The notes beneath the pieces are model-generated. The model had not been told where the DNA came from, did no database searches, and saw nothing but the letters and a program-made list of their open reading frames with translations. From positions 3,374,501 through 3,438,500 of the forward strand of contig JAVTVX010000013.1 in assembly GCA_033439265.1 (NCBI GenBank): DNA of 64,000 nt, in the 5' to 3' direction. Positions 1 to 64,000 of this stretch are shown here, in pieces. Numbering within the stretch: the first letter of the stretch is position 1; every line of letters begins with the position of its first letter. The DNA comes from Dillenia suffruticosa. Its lineage: Eukaryota > Streptophyta > Magnoliopsida > Dilleniales > Dilleniaceae. The position numbers were made by a program, and so were the translations under genes.

Positions 1-1661
1 GACGATTTTCTTAATATTTTTTTTTCATTATTTTAAGTTTCAAGACAAACAAATATTATAATCAGCAATATAACGATCAAAAGAGGAAAGGTGGATTTAA
101 ATGATTAGGAAAAGCAAATTTCATGATTAGTTGAAAATCCAAGTACATATATTAATTTGATCCCCATTGTGCATGATCGACCAAAACAAATAAAAATAAT
201 AACAAAAATAAAAATACCAAAACAAAGAAAAAAAAAAAACAAAAATTACGTTACGCTTCCGCTTTTTATCTCGGACGAATCACATATACTATTTGGAAAC
301 ATTCCTTCTTCAATTTTGTTTTTGCATATCACAACTTTTTTGTGGATTTGTGATGAGATCGTTTTTCAACATTATGTGGTGGAGTGAGTTGGACCGTTTG
401 ATCTTGGACACTGCCTGATTTCATCTCTAAATAAACCGTATGATTCACTAATTCAACATTTTTCATCATCGTCATTACCGTGACAAAATTTGACTAAAAA
501 ATTATTTCTGAATTAAAAGGATTTTCAAGAAAATTTCCTAAAAAGGATATAAATGTCGCGCAAAAAATGTATTTATGAACGGAGACAAGCATTTGGCTCG
601 ACTCGACTAGGTATATGTCTTGGCTTTGTGGTTCTATTAGTATTGACCCAGACAGCCGTCTATTAGTCCAGTCGAGCACATTTTAAGAATGACCTCTCTA
701 AAATTTATTTTTCCCTACTTTTAGAGTTTGAAATCAAAATCTCTGATTAAAATGATAAAGTATTCGATCATTCAATTTAAAAAAGTTTGATATCACTGAT
801 TTTGATATAAAATAAAAATTCTTGTTCTTATACTAAAAGTATTTTGATAAGTTTTCGTACAATTTTAGAGAATAAAATATTCTATACAACATTAAGGATG
901 CCCCCGAAAATACATATAGGGGAGACAGGGTGGGCCTATCCCTAAGAGGATTAGAGCACATGCATAGGAGAGTCTAAAATATTTTTACATCAAATTTTTT
1001 GGAGCAAGAAGAAGAAAACGTCACGGCTTTGCGAGGTCTGTATAATCCATGTTCTAATATGATTATTAATAAGTTTTTATATTAAATACCGTATTTTTAA
1101 TTTATAAGAGGCTCCATTCAAACCCGAGACGATATATATTTAGAGGGGCTATGCAAACACCAAATTACTTCTCTGGATTAAAGAGGGCAAGAAATTTTTT
1201 AACGTGATGGTGTGCTCTCAGCCCATCGGGCTCAATCCACGTTCACATAAAGCAGAGAGATTAGTTCAAAATGCTAAAGGCTAGACCCTCCTAACCAACC
1301 TCCAAAATTTGAAGATTAGAGGCTATTAGACCTTAGCATGGGTCGAAATGCCCACCCGCCCTAAGAAGTCCGGACTGCCATTTGACGCCACATGGAGAAA
1401 TTTTTTGTACCCTTGGGCCTATTGGGCTTAGCCCACTTACGCTCGAACTATCATAAGTGCCACGTCGGAGGTTTTTCTTTGTGTTAGAAATCAAATTCGA
1501 CCTTTATTTTCACACTAAACAATACCTGTCCGGCCTATTTAATTCTCAAAATAAAATGGTTTTCGCAAAAATACGTGGACCCACTGTTTGGGCCGGGTCC
1601 AGTTTGAGTGCCATACAAACTCGAACGAGGACCGACCCAAATTTAACGTGGCCCACCTGAC
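1..1661. other. Intergenic, no gene seen
   Basis: AT-rich DNA with no reading frame that looks coding on either strand. A degraded SINE fragment in minus orientation is visible near 690-815, recognised by its resemblance to the SINE-1 copies described at 1675 and 1902. Nothing else is identifiable. Confidence 0.6.
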
Positions 1662-1674
1662 GAACAAGTCTATT

Positions 1675-1858
1675 TTTTTTTTTTTTGGTACCGGATCGAT
1701 CGATATTTGGATTTCGTTTGATTAATTCAGTCTGAATATTGTCAAACCTATTAAGGGATTGACTCTTTTAAATTCTTTTTCTTCATTTTCAGAACTAGAA
1801 CTCGAGATTTCTGATTAAAGAGGTAGAGTGCTCGATCACTCAACTAAAAAAATTTGGT
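1675..1858 (-). mobile_element. tRNA-derived SINE (family SINE-1), copy A
   Basis: This is a 184-bp minus-strand SINE. Its poly(A) tail appears as the T-run at the left, and the 5' end reads CACCAAATTTTTTTAGTTGA on the minus strand. The tRNA-like head has a box-A-like stretch around GTTGAGTGATC and a box-B-like CTCGAGTTC. The flanks GAACAAGTCTATT (1662-1674) and GAACAAATCTATT (1859-1871) are a 13-bp target duplication with one mismatch. The tail part reads GGTACC just before the A-run. A plant SINE is clear, but the named family is not. Confidence 0.8.
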
Positions 1859-1901
1859 GAACAAATCTATTCACTACTTATACCTAAAGCCTCAATTGTC
1901 A

Positions 1902-2082
1902 CCAAACTCCTTTGGATTTAGTGGTCAGACATTCTACCTTCTTAATCAAAAGTCTCGAGTTTGAGCCTCAAGAATGAGAAAAAGAAGTTGGAAGAATTAA
2001 ATCCTAAAATGAACCTCACAGTACTCGAACCTGATAAATCGGTCAAAATTCGGATACCGATAATGAAAACAAAAAAAAAAAA
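1902..2082 (+). mobile_element. tRNA-derived SINE (family SINE-1), copy B
   Basis: This 181-bp plus-strand copy starts at CCAAACTCC and ends in GATAATGAAAAC plus an A-run. It is flanked by a perfect 12-bp duplication, CCTCAATTGTCA, at 1890-1901 and 2083-2094. Its head carries the tRNA-like A and B boxes (TTTAGTGGTCAGACATTCTA and CTCGAGTTTGAGCC). It lies about 30 bp from copy A in the opposite orientation. The perfect duplication suggests a fairly young insertion. Confidence 0.88.
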
Positions 2083-2129
2083 CCTCAATTGTCAAATGTG
2101 CATGCAACAATAGCAACGTGGAACATAAA

Positions 2130-2460
2130 GGAGAGCATTATAACATCATAAGAGAACAACACAGAACAACATAAAGAAGTTTTTATAGTCTTACAGCCGT
2201 AAACCCCCCCCCCCCCAAAGTTCAAACGCAGCACACAATTTTTGGAAAGATGCTCAAACTGCAAGCTCCGACCGAAGTTCGAATTCAAAATTTAAAGAGC
2301 ATTATAACATCATAAAAGAACAACATGGAACATAAAGAAGTTTTAATAGTTTTACAGCCGAAAGAAAACTCAAAGTTCAAATGCAGCACACAAATCATAC
2401 AACTTATTTTTGAAATATGCTCAAACTGCAAGCCCTCCCTGCAATAACATGAAGTTCCGA
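2130..2460. repeat. Imperfect tandem duplication, about 165 bp unit
   Basis: Two adjacent copies share AGCATTATAACATCATAA, then AACATAAAGAAG, then TTACAGCCG, then AAGTTCAAA.GCAGCACACA, then ATGCTCAAACTGCAAG. They begin near 2134 and 2299. No coding content is evident. The left copy holds a run of about 13 C. Confidence 0.7.
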
Positions 2461-3571
2461 TTCATAGTGTAAGAGAAAAAAGGAAAAGCATGAAAACAAC
2501 TGGTCCATCATGTTACTAAAGGAATAAATGATTTGTTACCATGAAAACCCCATTCGGTATGACTATGAATTTGCATATAATCTATTAAGTTTCACAATAA
2601 CTAATTTAATCTTTCGGATGCAGTATATAATCATGAAAACTATTTTTGCTTGGAGATATTACATATTAACTTAAATTTTTGGAAGAATACTCCATTTTGA
2701 AAAATTAATTTTTAAATAAAAATTGAGTGGAAACCTATAATGTTAGTTTAATGGGTTTAGGAAATAACTTGGAATGGGCAGTCCCCACGTTAGACGCTGA
2801 AGTCAAATTGTTTCAATGGATTTCTCTAAGAGATCACAAAGCACTTGACAGTTTTTCTTCACCAACAAAAAATGGTGATGTGATCGCAGTCAGTGTTGAC
2901 TAGGAACAATCCAAATAGTTTTAAACAATTGCTAGAAATTTTTCCCATGAATGCTGATAGTATATTTTGAGTTTTGTGATGTTATCCACTTTCCTTGTTG
3001 CCAAAAGCTAAATATTAGATCAATAAATCAAAAAAGAAACCCCACATAGTTCAGAAATTTATTTTTCTTTCCCTCTTTCGTAAATAAAAATAGGTGTATG
3101 AAGTCATACCTCAACTGATTTACTTTTTTTCCAGAAGCCTCGGAACCCCAGAAAAATCCTTAAAAAAAAAAAAAACAAAGCAAAAGACTACGTTAGTTTT
3201 ACACTTTGATCACATAAGAAACATTGAGTTAAGAAGAAATGAAATAGACTTTCATTTATTTACCGCAACTAAAAAATTAATCCCATTAATCATGAAGAAA
3301 TTTACTATTAAAATGCATAAATAACCACAAAAGTAGGTTCTCAGAGCAAAAAATAATTAGTAGTTCATCCACAAATAGATTATTAAAAAAGAAAAAAAAA
3401 ACCACTTTAATAGCTAAACCATATATTATGGATGTTAGAATCTTGATCCATCCTTAAAAGTTAGGAGTGTTAAGATCAAAGATTTGAAATTTAAATTTAT
3501 CGATGTGGGTGTGGAATCTAGTGATTTAAGACCTAAAAATAGAAAGCCAGAAACTAGAAGTTCATAAAACA
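2461..3571. other. Intergenic, no gene seen
   Basis: AT-rich, with A-runs. I looked here on the minus strand for a second exon of the gene at 3612-3922, modelled on its paralogue, and did not find a convincing one. Confidence 0.5.
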
Positions 3572-3611
3572 CTAAAGAAAAGGCAAAAAGGGAAGAGTTT
3601 GATTTTTTAAC

Positions 3612-3922
3612 CTTGCAATGACATTGTTTGGCTTGAGGATTTTGCCAACGGTGACCTTGCCATTGTCGTAAGTGAGAGTGATTTCAGTGCATTGCATGAT
3701 GTCAGAAGCAGTCATGCATATCTTTGCCTCATTGGCAGTCACTCCTTTTGGATAGAATGTCACAAAAGTGGGACGATCAGGATTGTACTTGCTACTGATT
3801 TCATGATGCTCTATATATCCTCCTCCTTCGGGATCAATCATCTTTTCCATGAAAGGCTTAACACTCAGATAGCGGGTTCCCACCATAACAAGTGGGGTAT
3901 TGCACTTGATTTCAGTAGCCAT
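3612..3922 (-). CDS. Small protein of unrecognised family, member 1 (first coding exon)
   Basis: The minus-strand ATG at 3922 opens a frame of about 104 residues beginning MATEIKCNTPLVMVGTRYL. I do not recognise the family. It is clearly paralogous to the gene at 9946-10448. Shared features are an N-P-F/L-V segment, R-Y, K-(Y/F)-N-P-(D/E)-R, a Y-P-K-G motif, E-A-K, and a Y-(D/K)-N-G-(K/Q)-V-T-V motif near residues 85-92, followed by N-V-(I/L)-A-R. The last point matches a splice donor (GCAAG then GTTAAA at 3612/3611) in the same codon phase as the paralogue's intron. The open frame continues to 3572 without splicing, adding about 13 unrelated residues. The expected second exon was not found, so the C-terminus is unknown. 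No signal peptide or membrane segment is seen. It is probably a small, beta-rich soluble protein, but that is inference. Confidence 0.6.
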
Positions 3923-4640
3923 TGTGCTAGAGAATCAATAATAATAATAATAATAAATTTTGGAGGTTATTATTATATTATAATGCAAATATAATATAAT
4001 GAATGGAAAATGACAATGGATATAAACATGCTCAGAGCACTTAATGAATAATTTTGGGGAGGGGAGACGGGGTAATACTCAGGTACTGATATTAATGATG
4101 CATAAATTAGGACAGAAGTGAGATATATATATAAAAAAAAAATTAAAAAAAAAAACATATTAGAAAATAAAGAGTCCAAAGTGACCCTCTTTTCTTGGAT
4201 TGAGAGAAGACTTCAGGGGCGACTGGACTCCAGACAATCAGCCTAGTTTTTCCATCTAAACCCTCAAAAATATTGGGTCGGACCATGGTTGGACTGAACT
4301 AAGACATATGACATATATGTGGGTGAGCCTAGTTTTCACCGGAAGGATGAATTCTAAACTCTCTTAATAAGGATTCAGATATAAGCACACCAGACTCAAT
4401 TAGACCGCAAGCCTAAACTAACCACCAATTCTGCAAACAACAATGGATGAGACATATCAGGCTAGATGGATATCTTGATCAAACTTGGGTCTGTGAGAGA
4501 GAACCAGATGGTACTTGAGTATTACTGCATAGACACAGTTGTAAAGATAATTCATAGATATTAAACCTTTTAACCATTTTTTGATGTATTTTCAAAATAA
4601 AAATTATTTTCCAGTTAAAAGGCGACAAAATATTGCATTC
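3923..4640. other. Upstream region of the 3.9-kb gene
   Basis: It holds an (ATA)n-like microsatellite just 5' of the start codon (about 3940-3957) and A/T runs. A promoter for the minus-strand gene should lie here, but no certain TATA box or other element can be fixed. No gene is seen. Confidence 0.4.
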
Positions 4641-4870
4641 CTATATATAAAACCGATGATCAGAATCAGCTTGTGTGCACAGTGACAAAAAGCTTGCACT
4701 CTGGATGGAGTGTCTCCTGAACAACGGAATGGAACCCACCAAAAGCGGCGGAAGAAAGACATCCGGCGTCTGCAGATGCCGAAATTCCGGCGTCTGTTCG
4801 ACCACCGGAACCGCTGTGGAGCGGAAAATGAAGGAAGTTTTGGGGGGATCAGGAGCTGGCAATAATATAG

Positions 4871-5660
4871 GGACTAATGGAGGAGTCGGGGTGGATTTAT
4901 CAGGTGGAAGGAAGAATGAATTCGGGTGATGGCGAAAGAGGTGGTAGACTAGAGGTGATGAGGGGGTGTGAATTCATCCCGGATGGTGGTGGCGAAGGAA
5001 AGGATGGTGGGGACTAATGGAGGAGCCGGGGTGGATTTATCAGGTAGAAGGAAGAATGAATTCGCGTGATGGCGATAGAGGTGGTAGACTAGATGTGATG
5101 AGGGGGTGCGAATTCATCCCCGATGGTGGGGGTGAAGGAAAGGATGGTGGGACTAATGGAGGAGCCGGGGTGGATTTATCAGGTGGAAGGAAGAATGAAT
5201 TCGGGTGATGGCGGCAGGGTTGGTAGACTAGAGGTGATGAGGGGGTGTGAATTCGTCCCCGATGGTGGTAGCGATGGGAGGATGTCCGGGAATGAGGTTG
5301 GAGAGAGAAAAGGAAAGGATGGTGGCGACTAATGGAGGAGTCGGGGTGGATTTATCAGGTGGAAGGAAGAATGAATTCGGGTGATGGCGGCAGAGGGGGT
5401 AGACTAGAGGTGATGAGGGGTGTGAATTCATCTCCGATGGTGGCGGCGACGAGAGGATGACCGGGAATGAGGGTGGAGAGAGAAGGAAAGGATGGTGGGG
5501 ACTAACGGAGGAGCCGAGGTGGATTTATTAGGTGGAAGGAAGAATAAATTCGGGTGATGGGCGGCAGAGGTGGTAGAGTAGAAGTGAGGAGGGGTGTGAA
5601 TTCATCCCCGACGGTGGTGGCGATGGGAGGATGTCCGGGAAGGAAAGGATGGGGGGGGTT
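4871..5660. repeat. GC-rich minisatellite, about five tandem units of 139-176 bp
   Basis: Units start at GGACTAATGG or a close variant at 4871, 5011, 5150, 5326 and 5499, giving spacings of 140, 139, 176 and 173 bp. Each unit contains GGGGTGGATTTAT, GGTGGAAGGAAGAATGAATT, GGTGGTAGACTAGA and GGTGATGAGGGGGTG. The longer units gain a block with GGGAGGATGTCCGGGAATGA and AGAGAGA. The array is purine-rich on the plus strand and proline-coding on the minus. An 84-codon plus-strand frame (4675-4929) runs into the first unit. A TATATATAAA lies just before it at about 4643-4652. I cannot show that this frame is a gene. Confidence 0.85.
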
Positions 5661-5699
5661 GCCCGCCTCTGGGTCTCGTGGTGGACACTGGGCAATGAT

Positions 5700-8400
5700 T
5701 GGGTATGCAAATTACTCTATATCATAATTTAACTTGGATTAAATCCAATAAACTGGGACAGAGCATGAATTAAGTACATGGACATGAAAAAGAAGAATGT
5801 AACTAACCTTAAACGGGCTTGATGTTTGGGCAGAGAGCCAATTAGAAAGAACTCGAACAGCAGATCACGTACCAAAAAGGGTACAAGGAGAGAAGATTTG
5901 ATTTAACACGCATCCGAAATGCCATGTGGGCCGCGGATTAGTAGCAGATTCGCTCGTTGAGTACGCGGGCGGGATGACGCGGTTGCCACTAGAAAGTTAG
6001 TACAAGGTGTACCGTTTGAGAAAGAGAAAGTGGCACCCGGACATTCAAATATTAGAAGAAAAGTAAAATTTTAAATAAAATTTTAAAAATTATTAAAATT
6101 GCATCAGACTAATTTTAAGAATTGAATCCAACGGACAAACATAAACTCGAATCATACATAAGGAATACATTTACAATCTAAATGTTTCTAAAGAATGTCT
6201 CTTTCATTTCTTCATTTTACCAACTTTGGCCTAACAATGAAATATCTAAGGAGTTATTTAATCATCTTGAAGATTAATTTTTAATTTCACACGAAATATC
6301 TACTTAATTGAATAAGTATATTAGATATGAAAAAATAGTTTTTTTTTTTTTTTTGGCCTATGCATATTATTAGGAATCCAATCCATGCCAAGTCAAAATC
6401 AAAAGGCATAAAAATGACATTATCTATGTTGGGTTTCTGAAAAGGTCTTTGGAAACAAATGGTCATGACTTAGGAATGGACTTAGAATTTGGATTACAAC
6501 TAACGCGCTAGGACTTGGGTAGTAGGAGAATGAAGCACGCGAGACAAAGAGTAAGCGCGTGTCGTCGTGTTGGGGTGAACTTACTGACTCCTGCTATTCT
6601 AGCTCGCAAAAAACACGTTGGAATGTCACAAAAATTGCTAGAACTTTTGGCACGGTGGTTGTGGCCCCGCGTGGGATTTAGTCAACGGGCCAAAGTTCGA
6701 TTTATGGTATCAACACACACACGCGCACACAACCAAAAAAAACAAATGGATTTTTTACCATGACACTCGTTTCCGCATCTCGTAGACTTCGTGGAAAGGG
6801 GGTTAAGCCGAGTTCATTAGGCATCAAAGGTTAAGTACCCCAAGCGCATATAGGGCAATTTGTTTCTAGCCAGGCTTGGATTGAAAAATACAGCGAGCAA
6901 GTTTGGGCTTGAAGGGTACACGGGACACATTGGGCACAAAAATTCTTCGCAGCCCATTCGGCTAATGCTTGGCCCCAGTTTTCTTTCACCTAGAAAGTCC
7001 TTTCCCTTTTTTTTTGTTTTTGGGCCCGGGGGGGGGGTGTTTGGAAAGAAAAGAAAAGAAAAGAAAAGAAAATAAAAAAAGCCCAGAAACTCTTTATGCT
7101 TGTTCCAGAATATTGGGCTGGGCTAGCAGAATTACCTACCCCTCTTCTCAGGCTAGAAGTTGGTGTTTTAGTAGAGCCTTTGTTTCATCGCAGACCGTAA
7201 TTTGGTGTCACCTGCTCCTAATCTGGATTTCCATGGTGTATGGACTTGGTAGTAATGCTGAACCCAAAAAAATCCTAATAATAATTAAAAATATTTACAA
7301 TATAAAGCGTGAATTATATAAAATAATTTTTGTATGAGCAAAAAATCACGATAAAATAAATTTTGTTATCTTTAGTGCTTCGGTTTTTTCTCTAAATAAA
7401 AGTGCTCATAATCCAACCGTCATTTTGAAGAAAATGAAAATTGCAGTATAAACGAAGATGAAAAGATGGCTGCTTGGGTTTTGATCTACGAAAGAGGAAC
7501 ATGAGGCCACCAAAAAACAAATCTAGCTAGCAAGAACTATATATGAACATGACGCATGAACATAGGCATGCAAAGAACTACAGACAAATGAGATACTTTT
7601 GCTTACTCAACACAAACACCGCCTCGACCTGTTTTGCCTTTTGCTTATCCATATTTTCCTCTTCCTGCTCTGCCATTTCCGGTTGTCTCCCACCAAGACC
7701 CTGTCATTTCTTCACATATCCAACACCGAAATCAAACACAAAACCCAGCGATATGTTTACCAGATACCTTTATTCGAATGCTTGAAAACTGTTTTTGCAG
7801 CCAAAGGGGGGAGCTGGAATTTATTGAAACAGAAGAAGCAAGATCTAAATGTTTGGATCTTCATTGAATAGTTTGGTCGTCGGTCGTCGCCTCAACTAGG
7901 ACAAGAAGCCGCACCAGAGAAAGTGAACTCGTAGGGACAATTTTTTTCCCTAGAGGACAAGTTGCCTAATATTTTAACTTCACGACAACAAATGAATGAA
8001 GAGGACACATGCAGCGGATAGTGACCGAACCGATGAAACATAGAATATTAAATGTTTTATCTCAATTTAATTTAATGATAATGTAGTTAGAATACTCGAC
8101 TCGAGTGACATGCAGTAAAATGAAATTTTATTCACAACCTATATTATTATCTTATTTGGTTTATTTGTAAAATAATCAAACTTAATTCATAGAAAAATTA
8201 CTCTTTTTTCCAGACTTTTACACATCATCTTAACATTTTATAAATTATTATAATTTCTAACTGGGTAAGAATTAGTGCCCTTATTGACCATATGTATATT
8301 TAGTTATTTTCAATTAGATTAATAAAATAATTTTTTTTTAAAAAAAAGTATTTTTGCTCTTGAACTTTGGGTCGGATACAAACATATCCCCAAACTTTTT
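5700..8400. other. Intergenic, no gene seen
   Basis: No coding exon could be supported on either strand. It contains a (GAAAA)n microsatellite near 7045-7075, a G-run at about 7029 and a long T-run near 6335. The short open frames around 6.5-7.9 kb have no recognisable motifs. Confidence 0.5.
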
Positions 8401-8405
8401 CTCTT

Positions 8406-8640
8406 TTATTCACAACCTCCATCAATTGGGAAAGTATCCTTTCCCAAAGGCTCGGTAGTTGACTTGTTGAAGCCACATGCTTGGTTGCTACCTAACCATT
8501 TTGTATTTTGTCCCGGTAAAGTGATGTTTAGTCCTTTCACTAAAACAAGATTGGCTGCTATACGTAAGACTACTTTGTTATCACAATTATAACGATGTTG
8601 GGTTCTCATGTGATATGTGCAAATCTTTTAACAGCGTGAT
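8406..8640 (-). mobile_element. Ty1/copia-like remnant (RNase H region), fossil
   Basis: A minus-strand stretch resembles part of the copia RNase H domain (CDNK followed by an I-A-A-N segment, as in the copia motif around the CDN aspartate). Only this scrap is left. The element is broken, lacks recognisable LTRs here and looks old. Family assignment rests on one motif. Confidence 0.4.
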
Positions 8641-9171
8641 CAATATAATTCAACACATGCTCTTGCCATGACTCTATGTTCAGCTTCATAGAGGAGAAAG
8701 ATCTATGAGTTGTAGGACAACCAACACAGTCTGAATCATAATAATCTCTCAAAATTTGATCCCTCATAGAAGCACAAATACTAACTATAGGCCATTAAAA
8801 TTCAAGTATATTTGGGCATATCAGTTCAAATAAAACTTGTTGGCTAAAGAAAAAGAAAAACTAGATAAAAACATTTTTCCTCCTTTCTCTTGTCCATCTT
8901 CATCGTCTTCACTGGATGAGATCCTAATCCTAAAAATACCCTAATTAGTTGATAGACTAATTTGTTTTTGCAGAGGAAGAGAAGGAGCCAGGGTCCAACA
9001 TACGGATGGCGATGACCAAATCCTGCGTTGCTGGGGCCAACCCCATGCATGGTGCAGAATTTATTAAGAGGAAACCATAAACTAGTTATGACAAAATATT
9101 GGCACATGATTATTACACACACTGTTTCCACATCATTGAAGAAATTTAGAGGAAAGTCAAAGTCTGGATAA

Positions 9172-9271
9172 CAAAATAGATAAACTTAAGCAAAGCAAAG
9201 CAAAGCACCTCCACATGATTATTACTACAAAAAAAAAAAAAAAAAAAAAACTTAAGCAAAGCACCTCCACA
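9172..9271 (+). mobile_element. Tiny poly(A) retroinsertion between direct repeats
   Basis: CAAAGCACCTCCACA occurs at 9201-9215 and again at 9257-9271, with CTTAAG.. also repeated 5' of both. Between them lie only about 13 bases plus a run of about 21 A. This is the layout of an extremely 5'-truncated target-primed insertion. The left copy also has a (CAAAG)3 expansion, so slippage could have contributed. Confidence 0.5.
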
Positions 9272-9852
9272 ATCACGATCTGCCAACGCCATTTTCAAAT
9301 CCTTCAAGAGATGAAGAACCTGAGATGGACATGACAAAGACAATTTGCAAACATGTGAGATGACATAAACTAAGAATATGAAAGGGTTTGATTACCAAAT
9401 CAACACACGAGCAACAAACTTGCAAACACAAATTTGCTTAAAACCAAATTCTTTTCTTGTCATTATGATTGGTTAATTCTTTTTGAACACTCACTTATAT
9501 GCAAGGTTATCGCTAATTTTAAGGAAGCAACCAGCCAATTCTAATGTATTTGTCATAGTCGATTTCAAGAAAGAGAATTGCTATTCAAACAACCCAAATT
9601 TTCACAAAATCTAGGGTGGTTTAGATTTGTCCAATTATAACCATTTTTTTTCCTTTCTTGAAGTATTACAAATTGTGCCTCTACTTGCATCCCCAGTAAA
9701 GCTTATTAAAACTTGCCAGAACCATTTCTCACTCATAGAAAACATTTTGACATTTGTAGAAGGGACTAGTTTTGTTCTGGTTGGATCATAAAGTGTCATA
9801 GTCTAGTCACTAAGTGGCATTAGTTGGAACCCATGCGGCGCCGAAGAAAAAG

Positions 9853-9902
9853 GACCTCATATGGGGCCTCTTATAGTCACCTAGGCCTCATATGGGGCCT
9901 CA
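9853..9902. repeat. Short direct repeat CCTCATATGGGGCCTC
   Basis: The same 16 bases occur twice, about 30 bp apart (from about 9855 and 9885), some 45 bp beyond the stop of the following minus-strand gene. They may lie in its 3' UTR. Function unknown. Confidence 0.6.
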
Positions 9903-9945
9903 GTCACTAGTTTTGTCCTTGGCGATCATATGAAAAAGACTTACT

Positions 9946-10448
9946 TTAGGCTCTTGCCTTGAAGCTTCCCTTTGCCATAAAGTCCTTCACCTTTTCCCAC
10001 TTCCCTTTCAGCTCCAAATATGCCCTACGCAGGCCACAACAAAAACGCCATAAATTTCAAATACAAGAAGAATCAAAGATTAGTCACTCATGGAGAGGAA
10101 GTTTTTTGGACTAGACCTGGTCCTCGCAAGCACATTTCCAAGATATTTCTCCACAGTGACCTGTCCATTCTTATAGGTGAAAATGATCTTGGCACATTCA
10201 CGTATTTCAGGCACTATCATGTATGCCTTTGCCTCTTCTTTGGATTCTCCTTTCGGATACGCACATATGATAGTTGAACGCTCTGGATTGAACTTGACAT
10301 CAAAAGCATCAAAGGACATGTATTTGCTTTCGCTAGCTTCAATCTCAGTTTGGAAAATCGGATACTTCAGAGGGTAGCGGCTTGCTTCGAGCACAAATGG
10401 AACATTGGAGCTGAATTGGGTGATGGATGAAAACATGTCGCCCTCCAT
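9946..10448 (-). CDS. Small protein of unrecognised family, member 2 (two exons)
   Basis: This is a minus-strand gene. Exon 1 is 10448-10117 (ATG at 10448, encoding MEGDMFSS..) and exon 2 is 10024-9946. The intron of 92 bp has a GT donor (CCAG then GTCTAG) and an AG acceptor (GCGTAG). The phases agree, and the spliced product is 136 residues. The start was chosen because the open frame continues upstream through TTCCTGTTTTTCAG at about 10471, a good splice acceptor, so an untranslated leader exon probably lies further 5'. Exon 1 aligns along its length with the gene at 3612-3922. Exon 2 adds a charged helical-looking tail (AYLELKGKWEKVKDFMAKG). Family unknown. No signal peptide or membrane helix is seen. 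The intron position and phase are the same as in the paralogue. Confidence 0.7.
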
Positions 10449-10857
10449 GCCCGAAACAAGAGAATCCCTGAAAAACAGGAAATGAAAAAAGTTGGTGATG
10501 AAATCCTGTGCAGAAATCCTTTGTCTAACCATCGTTTGTCATCTAAATCCGTAAACTATGTTATGAGTATTTTTTTATCTTTTTAAGAAATAGTTTTCTT
10601 AGATTCTAGAAGCTGACAAGTGATATGTGAGGTTACAAATCTGGAATTGAATGGTTTGTTCTTATTTTTGGGTAGCAAAATATCAAGGAAGAGACAATGA
10701 TCACTTTGAAAGGACTACATAAATCAACAATAAGTGACCTAATGATTTCATTTATATATACTTTTGTTGTAGGTTTTCCTGATGGAGACAACTTCCAAAT
10801 TAGAACAATCTGTAACCAGTAATGATGGATGATCCGTATGATAGTTTGCCATGGATC

Positions 10858-10860
<3 letters not shown>

Positions 10861-10916
<56 letters not shown>
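10861..10916. repeat. (GA)n microsatellite
   Basis: About 28 uninterrupted GA dinucleotides, roughly 410 bp upstream of the gene starting at 10448. Confidence 0.95.
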
Positions 10917-10918
<2 letters not shown>

Positions 10919-12023
10919 ATCCTCAGCAATAGTTAAAGTCTAGAGAAAACCTAAAGACTTTAAAAATGGGAAAAGATAATGGATTAATTATATTCCTGAA
11001 ACAAAATCAATTAAAAATAAATTTATTTAGAAACATTAGAAAAGGATCAACAAAAATATTGACTGAGTTCATTTTTTTTTTAATTAATTTTTTAAGTCAT
11101 AATTCATAAAGAACATTTCGAGAATTGATTGAAATGTGAAAAAACCCTAAGAGAACTATGTGGTAATTGCTTAGTAGAAAACAAGAAGGAAACTAGCATG
11201 CTAACTACATCTCTCACTTGATTAATTCATTCCAATTTAAAATATCCAACTGGACCGCATAAACCAAATTTGATGAACATAAAATGACATTAAACTACCA
11301 TATGAAAATACTAAAGAAAATTAGAAGAAAACAAACCCAATGAAAATATTTGTTCAAAATTACCAGAAATTCAAATAGGAAAAACTAGATTAGGATGGAA
11401 AGCCCAAAGCATCCAAAATTTAGGGGGCCAGGGAAAGAAGTGAAAAAGGGTTCTTCATCTAAACGAAAAACAAAGGGTTTCTTCACAGTTTCCTTGAACA
11501 AAATCCTCATAGAGACAAATATTCCCAAAGAGAGAGGGTGGGGAGAGAGAGAGAGAGAGAGAGAGAAAGAGTTATACCTGAAAAGGGGTAGATTTTGAAC
11601 CTAGGAAGTGGAAAGTACTTGAACTAAGGAGATTCTTTAAGCTTGGAGAAAGTGAATATGGCGCAACCTACCGATTTCTCTTTTGGGGAAATGCCATTTT
11701 AAGGTCTAAACTCGGGCCCCGGGGGGGGGGGTGTCCCACCCAAAAGGAAATCCGTCGTGGGGCCCCAAAGAAAATATAATAAAATAATTGTAAAAATATC
11801 TGGAGACAGGAGCCCTTTTGGCTAAGTCCAAATTGGGAGGTCAAAACCACTTCTGCACGCGTCCACGTGTTAAGGAAGCCTCAGTCCCTCCGAGAGCCAC
11901 AAATTTTATATTTTTTATATTTTTCGTTTGCTAAATCTGTCCGGCTCAAGCTACTCAGCAGCGGTCCCAGATAAAGGGAGTGGCACAGGGGGGAGAGAGA
12001 GAGAGAGAGAGAGGGAGAGCGCC
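10917..12023. other. Intergenic with (GA)n tracts
   Basis: No gene is supported. GA tracts lie at about 11530-11563 and 11993-12013, and a run of ten or more G lies near 11719. The second GA tract directly precedes the transposon at 12033. Confidence 0.5.
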
Positions 12024-12032
12024 CACCGTTTG

Positions 12033-12834
12033 GAGAGATGTACGCATCTGACGCCAAAAATAATTTTTTTTTAAAAATAACCCTTAAATAAAAAAAATTT
12101 CAAAATTAACCCACGTTTATCGTGGGTGGAAGACGCGACAGGCTATGTCGCGACAGGTTATGTCGCGTCTTGAACCCGCGACATGGGTTCCTCCGCCTTC
12201 CGCGGCGTTCCTCCGCCCACGACTCTCTCACTCCCTCCCGCGTGCGGCTCTCTCTCTCCCTCCTCCAGCCGCTACTCTCTCTCTATCTCCTCCCCGCCGC
12301 TGCCGGCCGTCCTCTCTCCCTCCCTCCCCCAGCCGCGGCGCTCTCCCTCCCTCCTCCGCCCGCGACGGTCCTCCCTCCCCCCGCGATCGTCTTCCCTCTC
12401 TCCCCCCCCGCCCGCGGCAGTCTTCCCTCTCTCCCCCCGTGGCTCTCTCTCTTTCTATCTCCTCCCCCGTCGCCCGCGGTGGTCCTCTCTACCTCCCTCC
12501 CCCGCCACCCGCGGCAGTCCTCCCTCCCCCCGCGGCTGTCCCTCTCTCCCCTGCGCAGCTCCCGCGGCACTCCTTCCCGGATCCTGCAACAGTCCTCCCT
12601 CCCTCTCTCCCCCTCCGCGGCGGAGTGCAGCGAGAGCGAGAGGAGCGCCGATGTCGCGTCTTGGAGACGCGACACACCTCTGCTGCCGACACATCACAAC
12701 GTCGTGGGTGTAAGACGCGACATAGCCCGTCACGTCTTCCACCCACGACAAACGTGGGTTAGTTTTAGAATTTTTTTGATTCAAGGTTTGTTTTAAATTT
12801 TTTTTTTTTTTTTGGTCAGATGCGTACATTCCTC
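12033..12834. mobile_element. Non-autonomous inverted-repeat DNA transposon, GC-rich core (Mutator-like), copy 1
   Basis: This is an 802-bp element with terminal inverted repeats of about 130 bp. The outer ends are GAGAGATGTACGCATCTGAC (left) and GAGGAATGTACGCATCTGAC (right, reverse complement). Further in, both arms share TAACCCACGTTT.TCGTGGG, TGGAAGACG and GGCTATGTCGCG. It is flanked by a perfect 9-bp target duplication, CACCGTTTG, at 12024-12032 and 12835-12843. A 9-bp duplication is typical of the Mutator superfamily, but no transposase is present. The core (about 12190-12620) is C/T-rich with many CCGCGG-like words, and carries the sub-terminal palindrome GTCGCGTCTTGGAGACGCGA. The long open frames through it are low-complexity artefacts. 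Confidence 0.85.
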
Positions 12835-13139
12835 CACCGTTTGCGTTAGTTTTCAATGGAACGAAAACTAGGAAATTGAAGGACAAAAAACCAATGGGAG
12901 CTTTACGATTAATAATAATAGTTTTAATTGAAAGAATGAATTATATTAAATATAAGTGTATTTAATTATAAAATAGTTCAAATATAACATAGTTTAAACA
13001 ATAATGACTCTAAGGTGGGTAGAATGGGTTTAATAATAAAAAGATTATTTTATTTTTGACATTTTAATATATTTTCAACAAGGGGTCAAGCTTTTTAACT
13101 TATTGTGTCAGGTTGAGTTGCACTTTTAATAATAGATTA

Positions 13140-13440
13140 CAACAACAACAATCTGACACTTAATTCTAATAATTTGAGATTTACATTTGAGAGACAAATA
13201 TGAAGATTTAAAAATAAAAAAAAATAATAATAATTAATTAATTAATTAATTTTTTTTTTTAAAATATATAAAATGAATAGATAAAAGATAAATAAATATA
13301 ATAGTCTAATTCGTGTGAATTTTTCTACACTACTCATTTCTATCCAACGTCATTCTTTCATCTAAATTCTTAACTATCATATTTTTATGAATAAGTTATA
13401 TCCAAGTTTTCAACGATTTATCTTATATTTTATTTTTAAT
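13140..13440 (-). mobile_element. 3' end of an RTE-type LINE, minus strand
   Basis: It begins with AACAACAACAA (a (TTG)n tail on the minus strand, as known for plant RTE LINEs). It continues with sequence matching the LINE in the RRM-gene intron (17531 onward), for example ACTCATTTCTATC and ATATTTTTA.GAATAAGTT. On the minus strand it resembles the C-terminal 'LDRNEW' region after the reverse transcriptase. It is 5'-truncated and decayed. Confidence 0.6.
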
Positions 13441-13764
13441 AAAAGATCGATAAGATTTATTTCAAAAGTCAAAGAATTATGCTCAATTCCACCTAAATGC
13501 TAGGCCTATGCATCCATCTGACGTGCTTGAAATTCTAATAAAAATACTCACCGGGTTGAACATATGGGCATCCTTGTAATTGTATCCACAAACCCATCTT
13601 TTCATGTCCATCCCAATGCTAGGCCCAAATTCACTTCCTGAGCATGTCCTTGCATACCAGTTCTGCAAAAAAAGAAGGCCGGCCCGGCCCATTTTAATTT
13701 CGGATAAAAATTAAAAAAGGAACCAAAAAAATTAAACGTACTTCCTAAAATATAAGATCTGAAT

Positions 13765-13803
<39 letters not shown>

Positions 13804-16176
13804 GAAAGATGAGAGCAAAAGGGGAGATTGTGGGTGCCAAGAAAGTAATCTATTTATAATTAATTTCAACAGTACTATCAATTTTAGCTTTGTTTATAAG
13901 AAGATAATCATCAAAATTTAAAAGAAAAAAAAAATTGAGAAAATGCAACAGAGCTCTGATTCTTCTGAAAAGCCTATGAATTCCTTTTCTTTTCTATTTT
14001 TTTTCATATAAATATGAAAAATACAAGAGCTGTATATTGGCACTCAACAACCATAGTCACATACTCTTTGACATACCTATAGATCAAGCAATTGTGCAGC
14101 ATCCTCCACAGCTGATTCATTCTCTCTTGAATTTTCGGAGAACAATTTGTTTTAGAGAGAGAGAGAGAGATAGAGAGCCTTCAAACTCAAGATTCTTTGG
14201 ATTCGTTTCTTACATTAGATTCCATCTTGTACAAAGTCGTCGATAAGAGAAGACAAATTGTATGTCTTTCGTTGGACTGCCCGTCTCTTTCGTCTTTCCC
14301 ACTTGATTAGTTTTTTTTTTTAATTTTTTTTTCCCTCCCTTCACTATGAGGACCAGGCTGGGCCGATCTGATGGGCCTCAATCGGAATTGACAAAAATAG
14401 TCTTTTTAATATTGTTTTTTTCATGCCTACTTGTGTATTGATTCGAACCATACTAGTACTAGGATAAAAAGGAAACACAAGCTCATGCAACTCAAGGGTG
14501 CTATATCCCCCCCCCCCGGGAATCCATTCTTTTCCTCTTGAAAATAGAGTGGGTTATTGGAATTTTTTTTCCTCTTATTTTTCTATAAAATATAAGATTT
14601 TTTTTTTATAAAAATATATAATCAAACGGAATTAAATTAAAGAAAAGCAAGTGTTCCATATCAATTGAAATTGTAAGTTTGATTTATCTTTCTTTTTTGG
14701 CTGGTTTTGCCGTGACTTTGTGTTGCCTCCTCCCACCGTTGAACGAATTTGAGTGATGATGATGGTTTCAGATGATCAATGCCATTCTTGATCGGGTGTC
14801 AAAAATATTAAATTTTTAAATTTAAAATTTAAAAATAATGAACATCGGGAGTGTTTATCCTTCAATGAACCCGATAATTAAGTCGAATCAAATATAAATT
14901 AATTTCCAAATATTAGCTGATCAAGAAAAAAATAATAATATCAATGAAGTCTAAATCAATGGAGCATCACCAATTTGGCCAACGCATTTAAGATACACCT
15001 GATTCAATCAAACTCCAAACCAATTTTTCTGTTGTCCCCTTGCCATCGGTGAATGAAATAGTAAGTGAAAACTGTTCTTTTTCTTTTTTAGGACACTTTT
15101 TATTGTTCAATCTTAAGAATCGTTTCTCAACTCAAAGATCAAAAAACCTGACAAGCTAAGGGGAAAAGAGAAACAAAATAAAAAAAAAAAAAAAGTCCTC
15201 CATTCAAAAATTGATTTTCAGACCCACATGACATGTCTTAAACGGACAACAGACAATGGTTTTGAAGTGAAAGTATAAAAAAGAAAAAAAGGTTTGCTAT
15301 AATCTAATACTAACATAACTAGTGAAATCTTTAAAATAGAAAAATAATTTTAAATAAGATTGTTTTATTATTATTTTTTAACACTATAATTAAAAAATTT
15401 TCCCTTTTTTTTTGGTCTTTCCTGTAGAATTTATTGGGAATTAAATATTTTGAGATAATTAGTGGGTGAACGGGGAAAATTGGGTAGCCAAGCAAAACAA
15501 TATAATTTCCACGTTTTGTGGGCTGTCGAAGTTTAAACAAGAAAGGCAATTGATATGTTATGGTTTGGATCATGTTAATGTCATATCTGATGATGTTAAA
15601 TTTTAATTCTAATATTTATATTCAATTCTATCTTAACTCGTATTAAAAAAACTAAAAAATCCTTATGGACTTTTTAAAAAAAATTCTGATCCGATCTTAT
15701 ATATTACATATGTTTAAAAAATTGATCCGATTTGAGTATAAACTAACATAGACCCAAAAATAAATGATAAATAAAATTGTAAGGAAAAGGAAATACGAGA
15801 AATTAAGTCTATTTGAAATTGTTTCAAAATTTAAACGAAAAGAGTAACAAATAATCTATAATAAAATAAATTTTTTTTATAACATAAATTCATATCTAAT
15901 AGATCCGATTACTTTAATATTATAATTTAACCCTAATCCGACTCTTATCTGATTTTTGAAAAAAAGAATCCGATCAGATGGATTGGATTTTTCGGATATT
16001 CGTTTTGTTGGATCGGGCATGATTGCTATGTTTTAAAATGGTGGAATTTCCCAATTGGGCTTTTCCCGCCAACAGAAACATCTGCTCAGTTAGCGTAAAA
16101 ACTTAGGTCCAATCCAGTTCACCTCTCACCCAGTCACCTCTCCCCAAATGGACCTACTTGTGGCCCATCACCTGTT
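13441..16176. other. Intergenic, no gene seen
   Basis: AT-rich DNA with no supported coding exon. It holds a (GA)n tract at 13770-13801, a run of about nine C at 14509 and several A/T runs. Confidence 0.5.
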
Positions 16177-16185
16177 CGCTTTCTT

Positions 16186-16284
16186 TTCTTTTTTTTTTTT
16201 TCGGTACATATCCGGGACTCGAACCTGAATTATTTCTTGTGAATAGGGAAGGTGTCACTTAAGCCAAAGCTCTTCGGCCCGGTC
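16186..16284 (-). mobile_element. Short tRNA-derived SINE-like insertion upstream of the RRM gene
   Basis: On the minus strand it reads a tRNA-like sequence with TTGGCTTAAGTGACACC (box A-like) and CAGGTTCGAGTCCCGG (a very good box B), then an A-run. CGCTTTCT occurs on both sides (16177 and 16285), a possible short target duplication. It ends about 85 bp before the RRM start codon, so it probably lies in the promoter or 5' leader. Confidence 0.55.
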
Positions 16285-16368
16285 CGCTTTCTCACTCTCT
16301 CTCTCTCTCTCTCTCTACCCAAGCTTTGGTTCGCCTCGGGGGATTTTGCGGGGGGAGAGAGAGAGAAG

Positions 16369-19300
16369 ATGACGATTGACGACGAGAAATCGGTTTACGT
16401 GGGAGGACTTCCCTACGACGCCACCGAAGAGAAAATTCGTGACGCCTTCCAATTCTACGGTTCCGTTGTCGCCGTCAAGGTGCCCTCTCGAAACCCTAAT
16501 TTCTCCTCCTCTTTCCATTTTGATTTCAATTTTACGTTGCGTCGGTTGATGGTATTTTTGGTTTATAGGGTCTCTCATTTCCATTTTCCTTTCTCAAGCG
16601 ATCTGTTTCTGTGTCTTGAATCAATGCCCTGCTGTTTGTTCTGTTAGCTTGGCCGATTTGATTTTCCGGATTTGGTTGTTTGAACCAGGCTGTATATATC
16701 GAACTCATGAGTTCTGAAGTTAGTTTCTATTTTCTAGAATTTGGTTCCTCTGAGGAACTTTTTTTTTTTGGTTATTAGCTATTTAATGTTCGAGTCTAAC
16801 GTGGGACTATTCGGACATACGTTAGATATGCGCTATCCGGTTTATTATTTTTTTCAATTAAATATTGGACGCCTCTAGAAAAACTTTTTATACCCTACGC
16901 AATTCTTGTTTTTACTTAGAATCCTTTTATCAATTACAATAGTTGGCTATCCAATTCAAAACTAAATCAGAAAATGGTTATACTCGAACTATGCGGACCC
17001 TTATATGCTAATTTTTATGTACTCGGCTCATCAACTATAAATTTGTGTTGTCTGTCTGTCGTTTTTTATAATGTACCTATGTCATGTTGTGTCTGTGTCT
17101 TGGTTAGTATCCATGCTTTCTTGGTTATTATGTTGTTCTTGCTCTGATGATAGGGAATTACATGTACATGTTTCATTCATTGTTCATAGCTTTAGTTAAA
17201 AAGTAAGTTTGTGCCATAGAGGGGATAGATGATACCAAATCAAATACTGATTTTCACTTACAGATAATTAATGATCGTCGGGTTGGAGGAAAATGCTATG
17301 GGTTTGTTACTTTTAGAAACCCACGGTCGGCGTATAATGCCATTAGAGAAATGAATGGCAAGGTATGTATACAATATTTCCGGTGTTTACTTTCAGTGCA
17401 GTCGAAGCTCAAAGATATTGTTTTCCTTTGCTTTATTCAAAGATGAAGAACTTCTGCTGCTTTTTCAACACTCTAATTTCTTTGGTTGCTCCCACTTAAA
17501 AAGTTAGAAAATTTCTTCCAATTGTACAGTAACAACAACAATCTAACCTTTAATCCTAAATTTTAGGATCAACTATTTGAAAGACAAATATTGGGAAGAT
17601 TAAAAAAAAATGTTGATTTAATATGTGCGGATTCTCCTACGTCACTCATTTCTATCTAAAACCATATTTTCAACTAAACCTTTAATTATTATATTTTTAC
17701 GGATAAGTTGCATTCAAATTTTCAGCGGTCTACCTTTATATTTTGCTAAATCTCTTATATTTAAATTTGCGGTCCTCCTAACAAGTGCGTTTTTGGGTTT
17801 TCGTTGCATATGTCCAAATCATTTTAGATGACACTCTCGCATTTTGTCCACAATTGAACTAACTTTCAATTTATTACGTATTTTTTCGTTTTTAATTCTA
17901 TCTCTTTTAATTTTGTCACATATCCACCTAAATATTGTCATTTCAATCACAATCATTTTATACTCTTTTTGTTGTTTAATGGTCTAACACTCAGTGTCAT
18001 ACAATAGTGCAGGTTTTATTACGATTTTATAGAACTTTCCCTTTATCATTCATACCCCCGTAAGCTCAGACTCAAATGAATTGTTTCAGTAGTGGATCGC
18101 CCTGACATAAATCCAAATTGATTTTGAGATACATTTATCTCCAATTTCAATCTATGCTCTATCTCTCTCCCAAAATTTCATAGTGTGACTTATAAGTTTA
18201 ATTCATCTGTAGCTGAAACAATCTTATATGTCTTATTTATTCTTATACAGTGATACAAGTGTGCTCTTCCTCCATGCTTGGAGTATTTTTTTGGTTTGTC
18301 AAATTTTGTTGAAAAAATCCACTATATCAAGTTCACCCAAATATTTCCACACCTCAATAGGAAATGTCATCGGGTCCTATGGTTTTATTATTCTGCATTC
18401 TCTTTAAGGTCTCCTTTAGTTTATGGAGATGAATTTTACATTTAAAATTTCTTTTAACTACACATTGTTTAAAGAAACTGTAATTTAAGAGTTGTGTATT
18501 TGGTTCAAACCGCAAAGTAGTCACTCTTTCTTATTGATTTGAACCTTTTGATTGGTGATTTTGAAAATAGACCATTGGTGGGCGGGTTGTAAAGGTGAAT
18601 GAAGTGAGCATCAGGGGTGGAAGACCAAATTTCGGTTGTGAAAGTGTTCAACGTATTGGGAATAGGGGCATCGACCGGGAGAGGGCAAGAGATCGAGAAA
18701 GAGATTATGATCGTGATAGGGACCGACATCAAGACCATGTCAGGGACAATTCTTGGGATCGTGACCAAGAAAGAAATAATGAATATGAGCGTGAATGGGA
18801 TCACAATCGGGCAAGGGATCGCAGTTTGGAGAGAGATCAGGATCAAGACAGAGATATGGAGGCATTTGAGCAAGAACAGAGTAGAATTATGGATTTGGAA
18901 CAGGAAAGAGAGGTTGATATGGACCAACGTTATGATTTGGAGATGGATAGAGCCAACGATCATCACAAAAGTGTTAAGAAGGATGTAGAACAGAAATCAA
19001 GAAGAAGAAATCGGTAAAATGTTTTACTTATTTGTTATTAATCAGTGAAAATGTGTCTAATACTTTTCCAGCATTATCACACATGACTTCAGGTTGGCTA
19101 ATATTTGATATTTTTTAAACCTATATGCTGTCTGCAATGGTTTGTCCTAATTTCGGCAGATCTTCATGTGTTGAATCCTTGTTTTATGCTCCAGCTTATG
19201 TTCCCTACAATTTACATAGCGATTGTTAGTTCCTCCACGTCATTTAAGATAATAGCCTTATGACTATTTTATATCCTTGATGTGAAATACACTCAAATAT

Positions 19301-22300
19301 TGGAATTTCTAAAAGTTATAGTTTGTCCTTGAATCAGCTATATGTCAATTTGAGCAAGTGAGCTGATACTAGATGAATGTTGTGTTAATTAATGGATAAT
19401 ATGTACTTAAATTCTATAGTTTTTGTTATTTAGGAACAAGGTTTCCAAATGACAGAAAAGTTGAGGACAATGTGGGTATAGATTTAGGGTGAAGTGCATT
19501 AGCATGTTATATGATCATAAATTGCAAACTAAATTATAAGGAAAATGTCATATAATTATAATAAGGTGAGCAATGATTGAAATGTAGGGCAATTAGATGT
19601 AACTTCTGTATGGTGTGATTTAATGTTATGAATATTAAGGTTTCGGCTAGTTTGAAGAGGCAAAATAAGATCTGAATTGCATGTGACAGGAGAAAGTAGG
19701 GGTAGCTTTGTGAGGTGGAGATGAGAGAATCGATCAAAATGGTTTGATCATGTTCAAATAGTATCTTTGAGTGTATTTGCATGAGACTAAATGGCACTTG
19801 AATTGAAGGTTCCTGAAGTTGAGAATTAGGAGATCTAAAAATGGAAAACATCGAATGAGATGACAAGAAGTATGCCAAAGGCAAGACAGAATTTTCACAC
19901 TGAACTGGAGCATTGCTGTCAATATATCCTATGGAATTTTCTTCAGTGTGTATCTTTGAATTATTTACTTTAGTTCATGGTCTACCGGATGCTTCTTCTG
20001 TCAAGGTGATGTCTTGTGCTGTGTTATTTTTGGTCACCTTTAATGCATGAGATAAGGGGATGATTGAATTGGATTGGATTAAAATGAGTCCAATTCCTAT
20101 GTTTATTTCAGCAAGGATTGATTTCGGTAAAAGCCTAGGAGGACTAATTTATTCAAGCTACGACCCTTTTATCCATGTCAATGTGTTAAGTTAATCCCAC
20201 CTATACTCATGGGATTGAGTGGGATCAGATAATTTTATTCAAATTTTTGATTGTCCACTTGTAGATATATGTAAGTACACTTGTATGTGTACATACACAC
20301 TCACATATACATGTACAAATATATATCCAACATGATATAGTTTATTCTATCCTGTCCCATCCTATCTTGTGTGACCTTGAAGTAATTGGAATTAATAGCA
20401 CTTATACTCTATTCAAATATGATGAAGGTTATAATAGCTTTAAAAAATTCAAGATTCTCAAAGTACATGATAGAGATGATTCTTTGTGCAGTTCCCATTC
20501 CCCTTCTAATGATCGACGTGCTAGAGAAATCTCATCAAATTCTAGTGAAGATTACCATGGCCAGGTTAGGTTGGAATATTTCTTCTCCTTGGATAGGTCT
20601 TGTTTTTCTCAGCATTTTTTTTTCTCATTTATTTACTTTGATCTTATTGCTATAGGGTAAAGAAATATTGGAGGAAGCAATTCATAGACGTGAGGAACTT
20701 CAAAAAGAGGTCTGCTTTCTTCTCATGTGACAATCTTAAGTCAGTTGCTGGCATTTCCATCCCAATTACCTGGACTCTGCTTTGGGGAAGTGTTTTGATC
20801 ATCCATTTGTTTGACTAGGATATACACATTCAATCTCTATCTTCAGTTTCAATTTACAAAATTGCAGTTTGAGTCAGTTTTGTGCAAGTCATAATGTGTT
20901 CTTGCAAAACGTGTACGGCAATCTTAAAACACTTCTTTTCCATATATCCCAGAATTCCTTTTCATAAGATGGTTCTTGACATTGACCTTTTAAGGTTTAC
21001 AGACTTCCCCAAATCACCGTATTTATAATCCTCATTTTATTATGATCTTCATGTTCTTTTTCTTGTAGCTTATATTTGTTTTTGAAGATTTCTTCACAAT
21101 TATCTAGCCTCGTTGTGAGTGGCTGAAGAAACTGGAAATTTTTTTCACTGTCAGATTTCTCAGATTGAAGAGAGATTAGAAGACGAACAGCGCTTTATAT
21201 TGGAGTTGCAGGAAAAATCTCAGGCAAGTCCACTCCTGTTTTGGATAGCTTTCTTTGTTGATTTCCCAGAAGCGAAGAAATTTCCTCCGGAAAATAACTA
21301 TCTTGGGGCATCTATTTTCAAGAACAAACACCCTAAATTTACTTACCTGTGGAGAACTTGATGATCAATGCAGAAATTGGAGGATGCCGTGACTGCTGCC
21401 AAAAAGCTCTCTTCAAAACGTAAAATGCATTTGACAAAGGTTAATGGCTGCAGTGTTTGCTTGATGTCCAGAACATCATCTTTTTGCTTCGGAAATAATT
21501 GATTTTTTGTGCTTCATCTGCAGCTTTGCAAAAGCTATCTGCAAGTACAAACTTATGCAGAAAAACTTAAAAGCTCTGAACAGGAATTTGAGGTTTGTTT
21601 TTTTTCTTTCTTTCTTTGCTCACATTAGATAAAACAATGACGTAATTTGTATTGAGCAAGCTACAGAGGACCTGGTGGATGGGCACTGAATTTTCCGTGC
21701 TTTTGGATGTTGATCATTTGCATCAAAGTACATACAACATATTTCTTATTATCATGGCATGGTTGACCAGGACCATATTGAATGTGTCAGATATCAGATG
21801 ATAATATTTGGCACCCTGCCCTCTGGAAGATTTATGATTCCTAGGGCATGTTCGGTATGAGAGAGGAAAAGTAGAGAACAATAAATGCATAAATATATCA
21901 CATAACACCTATGTTTATGAGGCATAGATTTTTGTAGGGAAGAGAGAAAAAAGGGAGGGGCTGGGATGGGATAAGGATGGGTATAATATATTACCTTACC
22001 TAAAGGAAGAATGACACTCCCATTTTGTACAGAGTATGAAACATATTACCATACATTTCCACAGGTACATTTTTTTGATTTTCTAAAAGGTTAACTCTAT
22101 TCTTTACCCTTGTATCAAACATACTTGCTGCTTACATAAATGTTCTAAATACGGCAAGTCCGTGCTGGTACCTATTTTTTAAGTACATTTCAGTATAGGT
22201 TTCTAAATTGGAGTTATGCAAGAAACTTGTCGCTCGTCAGTTTTCCTTTCAAAGCTTTTGTGTAGTCTCGTGAAGCTCCATAGTTCATACGGTAAATTGG

Positions 22301-22600
22301 ATTGTATTTGGTGCTTCTAGACTGCTAAAGAAATGGTTTACATATCAAGGATCAGAAATTGCAAACTTCTTCTTTTTCCTTTATTCTTTTGAATTAATAA
22401 CAGATGTTTGGCATGATCTGAACCCCAGTGAATATGTATGGAATGTTGCTTTTCAAAATTATCTGCCGTCTGGGAAATTTGATCAGATGCACATGCACAT
22501 TACTTACATTATCAAATTTTCTTGCTGATAGTCTCTCATGGAGGCGGCAAAAACAGATGTAGACATGGGTGATCTTCCTGGCGAAGGATATGGTCCTTGA
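16369..22600 (+). CDS. RRM RNA-binding protein with Arg/Asp-rich middle and coiled-coil tail
   Basis: Exons: 16369-16479, 17264-17362, 18571-19013, about 20438-20564, 20656-20709, 21155-21223, 21374-21439, 21524-21592 and 22532-22600, counting the uncertain fourth. Phases agree and give about 368 residues. One RRM fills residues 8-83, with RNP2 VYVGGL (9-14) and RNP1 KCYGFVTF (47-54). Next comes an RD/RE-repeat region like those of splicing factors (about 95-200). The tail (ISQIEERLEDEQ.. onward) is a predicted coiled coil, ending in EGYGP. The start is the first ATG, 7 residues before the RRM; no upstream in-frame ATG exists. Intron 6 (21224-21373) uses a GC donor (CAG/GCAAGT). The 5' edge of exon 4 is the weakest point: the acceptor AATAG at 20437 fits the phase, but a 7-nt microexon at about 19435 is an alternative. 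A nuclear role in pre-mRNA processing is inference. Confidence 0.82.
17531..18430 (-). mobile_element. 5'-truncated RTE-type LINE, antisense in RRM intron 2
   Basis: The minus strand encodes decayed reverse-transcriptase segments. One is an IEVWKYLGE..TLV.LYKNK stretch (18.25-18.38 kb). Another is VSQNQFGFMSGRSTTET (about 18.12 kb), the conserved NQFGF..GRST block. A third is KFYK.V.KPALLYDTEC (about 18.0 kb), and a fourth is VDKMREC.LK.FGHMQR.P..A.VRR (about 17.8 kb). In-frame stops and an internal deletion between GRST and KFYK show it is dead. A (TTG)n tail on the minus strand (AACAACAACAA at 17531) is typical of the plant RTE clade. It accounts for most of the 1.2-kb intron. Confidence 0.85.
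19560..19920 (+). mobile_element. Possible LINE remnant in RRM intron 3
   Basis: The plus strand shows MRESIKMV then, after a gap, WKTSNEMTRSMPKAR. This faintly resembles the C-terminal part of RTE reverse transcriptases (KMRE..L.WFGHV, then GRPKKTW). It is heavily decayed and weakly supported. Confidence 0.3.
21842..22132. mobile_element. Possible MITE in RRM intron 8
   Basis: GGGCATGTTCGGTATGAGAG at the left and, reverse-complemented, GTATGTTTGATACAAGGG at the right look like diverged terminal inverted repeats about 290 bp apart, as in hAT-like MITEs. No target duplication could be fixed. Confidence 0.3.
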
Positions 22601-22861
22601 AAATGACACCATATGATGTCCCATTGAAGTTCAGAAATCTTCTAATGCATTTTGACAAGCCTCTTTTGTGCAGTGTACTTCTGGTACGATTGAATCCTTA
22701 ATTGTCTATATTTCGCTTTTGTCTGGATAATAGCTTTGTTTCATCGCAGCCCTGTCAAATGAATATTTAAGATCACAGAATCATAATATCATGTGATCAT
22801 TTTATGGGTCTGACATTGAGACTATTATTGTTTGACTAGGTGGATACTAGTGCATTTCTTT

Positions 22862-23050
22862 CTTTCTTTTTTTTTTTTGGTTTTCAACATCGATATACGG
22901 GATTTATCCAATTAATCTGGTTTGAGCACTGCGAGACCTATTTTAGGGGTTAGTTCTCCTAAATTTTTTTTCTCTATTCTTAATACTCGAATTCGAGATC
23001 TCTGATTAAGGGGTAGAATGTCCGATCACTCAACCTAAAAGAGTTTGGTG
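22862..23050 (-). mobile_element. tRNA-derived SINE (family SINE-1), copy C
   Basis: The minus-strand copy opens CACCAAACTCTTTTAGGTTG and has its T-run at the left. It has box-A-like AGGTTGAGTGATCGGACATT and box-B-like CGAATTCGAG. TGCATTTCTTT (22851-22861) and TGCAATTCTTT (23051-23061) are an 11-bp target duplication with one mismatch. It lies about 260 bp beyond the RRM stop codon. Confidence 0.82.
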
Positions 23051-23389
23051 TGCAATTCTTTAATTAAGCATGAGGTTTTGCAAATTGCTCTTTGTTGAGT
23101 TTGTTGAGTTTGTTGAGTTAGAATATCTTGCGAATGCAAGTTTAATGCCCCTTTTATTTAATTTTTCCTTATAAAATATGTTAACATAATACTACTGTTT
23201 GGATTAAACCAGGATAATGGAAGTTGTATGGAAAGCTAGGTTTTCGCTGTTACCGATAAAACCTTTTGACTGAAATGTGTGAAGAAGAAAAGGAAGGATA
23301 TACTTTAGGTGCCCGTCTTCTTTTGGACCCAATTCTATGGTTCACCGAAGAATGGACAGGCCCATCTGATTTAGTTTAGCATTATGTAT

Positions 23390-23567
23390 TTTTTTTTTTG
23401 GTATTATACCGACCGGTATCCGGAGTCATATTCTGATTAATTAGATTCGGGATTTGCAGTGATCCATTTAAGGGGGTTATTCTCCCAACGTAGATTTTTT
23501 CATATCTAATCAGTGAGTTGAATCCGAAAACTTGGTTAACATCTCATTAGGTCAATTATTTGATGAT
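23390..23567 (-). mobile_element. tRNA-derived SINE, copy D, perfect 16-bp target duplication
   Basis: A 178-bp minus-strand SINE with a T-run at the left, flanked by GTTTAGCATTATGTAT at 23374-23389 and 23568-23583. Its head has box-B-like GGATTCAACTC. The body is related to SINE-1 but diverged (GGTCGGTATAATACC before the A-run). The intact duplication marks a recent insertion. Confidence 0.87.
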
Positions 23568-23903
23568 GTTTAGCATTATGTATATGTATATGCTTCTTTC
23601 AAAATCAAATAAAATGTTATTCAAATAAAATGGTTTTTTAGGTGGATCAATTGAGGTAAGCATAAAAATTGGTACAACATTCCTGTCATTTTACCTCGAT
23701 TGGTCAATTTAAGGTTCATCGCCTATCTGAATTACCTCATCCTTCAAAATCAATCTATATTGATGAGTGGAAGAGAATTTGGAAATTTTTCTTTGGAAGA
23801 TAAATTCTTGATAATTGGAAAGCAATATTAATCACATATTGGGTATCGGTGATGGAGATGACAATTTTAGTATACAATATAGCTAGTGCGCTCTCTCTCT
23901 CTC

Positions 23904-24096
23904 GAGACATGTTCCAAAATATCCCAATAAAAAAAAAAAATTTTTAAAAAAACCACCAGTCTAAAAATATTTCGTTAAATAACCCCAATTTGTCGCGTCT
24001 TGAAGACGCGGCACAGTGTGTCGCGTCTCGAAGGCGCGACAATCCAATTTCGAGAGAGGGAGAGAGTGTGTCGCGTCTTGAAGACGCGACAACCCC

Positions 24097-24128
<32 letters not shown>

Positions 24129-24976
24129 AGGGAGAGGAGTCCGCGGGGGGGGAGGGAGAGAGGGAGAGAGGGGAGGGAGAGCGGCGGGGGAGGGAGGAGC
24201 GCTGCGGGGGGGGCGGCGGGGGGGAAGGAGAGAGAGGGGAGGACCGCGGCGGGGTTGCGGGAGGGGGGGAGGGGAGGGAGGGAGGGAGAGGAGGAGAGAG
24301 GAGGGGGAGAGGGGCCGCGGAGGGGGGGGGAGGGAGAGAGAGAGGGAGGGCCGCGTGGGGCGGGAGGGGGGAGGAGAGAGACAGCGGAGGGGGGGGGAGG
24401 GAGAGAGAGAGGGGGGCGGTGAGGGGGGAGGAGAGAGACAGTGGAGGGGGGGGAGGGAGAGAGAGAGGGGAGGGGCCCGGCGGGGGGCGGAGGGCCGCGG
24501 GGGGGGCGCCCCCTCCCCCCCCCCCGCGGCCCCTCCCTCTCTCTCTCCCTCCCCCCCTCCGCTGGTGTCTCTCTCCTCCCCCTTCCCTCCCGCCCCCCGC
24601 CCCCCCCGCCCCCCGCGGCCGCCCTTCCCCCGCGGCCCCCTCCGCCCTCCCCGCCGGCCCTCCCCCGCGGCCCTCCCCCCCACCCCGCGGCCCTCACTCT
24701 CTCTCTCCCCTCCCCCCTCCGCTGTCTCTCTCCTCCCCCCTCCGCCCCCCTCGCGGCCCTCCCTCTCTCTCTCCCACTCCCCCACCTCCGCGGCCCCTCT
24801 CCCCTCTCTCTCTCTCCCTCCCTCCCCCCCTCCGCACCCCCGCAGCGGTCCTCTCCCTCTCTCTCCTTCCCCCCGCCGCGCTCCTCCCTCCCCCGCCACT
24901 CTCACTCCCCCTCTCCTCCCTCCCCCCCCCCCCCCGCGGACTCCTCTCCCTCCTTCCCTCCCTCCCTCCCTCCCCC

Positions 24977-25019
<43 letters not shown>

Positions 25020-25174
25020 TCTCTCTCTACCTTGGGTTGTCGCGTCTTGGAGACGCGACACACTGTGTCGCGTCTTCAAGACGCGACAAATTGGGGTTAT
25101 TTGGGGAAATTATTTTGGGTTAGGGTTATTTTAAAATTTTTTTTTTTATTTTGGGTTATTTTGGAATATGGCTC
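23904..25174. mobile_element. Foldback DNA transposon, 1.27 kb near-perfect inverted repeat (Mutator-like), copy 2
   Basis: Almost the whole element is one inverted repeat. The ends are GAGACATGTTCCAAAATA and GAGCCATATTCCAAAATA (reverse complement). Both arms then run through an AT-rich zone, AATAACCCCAATTTGTCGCG, repeated palindromes of GTCGCGTCTT and AAGACGCGAC, a GA tract, GGGAGAGGAGTCCGCGGGGG and GGCGGGGGAGGGAGGAGCGC. The left arm is G/A-rich and the right arm C/T-rich, meeting near 24515. CTCTCTCTC borders both ends (23895-23903, 25175-25183), which fits a 9-bp duplication but is ambiguous in a microsatellite. It shares the GAG start, 9-bp duplication, palindromes and GC-rich core with the element at 12033. 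There is no transposase. The 240-377 codon open frames on both strands are artefacts of composition. Confidence 0.87.
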
Positions 25175-26570
25175 CTCTCTCTCTCTCTCTCTCTACCCTA
25201 AATGTAAAACAATAGTACACCAAGTTACCTTTCAAAGGCCAAAGACAGTCTCATGTGCCAAAAAGGAAGTACCATAACTGTTAGTTGTTGATATTTTAAG
25301 ATCAAATCATTATTTGATCATCACAATAAGCGTTTTTAATATATATATATATATTGAGAGAGAGAGAGAGAGATTGGCCTTTTTCGTTGTCATAGGAAAA
25401 GAAGTACCAAGGGAGCAAAAACAGGGCACCTTACCAACATTTATTAGCTCAATGATTATTATACAACCGAGCTTCTTTGATATGTGTAATTAGACACTTC
25501 TTTCTCCATAATAAAAAATCTCGAGTTTTGAAAAGGGAGAAAAAGGATTTGGAAAAATCAAATTATTAATGGACCCTATAATATTCAGATCAAATCAATC
25601 GGATGAAACTTAAATATCGGTTGATCCAGAAAAAAAAGAAAGTATTATACAAGAAGAATTAAAAAAAAAGGAACGTCATGCTATTGGCCCCAATGGTATA
25701 TATAGGGGTTAGAAATGACGCATCTTTGGCTTGATTATTATATTGCATAATTAAAATTGTGCAATATCAAAGCGACAGCAGAAATAGAAACCAAGCCCCT
25801 AGTTAATCTCTGGTTTTGATTCTGTGAGGTTTTTTTTTTCAATAATAATAGTTTAGTTATTATTATTATTTTTTGGTATGTATCACTATAAATTCCTTAA
25901 ATTTGTGTTCACACATTTGAACAAATTCTACTCGTAAGTTTAAAATGTTCTCTATATTATTATTGTAAGGTTTTATATTTTTAATAATTTTTTATTTTAG
26001 TTAAAAGATAGTACAAATAGAATAAAATAAAATAAAATAAAAAATAAATTGTCACGGGAAGTGTTTCGAAAACTGATTTGCGTACTCTATACTTTTAGCC
26101 AATCAATTTGAACATGCGCACTCTTTTTTCTTTTGTGTCTCGATATTTAGAGTTTTCTGTCGACTAATCTGAATTAATCGTTGTACTTGCTCTTTTTGAA
26201 GGGCGAGTCTCTCAATAAGAAACGTTTCGTACATATGAGATCCCAATACTCTTAACTCGAATCTTTCATCCCAGCACAAAGATCTATCTCCAAGCACAAG
26301 AAATAAATAATAATAATAATAATAATGAAAAACATCCACGCCATAAGATATATGTTGGTTCATAGAAATCAAAGCCGTCATTATCTGTACACATAAGGGC
26401 AAATCCGACTTTATAGAGATGGCAAAAAATTCTAGAAGACGCCAAAAACCACATCATCCAATCTTTCTGGTTTTTCACATACCATATGAAATAAAGGAGG
26501 ACAACAAAACAGAGACACACTTTTCTTTTATGCTTTTTTTGCCCTTCAATGATAAAGAGACAAAGTAAAT
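25175..26570. other. Intergenic, no gene seen
   Basis: AT-rich with (CT)n, (AT)n/(GA)n near 25338-25372 and several A-runs. It lies between the foldback element and the 3' end of the minus-strand HHO gene, and no coding exon is supported. Confidence 0.5.
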
Positions 26571-26574
26571 CCCT

Positions 26575-26607
26575 AACCTAAACCTAACCCTAACCCTAAC
26601 CCTAAAC
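26575..26607. repeat. Short telomere-like CCCTAA tract
   Basis: Four or five consecutive (C)CCTAA(A) units lie just beyond the 3' end of the HHO gene. Most units are CCCTAA rather than the usual plant CCCTAAA. Too short to be a former telomere; probably an interstitial telomere-like motif. Confidence 0.75.
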
Positions 26608-26729
26608 CGCCTAACTTCAGATCATGAAAACCCTAAAATTTGAGAGTGATCTCACTGCCGTTACTCTCCTCCCCATCATCTCTACGCGCCACCGGCCCTT
26701 TTCTCTCTCCTCCATTCTCCCCGCCGCTG

Positions 26730-27248
26730 TCACCCACCTTTCCAGCTACTGCTGTCAGACTTTCCATCCTCAATGCTCTCAGAGCGGTCCCCATTGCCTC
26801 GTACATCGGACTCCGGTGAGCTATGAGTTTGTGAAGATGCCTTGTACACATGTAGCTGGTGGTGTATGTTGTGGTGCACTAATTGGTGGTGGTGTGGCTG
26901 TGGAGGGTAAAATTCTTGTGGCACGGGTGGTGGTGCGCAAAAGTGCGGGGACGTGTGAGCTGGCGGGTGTGCTCCGTATATGGTGGTGGCTCCACCATGT
27001 GCAGCGGCCGCAGCGGTGGCATACTCGGGCGGGACCCATATACCACCTAGGACTACTAGCTGGGGTGTTGGGGTGCCTGCAGCTTGTGGGCTAGGGCTTG
27101 GTCTTCTTGTATGGAGTCTATATTTCTGTTACAACAAAAAGTTCAATTCAAACGGTATTTTGGTCAGGGAGAGGGTACACACAGTGTTTGGAGAATATGC
27201 AGTGAGCGGTACAAAAAACAGCTTTGAGACTGTTCCATGCTTATCTGC

Positions 27249-27283
<35 letters not shown>

Positions 27284-28300
27284 ATTGAGTACCTGCAAAT
27301 GGCTTTTAACCTCATCATTGGTCAAACCGTCAACCTTCATCAACTCTCTGATTTGTTTTGGGGTAGCAACTGTTAAACCATAGCATTAGACATACCAAAA
27401 GTTAGTGAAATTTTTTTCATCCAAAAACAGTCCAAATATTATGATTTCCTTAATGATTATACTACCCAAAAAATTCAACACCAATCAAAAACCTACCAAT
27501 TTTATCCTAAATATATTGTCACGAGAAAAGGGGCAACAAATTAAAATACCCCCACTTCCCAGAAAAAGAAGTGAACTTCTACCTACTACATGTTCTTCTA
27601 TTGTTTGCTCAAAAGGCATTTTTGAACGCCTAATAATATTGGTAAAATTGAAGGGTATTTTACCTTGAGAACCACCAAGCATTTGAAGAGCATTGACAAA
27701 TCTTCTATGTAAATCTGGTGACCAACATCGCCTTGCCTTCCTATGAGTTTGAGTTGGAGCTGCAGCGCTAGCGGTAGCATTTGTCTGCGCTTCAACAGCA
27801 GCTTTTACTCCTTTTCCTTGCTCGCTTACCGCTCCTCCGTTGCTGATTTTGCTAGAATTCTCTCTCCTACAAGAGACCAACATGCCATTTTCCAACTCCG
27901 GGCATTTTTTATCTTCAATCTCTTTGTCATTTGAAGCAAGAGCCAATTCGGGTAGAGTCCGGTTTTGATTTCGGTCTTTTGAGAAGGGAAGAAACGCCCC
28001 TCCATTTCTCTGCTTGTTTTCTAAAACAAGTTTAGGACTAACATTGAATCCAATTTCGGAGTTCAGTGGATTTTGTACGGTGGATTGTTGTTGTTGTTGT
28101 TTGTTTGGATCACTTGCTTGGCTCCATAGTTGTGCAGATGTCATCCAATTTGCTTTATCTGAAACATTTGTTGCCTTGTCTGACCCTTCTGAGTTCGAAT
28201 GCTTGATGGGAATGAATTCTTCTAACACTGGCCCTGGCACTTGGTTTGCCCTATAGGCTTGCAGTTGCTGCTTTGATGCCTCCACAGCTAAACATTCCAC

Positions 28301-28338
<38 letters not shown>

Positions 28339-28693
28339 GAAAAACAGTGATTAAACAAAGGAATGCAAACACTAAAATTCATATTGAGCCAAAATATTGG
28401 CTTCTAGTATTTGATTATCAATAAAAATTTCTTCTTGGGGGGGTACCAGAATTATATCATGGCTATAACTTCAAAAAAGGGTGGACAAAGAAAATCGATG
28501 TACCATTGGTGAGTAATTGCATGCAAAGGGGTAGTTCACGCTTAAGTCCTTCAATTTTGAAGCGTTCTTCTTCAAGACGAGCGAGAAAATCTTCAAGCTT
28601 TTGGGTCTGGTCAGGATGGTCCGCAACGGATTTGAGAAGCATAGAGTAGCTCTGGGGCTTGCATTCTAGGCTAAGTTCGGATGGTGATGCCAT
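26730..28693 (-). CDS. HHO-like: GARP/MYB-type transcription factor, HHO/NIGT1 (HRS1-like) family
   Basis: Four minus-strand exons: 28693-28504, 28287-27664, 27369-27293 and 27125-26730. All junctions are GT-AG and in phase, giving 428 residues. Residues 7-75 are the conserved HHO N-terminal region (LSLECKP, then [20 protein letters not shown]). Residues 246-305 are the GARP (G2-like) DNA-binding domain: [20 protein letters not shown], then [20 protein letters not shown] and SHLQKYR. The C-terminal part is rich in His, Pro and Ala. Arabidopsis relatives are nuclear repressors that act in nitrate and phosphate starvation responses. The reading frame stops at WKGG (26730). In the next frame the sequence goes on as [24 protein letters not shown] to 26633, the usual HHO tail. 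Removing one copy of the CACCCACC tandem (26731-26738) would join them, so the gene seems to carry a 4-bp insertion that removes about 30 residues. Confidence 0.9.
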
Positions 28694-29160
28694 GGTTGTG
28701 TAAATGAATCGTTGAAATTCACTTCGAAGGAACTTGTCTACTTCTGTTTTTGGTTTTCTAATCTAAATGGGTCATTTGAATAATAGTGTTAGGACAAGGC
28801 TAGAACTATGCGGGTACAAACTAGAGCAAAAGATGGTGGTTGGCTTCTCTGTCCTTTTGAGATTTGAGAGAGAGAGAGAAAGGGAGAAGATGTTTGTGAA
28901 CACAAGGAGGATCAACCTCCTTTTTAGGGGTGAGTTCGAGAGGGAATAAAGAGAGGAAAAGAAAAAGCAAGAGAGAGATAAAGCAGAGAGAGAGAGAGAG
29001 AGGGAGAAGAATTAACCCTTCTTGCGAACAACAAAGGGGCAAAAGCTATTAAATATGTTTTAGTGAGAGAGAAGGGGGGAATCAAGTGTCTGACACCGGG
29101 AGGGGTCATGTGGTTAACGCCTGGTTTTGGAACCCGAGAGAGAGAGAGAGAGAGAACCAT
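28694..29160. promoter_or_regulatory. Upstream region of the HHO gene with GA/CT tracts
   Basis: Several GA runs (about 28867-28881, 28987-29004 and 29138-29154) lie within 450 bp of the start codon, as CT-rich sequence in the sense of the gene. Such tracts are common in plant core promoters and leaders. No certain TATA box could be placed. Further GA tracts sit in introns 1 (28306-28334) and 3 (27250-27280). Confidence 0.45.
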
Positions 29161-30571
29161 CTTTATCGTACGAATTCAGATCACCAATATTAAAGATGAT
29201 TCTTCTTCCTCTCTTCTCCTCTGTTTGTTCTCTTCTCTCTCCCCTTCCTTTGTCTTTTTGTTTTTACACTTTTAATTGCTTGCCTTGACAAACATTTCAT
29301 ATCTTTAATTAAATCCAAAATCGCCATAGCCGGTACTTTCAATTTTCAAGCAGAAATTTTGTATTTTTGTTTGGCACGATCCGAAATGGTGCTCAATTTC
29401 TTTCCTAAGAAGAGGGGATTATTTATTTATATCCAAAAGAAAAGGGTCATCCTTTTCAAGTTTTTAATTTGCAATTAGATGATATTTTCGACAAAAAGCG
29501 TTTATCTAGGGAAATAATTATAATTTAAGTCCTATTTATAGAAAACTTCAATATTTATTTATAAAATTTTTATATTTTTACTAAAATTTTTCACTTTAAT
29601 AAAAAAATATTATAAATTAAATAAAATAAGATAAAATATAAATAAATGGAAAGAAGTTTAGAAAAGTTTAAGTCTCCCAAAATGCCACCCATGTATAAAC
29701 CATGGCTATCCCTTCATATCTTGAATTCAAGAGAAAAGTGATTACCTTTTAAGTTAGCACTTAGACTATGAATTTAATTTTCTATACTATTAAAGGCAGG
29801 CAAAAATGATCGAAAGATTATTGTAATTTCCGGTCATTTTTCATATATCAATCTAATTTTCAAGTAACCCTTTTTGATATTTTGGCTAAAAATAGAACTT
29901 ACAACTTGGCCATCAAAATCTCTATTAAGCTGCGGGTATGGGTATAAATCATTATTGTGCTTATTTTGTTTAAATGAGTTAATTTAAAGTGATGAGCTTT
30001 TTTATAATTAAATAACTCCATTCATTTATATAATTCTACTTACTTTGTTCATTTATTATTTTTTTCTTATTTCTATGGTTTTTCCCATAATAAATTTGTT
30101 TCTTTCTTCCTCCTCCTCTACTATGGTTTTATTTATTTATTTTAACGTAGAGATGACTAGAACTCGAAACCTTTAAGGAAAAGAGAATGGTTCTAGTTGA
30201 GCTCTTTATGCTATGGTTCATTATGATATGATTAGATGATGGAAAAGAACTAGCTATCCTGGCCCGGCCAATCACGATGCTACAAAAAGTTTGTGAGAGA
30301 AAATAATGACAGCCATCAAAAATGTTGAAAAAGGAGATGATTATGATCAAATGATCGTGTCAAATGTCATTGTTAATTTATGATCTTTAGATAGCATAGT
30401 AAATGGCTGACATGAGTGCTACCTTAAGGTACTTCAGATCGTCCTTAACAAAATTTCACTCTACCCCTCTGCATTAAATAATATCAAGTGAATGATTCTA
30501 CCTTAATTAAATTATTGAAAAAAAAAAGCTTTTGTTTGAGCATATACGATCTATTTTATTTTTTTACAACC

Positions 30572-30607
<36 letters not shown>

Positions 30608-30724
30608 ATATTCAAATGTTGTTAGTATCAATCCACCATGCAAACTTTCTTTTTGGTTTCAAAAGTTGAATAATTGTCCTACGTTTGAGTGCACTAGGGG
30701 GAGAGGGAGAGGGAGAGGGAGAGG

Positions 30725-30755
<31 letters not shown>

Positions 30756-31755
30756 GAATATCTAAATCTAAACAAGACATTCAATTTTATACAAAGAATA
30801 TAATATTTGCCTCTAAGGAAGGAATATCTCAGTTCCAATTCTACGACTCTAAATTAAGGGCACACCCCCCACAAAACACAACCCCCCAAAAAAAGAATAT
30901 TAAAGTTGGCTAAGTAATGGGAATCTTCTTCTCTGCTACTAACTTTAGTGAAGTGGGTAGGAAGGTAAGCAGATTCTCCATGTGTACCCAAAACATGAAT
31001 TTCTCCAAGTATTTGAAACTTTAAAAAAAAAAACAAATTCTCGATTGATCTACATTGCAAATTCTCTTCCCACCTTGGAACTCCTTGTTGCTTATATTTT
31101 AAATTAATGATGAATCCAGACATACACTTGTCCAAGAATTCTTCTCTATAGGATTTGTCAAATGTGTTATAATATTCTATATAAAGATCTACATGATTCC
31201 AACATCAGTATAGTCGGGGTTCTGTAAGTTTTTTAATTGAATTAAATGGTACAACAAATGTCTATATAATAGACAATTTTCTATTTTAAACTTATTTTGA
31301 TTTTTTATATTATTTTACTTGTAATATTTTTAACTAAAATAAAAACTTATTTTAAAAATATATCGTGTTTCGTAAACAAGATTCAAATTTTCGTATAAAA
31401 AATATTAAAAGTATAAGTATAAGAATAATCTTTTGTATTAAATCTATTATATAATCTTAAATTTATATGAAATTCAATTTTCACGAACAAAGCTTGTATT
31501 TGGTTAAATTGATTACTTGGGCTTGTCACAGAAAGTTGAGACTAAATTTAACTAAAATTAGTAGAGTTCTCAGTACAAAATATTTGTTGATATAATATAA
31601 ATTTAGCTCTTTTTGTAAAAAAATTTTATTTGTATCCTTGAAATCATAAATTTCCTATGAAAAATTTTTAATTGAATAAAATAAAATTACAAGTAAAATA
31701 AATTAGAATAAAAAAAGATTAAGTCAAACTTAAGATTTTTGATATAGCTTTTAAG
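29161..31755. other. Intergenic, no gene seen
   Basis: AT-rich DNA without supported exons. Microsatellites: (GA)n at 30573-30604, and (GGGAGA)n passing into (GA)n at about 30700-30756. Confidence 0.5.
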
Positions 31756-31759
31756 ACTA

Positions 31760-33010
31760 GCAAAAGAAAAGGAAAGAAAAATTCTCTATATGATAATTAT
31801 GATATCTTGTCAATCCATGCTTGTCACTCAGTTTGATCACCATAAGTGCCCAAATATTTGGGTGGTTAATATGTGAAGGAAATGGATGGCTCTGATACGA
31901 TTTTGACAAAAAAAAAATAATTTTTTTTTTATTTTTTATCATATAAGAATTTTAAAAATCATAAAAATATATATATTTATAAAAATTAGAATACGATATA
32001 TATGAGGATATCAAGACTTCATTGATTTTCTTAATCACTTTATAAATATTTATATTCCACATTTGTTAAGAGTAACTCTTATTAATCATCTCATTATACT
32101 CTATCTGACACGTCTCTTCATACAAGCCGGCTAACTACATGATTGAGACCCCCCCCCCTCAAGCTGAGCATGTATGTCCAAGATGTTTAACTTGCTGATC
32201 AGATGATTAAATGGTGCTGGAAAATACATCAGCTGGTTGGTCCGTTGTCTTCGGATACTGGGGTTTTAGTACTCGTGAAATGACTGTCCCTCACAAAATG
32301 GCAATCAAGCTTTAAGGTGATTTGTCCTTTCGTGAAAAACAAGATTTTTTGTGGGTATTTATTTCAAAAATAAATAAACAAATTAAGAAGATTTCTGTGT
32401 ACGCTGATTTCAAATTAGCAAAACAACCATAAATCAGTTTAAAAAAGGCCCACGAGCCTCCTGGGGGGGCCAACAGGATCAAACGGCCCTTTTGAAGGAT
32501 GGACATAGGAAGGAGAGTTGATATTCTTCTCGGTTCCTGAAGTAATAATCTAGTGATAAAAATTTCCCTCCCTTAATTTGATAATTTTACATTTAAATTC
32601 TTATACAATTAAAAAAATATTCTTCTCATAATTGCATGTGAAATTAATAAAAAAATTATCAATTTCAAGTTTTGTTAAACTTTAAAACCTAATTTTTTTA
32701 TGAGAGAGCTATAAAATTATAAAATTGAGACTACAAAAGATCTAATTCTAATTTCATAACCTAAATAATCGATTTTGAAAATAAAAATTTCTCAATCAAA
32801 GATTCATCTCCTTGAAGAGAAACCCTAGATTCACTATTTTTGGGCTTTGCTATAGGATTTTGATGAGAAAAGAATACATTTATTAATTTTCTTAATCACC
32901 TTTACAAGTATTTGTATTTCACATTTGTTAAGAGTAACCAACTCTTATTAATCATCTCGCTAATCTCTATCTCATGTGTCCCTACATTGCCGACTAAGCT
33001 ATTGACCGGA
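31760..33010 (-). mobile_element. Ty1/copia-like retrotransposon remnant, fossil
   Basis: On the minus strand the end of a copia pol gene is recognisable around 32340-32160 (LDCHFVRD, the conserved segment after RNase H). A polypurine tract follows near 32150. LTR-like sequence covers about 32145-31970, and a second related LTR-like stretch lies at about 33010-32850. They share AATCA.TTTATAA.TATTT.. and TGTTAAGAGTAAC. A TATCAGAGCC primer-binding-like sequence lies near 31880, outside that LTR, so more than one copy or a rearrangement is involved. The element is broken and most of its internal region is missing. The divergence of the LTR stretches suggests it is old. A mini-SINE is inserted at 32532. 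Confidence 0.55.
32532..32616 (+). mobile_element. Mini-SINE (about 85 bp, tRNA-like), copy 1
   Basis: An 85-bp insertion lies between two copies of ATATTCTTCTC (32521-32531, 32617-32627). It contains GTAATAATCTAGTGATAAAA (box-A-like), CATTTAAATTCTT in the box-B position and an A-rich tail. It belongs to the same short family as the copies at 37256, 39592, 39924 and 52676. Confidence 0.72.
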
Positions 33011-36000
33011 CTACATGTAAAGTATTAATGAAGAGTTTATTTAGTAGGAGGGAGTTATTAAGTTATTATAATTAAGTTTTGAATTTAAAACTTAAAAATA
33101 AAAAAAAAATTATATTGAAAGAGTTGTTTTTTAAATAGAAATTTTGTAAATATTTAAACTAAATTAAATAAAATATAATTTTAAAAATCAATAAAAAAAG
33201 AAAAAAAAAAAAAAGCATGCAAAGCTGGTGACTACGTGCTGGGGAGGCCCAACCCAGTCGGTAACAGGCAGTCAATGTGGAATCAGGAGAGAGAGAGAGA
33301 GAATCTGGAGAAAAGGTGGAGGTTGGAAGCTTGTACGAGAAGAGTGAATATGGAATTGGAAAGCAACCAACCATCATTATGGCACTCTTCTCTCTGCCAA
33401 GGGAATTCGATGCATGTTCCCTTTTTCCCCTTTTCATTTTCCCATGGAAAAAAGAAAAACACACACCCAAAAAAAAGGGCTTCTCTCTCTCTTCCATTTT
33501 ATTGCTTCCTTCTTGCTTTTCTTTCTCCATGAATAAAAATGAAGAGATTCTCCTCGTGACACGTTTCATGATATTCCCCAAATCTGTGCTTTTGAATATC
33601 CCTTCTGTCTGGTGTAAAAATCGGAGAATATTCTTTCCCACCAATCTGGTTTTTGGACCGAGACAAAAGAAAAAAACAATTATTTTATTTTTGTGAAAAC
33701 CCGAAACCGAGGTGTAGTGTTTGCATTTGCACTCCCCATTCTACCTATAGGAAATTTCGAGTAAATTTTTATTCCTCAATATATGTGGAGTATACTAATA
33801 TGAGCCGTGGATTCCTAGTGCTAACATGCGCATCCCCCTTTCCTCACTTTTGACCAGACCAACATAAAACTAACACCACATTTTAATCCGGGCATGGGTC
33901 AAATTCCTCATCCCAACAGTACTCGATTCGTATTTTCTGGAATAAATTGATTATATTTTTTCATTGAATAAATTTAATAAAAATTTGATTATTTTGATCT
34001 AAAATAATTTTATAATGCTTATTAATCTTTGCAAAATAAGCCCAAACATTCCCCGGATCCAAGGAAACTCAATTAATTATTTTTTTTTTTGTTATAACAA
34101 AATTTGAACCTTAGATTCTGAGATTGATTAAGGAGGGAGTCTATATCCATTAAATCGTCCCTTGAGACAAACTCAACTAATTATGCTATAGCCAAAACTG
34201 TGACCACCTCCACGGTTGGTGAGAGCCGCATCCTTGTGGCCACCGGCTAACTGCAGATTGCATATTTTATTTTAATTTTTTGACTCTTTTTTTGTTTAAT
34301 ACAGTACCAACCAATGAACATCTAAATTCTTTCGCCTTTCATGGCCATTAGTGGCTATGGAGGATAAGATTTTTCTAATTATATCGATAGACTTCTCATG
34401 ATTTATGAACATCCAACGTTTTCTATTTAGCAACTATCATTTTGCTCTCTCTCTCTCTCTCTTTCAAATTTTGTCGATGATGAAGAATGGTATACTATGC
34501 AAATGCACTCAAATAACCAAATTGTTTTTCTCATTTAAATGGGTGAATTTAAACATATGTTTGTCTCAGATCTATGATTAATGGAATATATTTTAAGAAC
34601 CAGGGGTTAACTTTTTCTTTCTTTTTCCTTTTTTCTATTTCTCATTTCGCGTAAAGCTTGGTTTTCGGTTCTCGATGGGGGTGTGATGGGCTAAAAACTT
34701 TTCCCTGTTAAGCAACTTTGGTGCTTTTGGAGCCCAACTTCACGTGTGTTTCTTTAAAATTGGATCTTGGACCTGTCTGTTTTTCCTTTTTTTTTTTTTT
34801 TTTCATTATTAATATCTAAAATTATATTTCAATTAATTTAATTTGAGTGTCTTTAAGATTCTATTTATAAATGATTCTTCCAATATAATATTTTTTATCA
34901 TTTTTAAGTTTCGAGTCAAAAACTTAATTAAAAAATCTAATATTTCATCGTACTAAACTCTAAATCGATTATTCATTAATCTCTCTCCATCCATTCTCTC
35001 TTTTCTGGGACCAAAATATTCCGTTGCTGTTTGATGTTATTGCAATTCAAAAAAGGCTAAACTTAGGAGAGGATGTGTTTGAAATGATTTCATTGTTTAG
35101 TCTTGTCCTCCAAGTTGAGATGAGTGCAAAGTTAAAGAGTATTTCTCCTTAATTTCCTCAATCTAAATGAGTACAATACGGTAAAATTTGAGAATGGTAT
35201 ATGCACACAAGTGTATATATATACATATACAAAACTATCTAAAGTTTCATGATAAATTCTAACACATGCTTCCTTCTGTTTTTGTCATTCTAAAAACTTG
35301 ATGGATCTAAGTCTATGATATACGGTTTCTGCAAATGGCCTGTTAACTCTACTAAAATCATGTCTTATGAGTTTATGATAAAAGATTTAGTTGGCAATCG
35401 AGATTCTTCACTTTTTTGTGTATATTTATCTAATTTCAGTAGATAATATACTAGAAATTATAACTAATGTCTAGCTTCAAATGATTAAAATGGAGAGAAA
35501 AGATTATGTTTCTTCTAAAAAATATAAAAGAAGAGCATTCATGGAGCTACATTAGTAGCTAGAACCTAAGAACCATACCTATACGTTTTCTAAAATAAAA
35601 TTCATAAAAGTGAAGTGCATAGCTCTACCCTACAAGGTGACAAGTCTGCGTATGCACCCAATTAAAATAAATACCATCCAATGTGACAAAATAATGGAGG
35701 GCATATGAGCACACCAAGAAAGGGTTTGGATACCTGGAATAATCAATAAAGTTTCAAACAAAGGATAAAGAAATGCATACGAGATTCTATTCTTCTTTAT
35801 CTCTAATCCTATTACCCAAGTATACCTCCCAACATTATCAAATAGATTGAAACTCTCAAATTCCATATTCTAATCAACAAAAACACAAATTCAAAGGGAA
35901 GAAAGATTTTGCCTTTATCTTGCATTATGAGGAAATATTCTTGTAAGCTTTGCGGAAAGCGCGATGATGGGTACATTTACGGGCTGTAAGGTTTTCTTTT

Positions 36001-36879
36001 ATGGAGAATCATTCACTAGGGTTGTTGATTTTATAAGAAACTAGTTGGTTTACTAAATTCTCTACTTCACTTAGGAAAGATCCATCAATCAAGGCATGTC
36101 GATGATGATCGGACCTTGATAATTCACTTGGGGTTGATGGCTCTTTGGTTTTTGAATTTTTGGGATGCTTATCTAAATGAAAATTCTTTTGTGTTTGCCC
36201 GATAATTTCAAGATTTTTGTTCCCCATAAAGGAATGGCAACTAGAATTTTGGGTTAAAACCTTTTAGAAGATTTCTAGCGAATTGGATAACTCATACATG
36301 TAGATGAGCTTGAAAATAAGTTTTGGATAATGAGAATTGTTATATTTCAGAAAAATTTATGTAAGTCTGAACATTAGAATATTAAGCAGTAAGTATATTT
36401 ACAAATATAAAATTATATATTAACTCAACACTTGGGAGACCTAAAATTGATCTTCCCTTGTAATTGATGAAAATAGTGGACATCAGAGGATTTTCCTATT
36501 AGGGTTTAACGTGTTCTATTTTTTTTTTTAATACAAACTATTAATATTCGATAATTATATTATATCTAACTAAATTCGATTTTAGTTGGGCTATAGTCTT
36601 AAAAAACAAAAATCTTTCGATACTTATTTTTATCATATATAAGATTCGAATCTGAGATATTATTTAAAAAGTACTAATGTTCAGCTTCTGGATCAACAAA
36701 ATATCGGTAACGTGTACTATTTTTTATATTTAACCATTGATATCTGAAAATTCGATTAATCTGATTTGAATATCTGTAGAGTTCAATATAGGGGCTAGTT
36801 CTCTCTATAACCGTTTTCTATCACGAGATTTTAATTAAAAAAATCTAATAGTTTATCACTAAACTTATAAGACATTAGT
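33011..36879. other. Intergenic, no gene seen
   Basis: AT-rich. Decayed SINE-like stretches lie at about 34085-34180 (minus, mini-SINE type) and 34785-34985 (minus, SINE-1 type). Frames of 70-80 codons at 35630-35866 and 36009-36227 (minus) show no recognisable motif, and I do not call them genes. Confidence 0.45.
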
Positions 36880-37015
36880 TTGGTAACGTGTTCTATGTTA
36901 ATAGCATGATATATGCTAGTCAACGACTGTGAATGAAAAAAAAAAAATCTTTTTGGGCCTTTTGGGCCCATTGAGTAAAGCCCGAAAACAAAGTGACAGA
37001 ATTGCTCCAATCTAT

Positions 37016-37208
37016 TTTTTTTTTTGTACCTAGATCTTCCGGTATATGGGGTTTCACCTAGACTAATCCAAAATCGATCTAACTGTCAAGCATCTTTTTG
37101 AGGAGGAGGTCTTTAAACATTGTTTTTTCCATACCCAGTGGGAGTCGAATTTTCGACCTAATTAAAGGATGAAGGTATTATTCCCACCTACGCCAACAAG
37201 TACTGATA
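37016..37208 (-). mobile_element. tRNA-derived SINE (family SINE-2)
   Basis: A 193-bp minus-strand element, T-run at the left. On the minus strand it has GGTCGAAAATTCGACTCCC (box B-like) and a body distinct from SINE-1. Flanks ATTGCTCCAATCTAT (37001-37015) and AATGCCCCAATCTAT (37209-37223) are a 15-bp target duplication with two mismatches. The empty site is seen near 37852. A relative lies at about 46660-46825. Confidence 0.82.
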
Positions 37209-37255
37209 AATGCCCCAATCTATGGTCACAAGTCATCAATGCCAAAGGTTCTTTT

Positions 37256-37340
37256 TTTTTTTTAACAAGAATTTGAATATAAGATCACCATGTTGGGGGA
37301 AGAGGATTTGTATCACTAGATTATCCCCTTAGAGACTACT
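37256..37340 (-). mobile_element. Mini-SINE, copy 2
   Basis: An 85-bp minus-strand insertion. The minus strand reads GGGATAATCTAGTGATACAA, then CCTCTTCCCCCAACATGGTG and ATTCAAATTCTTG, then an A-run. Target duplication CAAAGGTTCTTTT at 37243-37255 and 37341-37353. The empty site survives in the second duplicate near 37886. Confidence 0.8.
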
Positions 37341-37360
37341 CAAAGGTTCTTTTTCACCCT

Positions 37361-37544
37361 ACCAAACTCTTTTAGGTTAAATAGTTGAATACTCTATCCT
37401 TTAATCAAAAATATTGAGTTTGAGTGTTGAGAATGACGAAAAAAGATTTAAAAGAGTCAATCCCTAAAATAGATCTCACAATACTCGAACCGGATTAATT
37501 GCTCAAAAACCTGGATACCGATGATGAAAACAAAAAAAAAAAAA
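37361..37544 (+). mobile_element. tRNA-derived SINE (family SINE-1), copy E
   Basis: A plus-strand copy from ACCAAACTCTTTTAGG to GGATACCGATGATGAAAAC plus A-run. Flanks GGTTCTTTTTCACCCT (37345-37360) and GATTTCTTTCGCCCT (37545-37559) are a degenerate target duplication. They match the unoccupied GGTTCTCTTTCGCCCT in the second duplicate. It entered nearly the same target as the mini-SINE beside it. Confidence 0.8.
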
Positions 37545-37930
37545 GATTTCTTTCGCCCTCGGAACTAAAGTGCTATTTAGCCTTTTTAAAAAAAAAAACC
37601 AAAGTATTCCTTAGTTTGAGTCTAATTAAACTTTTAACAGACAAAACTTTTTCACGTTTATTTTCATTATACACAAAATTTTAATTTGAGATTTTATTTA
37701 AGAGATATCAGTATTCAGTAACCAAATGAACATGACATAGCAACTTGTTCTATGTTAATATCATAATACATGCATGTCACTGATGGTGGATAAAAAAAAA
37801 ATGTGCCTTTCGGCCCCGCTGAGTAAAGCCCGAAAATGAAGTGAACGAAATGCTCGAATCTATGGTCATAAGTCATCAGTGGTCGAAGGTTCTCTTTCGC
37901 CCTTGGAACTTTGGATCCAAAGCGATGTTT

Positions 37931-39591
37931 AGGTTTTATCTTTTCTTTTCATGTTCTTTATTGGAAAAAAGCAAAGTCCGGTATAACAGCAGACGTGTTT
38001 CTTATATATCTGCTTCACTTTCATTCTCCCCTCTTATAAAGGTTTTGATGGTTGGCCATTTATATTTTGAAGAACATTTCCTTCTGTATCATTTGTTTCA
38101 ACCTTGTAGATTACTCTATCTCAACTTTCTCCTTTCCCTAATTTTAGCGGCCAAGTAAAATTCAATGCCCTATTTCATAGGATGATATGATGAGCTTTAT
38201 GGGCCTACCTTGAACCAGGGCCTGGCCCAATTTTAGTTAACTCTAGCCCGTCAGGAGAAAGCGAAATTGGTTTTAATGACATATACAATTTAGTAATTTT
38301 CAATAACGAATCTGTTTATAAAATACTAAATTTTTAGTAGTTTTGTTAATTAATTTTTCAATCAACATTCTCTGAGTTCGAGTTTTAAAAATAGAAAAAC
38401 AGACACTGAAAGAGTTTGTTCTTAATTGGGCCAAACAATACTCGAATCGAATCAGTTGAATTATCCAAATATTGACGAGATGATTAATTTTTTAAGATGT
38501 GATTTTTTAACTCGGCGCTGCTGCTTATATGTTGACAATTTGATATAGGTGCACCACCCTAAACCCTAAAATTGATAAATTCTTTTAGAAATGCTTTTTA
38601 GAAGAACTTAGAGTAGGTTAAGAAAGGGAATATTAGCATCTGAAGCAGGAGGCAGTGGAGAATGGAATTAGAATCACTTTGGTCGGCCTCTTACTAAAGA
38701 TGAAAAAAGTCCTGATAAAGGCTTCATTTAGAGTGTAGTTGAAGACTGGAATTTTCTCCGAAAATGATTTACTTGTTTTCTTTGATTTCTTTTGTTCCTT
38801 TTATATGTTTTGACTTTGACATTCTTGTCTCGTGTCATGCAAACTAAAAGTAAGATGTCCATTTTGAATGGGCACATAATGTAGTATCCTATGCATGCAT
38901 GTACAAGTTTGAATCTACGACCCCGTTTGAGCTTTATTTACTCCCTTGAATTTCACAATTTTGTTACACATAAAAAATAAAATAAAAAAGAAGAAAGAAA
39001 ATTCCTAATGATTAAATAATCAAGTCCATTTCAATGGTGGTAGTCTCCACTTTGATTTCACCCTTGACTCAAATCCCTCATACCCAAAAAAAAAGGGGGG
39101 GGGGAGAAAGAGAGTTATTCTCAATTGTGTGGTAAAACCATTGTGATAAATTCAGACATGAAAAATGGCGTTATCCTAGATTTGTATACATATTTTATTC
39201 CAATGTCACTTGGGAGGAACATGCATCTCAAAAATTCCCATTAACACAATAAAGATAATTATAAATAGAAGGATAGGTCTTTCTTGGATTGCCAAATATA
39301 GGAACACTCAAAATTATTTTTGTACATAATGATTTTGAAATATATACATTATGCTCGATGGCAAGAATTATGCTATTAAAAGAATTAGTGATTGTGATAG
39401 AGTGTTAATAATCACAGCCGTAATGTGGGTATAATGATAAAAATATTAAATTCTCTTTATCTAAATTTTGGATTTGACTTTTAGGAATAAAAATAGGTGA
39501 TGGGAGAGTTCGTTCCTTAAATGGACCTAATTGTTAGCTTAAGATGGATTAATTAAGATCAATAAATTAATTATCGAATATCAATCCTTTC
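37931..39591. other. Intergenic, no gene seen
   Basis: AT-rich. A decayed plus-strand SINE-1-like stretch lies at about 38320-38490. No exon is supported. Confidence 0.45.
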
Positions 39592-39674
39592 TTTTTTTGG
39601 TTGTACAAGGATATGAATCTGGGATTACCAGATTGGGAGAGGAAATTTGTACTATTAGAGTGTCCACTCATTAC
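39592..39674 (-). mobile_element. Mini-SINE, copy 3
   Basis: An 83-bp minus-strand insertion between perfect 15-bp repeats AATATCAATCCTTTC (39577-39591 and 39675-39689). The minus strand reads CTCTAATAGTACAAATTTCC, CAATCTGGTAATCCCAGATT and then the tail. The intact duplication suggests a young insertion. Confidence 0.83.
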
Positions 39675-39923
39675 AATATCAATCCTTTCAAAAAAAAAAA
39701 AAAGTGCTAATAATCTTCACTGTTGTGTGTGTAACATGGAAGCCCATTGTATCCTAACCCGGCCAGCGCACTCGATCAGCTTGATCGAAGTTCATTGGAC
39801 GGCCCATCTGAGTCGCACCAGAATCGGGCCTACTTGGAGCCCAAAATCTTCCAATACTCATTCTTTTTTTTTTTTTTTTTTGGTGAATTCCAATACTCAT
39901 TCAACACAAACTAATTGAGAGAC

Positions 39924-40001
39924 ATCCTAATGATACAAACCCCCCTCCTCCAACTTAATGATTTCATATTCAAATCCTTATAAAAAAATAAAAATAAAAT
40001 A
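39924..40001 (+). mobile_element. Mini-SINE, copy 4
   Basis: A 78-bp plus-strand insertion between perfect 16-bp repeats AAACTAATTGAGAGAC (39908-39923 and 40002-40017). It reads ATCCTAATGATACAAACCCC, then ATTCAAATCCTTATAAAA and an A-rich tail of AAAAT units. Confidence 0.83.
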
Positions 40002-40480
40002 AAACTAATTGAGAGACTAATGAGAGAGCCCAATTACTCTACTTGGGAATGATTTAACGTGGCCCATCTATTCCACCAAGGGCCTACTTGTAGGCCGAAT
40101 ATTAAAACTTTCAAATCCAATTAGATATTTTCTAAAGGTAAATGACTAATATATTATCTCATAGTGGTCACAACCTCCTCTCTTAACATGAAGATTCAAG
40201 TATATTTTACCTTCGTTATCATTTCTATATACCTTGAATTTTAATTCCATTACAGAAAAATTTATATTAACATTGGTTAGTTATGGCAAATCATATATTT
40301 TAGTTTTCACCAAAAAGAAAAAATTCATAGCTTTTGGTAGTATTACATATTTATTTATTTGAGACATTCAATAGGAGAACCAATGATCGGAGGCTAGTAT
40401 CTAAGTGTTAGTTGATAACAAGAAAAATTTATGTTCGTTTTTTGGGAGTCAAACCATGTCTATTGCTTGAAAGACAATTA

Positions 40481-41133
40481 CACAGACACGAGGATTGTCA
40501 GATCGAGGATTGTCAGATCAAGAAAGAAATGATTATTGTCAAGTGGACCCCTCCTGATATAAGGAAGTTAAATGGAGCATTTGACTTCAACTCTGGAATG
40601 GTTAGTGGAGGTGGTATCCTATGAAATTAAGAGAGAAATTAGGAATTGGGGTTCACCATGAATATAGGGAAGACTAATGTGTTATCGACAGAAGTTTGGG
40701 CTTTAAAAGAAGGGCTCCTGATTGCTAAGCTCAAAGGTTCTGCGGAGATTGAAGTTGAAGTGGAAGTGGACAACCTAGCTCTGACTTACATGCCGAAGAA
40801 GATCGAGAAGTCTCATCCTCTCGTGCACGCTGTGATGGACTGCAGATAGCTGTTGAGGGAGCTTGGAGTGGCGAAAGTGAAGCATGTGTACAGGAAAGCC
40901 AATAAGTGTGCTGATCATTTAGCTAGATTGGGCAAAATTAGTCCTAATGGGGTGTCCATCATGGAGAGGCCGCCTAACTCTATCATTTCTTTGCTGAGAG
41001 AAGACAAGTGCGGAGCAAAGGCTAGAAGGCTCGTGAGAGGTAGTTCTGTGGGCCATGGGTGTGTGTAGTCCCTTGGGTAGGGTTTTGGGTTGTTGTTTGT
41101 TTCTCTACCTACCCAAAAAAAAAAAAAAAGAAA
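40481..41133 (+). mobile_element. 5'-truncated LINE (RNase H end) with 12-bp target duplication
   Basis: A 653-bp insertion flanked by perfect GAAAGACAATTA (40469-40480, 41134-41145), ending in a 15-base A-run. It encodes the terminal RNase H domain (RVT_3 type) of a plant L1-like LINE. Segments seen are VKWTPPDIRKLNGAFDFNSG, GFTMNIGKTNVLSTEVWALK, then EVEVDNLAL, and LLRELGVAKVKHVYRKANKC followed by ADHLARLG. Stops and frame changes between these segments show it is inactive. The perfect duplication shows it is not very old. Confidence 0.88.
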
Positions 41134-41145
41134 GAAAGACAATTA

Positions 41146-41781
41146 TCCTAACCATTAAGACTACAAATGCCATTGAGGACCATTATAAAACTTCTAATAG
41201 ACTAAACAAGTCAAATTATATAAACATAATTTGCAGATTTTTGAAGAGTTAGGAGTTATATTTATTTAATTTTACAAGTTTTCCCATATTTGAAGGTTGT
41301 AGAGATATAAGATCATGTTTCTTTCTTCTTTTCCTTCAATAAAATTGTGAAAAAAAAATAAAAATTGGATGTTTCTCTCTCTTGTTGATGTTCATCCTCT
41401 CTCTTCTTATGATTTGCATTTGAATTTTTTTACGTGTTTATGCGCATATAGATGATATGAGTATCATAAATTTAGTATCATATATTCTATATATGTTTTA
41501 TAAAATTTTTTTTATATAATAAATTTAATTAAAATTGAATTTATTTGTGTTTGGTCGTATTCATCATTTTTTTTTACGGTGAAATTATGAAAAAAAAAAA
41601 CAGTTGGACCCATCGACAAAATAAATAAATAAATAAACAAAAAAACAAAAATCTTCAATGACCAAAATGTCCTGGACACATTTTATGGCCGTGGAGCACA
41701 TTCACCATATCCAAGCAATAAACCCACTCCCCCCCCTTCCCCACCGCACCCCAAAAAACAAAAAAACACTTCGTCACTTGC
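41146..41781. promoter_or_regulatory. Upstream region of the PPR gene
   Basis: AT-rich 630 bp with A and T runs, then C/A-rich sequence in the last 80 bp before the start codon. No TATA box can be assigned with confidence. Confidence 0.35.
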
Positions 41782-44313
41782 ATGGCCTCTTTCCCAATAC
41801 CCACAACACCAAACCCACAAATCTCTCGATTCAAATCCAAAAAAACTCCAGAAACCGTCAAATTCACACAAACCCATCTCACGAAACTTTGTGAATATGA
41901 GTCTGGTCCACAGTCTGAGCACAAATCTTGCTTCCACAACATATCTTCACTCTGCAAAGTCGGTGAACTTTCGCAGGCTGTGAACCTCCTCAATGAAATG
42001 GAACTCAAAAACATGCAAATTGGACCCGAAATTTATGGTGAAATTCTCCAAGGATGTCTCTATGAGAGAAATCTGTTTTTGGGTCAGCAAATTCATGCAA
42101 GAATTGTCAAAAATGGTAACCTTTTTGCCAAAAATGAGTATGTTGGAACTAAGTTGCTAATTTTCTATGCCAAGTGTGATGTTTCAGACATTGCTGTGTG
42201 TTTATTTGATAGACTTAGCGTACATAATGTTTATTCTTGGGCTGCAATTATTGGGTTAAATTGCAGGATGGGTTTGAATATAGAGGCTGTTTGGGGTTTT
42301 GTTAAAATGCTTGAAAATGGGTTTTTTGCTGACAATTTTGTTATTCCAAATGCATTGAAGGCCTCTGGCGCTCTGAAAAGAATTGGATTTGGAAAAGGAA
42401 TTCATGGGTATGCGTTGAAAATGGGATTTGGAAAATGTGTGTTTGTTGCAAGTAGTCTTGTGGATATGTATGGAAAATGTGGGGCTGTGGAGCAAGCCAG
42501 GAAGGTGTTCGATAACATGGATGAAAGAAATGTTGTGTTGTGGAATTCAACGATTGTGGGTTATGTTCAAAATGGGTTCAATGAGGAAGCAATTCAAATT
42601 TTTTGTGAGATGAGAAAGGAAGGAATTGAATTAAGTCGAGTCACTTTAGCTAGCTTACTATCTGCTTCCGCTAATTTAGGTGCTCTAGAGGAGGGTAAGC
42701 AAGGTCATGCACTTGCAGTACTGTATGACTTAGATTTAGATTATATTTTGGGGAGTTCATTAATGAACTTCTACTCAAAGGTTGGTCTGATTGAGGAAGC
42801 TGAATTGGCCTTTAGTAGGATGCTTGAGAGAGACGTGGTGGCATGGAATTTGCTTATTTCATGTTACGTCAATAATGGACAGATTGAGAATGCAATTCAA
42901 ACATGCCGTTTGATGAGATTGGAGAACTTTAGATTTGATTCTGTGACTCTAGCATCAATATTGTCGGCCTCTGCCGACTGGAGGGATCTAGAACTTGGAA
43001 AAGAAGGGCATGGATATTGTATTAGAAACAGCCTGGACTCCAATTTGGTTGTTGCTAGTTGCATCATCAACATGTATGCCAAATGTGGTAGAATAGATAA
43101 TGCAGTACAAGTGTTCAACTCTACAAGGGAAAGAGATGTGGTGTTGTGGAACACTCTTTTAGCTGCTTATGCAGAGGTCGGTCAAAGCAGGGAGGCCTGG
43201 AAACTGTTTTACCAGATGCAGTTAGATGGTGTGCTGCCAAATGTAGTATCCTATAATTCGGTTATCTTGGGTTTATTGAGAAATGGGGAAACTGAAGAGG
43301 CCAAAATTATTCTCTTCAAGATGCAATCACATGGTATCCAACCAAATTTGATCACTTGGACAACCCTTATCTCTGGTTTGGCTGAATATGGATTTGGGAC
43401 TGAGTCAATGATGTTTTTTCAGCTAATGCAACAGGCTGGGATCCAACCCAACATTGTAAGTGTTGTTAGTGTGCTCTCTGCTTGCAAAGACTTAGCATTA
43501 TTAGAATATGGAAGAGCCATACATGGGCTTGCTATTAGTTATGGCATTCATTTGTCAATCTCAATAGCAACTTCTTTAGTGGACATGTATGCTAAATGCG
43601 GAGCCATTGACCAAGCTAAGAAGGTTTTTGACATGATTCAGGCAAAGGAATTGCCTTTATACAATGCAATGATATCTGCATATTCACTACATGGTCGTGC
43701 AACAGAGGCTCTTGCTTTATTTGAATCTCTTCAAAAGAAAGGTATTGAACCAGATACCATAACATTCACCAATGTCTTATCAGCTTGCAGCCATGCTGGA
43801 CTAGTGGATAAGATGTTGGAGCTTGTAAGTGATATGGTGTCTAGGTATCATATGAAGCCTAATATGGAGCATTATGGTTGCATAGTTTGTCTTCTGTTAC
43901 GGAGTGGAAACTTGTGTGAGGCTTTGAGGCTCGTTTCCATGATGCCATTTGAGCCTGATGCTCATATTTTGGGTTCACTACTTGCTGCTTGCAGAGAACT
44001 CAATGAGGTCGAGCTTGGTGAGTATCTGTTGAAACATTTGTTAGAGTTGGAACCAGATAATTCAGGAAACTTTGTAGCTCTCTCAAACATATATGCAGCT
44101 GCAGGAAGGTGGGATGAAGTATCACATTTGAGGAACAACATGAGAGAAAAGGGTCTGAAGAAGAATCCGGGCTGCAGTTGGATTCAAGTTGAGAAAGAAG
44201 TTCACATGTTTGCTTCTGCCTATGTTTCCCACCCACAGACCAGGGAGATTTATCTGATGTTAGCCCTTTTGGAGAGAGAAATGCAATATTACCACACATT
44301 TACTGATGGCTAA
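41782..44313 (+). CDS. CRR21: PLS-class PPR protein, E subclass, plastid RNA editing factor (CRR21 orthologue)
   Basis: An intronless 843-residue gene starting at the first ATG. The first 50 or so residues (MASFPIPTTPNPQISRFKSK, rich in Ser/Thr/Lys/Pro) look like a plastid transit peptide. From about residue 60 a long row of PLS-type PPR repeats follows (VYSWAAIIGL, ASSLVDMYGKCG, VVLWNTLLAAYAEVG, LITWTTLISGLAEYG, ATSLVDMYAKCGAI). An E domain ends the protein (KGLKKNPGCSWIQVEKEVHM..), and there is no DYW domain. Length and sequence through GPEIYGEILQGC.YER match Arabidopsis CRR21 (about 830 residues) as I recall it. CRR21 edits one site in the plastid ndhD transcript and is needed for NDH complex function. 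The frame is uninterrupted, so the gene looks functional. Confidence 0.9.
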   Translation: MASFPIPTTPNPQISRFKSKKTPETVKFTQTHLTKLCEYESGPQSEHKSCFHNISSLCKVGELSQAVNLLNEMELKNMQIGPEIYGEILQGCLYERNLFLGQQIHARIVKNGNLFAKNEYVGTKLLIFYAKCDVSDIAVCLFDRLSVHNVYSWAAIIGLNCRMGLNIEAVWGFVKMLENGFFADNFVIPNALKASGALKRIGFGKGIHGYALKMGFGKCVFVASSLVDMYGKCGAVEQARKVFDNMDERNVVLWNSTIVGYVQNGFNEEAIQIFCEMRKEGIELSRVTLASLLSASANLGALEEGKQGHALAVLYDLDLDYILGSSLMNFYSKVGLIEEAELAFSRMLERDVVAWNLLISCYVNNGQIENAIQTCRLMRLENFRFDSVTLASILSASADWRDLELGKEGHGYCIRNSLDSNLVVASCIINMYAKCGRIDNAVQVFNSTRERDVVLWNTLLAAYAEVGQSREAWKLFYQMQLDGVLPNVVSYNSVILGLLRNGETEEAKIILFKMQSHGIQPNLITWTTLISGLAEYGFGTESMMFFQLMQQAGIQPNIVSVVSVLSACKDLALLEYGRAIHGLAISYGIHLSISIATSLVDMYAKCGAIDQAKKVFDMIQAKELPLYNAMISAYSLHGRATEALALFESLQKKGIEPDTITFTNVLSACSHAGLVDKMLELVSDMVSRYHMKPNMEHYGCIVCLLLRSGNLCEALRLVSMMPFEPDAHILGSLLAACRELNEVELGEYLLKHLLELEPDNSGNFVALSNIYAAAGRWDEVSHLRNNMREKGLKKNPGCSWIQVEKEVHMFASAYVSHPQTREIYLMLALLEREMQYYHTFTDG

Positions 44314-46019
44314 CAAGTTTCAGAATGGAACCAGTTGATCTTGAACGGTTTTTCAACAGTGAGGCTGCTGATGTGAATCACAATGACGCTCCTAGCCTTA
44401 GGTGCTTTAAGGATGTACATTCACATCCAAGAAATCATCACCTGGAAGGACATTAAAGAACAGTACAAGAGCAAGAGCATGAGACATTGATAGAGCTGTG
44501 TGGATTACGAGAAATCAAGGAAGCACTCGGTAGAGATGAGCTATTAGGTTGATATAGGACGCTGCTTAATCTTCGTGCACGATGGCAAATTGTAGGGAGC
44601 TCTGTAGTGCTCTCACAGAACTGCAAGCGTGCATCTGGCTTCCTGTGAGGCTAAGCTTATTATCAACGGGCACTTTTACTATTCGCACAGGTAGAAACTG
44701 GGAAGGTATATAATACCTCGGTTCCTCCACGTATTTTGGGAAATGTTATATATAACCAGGAAGCCTCTTCAATTCAAACCATGTGGTTCCTCATAAGCTG
44801 TGAAGGAGAAAATATGATTGTAAACTATATCTGTTCATAGATTGTTCCTTCACCATTTTGTATTTTTCTATCATTACCCCGTAAAGAACAGCCTGGCCTA
44901 GTCATAATCCACCTTTAACGTTTTCACATTTACCTTTAACCCAAAAAGATGGGACTTAGGCTCCAAAACTAACTCCATAAGATGGAGTTGGACTAACACT
45001 GGCTCGGCTATTTAAGCAGCATTAAAACACACCCAAGCAAGCCTAATGCGAGAGTTTAATTCAAATGATCATTCAAAAGAAATGGTTTCAATTTTTTTAT
45101 TTTAGTAAATAAATTTAGACGAACGCAAATCTTAATGCAATGGTGAAATTATTTCTTTGATGATCTCGAGATCACAAATTCGAGGTATGGAGAAAAAATT
45201 ATGTATATATACGTCCATTCCCTATCTTGTACTAAGCTGAAAAGTATTTCGTATATCGGGTGAACTCTTTAATAAATAAATCTAGACACCGTCTAATAAT
45301 TTGGTACAATCATATAAAATTTTGAGTTACATATTACACTTTGTCAAATCTTTGTGCTTACTACAAAGGGTTGGTGGGGAGACAGCAAATTGCAAGATAT
45401 GCTAAGGGACCAAAGAGAAAAGAAGAGATCGAGGGGAAAAGAAAAAAATAAATAAATGGAGAAAGAAGGCAGCGGAGATATAGAAAGTCTTCACAAACAA
45501 AAATACAATGACAAGAGTGGAAGTAAAGAGGCACAGAAAAAAGTATTTTGCCAGCCTTATGACTTCTCACATGTGGGTAGGAACCTATCACAATTATCCA
45601 TTATATTATAATCATAAATTTACTCTATTCTTTCATTTTTTTATTATATAAAAATTTAAATATAAAATGAGATTTATAACACTAAACTATCCTCTAAAAA
45701 CACTCTTTCCTTTCTTAACTTCTCACATGTGGTTTGGAACTTATCACAATTTTAGGTTATTTAAACATGTGATTTTGCAATTCCTGTTAAATAGACCCCA
45801 AAGATGCAAAGATCCCTTCCTTGTCACCAGCAACAACTTCCAACATTCATCACAGTCTACGAAAACAGCTGCAGACCCCGTTATCACAATTTAAGGATTT
45901 GGAAGAGTCAATCAGACCTCACAGTTTTCGGATTAGATTAATCGATCAAATCTTGAACATGTCAGTGAAAACAAAAATTAAAAAAAAAAATTTTCTTGGC
46001 CATGTTCAGCAAGAATAAA
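44314..46019. other. PPR 3' region and intergenic DNA
   Basis: About 44314-44890 is less AT-rich and probably the PPR 3' UTR, though no AATAAA signal stands out. Beyond it lies a tRNA-like SINE scrap near 45120-45230 (GCAATGGTGAAATTATTTC.., AAATTCGAG) and a partial SINE-1 3' end at about 45890-45990. No gene is seen. Confidence 0.45.
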
Positions 46020-46659
46020 AGAAATGGAACTTATCACATTCTATTATAGATAGAGATGAGCGGATAAGATAAGATTAAATAGAAATGTTATTTCAGATGC
46101 TTGTGGATAAAACAAAGAAATACAAAATAAGAATTTACATTCTCTAATTTTAACAATTTTGTTTACAATGATTATCTACATTCTTTACATTCCAAACATC
46201 ATAACGAAAATGCAAAAAAAAAAAATGTTTGAAATTAATTATAAAAATTTGAGTTCGTGTCCTTTTGAAAAGATATTAATTTTTATTTTTATAATTATAT
46301 TTATACGGACGGAGTAAATCACATATATAAAACTAAAAGACAATTATGTTCGGCAGCATGTGGCAAGTTGGCATTTGTGCAAGTTGTTTTTTTCAACATT
46401 TGCAATACAAGTATGGGGATAGCCTCGACCCACCCCATGTGCTCACAAGATCTGCATCCATGGACCAGACAAGCCATTCCCCAGTCACATTCAGGGTTCT
46501 GCATCCATGGACCAGACAGCCCATTCCCCAGTCACATTCAGAATTCAAATCAGAGGGAAAAAAAAAGGGGCCAAGCAAGAGTCCATCGTCCGACCCAACT
46601 CTTTCTTTTTGTTACTCAAAATTTTATTTATTTCCCTTTTTGATTCCTATGGCTAGGTC

Positions 46660-46825
46660 ACTGTTCGATATCTAAGACTTTGCTCTGATTAATCCGGATC
46701 GATCTGACTGTCAGGTCTCATTTGAGAGGAAAGTCTCCCAATATTATTTTTTCTATACACAGGGAGAGTCGAACTTTCAACTTACTTAAGAAACAAAAAT
46801 ATCCTTCACACCTACCCTAACACAT
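46660..46825 (-). mobile_element. SINE-2-like copy upstream of COMT-like gene 1
   Basis: The minus strand shows a GTCGAAAGTTCGACTCTCCC-like box B region, and the plus strand GATCTGACTGTCAGG, as in the SINE-2 at 37016. It is absent from the second duplicate, so it arrived after the duplication. Ends are approximate. Confidence 0.55.
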
Positions 46826-47384
46826 CAAAATTTTAATACTTCAACTAAACTTCAGTGGTTCAAATTCCATTCATGGCACACAAGTAGAAATTGAAGGGTG
46901 ATAATATCTTTTATTTAATACTTCATTCTCTTTGAATTAAGAAGACAACCAATGTATTTTAAGTTTTTATAATGTAAGAAAAAAATCAGTTATTCTTAAT
47001 AAATTTATATATGTAAGACATATTATTCATTATAATAATAATTTGATATTTATTTTCAATGTAAAATAAAGAAGAGAGAGAAAAATAATAAAATAAAATC
47101 GCATATATATATATTTTTTAAAAAAATAAAGTCCAATTAGGATAGGTAGGACTGGACTTTTTTTTTTTTTTTTTAAACCCATCCATAATTGTTCCTCTCA
47201 CCTCCACGTACGTAATATTCCTCCTTCGTATATTGGGTGGGCAATCCAAAAAAGAAAAGAAAAAATAATGAAAATACCAACGGCAACCACACACATAAAT
47301 TCTTTGCTCTTTCCTCATGTTTCACCCTCTCACTTCACTCCGCCCGGTCTCCGTTCTCTCTCACTCTCTCTCTCTATCTCTTCA

Positions 47385-48696
47385 ATGGCGTCGTCAGAAA
47401 TAGCAGAGAACAACACCATCTTCCGAAACATAGAAGCAGACCATGACCAACAAAAGGAGCTACAAACAACAGTGTATGCTATGGAGCTAATAACCATATC
47501 TGCTCTCCCAATGGTATTATTAACTGCCATAGACTTAGAAATTTTCGAGATTATCTCGAAAGTTGGAGAAGGAGCGAAACTCGCAGCGACGGAGATTGCC
47601 GCGGAGATTCCACATCGGAATCCACAAGCTCCGGCCATGCTTGACCGCATGCTCTGCCACCTCGCCGCATTTAACATAGTCACGTGCACAGTTGATCCCG
47701 GCAACATCGACCGGAGACTGTACGGACTTGCTCCCGTCGCAAAATACTTTGTCAAGAATGAAGTCGGAGTTTCTCTGGGACCTCTCTTAGGTCTTCTTCA
47801 GGACAAGGTTTTCATTGATAGCTGGTACGCTTTTGGAAATTAATTTTAATTGTGATGATGTCATATACCTCAATTTACTAAATTAAGCATCTTTGTCTTT
47901 ATTTTTTTTATTTTTTTTTATAAATTAAGTGAAGTTTCGTTTCTTCCGTGTGGGCATCTTACTAAAAAATTTTGGATAATTAATTTGTATGATTTGTTTT
48001 GAATCAACCATATTTCCCTACAGGTACAAACTAAAAGACGCCATTATGGATGGCGGTGTTGCGTTCGACAAAGTCCACGGTATGCACGCATTTGAATACC
48101 CTGGATTCGATGAGCGGTTTAATCAAGTTTTCAACAAAGCAATGATGAATCACACCACAATCGTCATGAAGAAGATTTTAGAATCTTACAATGGTTTTGA
48201 AGAGCTTAATAAAGTCGTGGATGTTGGTGGCGGTTTAGGCATAACACTTAAATTGATCACTTCGAAATACCCAAACATCAAGGGCATTAATTTTGACTTG
48301 CCTCACGTGATCCGAGAAGCTCCCACATATCCTCACGTGGAACATGTTGGTGGGGACATGTTCGAGAAGGTTCCAGAGGGCGACGCAATATTTATGAAGT
48401 GGATATTGCATGACTGGAGCGATGATCATTGTGTGAAGTTGTTGAAGAATTGTTACAATGCTTTGCCTGAGAAAGGGAAAGTGATTGCTGTGGAAATGGT
48501 TTTGCCTGCTCGTTTAGAGAATAGTTTTGGTGTGAGAGGGATATGTGGTGTGGATATGGTGATGATGACTCAAATTTCGGGAGGGAGAGAGAGAAGGCAA
48601 CATGAGTACCTTGCCTTGGCAACAACTGCTGGTTTTAAGGGCATTTCTTTTATTTCTTGTATTTGTAACTTTTGGGTCATGGAATTCTTCAAGTGA
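47385..48696 (+). CDS. COMT-like O-methyltransferase, gene 1
   Basis: Two exons, 47385-47824 and 48024-48696, with a 199-bp GT-AG intron splitting a Trp codon; 370 residues. It is a class I plant SAM-dependent O-methyltransferase close to caffeic acid 3-O-methyltransferase. The N-terminal dimerisation half has SALPMVLLTAIDL, MLDRML and RLYGLAPVAKYF. The SAM-binding motif is VVDVGGGLG, followed by GINFDLPHV and VEHVGGDMF. The catalytic His lies in WILHDWSDDHC. Compared with alfalfa COMT as I remember it, MNQDK is LLQDK in both copies, losing the pocket Met/Asn pair. Only here does N-P-G-G read I-S-G-G, and NEDGVS reads NEVGVS. The substrate is therefore unlikely to be the standard lignin precursor. 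A CT-rich leader precedes the ATG. Typical COMT genes have more introns. Confidence 0.9.
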
Positions 48697-48888
48697 TTTT
48701 GTTGTACTTTTATGAATTGGTATAGCGTATAATGCACCATACAATAAAAGCTTATGTCTATGACCACCGGCTATTATATAGGAAGTGGTATTCTTCAATA
48801 GGCTCATTAATGGCTAGGTTAATTTGGGTTGTTTGTATGTTTTCTCTTTTCTAAAGCAATCCGTTTGGGTAATCTAGTTTTGTTCAAA

Positions 48889-49415
48889 ATTAGACATAAT
48901 AGTCGAGGTTTTTGAATTGGGCTTTATAAAGATCCAAGTTCGGCCTATTTAAAATTTTATAGATCCAAATTCAAGTATAATACAAAAAAACTCAAAGAAT
49001 CGAGACTAAAGCTAGGTCTGAAAAATTAAAAAGGTCTTGGGACAGGCTATATTTTTAACACATTTTATAACATAATACATACAAATAAAAAGACATTAAT
49101 TATTTAAAATAAAATACAATAAAAATACCACCATATTAAATTAAAAATTATACACAATTGTGAAAATTAATAAAAATAATGTCATGAAAAATTTAAAAAT
49201 TATATCAAAAGTAATATATTAAAATTATCAAAATCACTGTTTAAATATCACAATATTTGAATTTTAAATAGATCAAGTCTATAATGGATCGAACCACTTA
49301 TATCTAAACTCAACTCCTAATTAAAATAGAATTAAATAACTAAATAATGGATCCAAATTCGACTTGGCCCTAAAATGGCTGAGTTCAGGTCGGCCGCTCC
49401 AATGGCCAGTCCCAT
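48889..49415. mobile_element. Insertion of about 530 bp specific to duplicate 1
   Basis: Aligning the two duplicates, TTTTGTTCAAAAT here is followed by about 530 bp absent from copy 2 before the match resumes at CAAAAGAGAACC. TTCAAAA borders both sides, a possible 7-bp duplication. The insert is AT-rich with repeated GATCCAA.TTC words. No coding or terminal repeat was recognised, so its class is unknown. Confidence 0.5.
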
Positions 49416-50369
49416 TCAAAAGAGAACCAGTACAACTCATTTGCCCGGAGTACACTTGAGGGCATTTCCATTTTTCTCTTTTCGGATAACGTCATTGGCC
49501 CTCCAGAACATCAAAAGCTTTTCTTGGTATCAGCCTATCGGTCAAGGCACTTCTTTCAATGTTGGCTCCACGGATGGCCTCACAACCACATCTCTATCAT
49601 GCATTTTTTACAATTTCGAAGGAAAAATATTTTTTCTTTCAAAACTTAATGAAGATGAGTAATTGCTCTCAAGTATGGAAATGGATAATTTTATTCTAAC
49701 AAGAATGAATATTCAAAAATTTTTCGAGCAATTGGAAATTGGGAAAGGGGGAAAACAACTCGTATCTAAGTTTTTTCAACTCATATGTCTATCTCTTTTA
49801 TCTTTTTTTTTTATAAATCGTAGATATTTTATAATTATATCAAATTTGATTAAATTCTATTTAAATCATAATAAAATTTTAGAAGATAAAATTTTTTCGA
49901 ATATAATTTTATCATACATAAAATTTAAATTTGAAGCGATACCAATATCCAATTGCTAGATTAATTATGCGTTTCTATATCTCTCTATTAACCTAACATT
50001 GCTGCTTCTTGTCCTCGGTGGAGACAATTTTGTTTTTCTAACCCCCCAAAAAATTCATACATATATATATTTTTGATAATTAATTGAAAATGAAATTGTG
50101 CCTAAATGCAATGACAGACCACTCCCCCTAAAAAAATATACATAAATAAATAGAGTTTAACTTGTTTTCCAAAGGAAGGAGATGTATTCCTCTTATGTTA
50201 GTTCCCTTTATCGGCCCCGTTGCATATCAACTATTTTCAAGTCACGTCCCTCTCTCTCTCTTTCTCTCTCTCTCAATCTTTTCTCTTTTTCCCTTTTTGT
50301 TCCTTCTCTCTCGATCTCTCCAGGCCTTCCCTCGCAGTCCCAATAATCCGTTAACCAGGTTTCTCTACA

Positions 50370-50372
<3 letters not shown>

Positions 50373-50446
<74 letters not shown>
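50373..50446. repeat. (CT)n followed by (AT)n microsatellite
   Basis: About 22 CT units run directly into about 14 AT units, shortly after the end of duplicate 1. Confidence 0.95.
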
Positions 50447-50448
<2 letters not shown>

Positions 50449-52440
50449 ATGTGCATATGTGGCTAGTACTTAACTACATTCATAATTTTTAGAGCTTTTT
50501 TCTTTTTGAATTACTGTTTATGGTTTTTTTTTTAGATTTTTTTATAATTGGATGTTTAATTTTTTATTAATATTGAGAAAGTATGTTACAATGTATGTGC
50601 ATAATACAATAATAGACAATTTTATTACCATGCAAAACCAAAGACTTCAATTTAAATAAAAACTTTTATTATTTTTTTTGTAATATATGTTTAGTATTTT
50701 TCATTATAATTATTTTTTATTTTGTTTTTATTCTGAACACAAAAAATTTGATCCCCGTCCTGCCTTATCCAATCTGTATGACTATCACAGTTTTCATATT
50801 AATACCAGAAGAGTTACCATACCAATTTTACTATTAGGACAAAACTCCTCAATATCGAAATATCTCGTATCAAAATATTATCTAAATTTATGTGCATATA
50901 TATATATATTTATACACTAAAAAATAAAAGAAATGATTTGAAATTCAAGAATTATAAGTTTTTACTCAAATATCCAAAGATAAATAAATTTAAAAAATTT
51001 TAATACAAATAAAATATCAGGTATTTAAAAATAAATTTTAAAGTGTGAATCATTACAAAATATTTAAAGAAAAATCATAAATAATTGGACAAATAAATAT
51101 ACAAATATCATACACAATTAAAAGTACAGTCACATTTTTTAAAAATTTTAATTCTGCAAAAAAAAAAAGAAAGGAAAATGGTGTAATTAACACCATAATA
51201 ATAGATATGATCATAAGTTGAGTTACTCATCTTATTTGACACGTCTGATGAACATTTAACTACTAATTTTTAATTTGTAATATTAATTGATCTTGCCACA
51301 CTTCGGCCTATTTTTTTCTTTTTTTTTATATTTTTTTTCTCCCGAAACCCCCAGATATTTACTGAGGATTACCCTTTTCTTGAGTGACGGAGCATTCATA
51401 ATTTGATAATATATATTTCAAATAATACAAAATTAGAAAAATATTTTTCAATTAGATATATATAATAACAGATTATTGACCAATGCACGAAGCACTTATT
51501 TGTAGAAAAATTAGACTCCAATGTTGGCATCGGTGCAAAGAAGGAAAGAAAAAATGCGGAAGCAATGAAAGAAAAAGAGAAAGTACTCTTAATTTTAGGG
51601 TCAGCTCAAACGGAAAAAGCTTTTCTATTTTCATTTTTTTCATATTTAATTTGATTCTATTTGGTTGTATCTCTTTGTATAAAAGAAAATGAGAAAAAAA
51701 TATTTTTTTAATATATATGAAAAATATTTTACAAAAATAGGTGAGAGATTTCAGATCCAATACGGTAAAAACACTAATCCAATCACAATTAAGAGTTGTA
51801 CGAGAGTTGAGAAATCTAAGAAGATAACCGCTCCAACAGGAACATGGGAAGATTATCCCAAAAAGGAAGAACATGGGTGGAGAGGGACTTTGAGAGGGTG
51901 TTTTTTGCCATTTTACCTTTCATTCTTCCGTTCATCTCACAGCTACTTTTTCACACTACAGGGAGAGGCTGAAAGTATTTATAGAAAAAACTAGCAAGCA
52001 AATGAAGGGGGGGGGGGCGAGGGGGAGGTTAAAGCTCCCCAACTGGCCGTTGGAGTGCTCCAACAGCTATAAATATGGTTGTTGGGGTTGGAAGGAGGGT
52101 TTAAATTCTCTCTTTTCAACCCAGAACCTTGGATCCAATGGCCAGCACAACTAGCCATTGGGCCAGCTTCCCAGAATCTGACCAGGTGGTTCTGCCCAGA
52201 TTGGGCCAGAACCGAGAAATGTTCTGGGCCACTTTTCTGGCTATCTTCTTGGACTTTCTCCTGTGTGACTTGGGTCTTAAAAGAGACTTGACTTGGTCTC
52301 CCCCAAAGCTGGACACATCATGGGTTTAGGTTCTGGCTAGATTGGGCCAGAACCCATAATAATTTCTGAACCATATTTTTGACATCCTCTCGGAGTTGAC
52401 TTGAGATCTTTCTTGGGCTGAAATTATGCCATCACTTAAG
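50447..52440. other. Spacer between duplicates, no gene seen
   Basis: AT-rich to about 51.8 kb. Then comes a less AT-rich stretch (51.95-52.43 kb) with GCTATAAATATGG (TATA-like, about 52067) and several TGGGCCAGAACC repeats. That stretch could be part of an unknown mobile element, but no coding or terminal repeat was found. Confidence 0.4.
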
Positions 52441-52455
52441 TTTCATCCTATGTCA

Positions 52456-52634
52456 ATTTTTTTTTTTTTCACCGCGGATATATGAGTTTTATCCGACTAA
52501 TCAAATTCGAGTACCATGGGACCCATTTTTAGGGGTTAACTCTCCCAAATCCTTTTTTATCATTCCGAGACTCAAACTCGAAACCTCTAATTAAGGAGAT
52601 AGAGAGCCCGATCACTCAACTCAAAAAAGTTTGG
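52456..52634 (-). mobile_element. tRNA-derived SINE (family SINE-1), copy G
   Basis: A 179-bp minus-strand copy (minus strand starts ACCAAACTTTTTTGAGTTGA). TTTCATCCTATGTCA (52441-52455) and TTCCATCCTATGTCA (52635-52649) form a 15-bp target duplication with one mismatch. Confidence 0.83.
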
Positions 52635-52675
52635 TTCCATCCTATGTCATTGAAATGCTTGAACTTCCGTATGCG

Positions 52676-52761
52676 TCCCTAAAGGGACAACCTAGTGATC
52701 ACAATCCTCCTTCCCAACCCGGTAATCACGGGTTCAAATCTTAATGTAATAAAAAAAAAAG
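52676..52761 (+). mobile_element. Mini-SINE, copy 5
   Basis: An 86-bp plus-strand insertion between GAACTTCCGTATGCG (52661-52675) and GAACTTCCATATGCG (52762-52776). It contains GGGACAACCTAGTGATCACA (box A-like) and GTAATCACGGGTTCAAATCTT (box B-like), then a short spacer and a ten-base A-run. This is the best-preserved tRNA-like member. Confidence 0.82.
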
Positions 52762-52776
52762 GAACTTCCATATGCG

Positions 52777-53889
52777 GGGCTTTTGGGCCACGATAGTGAG
52801 TCTAAATTCCTGTCAGATTTGGCGGAAACCCAGAGTACTTTTCTGAGTTGGTTCTTCGGCCAGTTTTGGATCTCTCTTTGAACTTCTTCTTGAACCTTTT
52901 TTTGGACTCGTTTGTGGGTTTGATTGATCCTCTGATAGAGTTTCATTAATGGACCTGGAAGAATTTGAGTTTGATTTGAATTTGGACTGTTAAGCCCGTT
53001 TCTGGTCAGATTTAAGGGTTAGATTAATACTATTGTGATGTCATCCGATTCGTAAAACAGTCCAACCAATTCAACTAATGAACCGATGAACCAATAGACC
53101 AACGTTTCGTTGGTTTAGTAGGAAAGACACTATCACCTCATATCAAGAATTGGAGTTTGAGTCATGATAGTGACAAAAATGACGTAAAAGAGCTCTCTCC
53201 CGACCCGATAGCAGTTTAATCAAGATTAGTCGAAATAAAATTTTAAATTTTAGGCGGTGGACCAAGTCAAGGAAACAAAAAAAAAACCAATGAACAAATA
53301 GATTAGTCGAGTTGTTTACTAGTTCGGTTTTAAAAACATTGGGAGTAGGTCGTATATTTCCTTGTGGTCCATAAACGATGATAGTTTTGGTCCCTTTTTG
53401 GAGATGTGAAGAAAATTTTCTCAAAACAGTACAAAAATTAAAGAAAATCACATTTAAGAAACTATCAAAGAGGATATTATTTTTTAATATGAAAGAAAGT
53501 GAGAATTACAATTTTAGATTATTCAAAAGAAATTCAACAATTTCAAACACATGGAGAAATAATGAAAATAAATTTTCCTAAAGATATATTTTTTAAAAAA
53601 TATTTTTTTCACAAAATTTTTTCATTGAAAAAGATTGGATACAAGAAGAAATTAAAATGTCTCCTTTTTTTTTTTAATGAATGCTTAGTTAACCCTAGGC
53701 ATTGGATGGGCTTTTCAAATTCTGAGTTGACCTAGATGGGGGATGATTAAAATATGTGATTTTTCCTTGGACATGGTTCAACAAAGAATAAAAGAATCGA
53801 AACTTATCAAAGCCCATCTAACGTCGTCGTGCTCTTCAATTTAGAGATTTCGAATTTGAATTTATTCTATATATAAAAAAAGAATAACA
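52777..53889. other. Spacer between duplicates, no gene seen
   Basis: Contains a SINE-like stretch at about 53100-53240 (plus) and A/T runs. No supported exon. Confidence 0.4.
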
Positions 53890-54314
53890 AAATCAAAATT
53901 TATCACATTCTATTATAAATAGAGATGATTGGATAAGATAAGACTAAATAGAAATTTTACTTCACACGCTTGTTAGTAATATAAAGAAATACAAAATTAG
54001 AATTTACGTTCTCTAATTTAACAATTTTATTGACAATAATTATTTACATTCTTTACATTCCTTAAATCATAATGAAAATTAAAAAAAAAGTGTTTGAAAT
54101 TAAATATAAAATTTTGAGTTCATGTCCTTTTGAAAAGATATTAATTTTTAATTTTATAATTATTTATTATATTTATACCGACAGAGTAAATCACATATAT
54201 AAAACTAAAAGATATTTATGTTCGGGGCCGGGACGTGGGAAGATGGCATTTGTGCCCGTAAACGTAAAAACTATGCCTTGATCGTTTATTCTTTGCAGCA
54301 TTTGCGATGAAAAT

Positions 54315-55200
54315 GAGGGGATGGTCTCGCTCCGCCCCATGCGCTCACAAGATCTGCATCAATAGTCAGGTCGAGAAAAGCAAGAGTCCATCGGCCTATA
54401 AATTCTTAGGGTAAAAAATAAGATTTATTTTAGTATTTATTATTAATATTTAAAATTATATTTTAATTAATTTGATTTAAAAAATTTTTAAATAAGAGAA
54501 TTGGCTTGCTCCACCCCATGTGCTCACAAGATCTGCATCAATATTGTACCCAAAAAGAAGATATGCATCAATAGTCTTGTCGAGACAAGGAAGAGTCGAT
54601 CATTCCATCACGTAACTTCTTAACGAGAAAAAAAAAAAGTTTTAATATTTATTATTGATATTTAAAATTATATTTTAATTAATTCGATTTAAAAATTTAT
54701 AAAATTAGGGATAGCCTCGCTTCACCCCATGTGTTCACAAGATCTATACCAATATTGTATCCAAAAAGAAGATCTGCATCAATAGTTATATTGAGACAAG
54801 CAAGTGTCCATCCTTCCGGTTCGTAAATTATTAGTGACATAAAATAAGTTTTATTTTAGTATTATTATTAATATTTAAAATTATATTTTAATTAATTTAA
54901 TTTAAATATTTATAAAATAAGGGGATGGCCTCGTTCAAAATTTGTATCAATGTATTAAACTTTTTTAGATTGAGTAGTCAAGAATATTCTACTTCATTAA
55001 TCAAAAATCTCGAGTTTAAATTTTAGAAATGACGATAAAGAATTTTAAAGAATTAATCTATAAAATGAGACTCACAGTTCTTAAACACAAATGATGAAAA
55101 TCAATAAAAAATAAAGAACAGGAAAATTTAAATCAGCATCAATGTTGTACCCAAAAAGAAGATCTGCATCAATAGTCATGTCGAGACAAGCAAGAGTTTA
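54315..55200. repeat. Tandem array of about 190-215 bp units upstream of COMT-like gene 2
   Basis: Units carry GCTC(A/C)CCCCATG.GCTCAC, AAGATCTGCATCAATA, GTACCCAAAAAGAAGAT and CAAG(C/G)AAGAGTC, then an AT-rich part with ATATTTAAAATTATATTTTA. Starts are near 54320, 54507, 54710 and 54922. The last unit is split by a plus-strand SINE-1-like copy at about 54960-55110. Duplicate 1 has one unit only, so the array grew after the duplication. Confidence 0.8.
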
Positions 55201-56028
55201 TGTCACGAGTACAACATGTCACGAGTCGAAATTGAAAGGTGATAATGTCTTTTATTTAATTCTTCGTTCTCTTTAAATTAAGAAAATAACCAATATATTT
55301 TGAGTTTTTATGCGGTAAGAAAAAGATTAATCATTCTTGATAAGTTTATATATATAATCAGTGAGTGATATAGTTCAACAGTTATCATTCCCTTTTTTAT
55401 ATGTTTCGATTTTAATTTTCTCTTATATATCAAATAAATATATATAGCATATTATTCGTTGTCTTTAAATTTTTGTTCTGTATTCTTTATACTTTTTTCC
55501 CAGCACTTGCTTCCCTAAATGAGAATTCTGACTTCCTCAAAGATCATGGCATGCATTTCATGAATAATATGTCTAACTCTATCTTTTTGAATATTAAGTT
55601 GGTAATTTAATTTAATCCTAAATTTAGCGTGCAGGTTTTTATTATAACAAATAACAATTTTAAAATTCTCTTTTTTATTTTATTTGAAGGAAACAATGAA
55701 GGAGTAAATTCTTTAATCCAAATATATGCAAAATTTAAATCAGTCCGACTCTCTTTCACTCCCAAAAAAAAAAAACAATAATAATAATCAAATTAATTAG
55801 TTACCTATGATATTTAAGCAAGTAATTATTCAACCCAACCATATTTGTCTCCACGGCGTCCGCAAATGCTCTCCCGTCCCGTCCAAAAAGAAATGAAAAA
55901 TAAACAGAGAAAGAAAATGACCCTATTATTAATATATTCTGGTAAGGTAATCTGAAAATATCAACCACACACATTAGTTCTTTATTCTTTCCCCAGGTTT
56001 CTCTCCCTCACTTCCTCACCCCGCACTA

Positions 56029-56065
<37 letters not shown>

Positions 56066-56087
56066 CCACTTCCTCTCCCTCTCTTCA

Positions 56088-57402
56088 ATGGCGTCGTCAG
56101 AAACAGCAGAGAACAACGCCATCGTCCAAAACATAGAAGAAGAAGACCAACAAAAGGAGCTACAGACAACAGCGTATGCTATTGAGCTAATAAACACATC
56201 TGCTCTCCCAATGGTATTATTAACGGCCATAGACTTAGAAATTTTCGAGATTATCTCAAAAGTCGGAGAAGGAGCGAAACTCACCGCCACAGAGATTGCG
56301 GCGGAGATTCCACATCGGAATCCACAAGCTCCGGCCATGCTTGACCGCATGCTCTGCCACCTCGCCGCCTTTAACATAATCACGTGCACAGTTGATCCCG
56401 ACAACATCGACCGGAGACTGTACGGACTTGCTCCCGTCGCAAAATATTTTGTCAAGAATGAAGACGGAGTTTCTCTGGGACCTCTCTTAGGTCTTCTTCA
56501 GGACAAGGTTTTCATTGATAGCTGGTACGCTTTTGGAAATTAATTTTAATTGTGATGACGTCATATACCTCAATTTACTAAATTAAGCATCTTTGTCTTT
56601 ATTTTTTTTTTCATTTTTATTTTTTATAAATTAAGTGAAGTTTCATCTCTTCCGTGTGAGCATCTTACTAAAAAATTTTGGATAATTAATTTGTATGATT
56701 TGTTTTGAATCAACCATATTTCCCTACAGGTACAAGCTAAAAGACGCCGTTATGGATGGCGGTGTTGCGTTCGACAAAGTCCACGGTATGCACGCATTTG
56801 AATACCCCGGATTCGATGAGCGGTTTAATCAAGTTTTCAACAAAGCAATGATCAATCACACCACAATCGTCATGAAGAAGATTTTAGAATCTTACAATGG
56901 TTTTGAAGGGCTTAATAAAGTCGTGGATGTTGGTGGCGGTTTAGGCATAACACTTAAATTGATCACTTCGAAATACCCAAACATCAAGGGCATTAATTTT
57001 GACTTGCCTCACGTGATCCGAGAAGCTCCCACGTATCCTCGCGTGGAACATGTTGGTGGGGACATGTTCGAGAAGGTTCCGGAGGGCGACGCAATATTTA
57101 TGAAGTGGATATTGCATGACTGGAGCGATGATCATTGTGTGAAGTTGTTGAAGAATTGTTACCACGCTTTGCCTGAGAAAGGGAAAGTGATTGCTGTGGA
57201 AATGGTTTTGCCTGTTCGTTTAGAGAATAGTGTTGGAGTGAGAGGAATATGCGGTATGGATATGGTGATGATAACTCAAAATCCGGGAGGGAGAGAGAGA
57301 AGGCAACATGAGTACCTTGCCTTGGCAACAACTGCTGGTTTTGAGGGCATTGATTTTATTTCTTGTGTTTGTAACTTTTGGGTCCTGGAATTCTTCAAGT
57401 GA
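56088..57402 (+). CDS. COMT-like O-methyltransferase, gene 2
   Basis: Two exons, 56088-56524 and 56730-57402, with a 205-bp GT-AG intron at the same Trp codon as gene 1; 369 residues. Identity to gene 1 is about 92% by eye. It has the same SAM motif (VVDVGGGLG) and the same catalytic His in WILHDWSDDHC. At positions where the two differ it often keeps the usual COMT residues: NEDGVS, and QNPGG, whose Asn matches the pocket Asn near position 324 of alfalfa COMT. It is thus the more conservative copy and the better guess for the ancestral activity, probably methylation of a phenolic hydroxyl using SAM in the cytosol. The LLQDK change is shared with gene 1. The leader is a long CT run (56034-56064). 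Confidence 0.9.
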
Positions 57403-58602
57403 TTTTATTGTATCGTTTGGCATAGTGTACTCTAAAGTATATTTAAGTGTTAAAAAATTATTATTCGGCTTTTTTAAGATTTTTTATTTAAAATGTTATG
57501 AACGTATATTTTTTCATAATTATCGTGATCTTTTACGTAACAAAAAAAGATGGTGTATACCAACGGTCATTATATAGGAAGTGGTATTCTTGTTCTTCTT
57601 GTGTAATATTTTCCTTTCGCCTCTAGTGTCCCCTTCAATAAAAATTAGTTATGATAAAAAGAAAAGCTAGAGGTCATTAATGGCAAGCTTATCTTGGGTT
57701 GTTGGCGTTTTCTTTCTCTTTTCTATGCAATTCATTTGGGTAATCTAGTTTTGTTAAAAATAGAATTGTTACACCTCATTTGCCCAGAGTAATACATGTC
57801 CATTTCTTTTTAGTATAATGTTATCGGTCCTCCAAAATATCATAGCTTTTCTTGGCATCAGCCTATGGGCGAAGGCCATTTTTCAATGTAAGCTCCACCA
57901 ATAGCCTTTACTGCCACTTCTATCATGCATTTTTTTTTAACAAATGGCTCTCAAATATGGATAATTATATTCGAATATGACCATTCAAAAATTTTGCAAG
58001 CAAATGGAAATTGAGGAAAGGGGAAAACAAGTGTATCCGGGCTTTTTTAACTCTATCTCCTCATTTTTTAAAAATAAATTATCGACATCTAGATTCGAAT
58101 CAAATTAAATTTTTTAAAAATAAAATTTTTTTAATATAAAATTCAAACTAAAAAGGCCAATTAGAAATTACTATATCTACCATCCACACATACCATTGCT
58201 GCTGCTCGTCCACGGTGGTGGCAATTTTGTCTTCTAATCCTCTTAGATAGAGAAAATTTACACACATATACATTTGATGATTAATTGACCCAATTAAAAA
58301 AATAAGCTTAAATTTAATTTTTAATTAAAAATATTAATATAATAATAATTTAAATATTTTGTATTCGGCACTCACTCACGCAATCATTGATGTCAAGCCA
58401 CCGGCAAATGAAAATGAAATTAAAACCAAATGCAATGACGGACCACTTGCGTTAGTTCCCTTTATCGGCCCCCTTCCTACCAAGTATTTGCAAGTCACAT
58501 CTCTCTTTTTGTTTTTTTTTTGGTACAGAGTCACATCTTTCTCTCTCTCTCTCTCGCTATCTTTTTTCTTTTTCCCCTTTTGCTCCTTTTCTCTCGATCT
58601 CT

Positions 58603-58731
58603 GTCAAAAAAAAGACGTGGGGCCCAAAAAAAGAGGAAAAAAAAAAAGAAAAAATAATAATAAGACGAAGAATTTAAGAAAAAACCATGATCTATGAAAA
58701 GACGTGGGGTTAAAAAAGGAAAAAAAAATAA

Positions 58732-58764
<33 letters not shown>

Positions 58765-59100
58765 TCAAAAAAGACAAAGAGTTTAAGAAAAAAATTAGGT
58801 AAAAAAATAAAAAGATGGAGGGAGCAAATGAAAAAAAATCAGGTAAAAAAAGGAAACCCCTGAATGGAAAAAAAATCATAATATAAAAATAAAGGGACAA
58901 TTATCCGAACGTCATAGACAAGTGGGCAAAAAAAACCAAAAGAGAAAAAACCATGTCAAAGAAAAAAGAGCGGCCTAAATAAAAAAAAGGTAAAATAAAA
59001 AATAAAAAAATGAAGGATACGAAGGATATGAATAAAAAACAAGTTAAGAAAAGAAAAAATATGAATAAAAAAATTTAAATAAAAATAAAATTTTAATATT
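58603..59100. repeat. Strand-asymmetric A-rich tract
   Basis: About 500 bp made mostly of A with some G on the plus strand, with an (AT)n core near 58733-58752. AAGACGTGGGG occurs twice (58612, 58699), as do variants of AAGA.GAA.A.TTTAAGAAAAAA and AATCAGGTAAAAAA. No gene. Confidence 0.7.
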
Positions 59101-60196
59101 TTTTTATTAATTTAACAAATAAAAGTAGATGGTGAATAGATGTAACGGATAATTTTATATATTTTCACAATTAAAGAAATATTTTTATATTTTTTAAATT
59201 TTTGGTGGTTTTTTGTATTTCCTTATACTTTTATGATTATTTTATACTTTTCCCAAAATAAATTTAAAACGTGGATCAAATTTGTGGGAGAGGGAGACAG
59301 AAAGAGAGAGTTAGGTGTAAGTAGAACATGGGGTGGGAGTGATGATACAGAAAATGTAGATGGGAGATTATGAGAAGTTGAGGGATGTTGGGGGAGAGAA
59401 ATGCACCAGGCTGACCATTTGGTGAAATAAAATTATGATAATTATTATCGTATAAAAAAATAAAAACATGATATATCCAATCCCAAATAAAAAAATGATT
59501 GTTATTATTATTGTATTTATAGTATATTTATTAATAATTTTAAATGATGAAGAACAACAAAAAAAGTCTATCCCATACAGTTATATTAATTAATAATTTT
59601 AAATTAGAAAAATAAAATTAATTTGAGATTTTAGTTAATTAAACTAAAATTTTAATGTAGATTAATTATTGTATATATTTGTAGACAAAGAAATGTTTGC
59701 CATTTTAAGTTTGATTAGTAAAAAATGGTCAATATTTGGCTTTCTCCTAATTACATATAATTAGCCATAATCTATGTTTTTAAAATATTTTGACATACCA
59801 ACCCATCTCCTAATTTATATATTTACTATTTTTTTCTTTTCTTTTCGTGACGGTTCAACGGATACAGGCACCGAGGAAAATTGGCCATTTAACCTTTGTC
59901 ATGGATAAGATCAACCGCATGAGGGCAAGCAACTCTCAGGGACTGACCGTACATAATAATGACTCTGGACTATGAACTGTAGGTCCCATACTTGCCCACG
60001 AAAATGGGCCATACATATCAACGGTTATCAGCCCACGTGGGTCCCATACTTTGAACCGTAGACAAGACTGACCATACTTACCTCTGTTACTCCTCTGCCC
60101 ATATAAATCCCTTTCACCATAATAATAACAAATAAGATCTCCCAATCAAATCTGCAGGAGAGAGGAAAAGCAGAGTGGCCCGCCGAAAGTTTTGAC
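59101..60196. other. Intergenic, no gene seen
   Basis: AT-rich. Near 59940-60085 two similar stretches recur (GACTGACC.TAC.TA, GGTCCCATACTT). No gene is supported before the LINE. Confidence 0.45.
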
Positions 60197-61862
60197 TAAC
60201 CTCAACTTGATGCTGTCTCAATCCGATGATTGTCAATCGGATTCCACGGGAGATGATGACCCACATCAGAGAAGTATCAAAAAAGTAAAATCGTGTGGAG
60301 CTTCTGAGGATGAAAACTAAAAACTATCCTTCAAGGATATGTTTATGGGTAAATCAAGTGATACAAAGGAACAGATGGAGGAGGATGAGGACTTATCAGA
60401 TTCAGAATGAGAAAACTTAGGGGACAACGAAATCGGAGATGAAAGCCAAAGAATGATCCCCAACATCACCATTTCGGATGAAAAGTTAAAGGAGCTTTGG
60501 AAGCCATGGAGAAGAGCTTTGATTATCAAACTCTTGGGGAAAGAAATAGGGTACCAGCTGATGCAATCGAAGATCATTGCAATGTGGAAGACGGAAGGAG
60601 CTATAGAGCTACTTGATATAGGAGCAGGTTTCTTCCTAGTGAAATTTGCCCTTACACAGGATTGTTATCAGGCTCTAACAGACGGTCCGTGGATGATACA
60701 CGACCACTACCTCACAATAAGAAAGTGACATCCTTGGTTCTCCAGTTAGACAACCCAGATAACTTTGACTGCGGTATAGGTGAGGTTTTCCCATATGCCT
60801 ATAGAATTCTACAATGAGGAAATTCTACTAGAGGTGGGCAAAGCAATAGGAAAACCAATCAAAGTCGATTCAAACACAGCCAACGCTCTCAGAGGCAAAT
60901 ACGCGAGGGTGTGCATTGAAGTAAATTTAAGCAAACCTCTGGTGTCAAGAGTAAGGATAAGGAACCGAATTCAAAGGGTTGAATACGAGGGCCTCCATAC
61001 GATCTGCTTCATGTGTGGCAGAGTAGGTCACTCCAGTGACAGATGTGGGGAAGTTGCAGCCGAGGTAAGCACGGGGGCTTCAGGATCGATGAAGGAAAAG
61101 CAGTCCGACTAGGAACTTCCGACGAAGCACAGCGCTGTCAGAGATGAGGGATTAGGTCCATGGATACTGGTAACTAAGAGACAAAGATTCACCAAAATTA
61201 GAAATCTGAGAGACAGAGAAGGAAAGGGAGCAGGGCAGCAGTCCCAAGCTAACCGATTCGAGGGCCTATATGAAGTCAACGATACATTGGGGGAAGAAAT
61301 TACAGCTAAGATGGGTCAGAGGGTAAAGACGGATTCAACTATGGTTCTCTGGAAGGGCGAGAAATCATGGGACTTCAGCAATAGAGACAAAAGGAGTGTG
61401 CAAAAAAAGAGTACTCAGAGGTGGCCAGAAGGGGACAGGAGAGAGAACCGGCAGAAGGATTGCCGAGAGAAAGCGACATCTCACGAGGGACGGGAAAATG
61501 TGCAGAAGAAGACTACAGGGCCTCGGGAAGAAGGCGAGGTCTTCCGAGAGGCCGAGAGGACTGTGGAGGCCCAGGAGTTTTTTGGGCCATTATGGATTGA
61601 AGGGAACCCAGCAGGGCCCAAATTTTCAAACAACCAAATAAATCCTAATGGTTTTAAAAGGGTTGGGCTTGGGCCCCAAAACCTTAAAAATTTCTCTATG
61701 AACAAAGAGAGAGATTTGGACCCGGGGGTAGGAATAAATGAAGGAGGACCGCAGTCTTTAACTAAAACGGTTCGGAAACAGCGTAGAGACTTGAGGGAAC
61801 TACTAGGCGAAGCAAAGGACGACGGTAAGGAATGGGACACGGGCGACAAATCCGTTGAGGAC
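60197..61862 (+). mobile_element. L1-like LINE, ORF1 (DUF4283 plus CCHC zinc knuckle), inactive and cut
   Basis: The plus strand encodes the ORF1 of a plant L1 LINE in several frames with stops between them. MIPNITISDEKLKELWKPWR, LLGKEIGYQL and DGPWMIHDHYLTIRK belong to the DUF4283 region (60453-60728). MPIEFYNEEILLEVGKAIGK, then KYARVCIEV and EYEGLHTICFMCGRVGHSSD, form the zf-CCHC_4 knuckle (60.79-61.05 kb). A hydrophilic tail continues to 61862, where a copia LTR begins. The endonuclease and reverse transcriptase are not in the window. They may lie beyond the copia insertion. Confidence 0.82.
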
Positions 61863-64000
61863 TGTTGGATTTATATATACATACACATGCGGAAGCGTGC
61901 AAAATTTTCGGAATCATAAAAGGTTAGGGTTTTTGGGCATACCTCAAAAAGTAGATTGCAAAAATCCGGGGAACCACGAACCTCGCTCCAATGACCTCGC
62001 CGTCGGGATGATAACCACGAAAGTCGAGCTATCACCGCAGTACCACGACACCACAATCGAAATCTGGTGACAAATTCTTTTCACAGAATTTTCTCCCTCT
62101 CTCTCAATTGTGCCTCCACAATTCTTTTGTGCAAAGAAGAAAAAATTGTTGTTTTCCTAGTGTTTGCCCTAGTTTCCATATTCCTCCGTCACCACAAATG
62201 GTAGGAAATTTAAATCCCATCAGTTACCATTTGTACATATGGAAAGTGAGAAAATTTCCATTTTCTAACTATGGAAAGATGCCCCACGTGGGCATTAATT
62301 CCTTCATCTCCCACTTGCACACGAGGGCATTTTCATCCATCACGAGATCACAGCTCATGCGATCTCCTGTATCACCCTTCTGGATTTTCATACTAGATTG
62401 GGTGTCGTGCAACTGGCGAGTACACCTGCAAATAAAGACTTCTCGATGTACCTGTTAGGATGTTCGAGGAGTCGCCGTTAATAATAAAAACAAATATCTC
62501 GCTGTACCCCATACTCATCACATTTACATCCTTCGAGTCACTTTCCTCATCGAAAGTCATCCCCAATATATTCTCGAATGTGTATTCACTATTACGTTCG
62601 TATCCCAACGTGGATATACGTAACAGACCGGTCGGTGAATACAACACAACGATATAATGTAGATTGGTCTTCTTTTCCCAAACTCGAATCCATCGATCTC
62701 AATTCAGCTGCTTTCCTAGACCTGTCTCTTAGACCTCAATTTATCTTCCGGATCATAGGTAAACAGACTAAAGTAGCAAACACTGAATCAAGACTTCTAG
62801 AAATAGTCGAAAGTAAAATAAGGGTACTAGAGATCCCACCCAATGGATCTCGGATCCCACACAGTGGGAACGGTGATCATGAATAAATCATCGTCTCATG
62901 TAATTGCTCCCACTATCCCTAGTCGTCTATCACACACGGTATGAAACGCGTGCCACAGTATTAATCCCTTATTTCTCAAAAGGGCATATGTCAGATTTCT
63001 TAATACTCTGCAGATACGGGACTCAGTCTACACATAAGACCCTACCCAGAGATCTCAGAGAGAGTGTCTCAGAGACAATATCACTATCGCAAGTGATTTA
63101 TGAGATTTCAAATCTAGCTACTCACAGGCAACATGGATGTAGGTATTTCCATGTCGGTCATATCCCAAATGATCTCATCCTGAACACGTATCAGGGCGAC
63201 TTGTGTTCTAGTTGGGCCACTCTCAATGCCTCTTATGACTAGAAACTGTCTCATCTCCGCTCACTCAGAGTTGGAGGTGGTCGCTCGTGTGAGAGAGTCG
63301 ACCTCACCTGCCTGACATATATTTTATCACATCAAAAATATACATAATATAAATAAGTGTATTATTTAAGAAAATATAAATGTGACTGAATAATGCACAA
63401 AATCATATATAAATATAATAAGCATTATATCGTCAGTTTAGTACAATGAGAAAAGTCAAAATATTCTCAAACCCAATGACTCTCTATGTGCTATAAATGA
63501 GTCTCTAGTGATAGGTTTGGTGAAGGGATCAGCCACCATGCAATGTGTCGAGATGTACTTGACGGTCACTTCACCATTCTCGATGATGTCTCTAACAAAA
63601 TTATATCTGGTGTTGATGTGTTTGGTCCTACTATGATACTTAGGGTCTCGAGTATAGGCGATAGCAGCCTGATTATCACAGTAAATCATCACTGGCCTCC
63701 CACTATCAGCCACAACCCCTAAGTCATCTAATAGTCTCTGGAGCCAAACACTCTCTTGAACTGCGACTAAGCAAGCCACGAACTCAGCCTCCATCGTAGA
63801 TAAAGCCACACGGGTCTGCTTCTTGTTACTCCAAGAAATGGCACTGCCATTGAGCAAGAAGGCAAAACCTAATGTCGATTTGCGTTTATCCAAATCACCG
63901 ACCCAGTTGGCGTCTGAATATCCTATGAGGCGCAAATCACATCTCCCATAACACAAGGAGTAGCTCGCAGTTCCCTTGAGATATCTAAAAATCCTTTTCA
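61863..64000 (-). mobile_element. Ty1/copia retrotransposon, 3' part, runs off the window
   Basis: Element on the minus strand inserted in the LINE ORF1. The 3' LTR is 61863-62306 (444 bp), beginning TGTTGGATTT and ending CCTTCA on the plus strand, with a polypurine tract (minus strand AAGTGGGAGA) just inside it. A noncoding spacer of about 1.1 kb follows. The end of pol, with the copia RNase H domain (YSDANWVGD, the CDNQAAI motif, HINTRYNFVRD), runs from 63456 to the right edge. What is visible of pol reads open. The other LTR is outside the window, so age cannot be estimated. A possible 5-bp target duplication, AGGAC, precedes the LTR. Confidence 0.82.

Follow-up and report, generated by a model that had tools for sequence, protein, structure and literature searches.

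A foldback element with a strand-biased core, likely a non-autonomous Mutator-like transposon, and its relative in an apparent plant genome

A long inverted repeat in which a purine-rich arm faces a pyrimidine-rich arm raises two questions, namely what kind of element it is and how such arms came to lie opposite each other. The element considered here, E1, is part of a 64-kb stretch of DNA that was analysed as a whole and is referred to as the window. E1 is likely a DNA transposon, non-autonomous and of Mutator-like/foldback type, in an apparent plant genome. Most likely it represents an unusual family of a known transposon kind, set apart by a core with strand bias and by palindromic half-site modules. 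The window looks like plant DNA on account of two gene families, represented by a pentatricopeptide gene that carries an E motif and by an O-methyltransferase domain. The features of E1 and of a second element of the window, E2, are collected in Table 1.

Table 1. Positions of E1, E2, and their parts and flanks in the window.
Feature	Position	Strand	Description
E2 left target site duplication	12024..12032	+	9 bp, CACCGTTTG
E2	12033..12834	.	802 bp; E1-like subterminal arm, pyrimidine-rich interior
E2 right target site duplication	12835..12843	+	9 bp, CACCGTTTG
E1 left flank	23891..23903	.	(CT)n microsatellite, 13 nt; candidate target site
E1 foldback element	23904..25174	.	1271 bp; inverted halves, predicted full-length fold
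E1 left terminal tip	23904..23927	+	21/24 identical to right tip
E1 left subterminal arm	23928..24096	+	A/T-rich stretch, then three palindromic GTCGCGTCTT-type modules
E1 left-arm palindromic modules	23992, 24020, 24070		GTCGCGTCTT-type
E1 purine (G/A) inner arm	24097..24508	+	bears CCGCGG words
E1 pyrimidine (C/T) inner arm	24509..25030	+	inverted copy of purine arm
E1 right subterminal arm	25031..25150	-	two palindromic modules, at 25039 and 25067
E1 right terminal tip	25151..25174	-	partner of left 24-bp tip
E1 right flank	25175..25194	.	(CT)n microsatellite, 20 nt

E1 is inverted along its whole length and is built in layers, which from the outside are a 24-bp tip, an A/T-rich stretch, the palindromic modules, and the purine/pyrimidine core. 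Alignment bore out the original prediction of an inverted repeat between the ends at 23904 and 25174, with arms spanning the interval. The same prediction called the foldback near-perfect, a description that does not hold, as the two halves show 498 identities, 100 mismatches, and 75 gap positions in a global alignment. In the outer arms (23904-24064 against 25015-25174), 136 of 160 aligned bases are identical and there is 1 gap; in the inner arms, 333 of 369 are identical and 52 positions are gaps. This amounts to 24 substitutions per 160 outer bases and 36 in the core. About 100 nt of the pyrimidine inner arm, adjoining the centre, have no alignment to the purine arm. The palindromic block was not significantly more conserved than the rest of the E1 arm (54/61 against 71/87 identical, p = 0.36). 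A purine left side and a pyrimidine right side were found in the core, where the purine fraction of the + strand is 0.83-0.95 at 24084-24503 and 0.08-0.18 at 24504-25043 (60-base windows), but not in the outermost three such windows on either side (0.42-0.60). Likewise, the word GGGAGAGGAGTCCGCGGGGG, previously cited as an example from the left edge, is present at 24130-24149 with its complement at 24931-24950, but these positions belong to the outer G/A core.

Chance complementarity of G/A and C/T arms was considered and ruled out. The inverted match of the inner arms scores 397, against a mean of 226 (sd 13.6) and a maximum of 260 in 200 shuffles that preserved the dinucleotides of each E1 arm separately, and the reversed-sequence control scores 207. 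Folding led to the same rejection. As RNA, E1 is predicted to form a hairpin over its full length at -1087 kcal/mol with 532 pairs, 503 of which span the centre, whereas 12 arm-wise dinucleotide shuffles average -667 (sd 12.7, best -685). This agrees with the earlier expectation of a hairpin in single-stranded or RNA form. The core consists of low-complexity, tandem-like units, in which many 24-base windows have a second-best match nearly equal to the best, and the pairing register within it is only partly unique. E1 fits the foldback type in that its arms make up most of the element, repeats lie inside it, and a full hairpin is predicted. G-quadruplex-type motifs, counted as non-overlapping regular-expression matches, number 6 on the + strand and 9 on the - strand of E1, compared with 5 and 1, respectively, elsewhere in the window (excluding 12001-13000 and 23901-25200). 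Double-stranded RNA, small RNAs, and quadruplexes could arise from E1 as structural possibilities.

Assignment to the Mutator-like elements had been based on a 9-bp duplication at E1. The supposed duplication is CTCTCTCTC, which itself lies within the (CT)n flanks, where a duplication of this kind can be neither demonstrated nor measured. It carries no weight because any duplication of 13 bases or fewer looks alike in (CT)n. The assignment is supported instead through E2, because E2 has a clean 9-bp duplication, a terminal repeat matching at 18 of 20 positions, and a subterminal arm in common with E1. A duplication of 8-11 bp (usually 9) is characteristic of Mutator-like elements; it is present at E2 as CACCGTTTG, bounding the terminal inverted repeat, whereas at E1 the CT flanks would hide one. 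Long terminal inverted repeats, another hallmark, are present in both elements, with 94 of 114 aligned bases identical in the outer arms of E2. E2 was noticed by eye before a scan of the 64-kb window for duplications with inverted ends was designed. The scan called for a complex 9-bp duplication flanking a 20-bp inverted end with at least 16 matches, 200-5000 bases apart, and E2 was the sole match, while none of 20 shuffled windows gave any. Low-complexity duplications were left out, so E1 could not be picked up. With provisional ends, the alignment of the two E2 halves comprises 220 identities, 160 mismatches, and 54 gap positions, which places E2 outside the foldback type. The purine fraction of its + strand is 0.15-0.32 in 60-base windows at 12213-12632, and this pyrimidine-rich interior has no matching purine arm. 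The predicted fold of E2 is -309 against a shuffle mean of -200, and 0 of 20 shuffles were as good.

The subterminal arms of E1 and E2 align with scores of 41, 80, 56, and 72, against shuffle maxima of 30, 29, 26, and 30 (n = 200 each). The best pair has 123 identities, 36 mismatches, and 14 gaps, and blastn without the low-complexity filter gives 69% over 168 columns with an E value of 2e-11. In contrast, E1 and E2 are unlike each other over their first ~19 bp. E2 therefore appears to be a relative of E1 and not a second copy, with the subterminal arm in common but not the terminal tip. Because of this difference in the first ~19 bp, the two would at best be separate subfamilies. Transitions at CpG sites amount to 0 of 11 in the E1 outer arms, 2 of 17 in the E1 inner arms, 2 of 8 in the E2 outer arms, and 8 of 15 between E1 and E2, counts too low for any dating of these arms by CpG decay.

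The palindromic modules have the form GTCGCGTCTT-N-AAGACGCGAC, with three in the left half of E1 and two in the right. At up to 3 mismatches, 14 strand-wise matches at 7 sites were found in the 64-kb window, all in E1 or E2, where 0 were expected. E2 also has mixed modules, with GTCGTGGGTG as one of the two half-sites, and these point to possible exchange of the 10-base half-sites as units. A looser pattern for the 10-base half-site gave 17 matches, 16 in E1 or E2 and 1 outside them at 11754. The module motif had 0 exact matches in prokaryote genomes. Among viral contigs, it was found in one G/C-rich contig, which was judged to be a chance match from ~1.1 kb of its sequence. Of 20 papers listed as containing GTCGCGTCTT or AAGACGCGAC, none concerned plant transposons, by title. 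Analogy with other elements makes the paired half-sites candidates for transposase binding. As far as the available parts of the sources go, the long inverted ends of Mutator elements contain transposase binding sites and promoters (PMC3310237), and the foldback-like Galileo is stated to have extra transposase sites in its arm repeats (PMC4079207). The half-sites common to E1 and E2 provide testable candidates for this role.

The interior of E2 also resembles the pyrimidine arm of E1. On the same strand, the two align with a score of 151 (69% over 339 columns), against a shuffle mean of 104 (sd 11, n = 200) and 107 for the reversed control, although 151 is only modestly above the best shuffle of 138. 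Homology of the interiors is probable rather than proven, and the likeness is partly compositional because both are low-complexity and C/T-rich. The simplest history that we infer is an E2-like ancestor with an inverted duplication of its strand-biased interior. An autonomous Mutator-like element elsewhere would supply the transposase that binds the E1 ends, and this transposase would probably also bind the palindromic half-sites, GTCGCGTCTT paired with AAGACGCGAC. A 9-bp staggered cut would then insert the element, in the case of E1 into a (CT)n microsatellite. The E1 foldback would result if an E2-like pyrimidine-rich tandem-repeat interior was duplicated as an inverted copy, for instance through template switching in gap repair. 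The purine arm would lie opposite the pyrimidine arm because the source interior was strand-biased. E1 and E2, in one window, are a candidate before-and-after pair for the origin of foldback transposons.

The microsatellite setting of E1 may also reflect its target site. GA/CT runs of at least 8 outside E1 and E2 comprise 798 bases, with the E1 flanks counted, or ~1.3% of that sequence, and a single random insertion into such a run is uncommon but not remarkable. Slippage is a possible source of the right CT run because the E1 tips start with GAG and finish with CTC, and the run could have been made from the E1 tip in this manner. The left run, which is CT and not GA, misfits slippage from the left tip. 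Mutator-like elements of the SaTar/MuTAnT type have most of their copies in microsatellites. Of the only two elements compared here, one (E1) lies in (CT)n, whereas the E2 duplication begins 10 bases past a (GA)n run at 11993-12013, outside that run.

E1 is likely non-autonomous because the three long open frames in E1 and E2 (377, 372, and 224 aa) match no Pfam family at E 0.001; they are taken as low-complexity products. A Mutator-type family domain was absent from the 18 frames scanned, 3 of them within E1 or E2, in a window with 126 frames of at least 80 residues.

Several other explanations bear on the same evidence. E1 could be an inverted duplication unrelated to transposition, in which a GA/CT-rich minisatellite was inverted by a replication or repair error and the likeness of its flanks arose by chance. 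The low-complexity, tandem-like core fits this account, as do the microsatellite flanks, between which no duplication is demonstrable. However, the outer arms are mostly not GA/CT repeats and are inverted copies nonetheless, and they recur in E2 with its clean 9-bp duplication, which makes an origin from a minisatellite distinctly unlikely. The palindrome could also be an artefact of assembly or haplotype collapse. Long G/C-rich palindromes are difficult to sequence and assemble. Yet a fold-back read would not leave 24 substitutions between outer arms of 160 bases nor, in the core, 36 substitutions plus 52 gap positions, and inverted outer arms occur independently in E2. Given these substitutions and indels between them, the arms are unlikely to be an artefact, a statement that covers the arms and not the centre; for the palindrome altogether, an artefact is considered highly improbable.

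The predicted hairpin suggests roles that are compatible with the transposon reading. E1 may act as a silencing trigger similar to Mu killer: its transcript would fold into long double-stranded RNA, which would be diced and would silence relatives with the arms in common. In the maize Mu killer, inverted Mutator-derived sequence is likewise able to form a long hairpin, and an inverted duplication with a hairpin RNA of ~4 kb is proposed in the available part of PMC3440606. Mu killer differs in its origin from a transposase gene and in that silencing was shown (PMC3440606), whereas the E1 hairpin is a predicted fold. The 532 predicted pairs over the full length agree with such a role, and small RNAs from the outer arm could match relatives since this arm is common to E1 and E2. 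On the other hand, the arms are imperfect (136/160 in the outer part and 333/369 plus 52 gap positions in the inner part), and the E1 and E2 arms are only ~69% alike, which limits the match to relatives; a trigger of this type is rather unlikely. Transcription of the hairpin would make E1 a natural candidate for a trigger of transposon silencing. It is still less to be expected that E1 regulates its own transposon family as a natural hairpin. In that case, an inverted duplication would have made an E2-like element into a source of double-stranded RNA along its full length, the arm common to both would silence relatives, and the paired GTCGCGTCTT half-sites would titrate transposase as an array. 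The grounds for this are the predicted fold and the arm common to E2, with nothing beyond them.

As a Mutator-like transposon, E1 can be compared with several known systems, within the portions of the cited sources that were available. Insertion of small non-autonomous Mutator-like elements into microsatellites is already well described (SaTar, PMC5907723; MuTAnT, PMC4486113; PMC8449440). SaTar elements of guayule and rice are small, non-autonomous, and Mutator-like with imperfect inverted ends, as in E1, and are located in microsatellites or between 10-bp duplications, in families of 380-1120 bp (PMC5907723, Table 2). They differ in that the microsatellites are mostly (TA)n, with others too, and their description in that portion of PMC5907723 includes no purine/pyrimidine arms or palindromic half-site modules. 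MuTAnT elements of Medicago are also Mutator-like and lie in dinucleotide microsatellites, and the founding one is a foldback that forms a strong hairpin; however, their targets are (TA)n and 90% of them are 200-300 bp (PMC4486113). Ac-mMITEs of pineapple are Mutator-related and flanked by dinucleotide microsatellites or 9/10-bp duplications, similar to E1 and E2. Some have GA or CT flanks, and their tips have GA at the start and TC at the end, as E1 does, although (TA)n predominates and GA or TC occurs on both sides in only 0.20% and 0.10%, respectively (PMC8449440). These GA/TC flanks were attributed to slippage from the GA/TC tips after insertion (PMC8449440). A literature query on GA/CT repeats, microsatellites, and Mutator-like MITEs gave no match, though PMC8449440 reports GA/CT flanks.

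Among foldback elements, Tm1 of nematodes (Mutator/foldback) has composite inverted ends of tandem repeats, usually 9-bp duplications, and a 12-bp purine-rich motif in its arm, a likeness to E1. Its units are 13-15 bp of other sequence, the host is an animal, and a Phantom-type transposase is known (PMC3169594). Tm1 and a citrus paper were the two matches to a literature query on purine and foldback Mutator ends. Tetris, a Drosophila foldback, is similar in its tandem repeats within inverted arms, 8-10 bp duplications, and lack of conserved open frames, and differs in its ~220-bp units and animal host (PMC4079207).

Other repeats were observed in the window. A direct duplication (47284-48706 and 55962-57412) has 92.8% identity over 1454 columns, and a domain scan of the copy at 55962-57412 alone placed the O-methyltransferase domain there. 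What looks like a short transposon family is dispersed at six sites (1674-1858, 1900-2082, 22865-23049, 37361-37546, 52457-52635, and 54957-55076), pairs of which align over ~100-200 columns in both orientations with 71-78% identity. Tandem arrays occur at 4870-5644, with ~140-bp units and a + strand strongly biased to G over C, and at 54349-54937, with 2.8 copies of ~211-bp units. An inverted pair at 33040-33213 and 34787-34957, 1.6 kb apart with 77% identity over ~175 columns, is possibly another inverted-repeat element.
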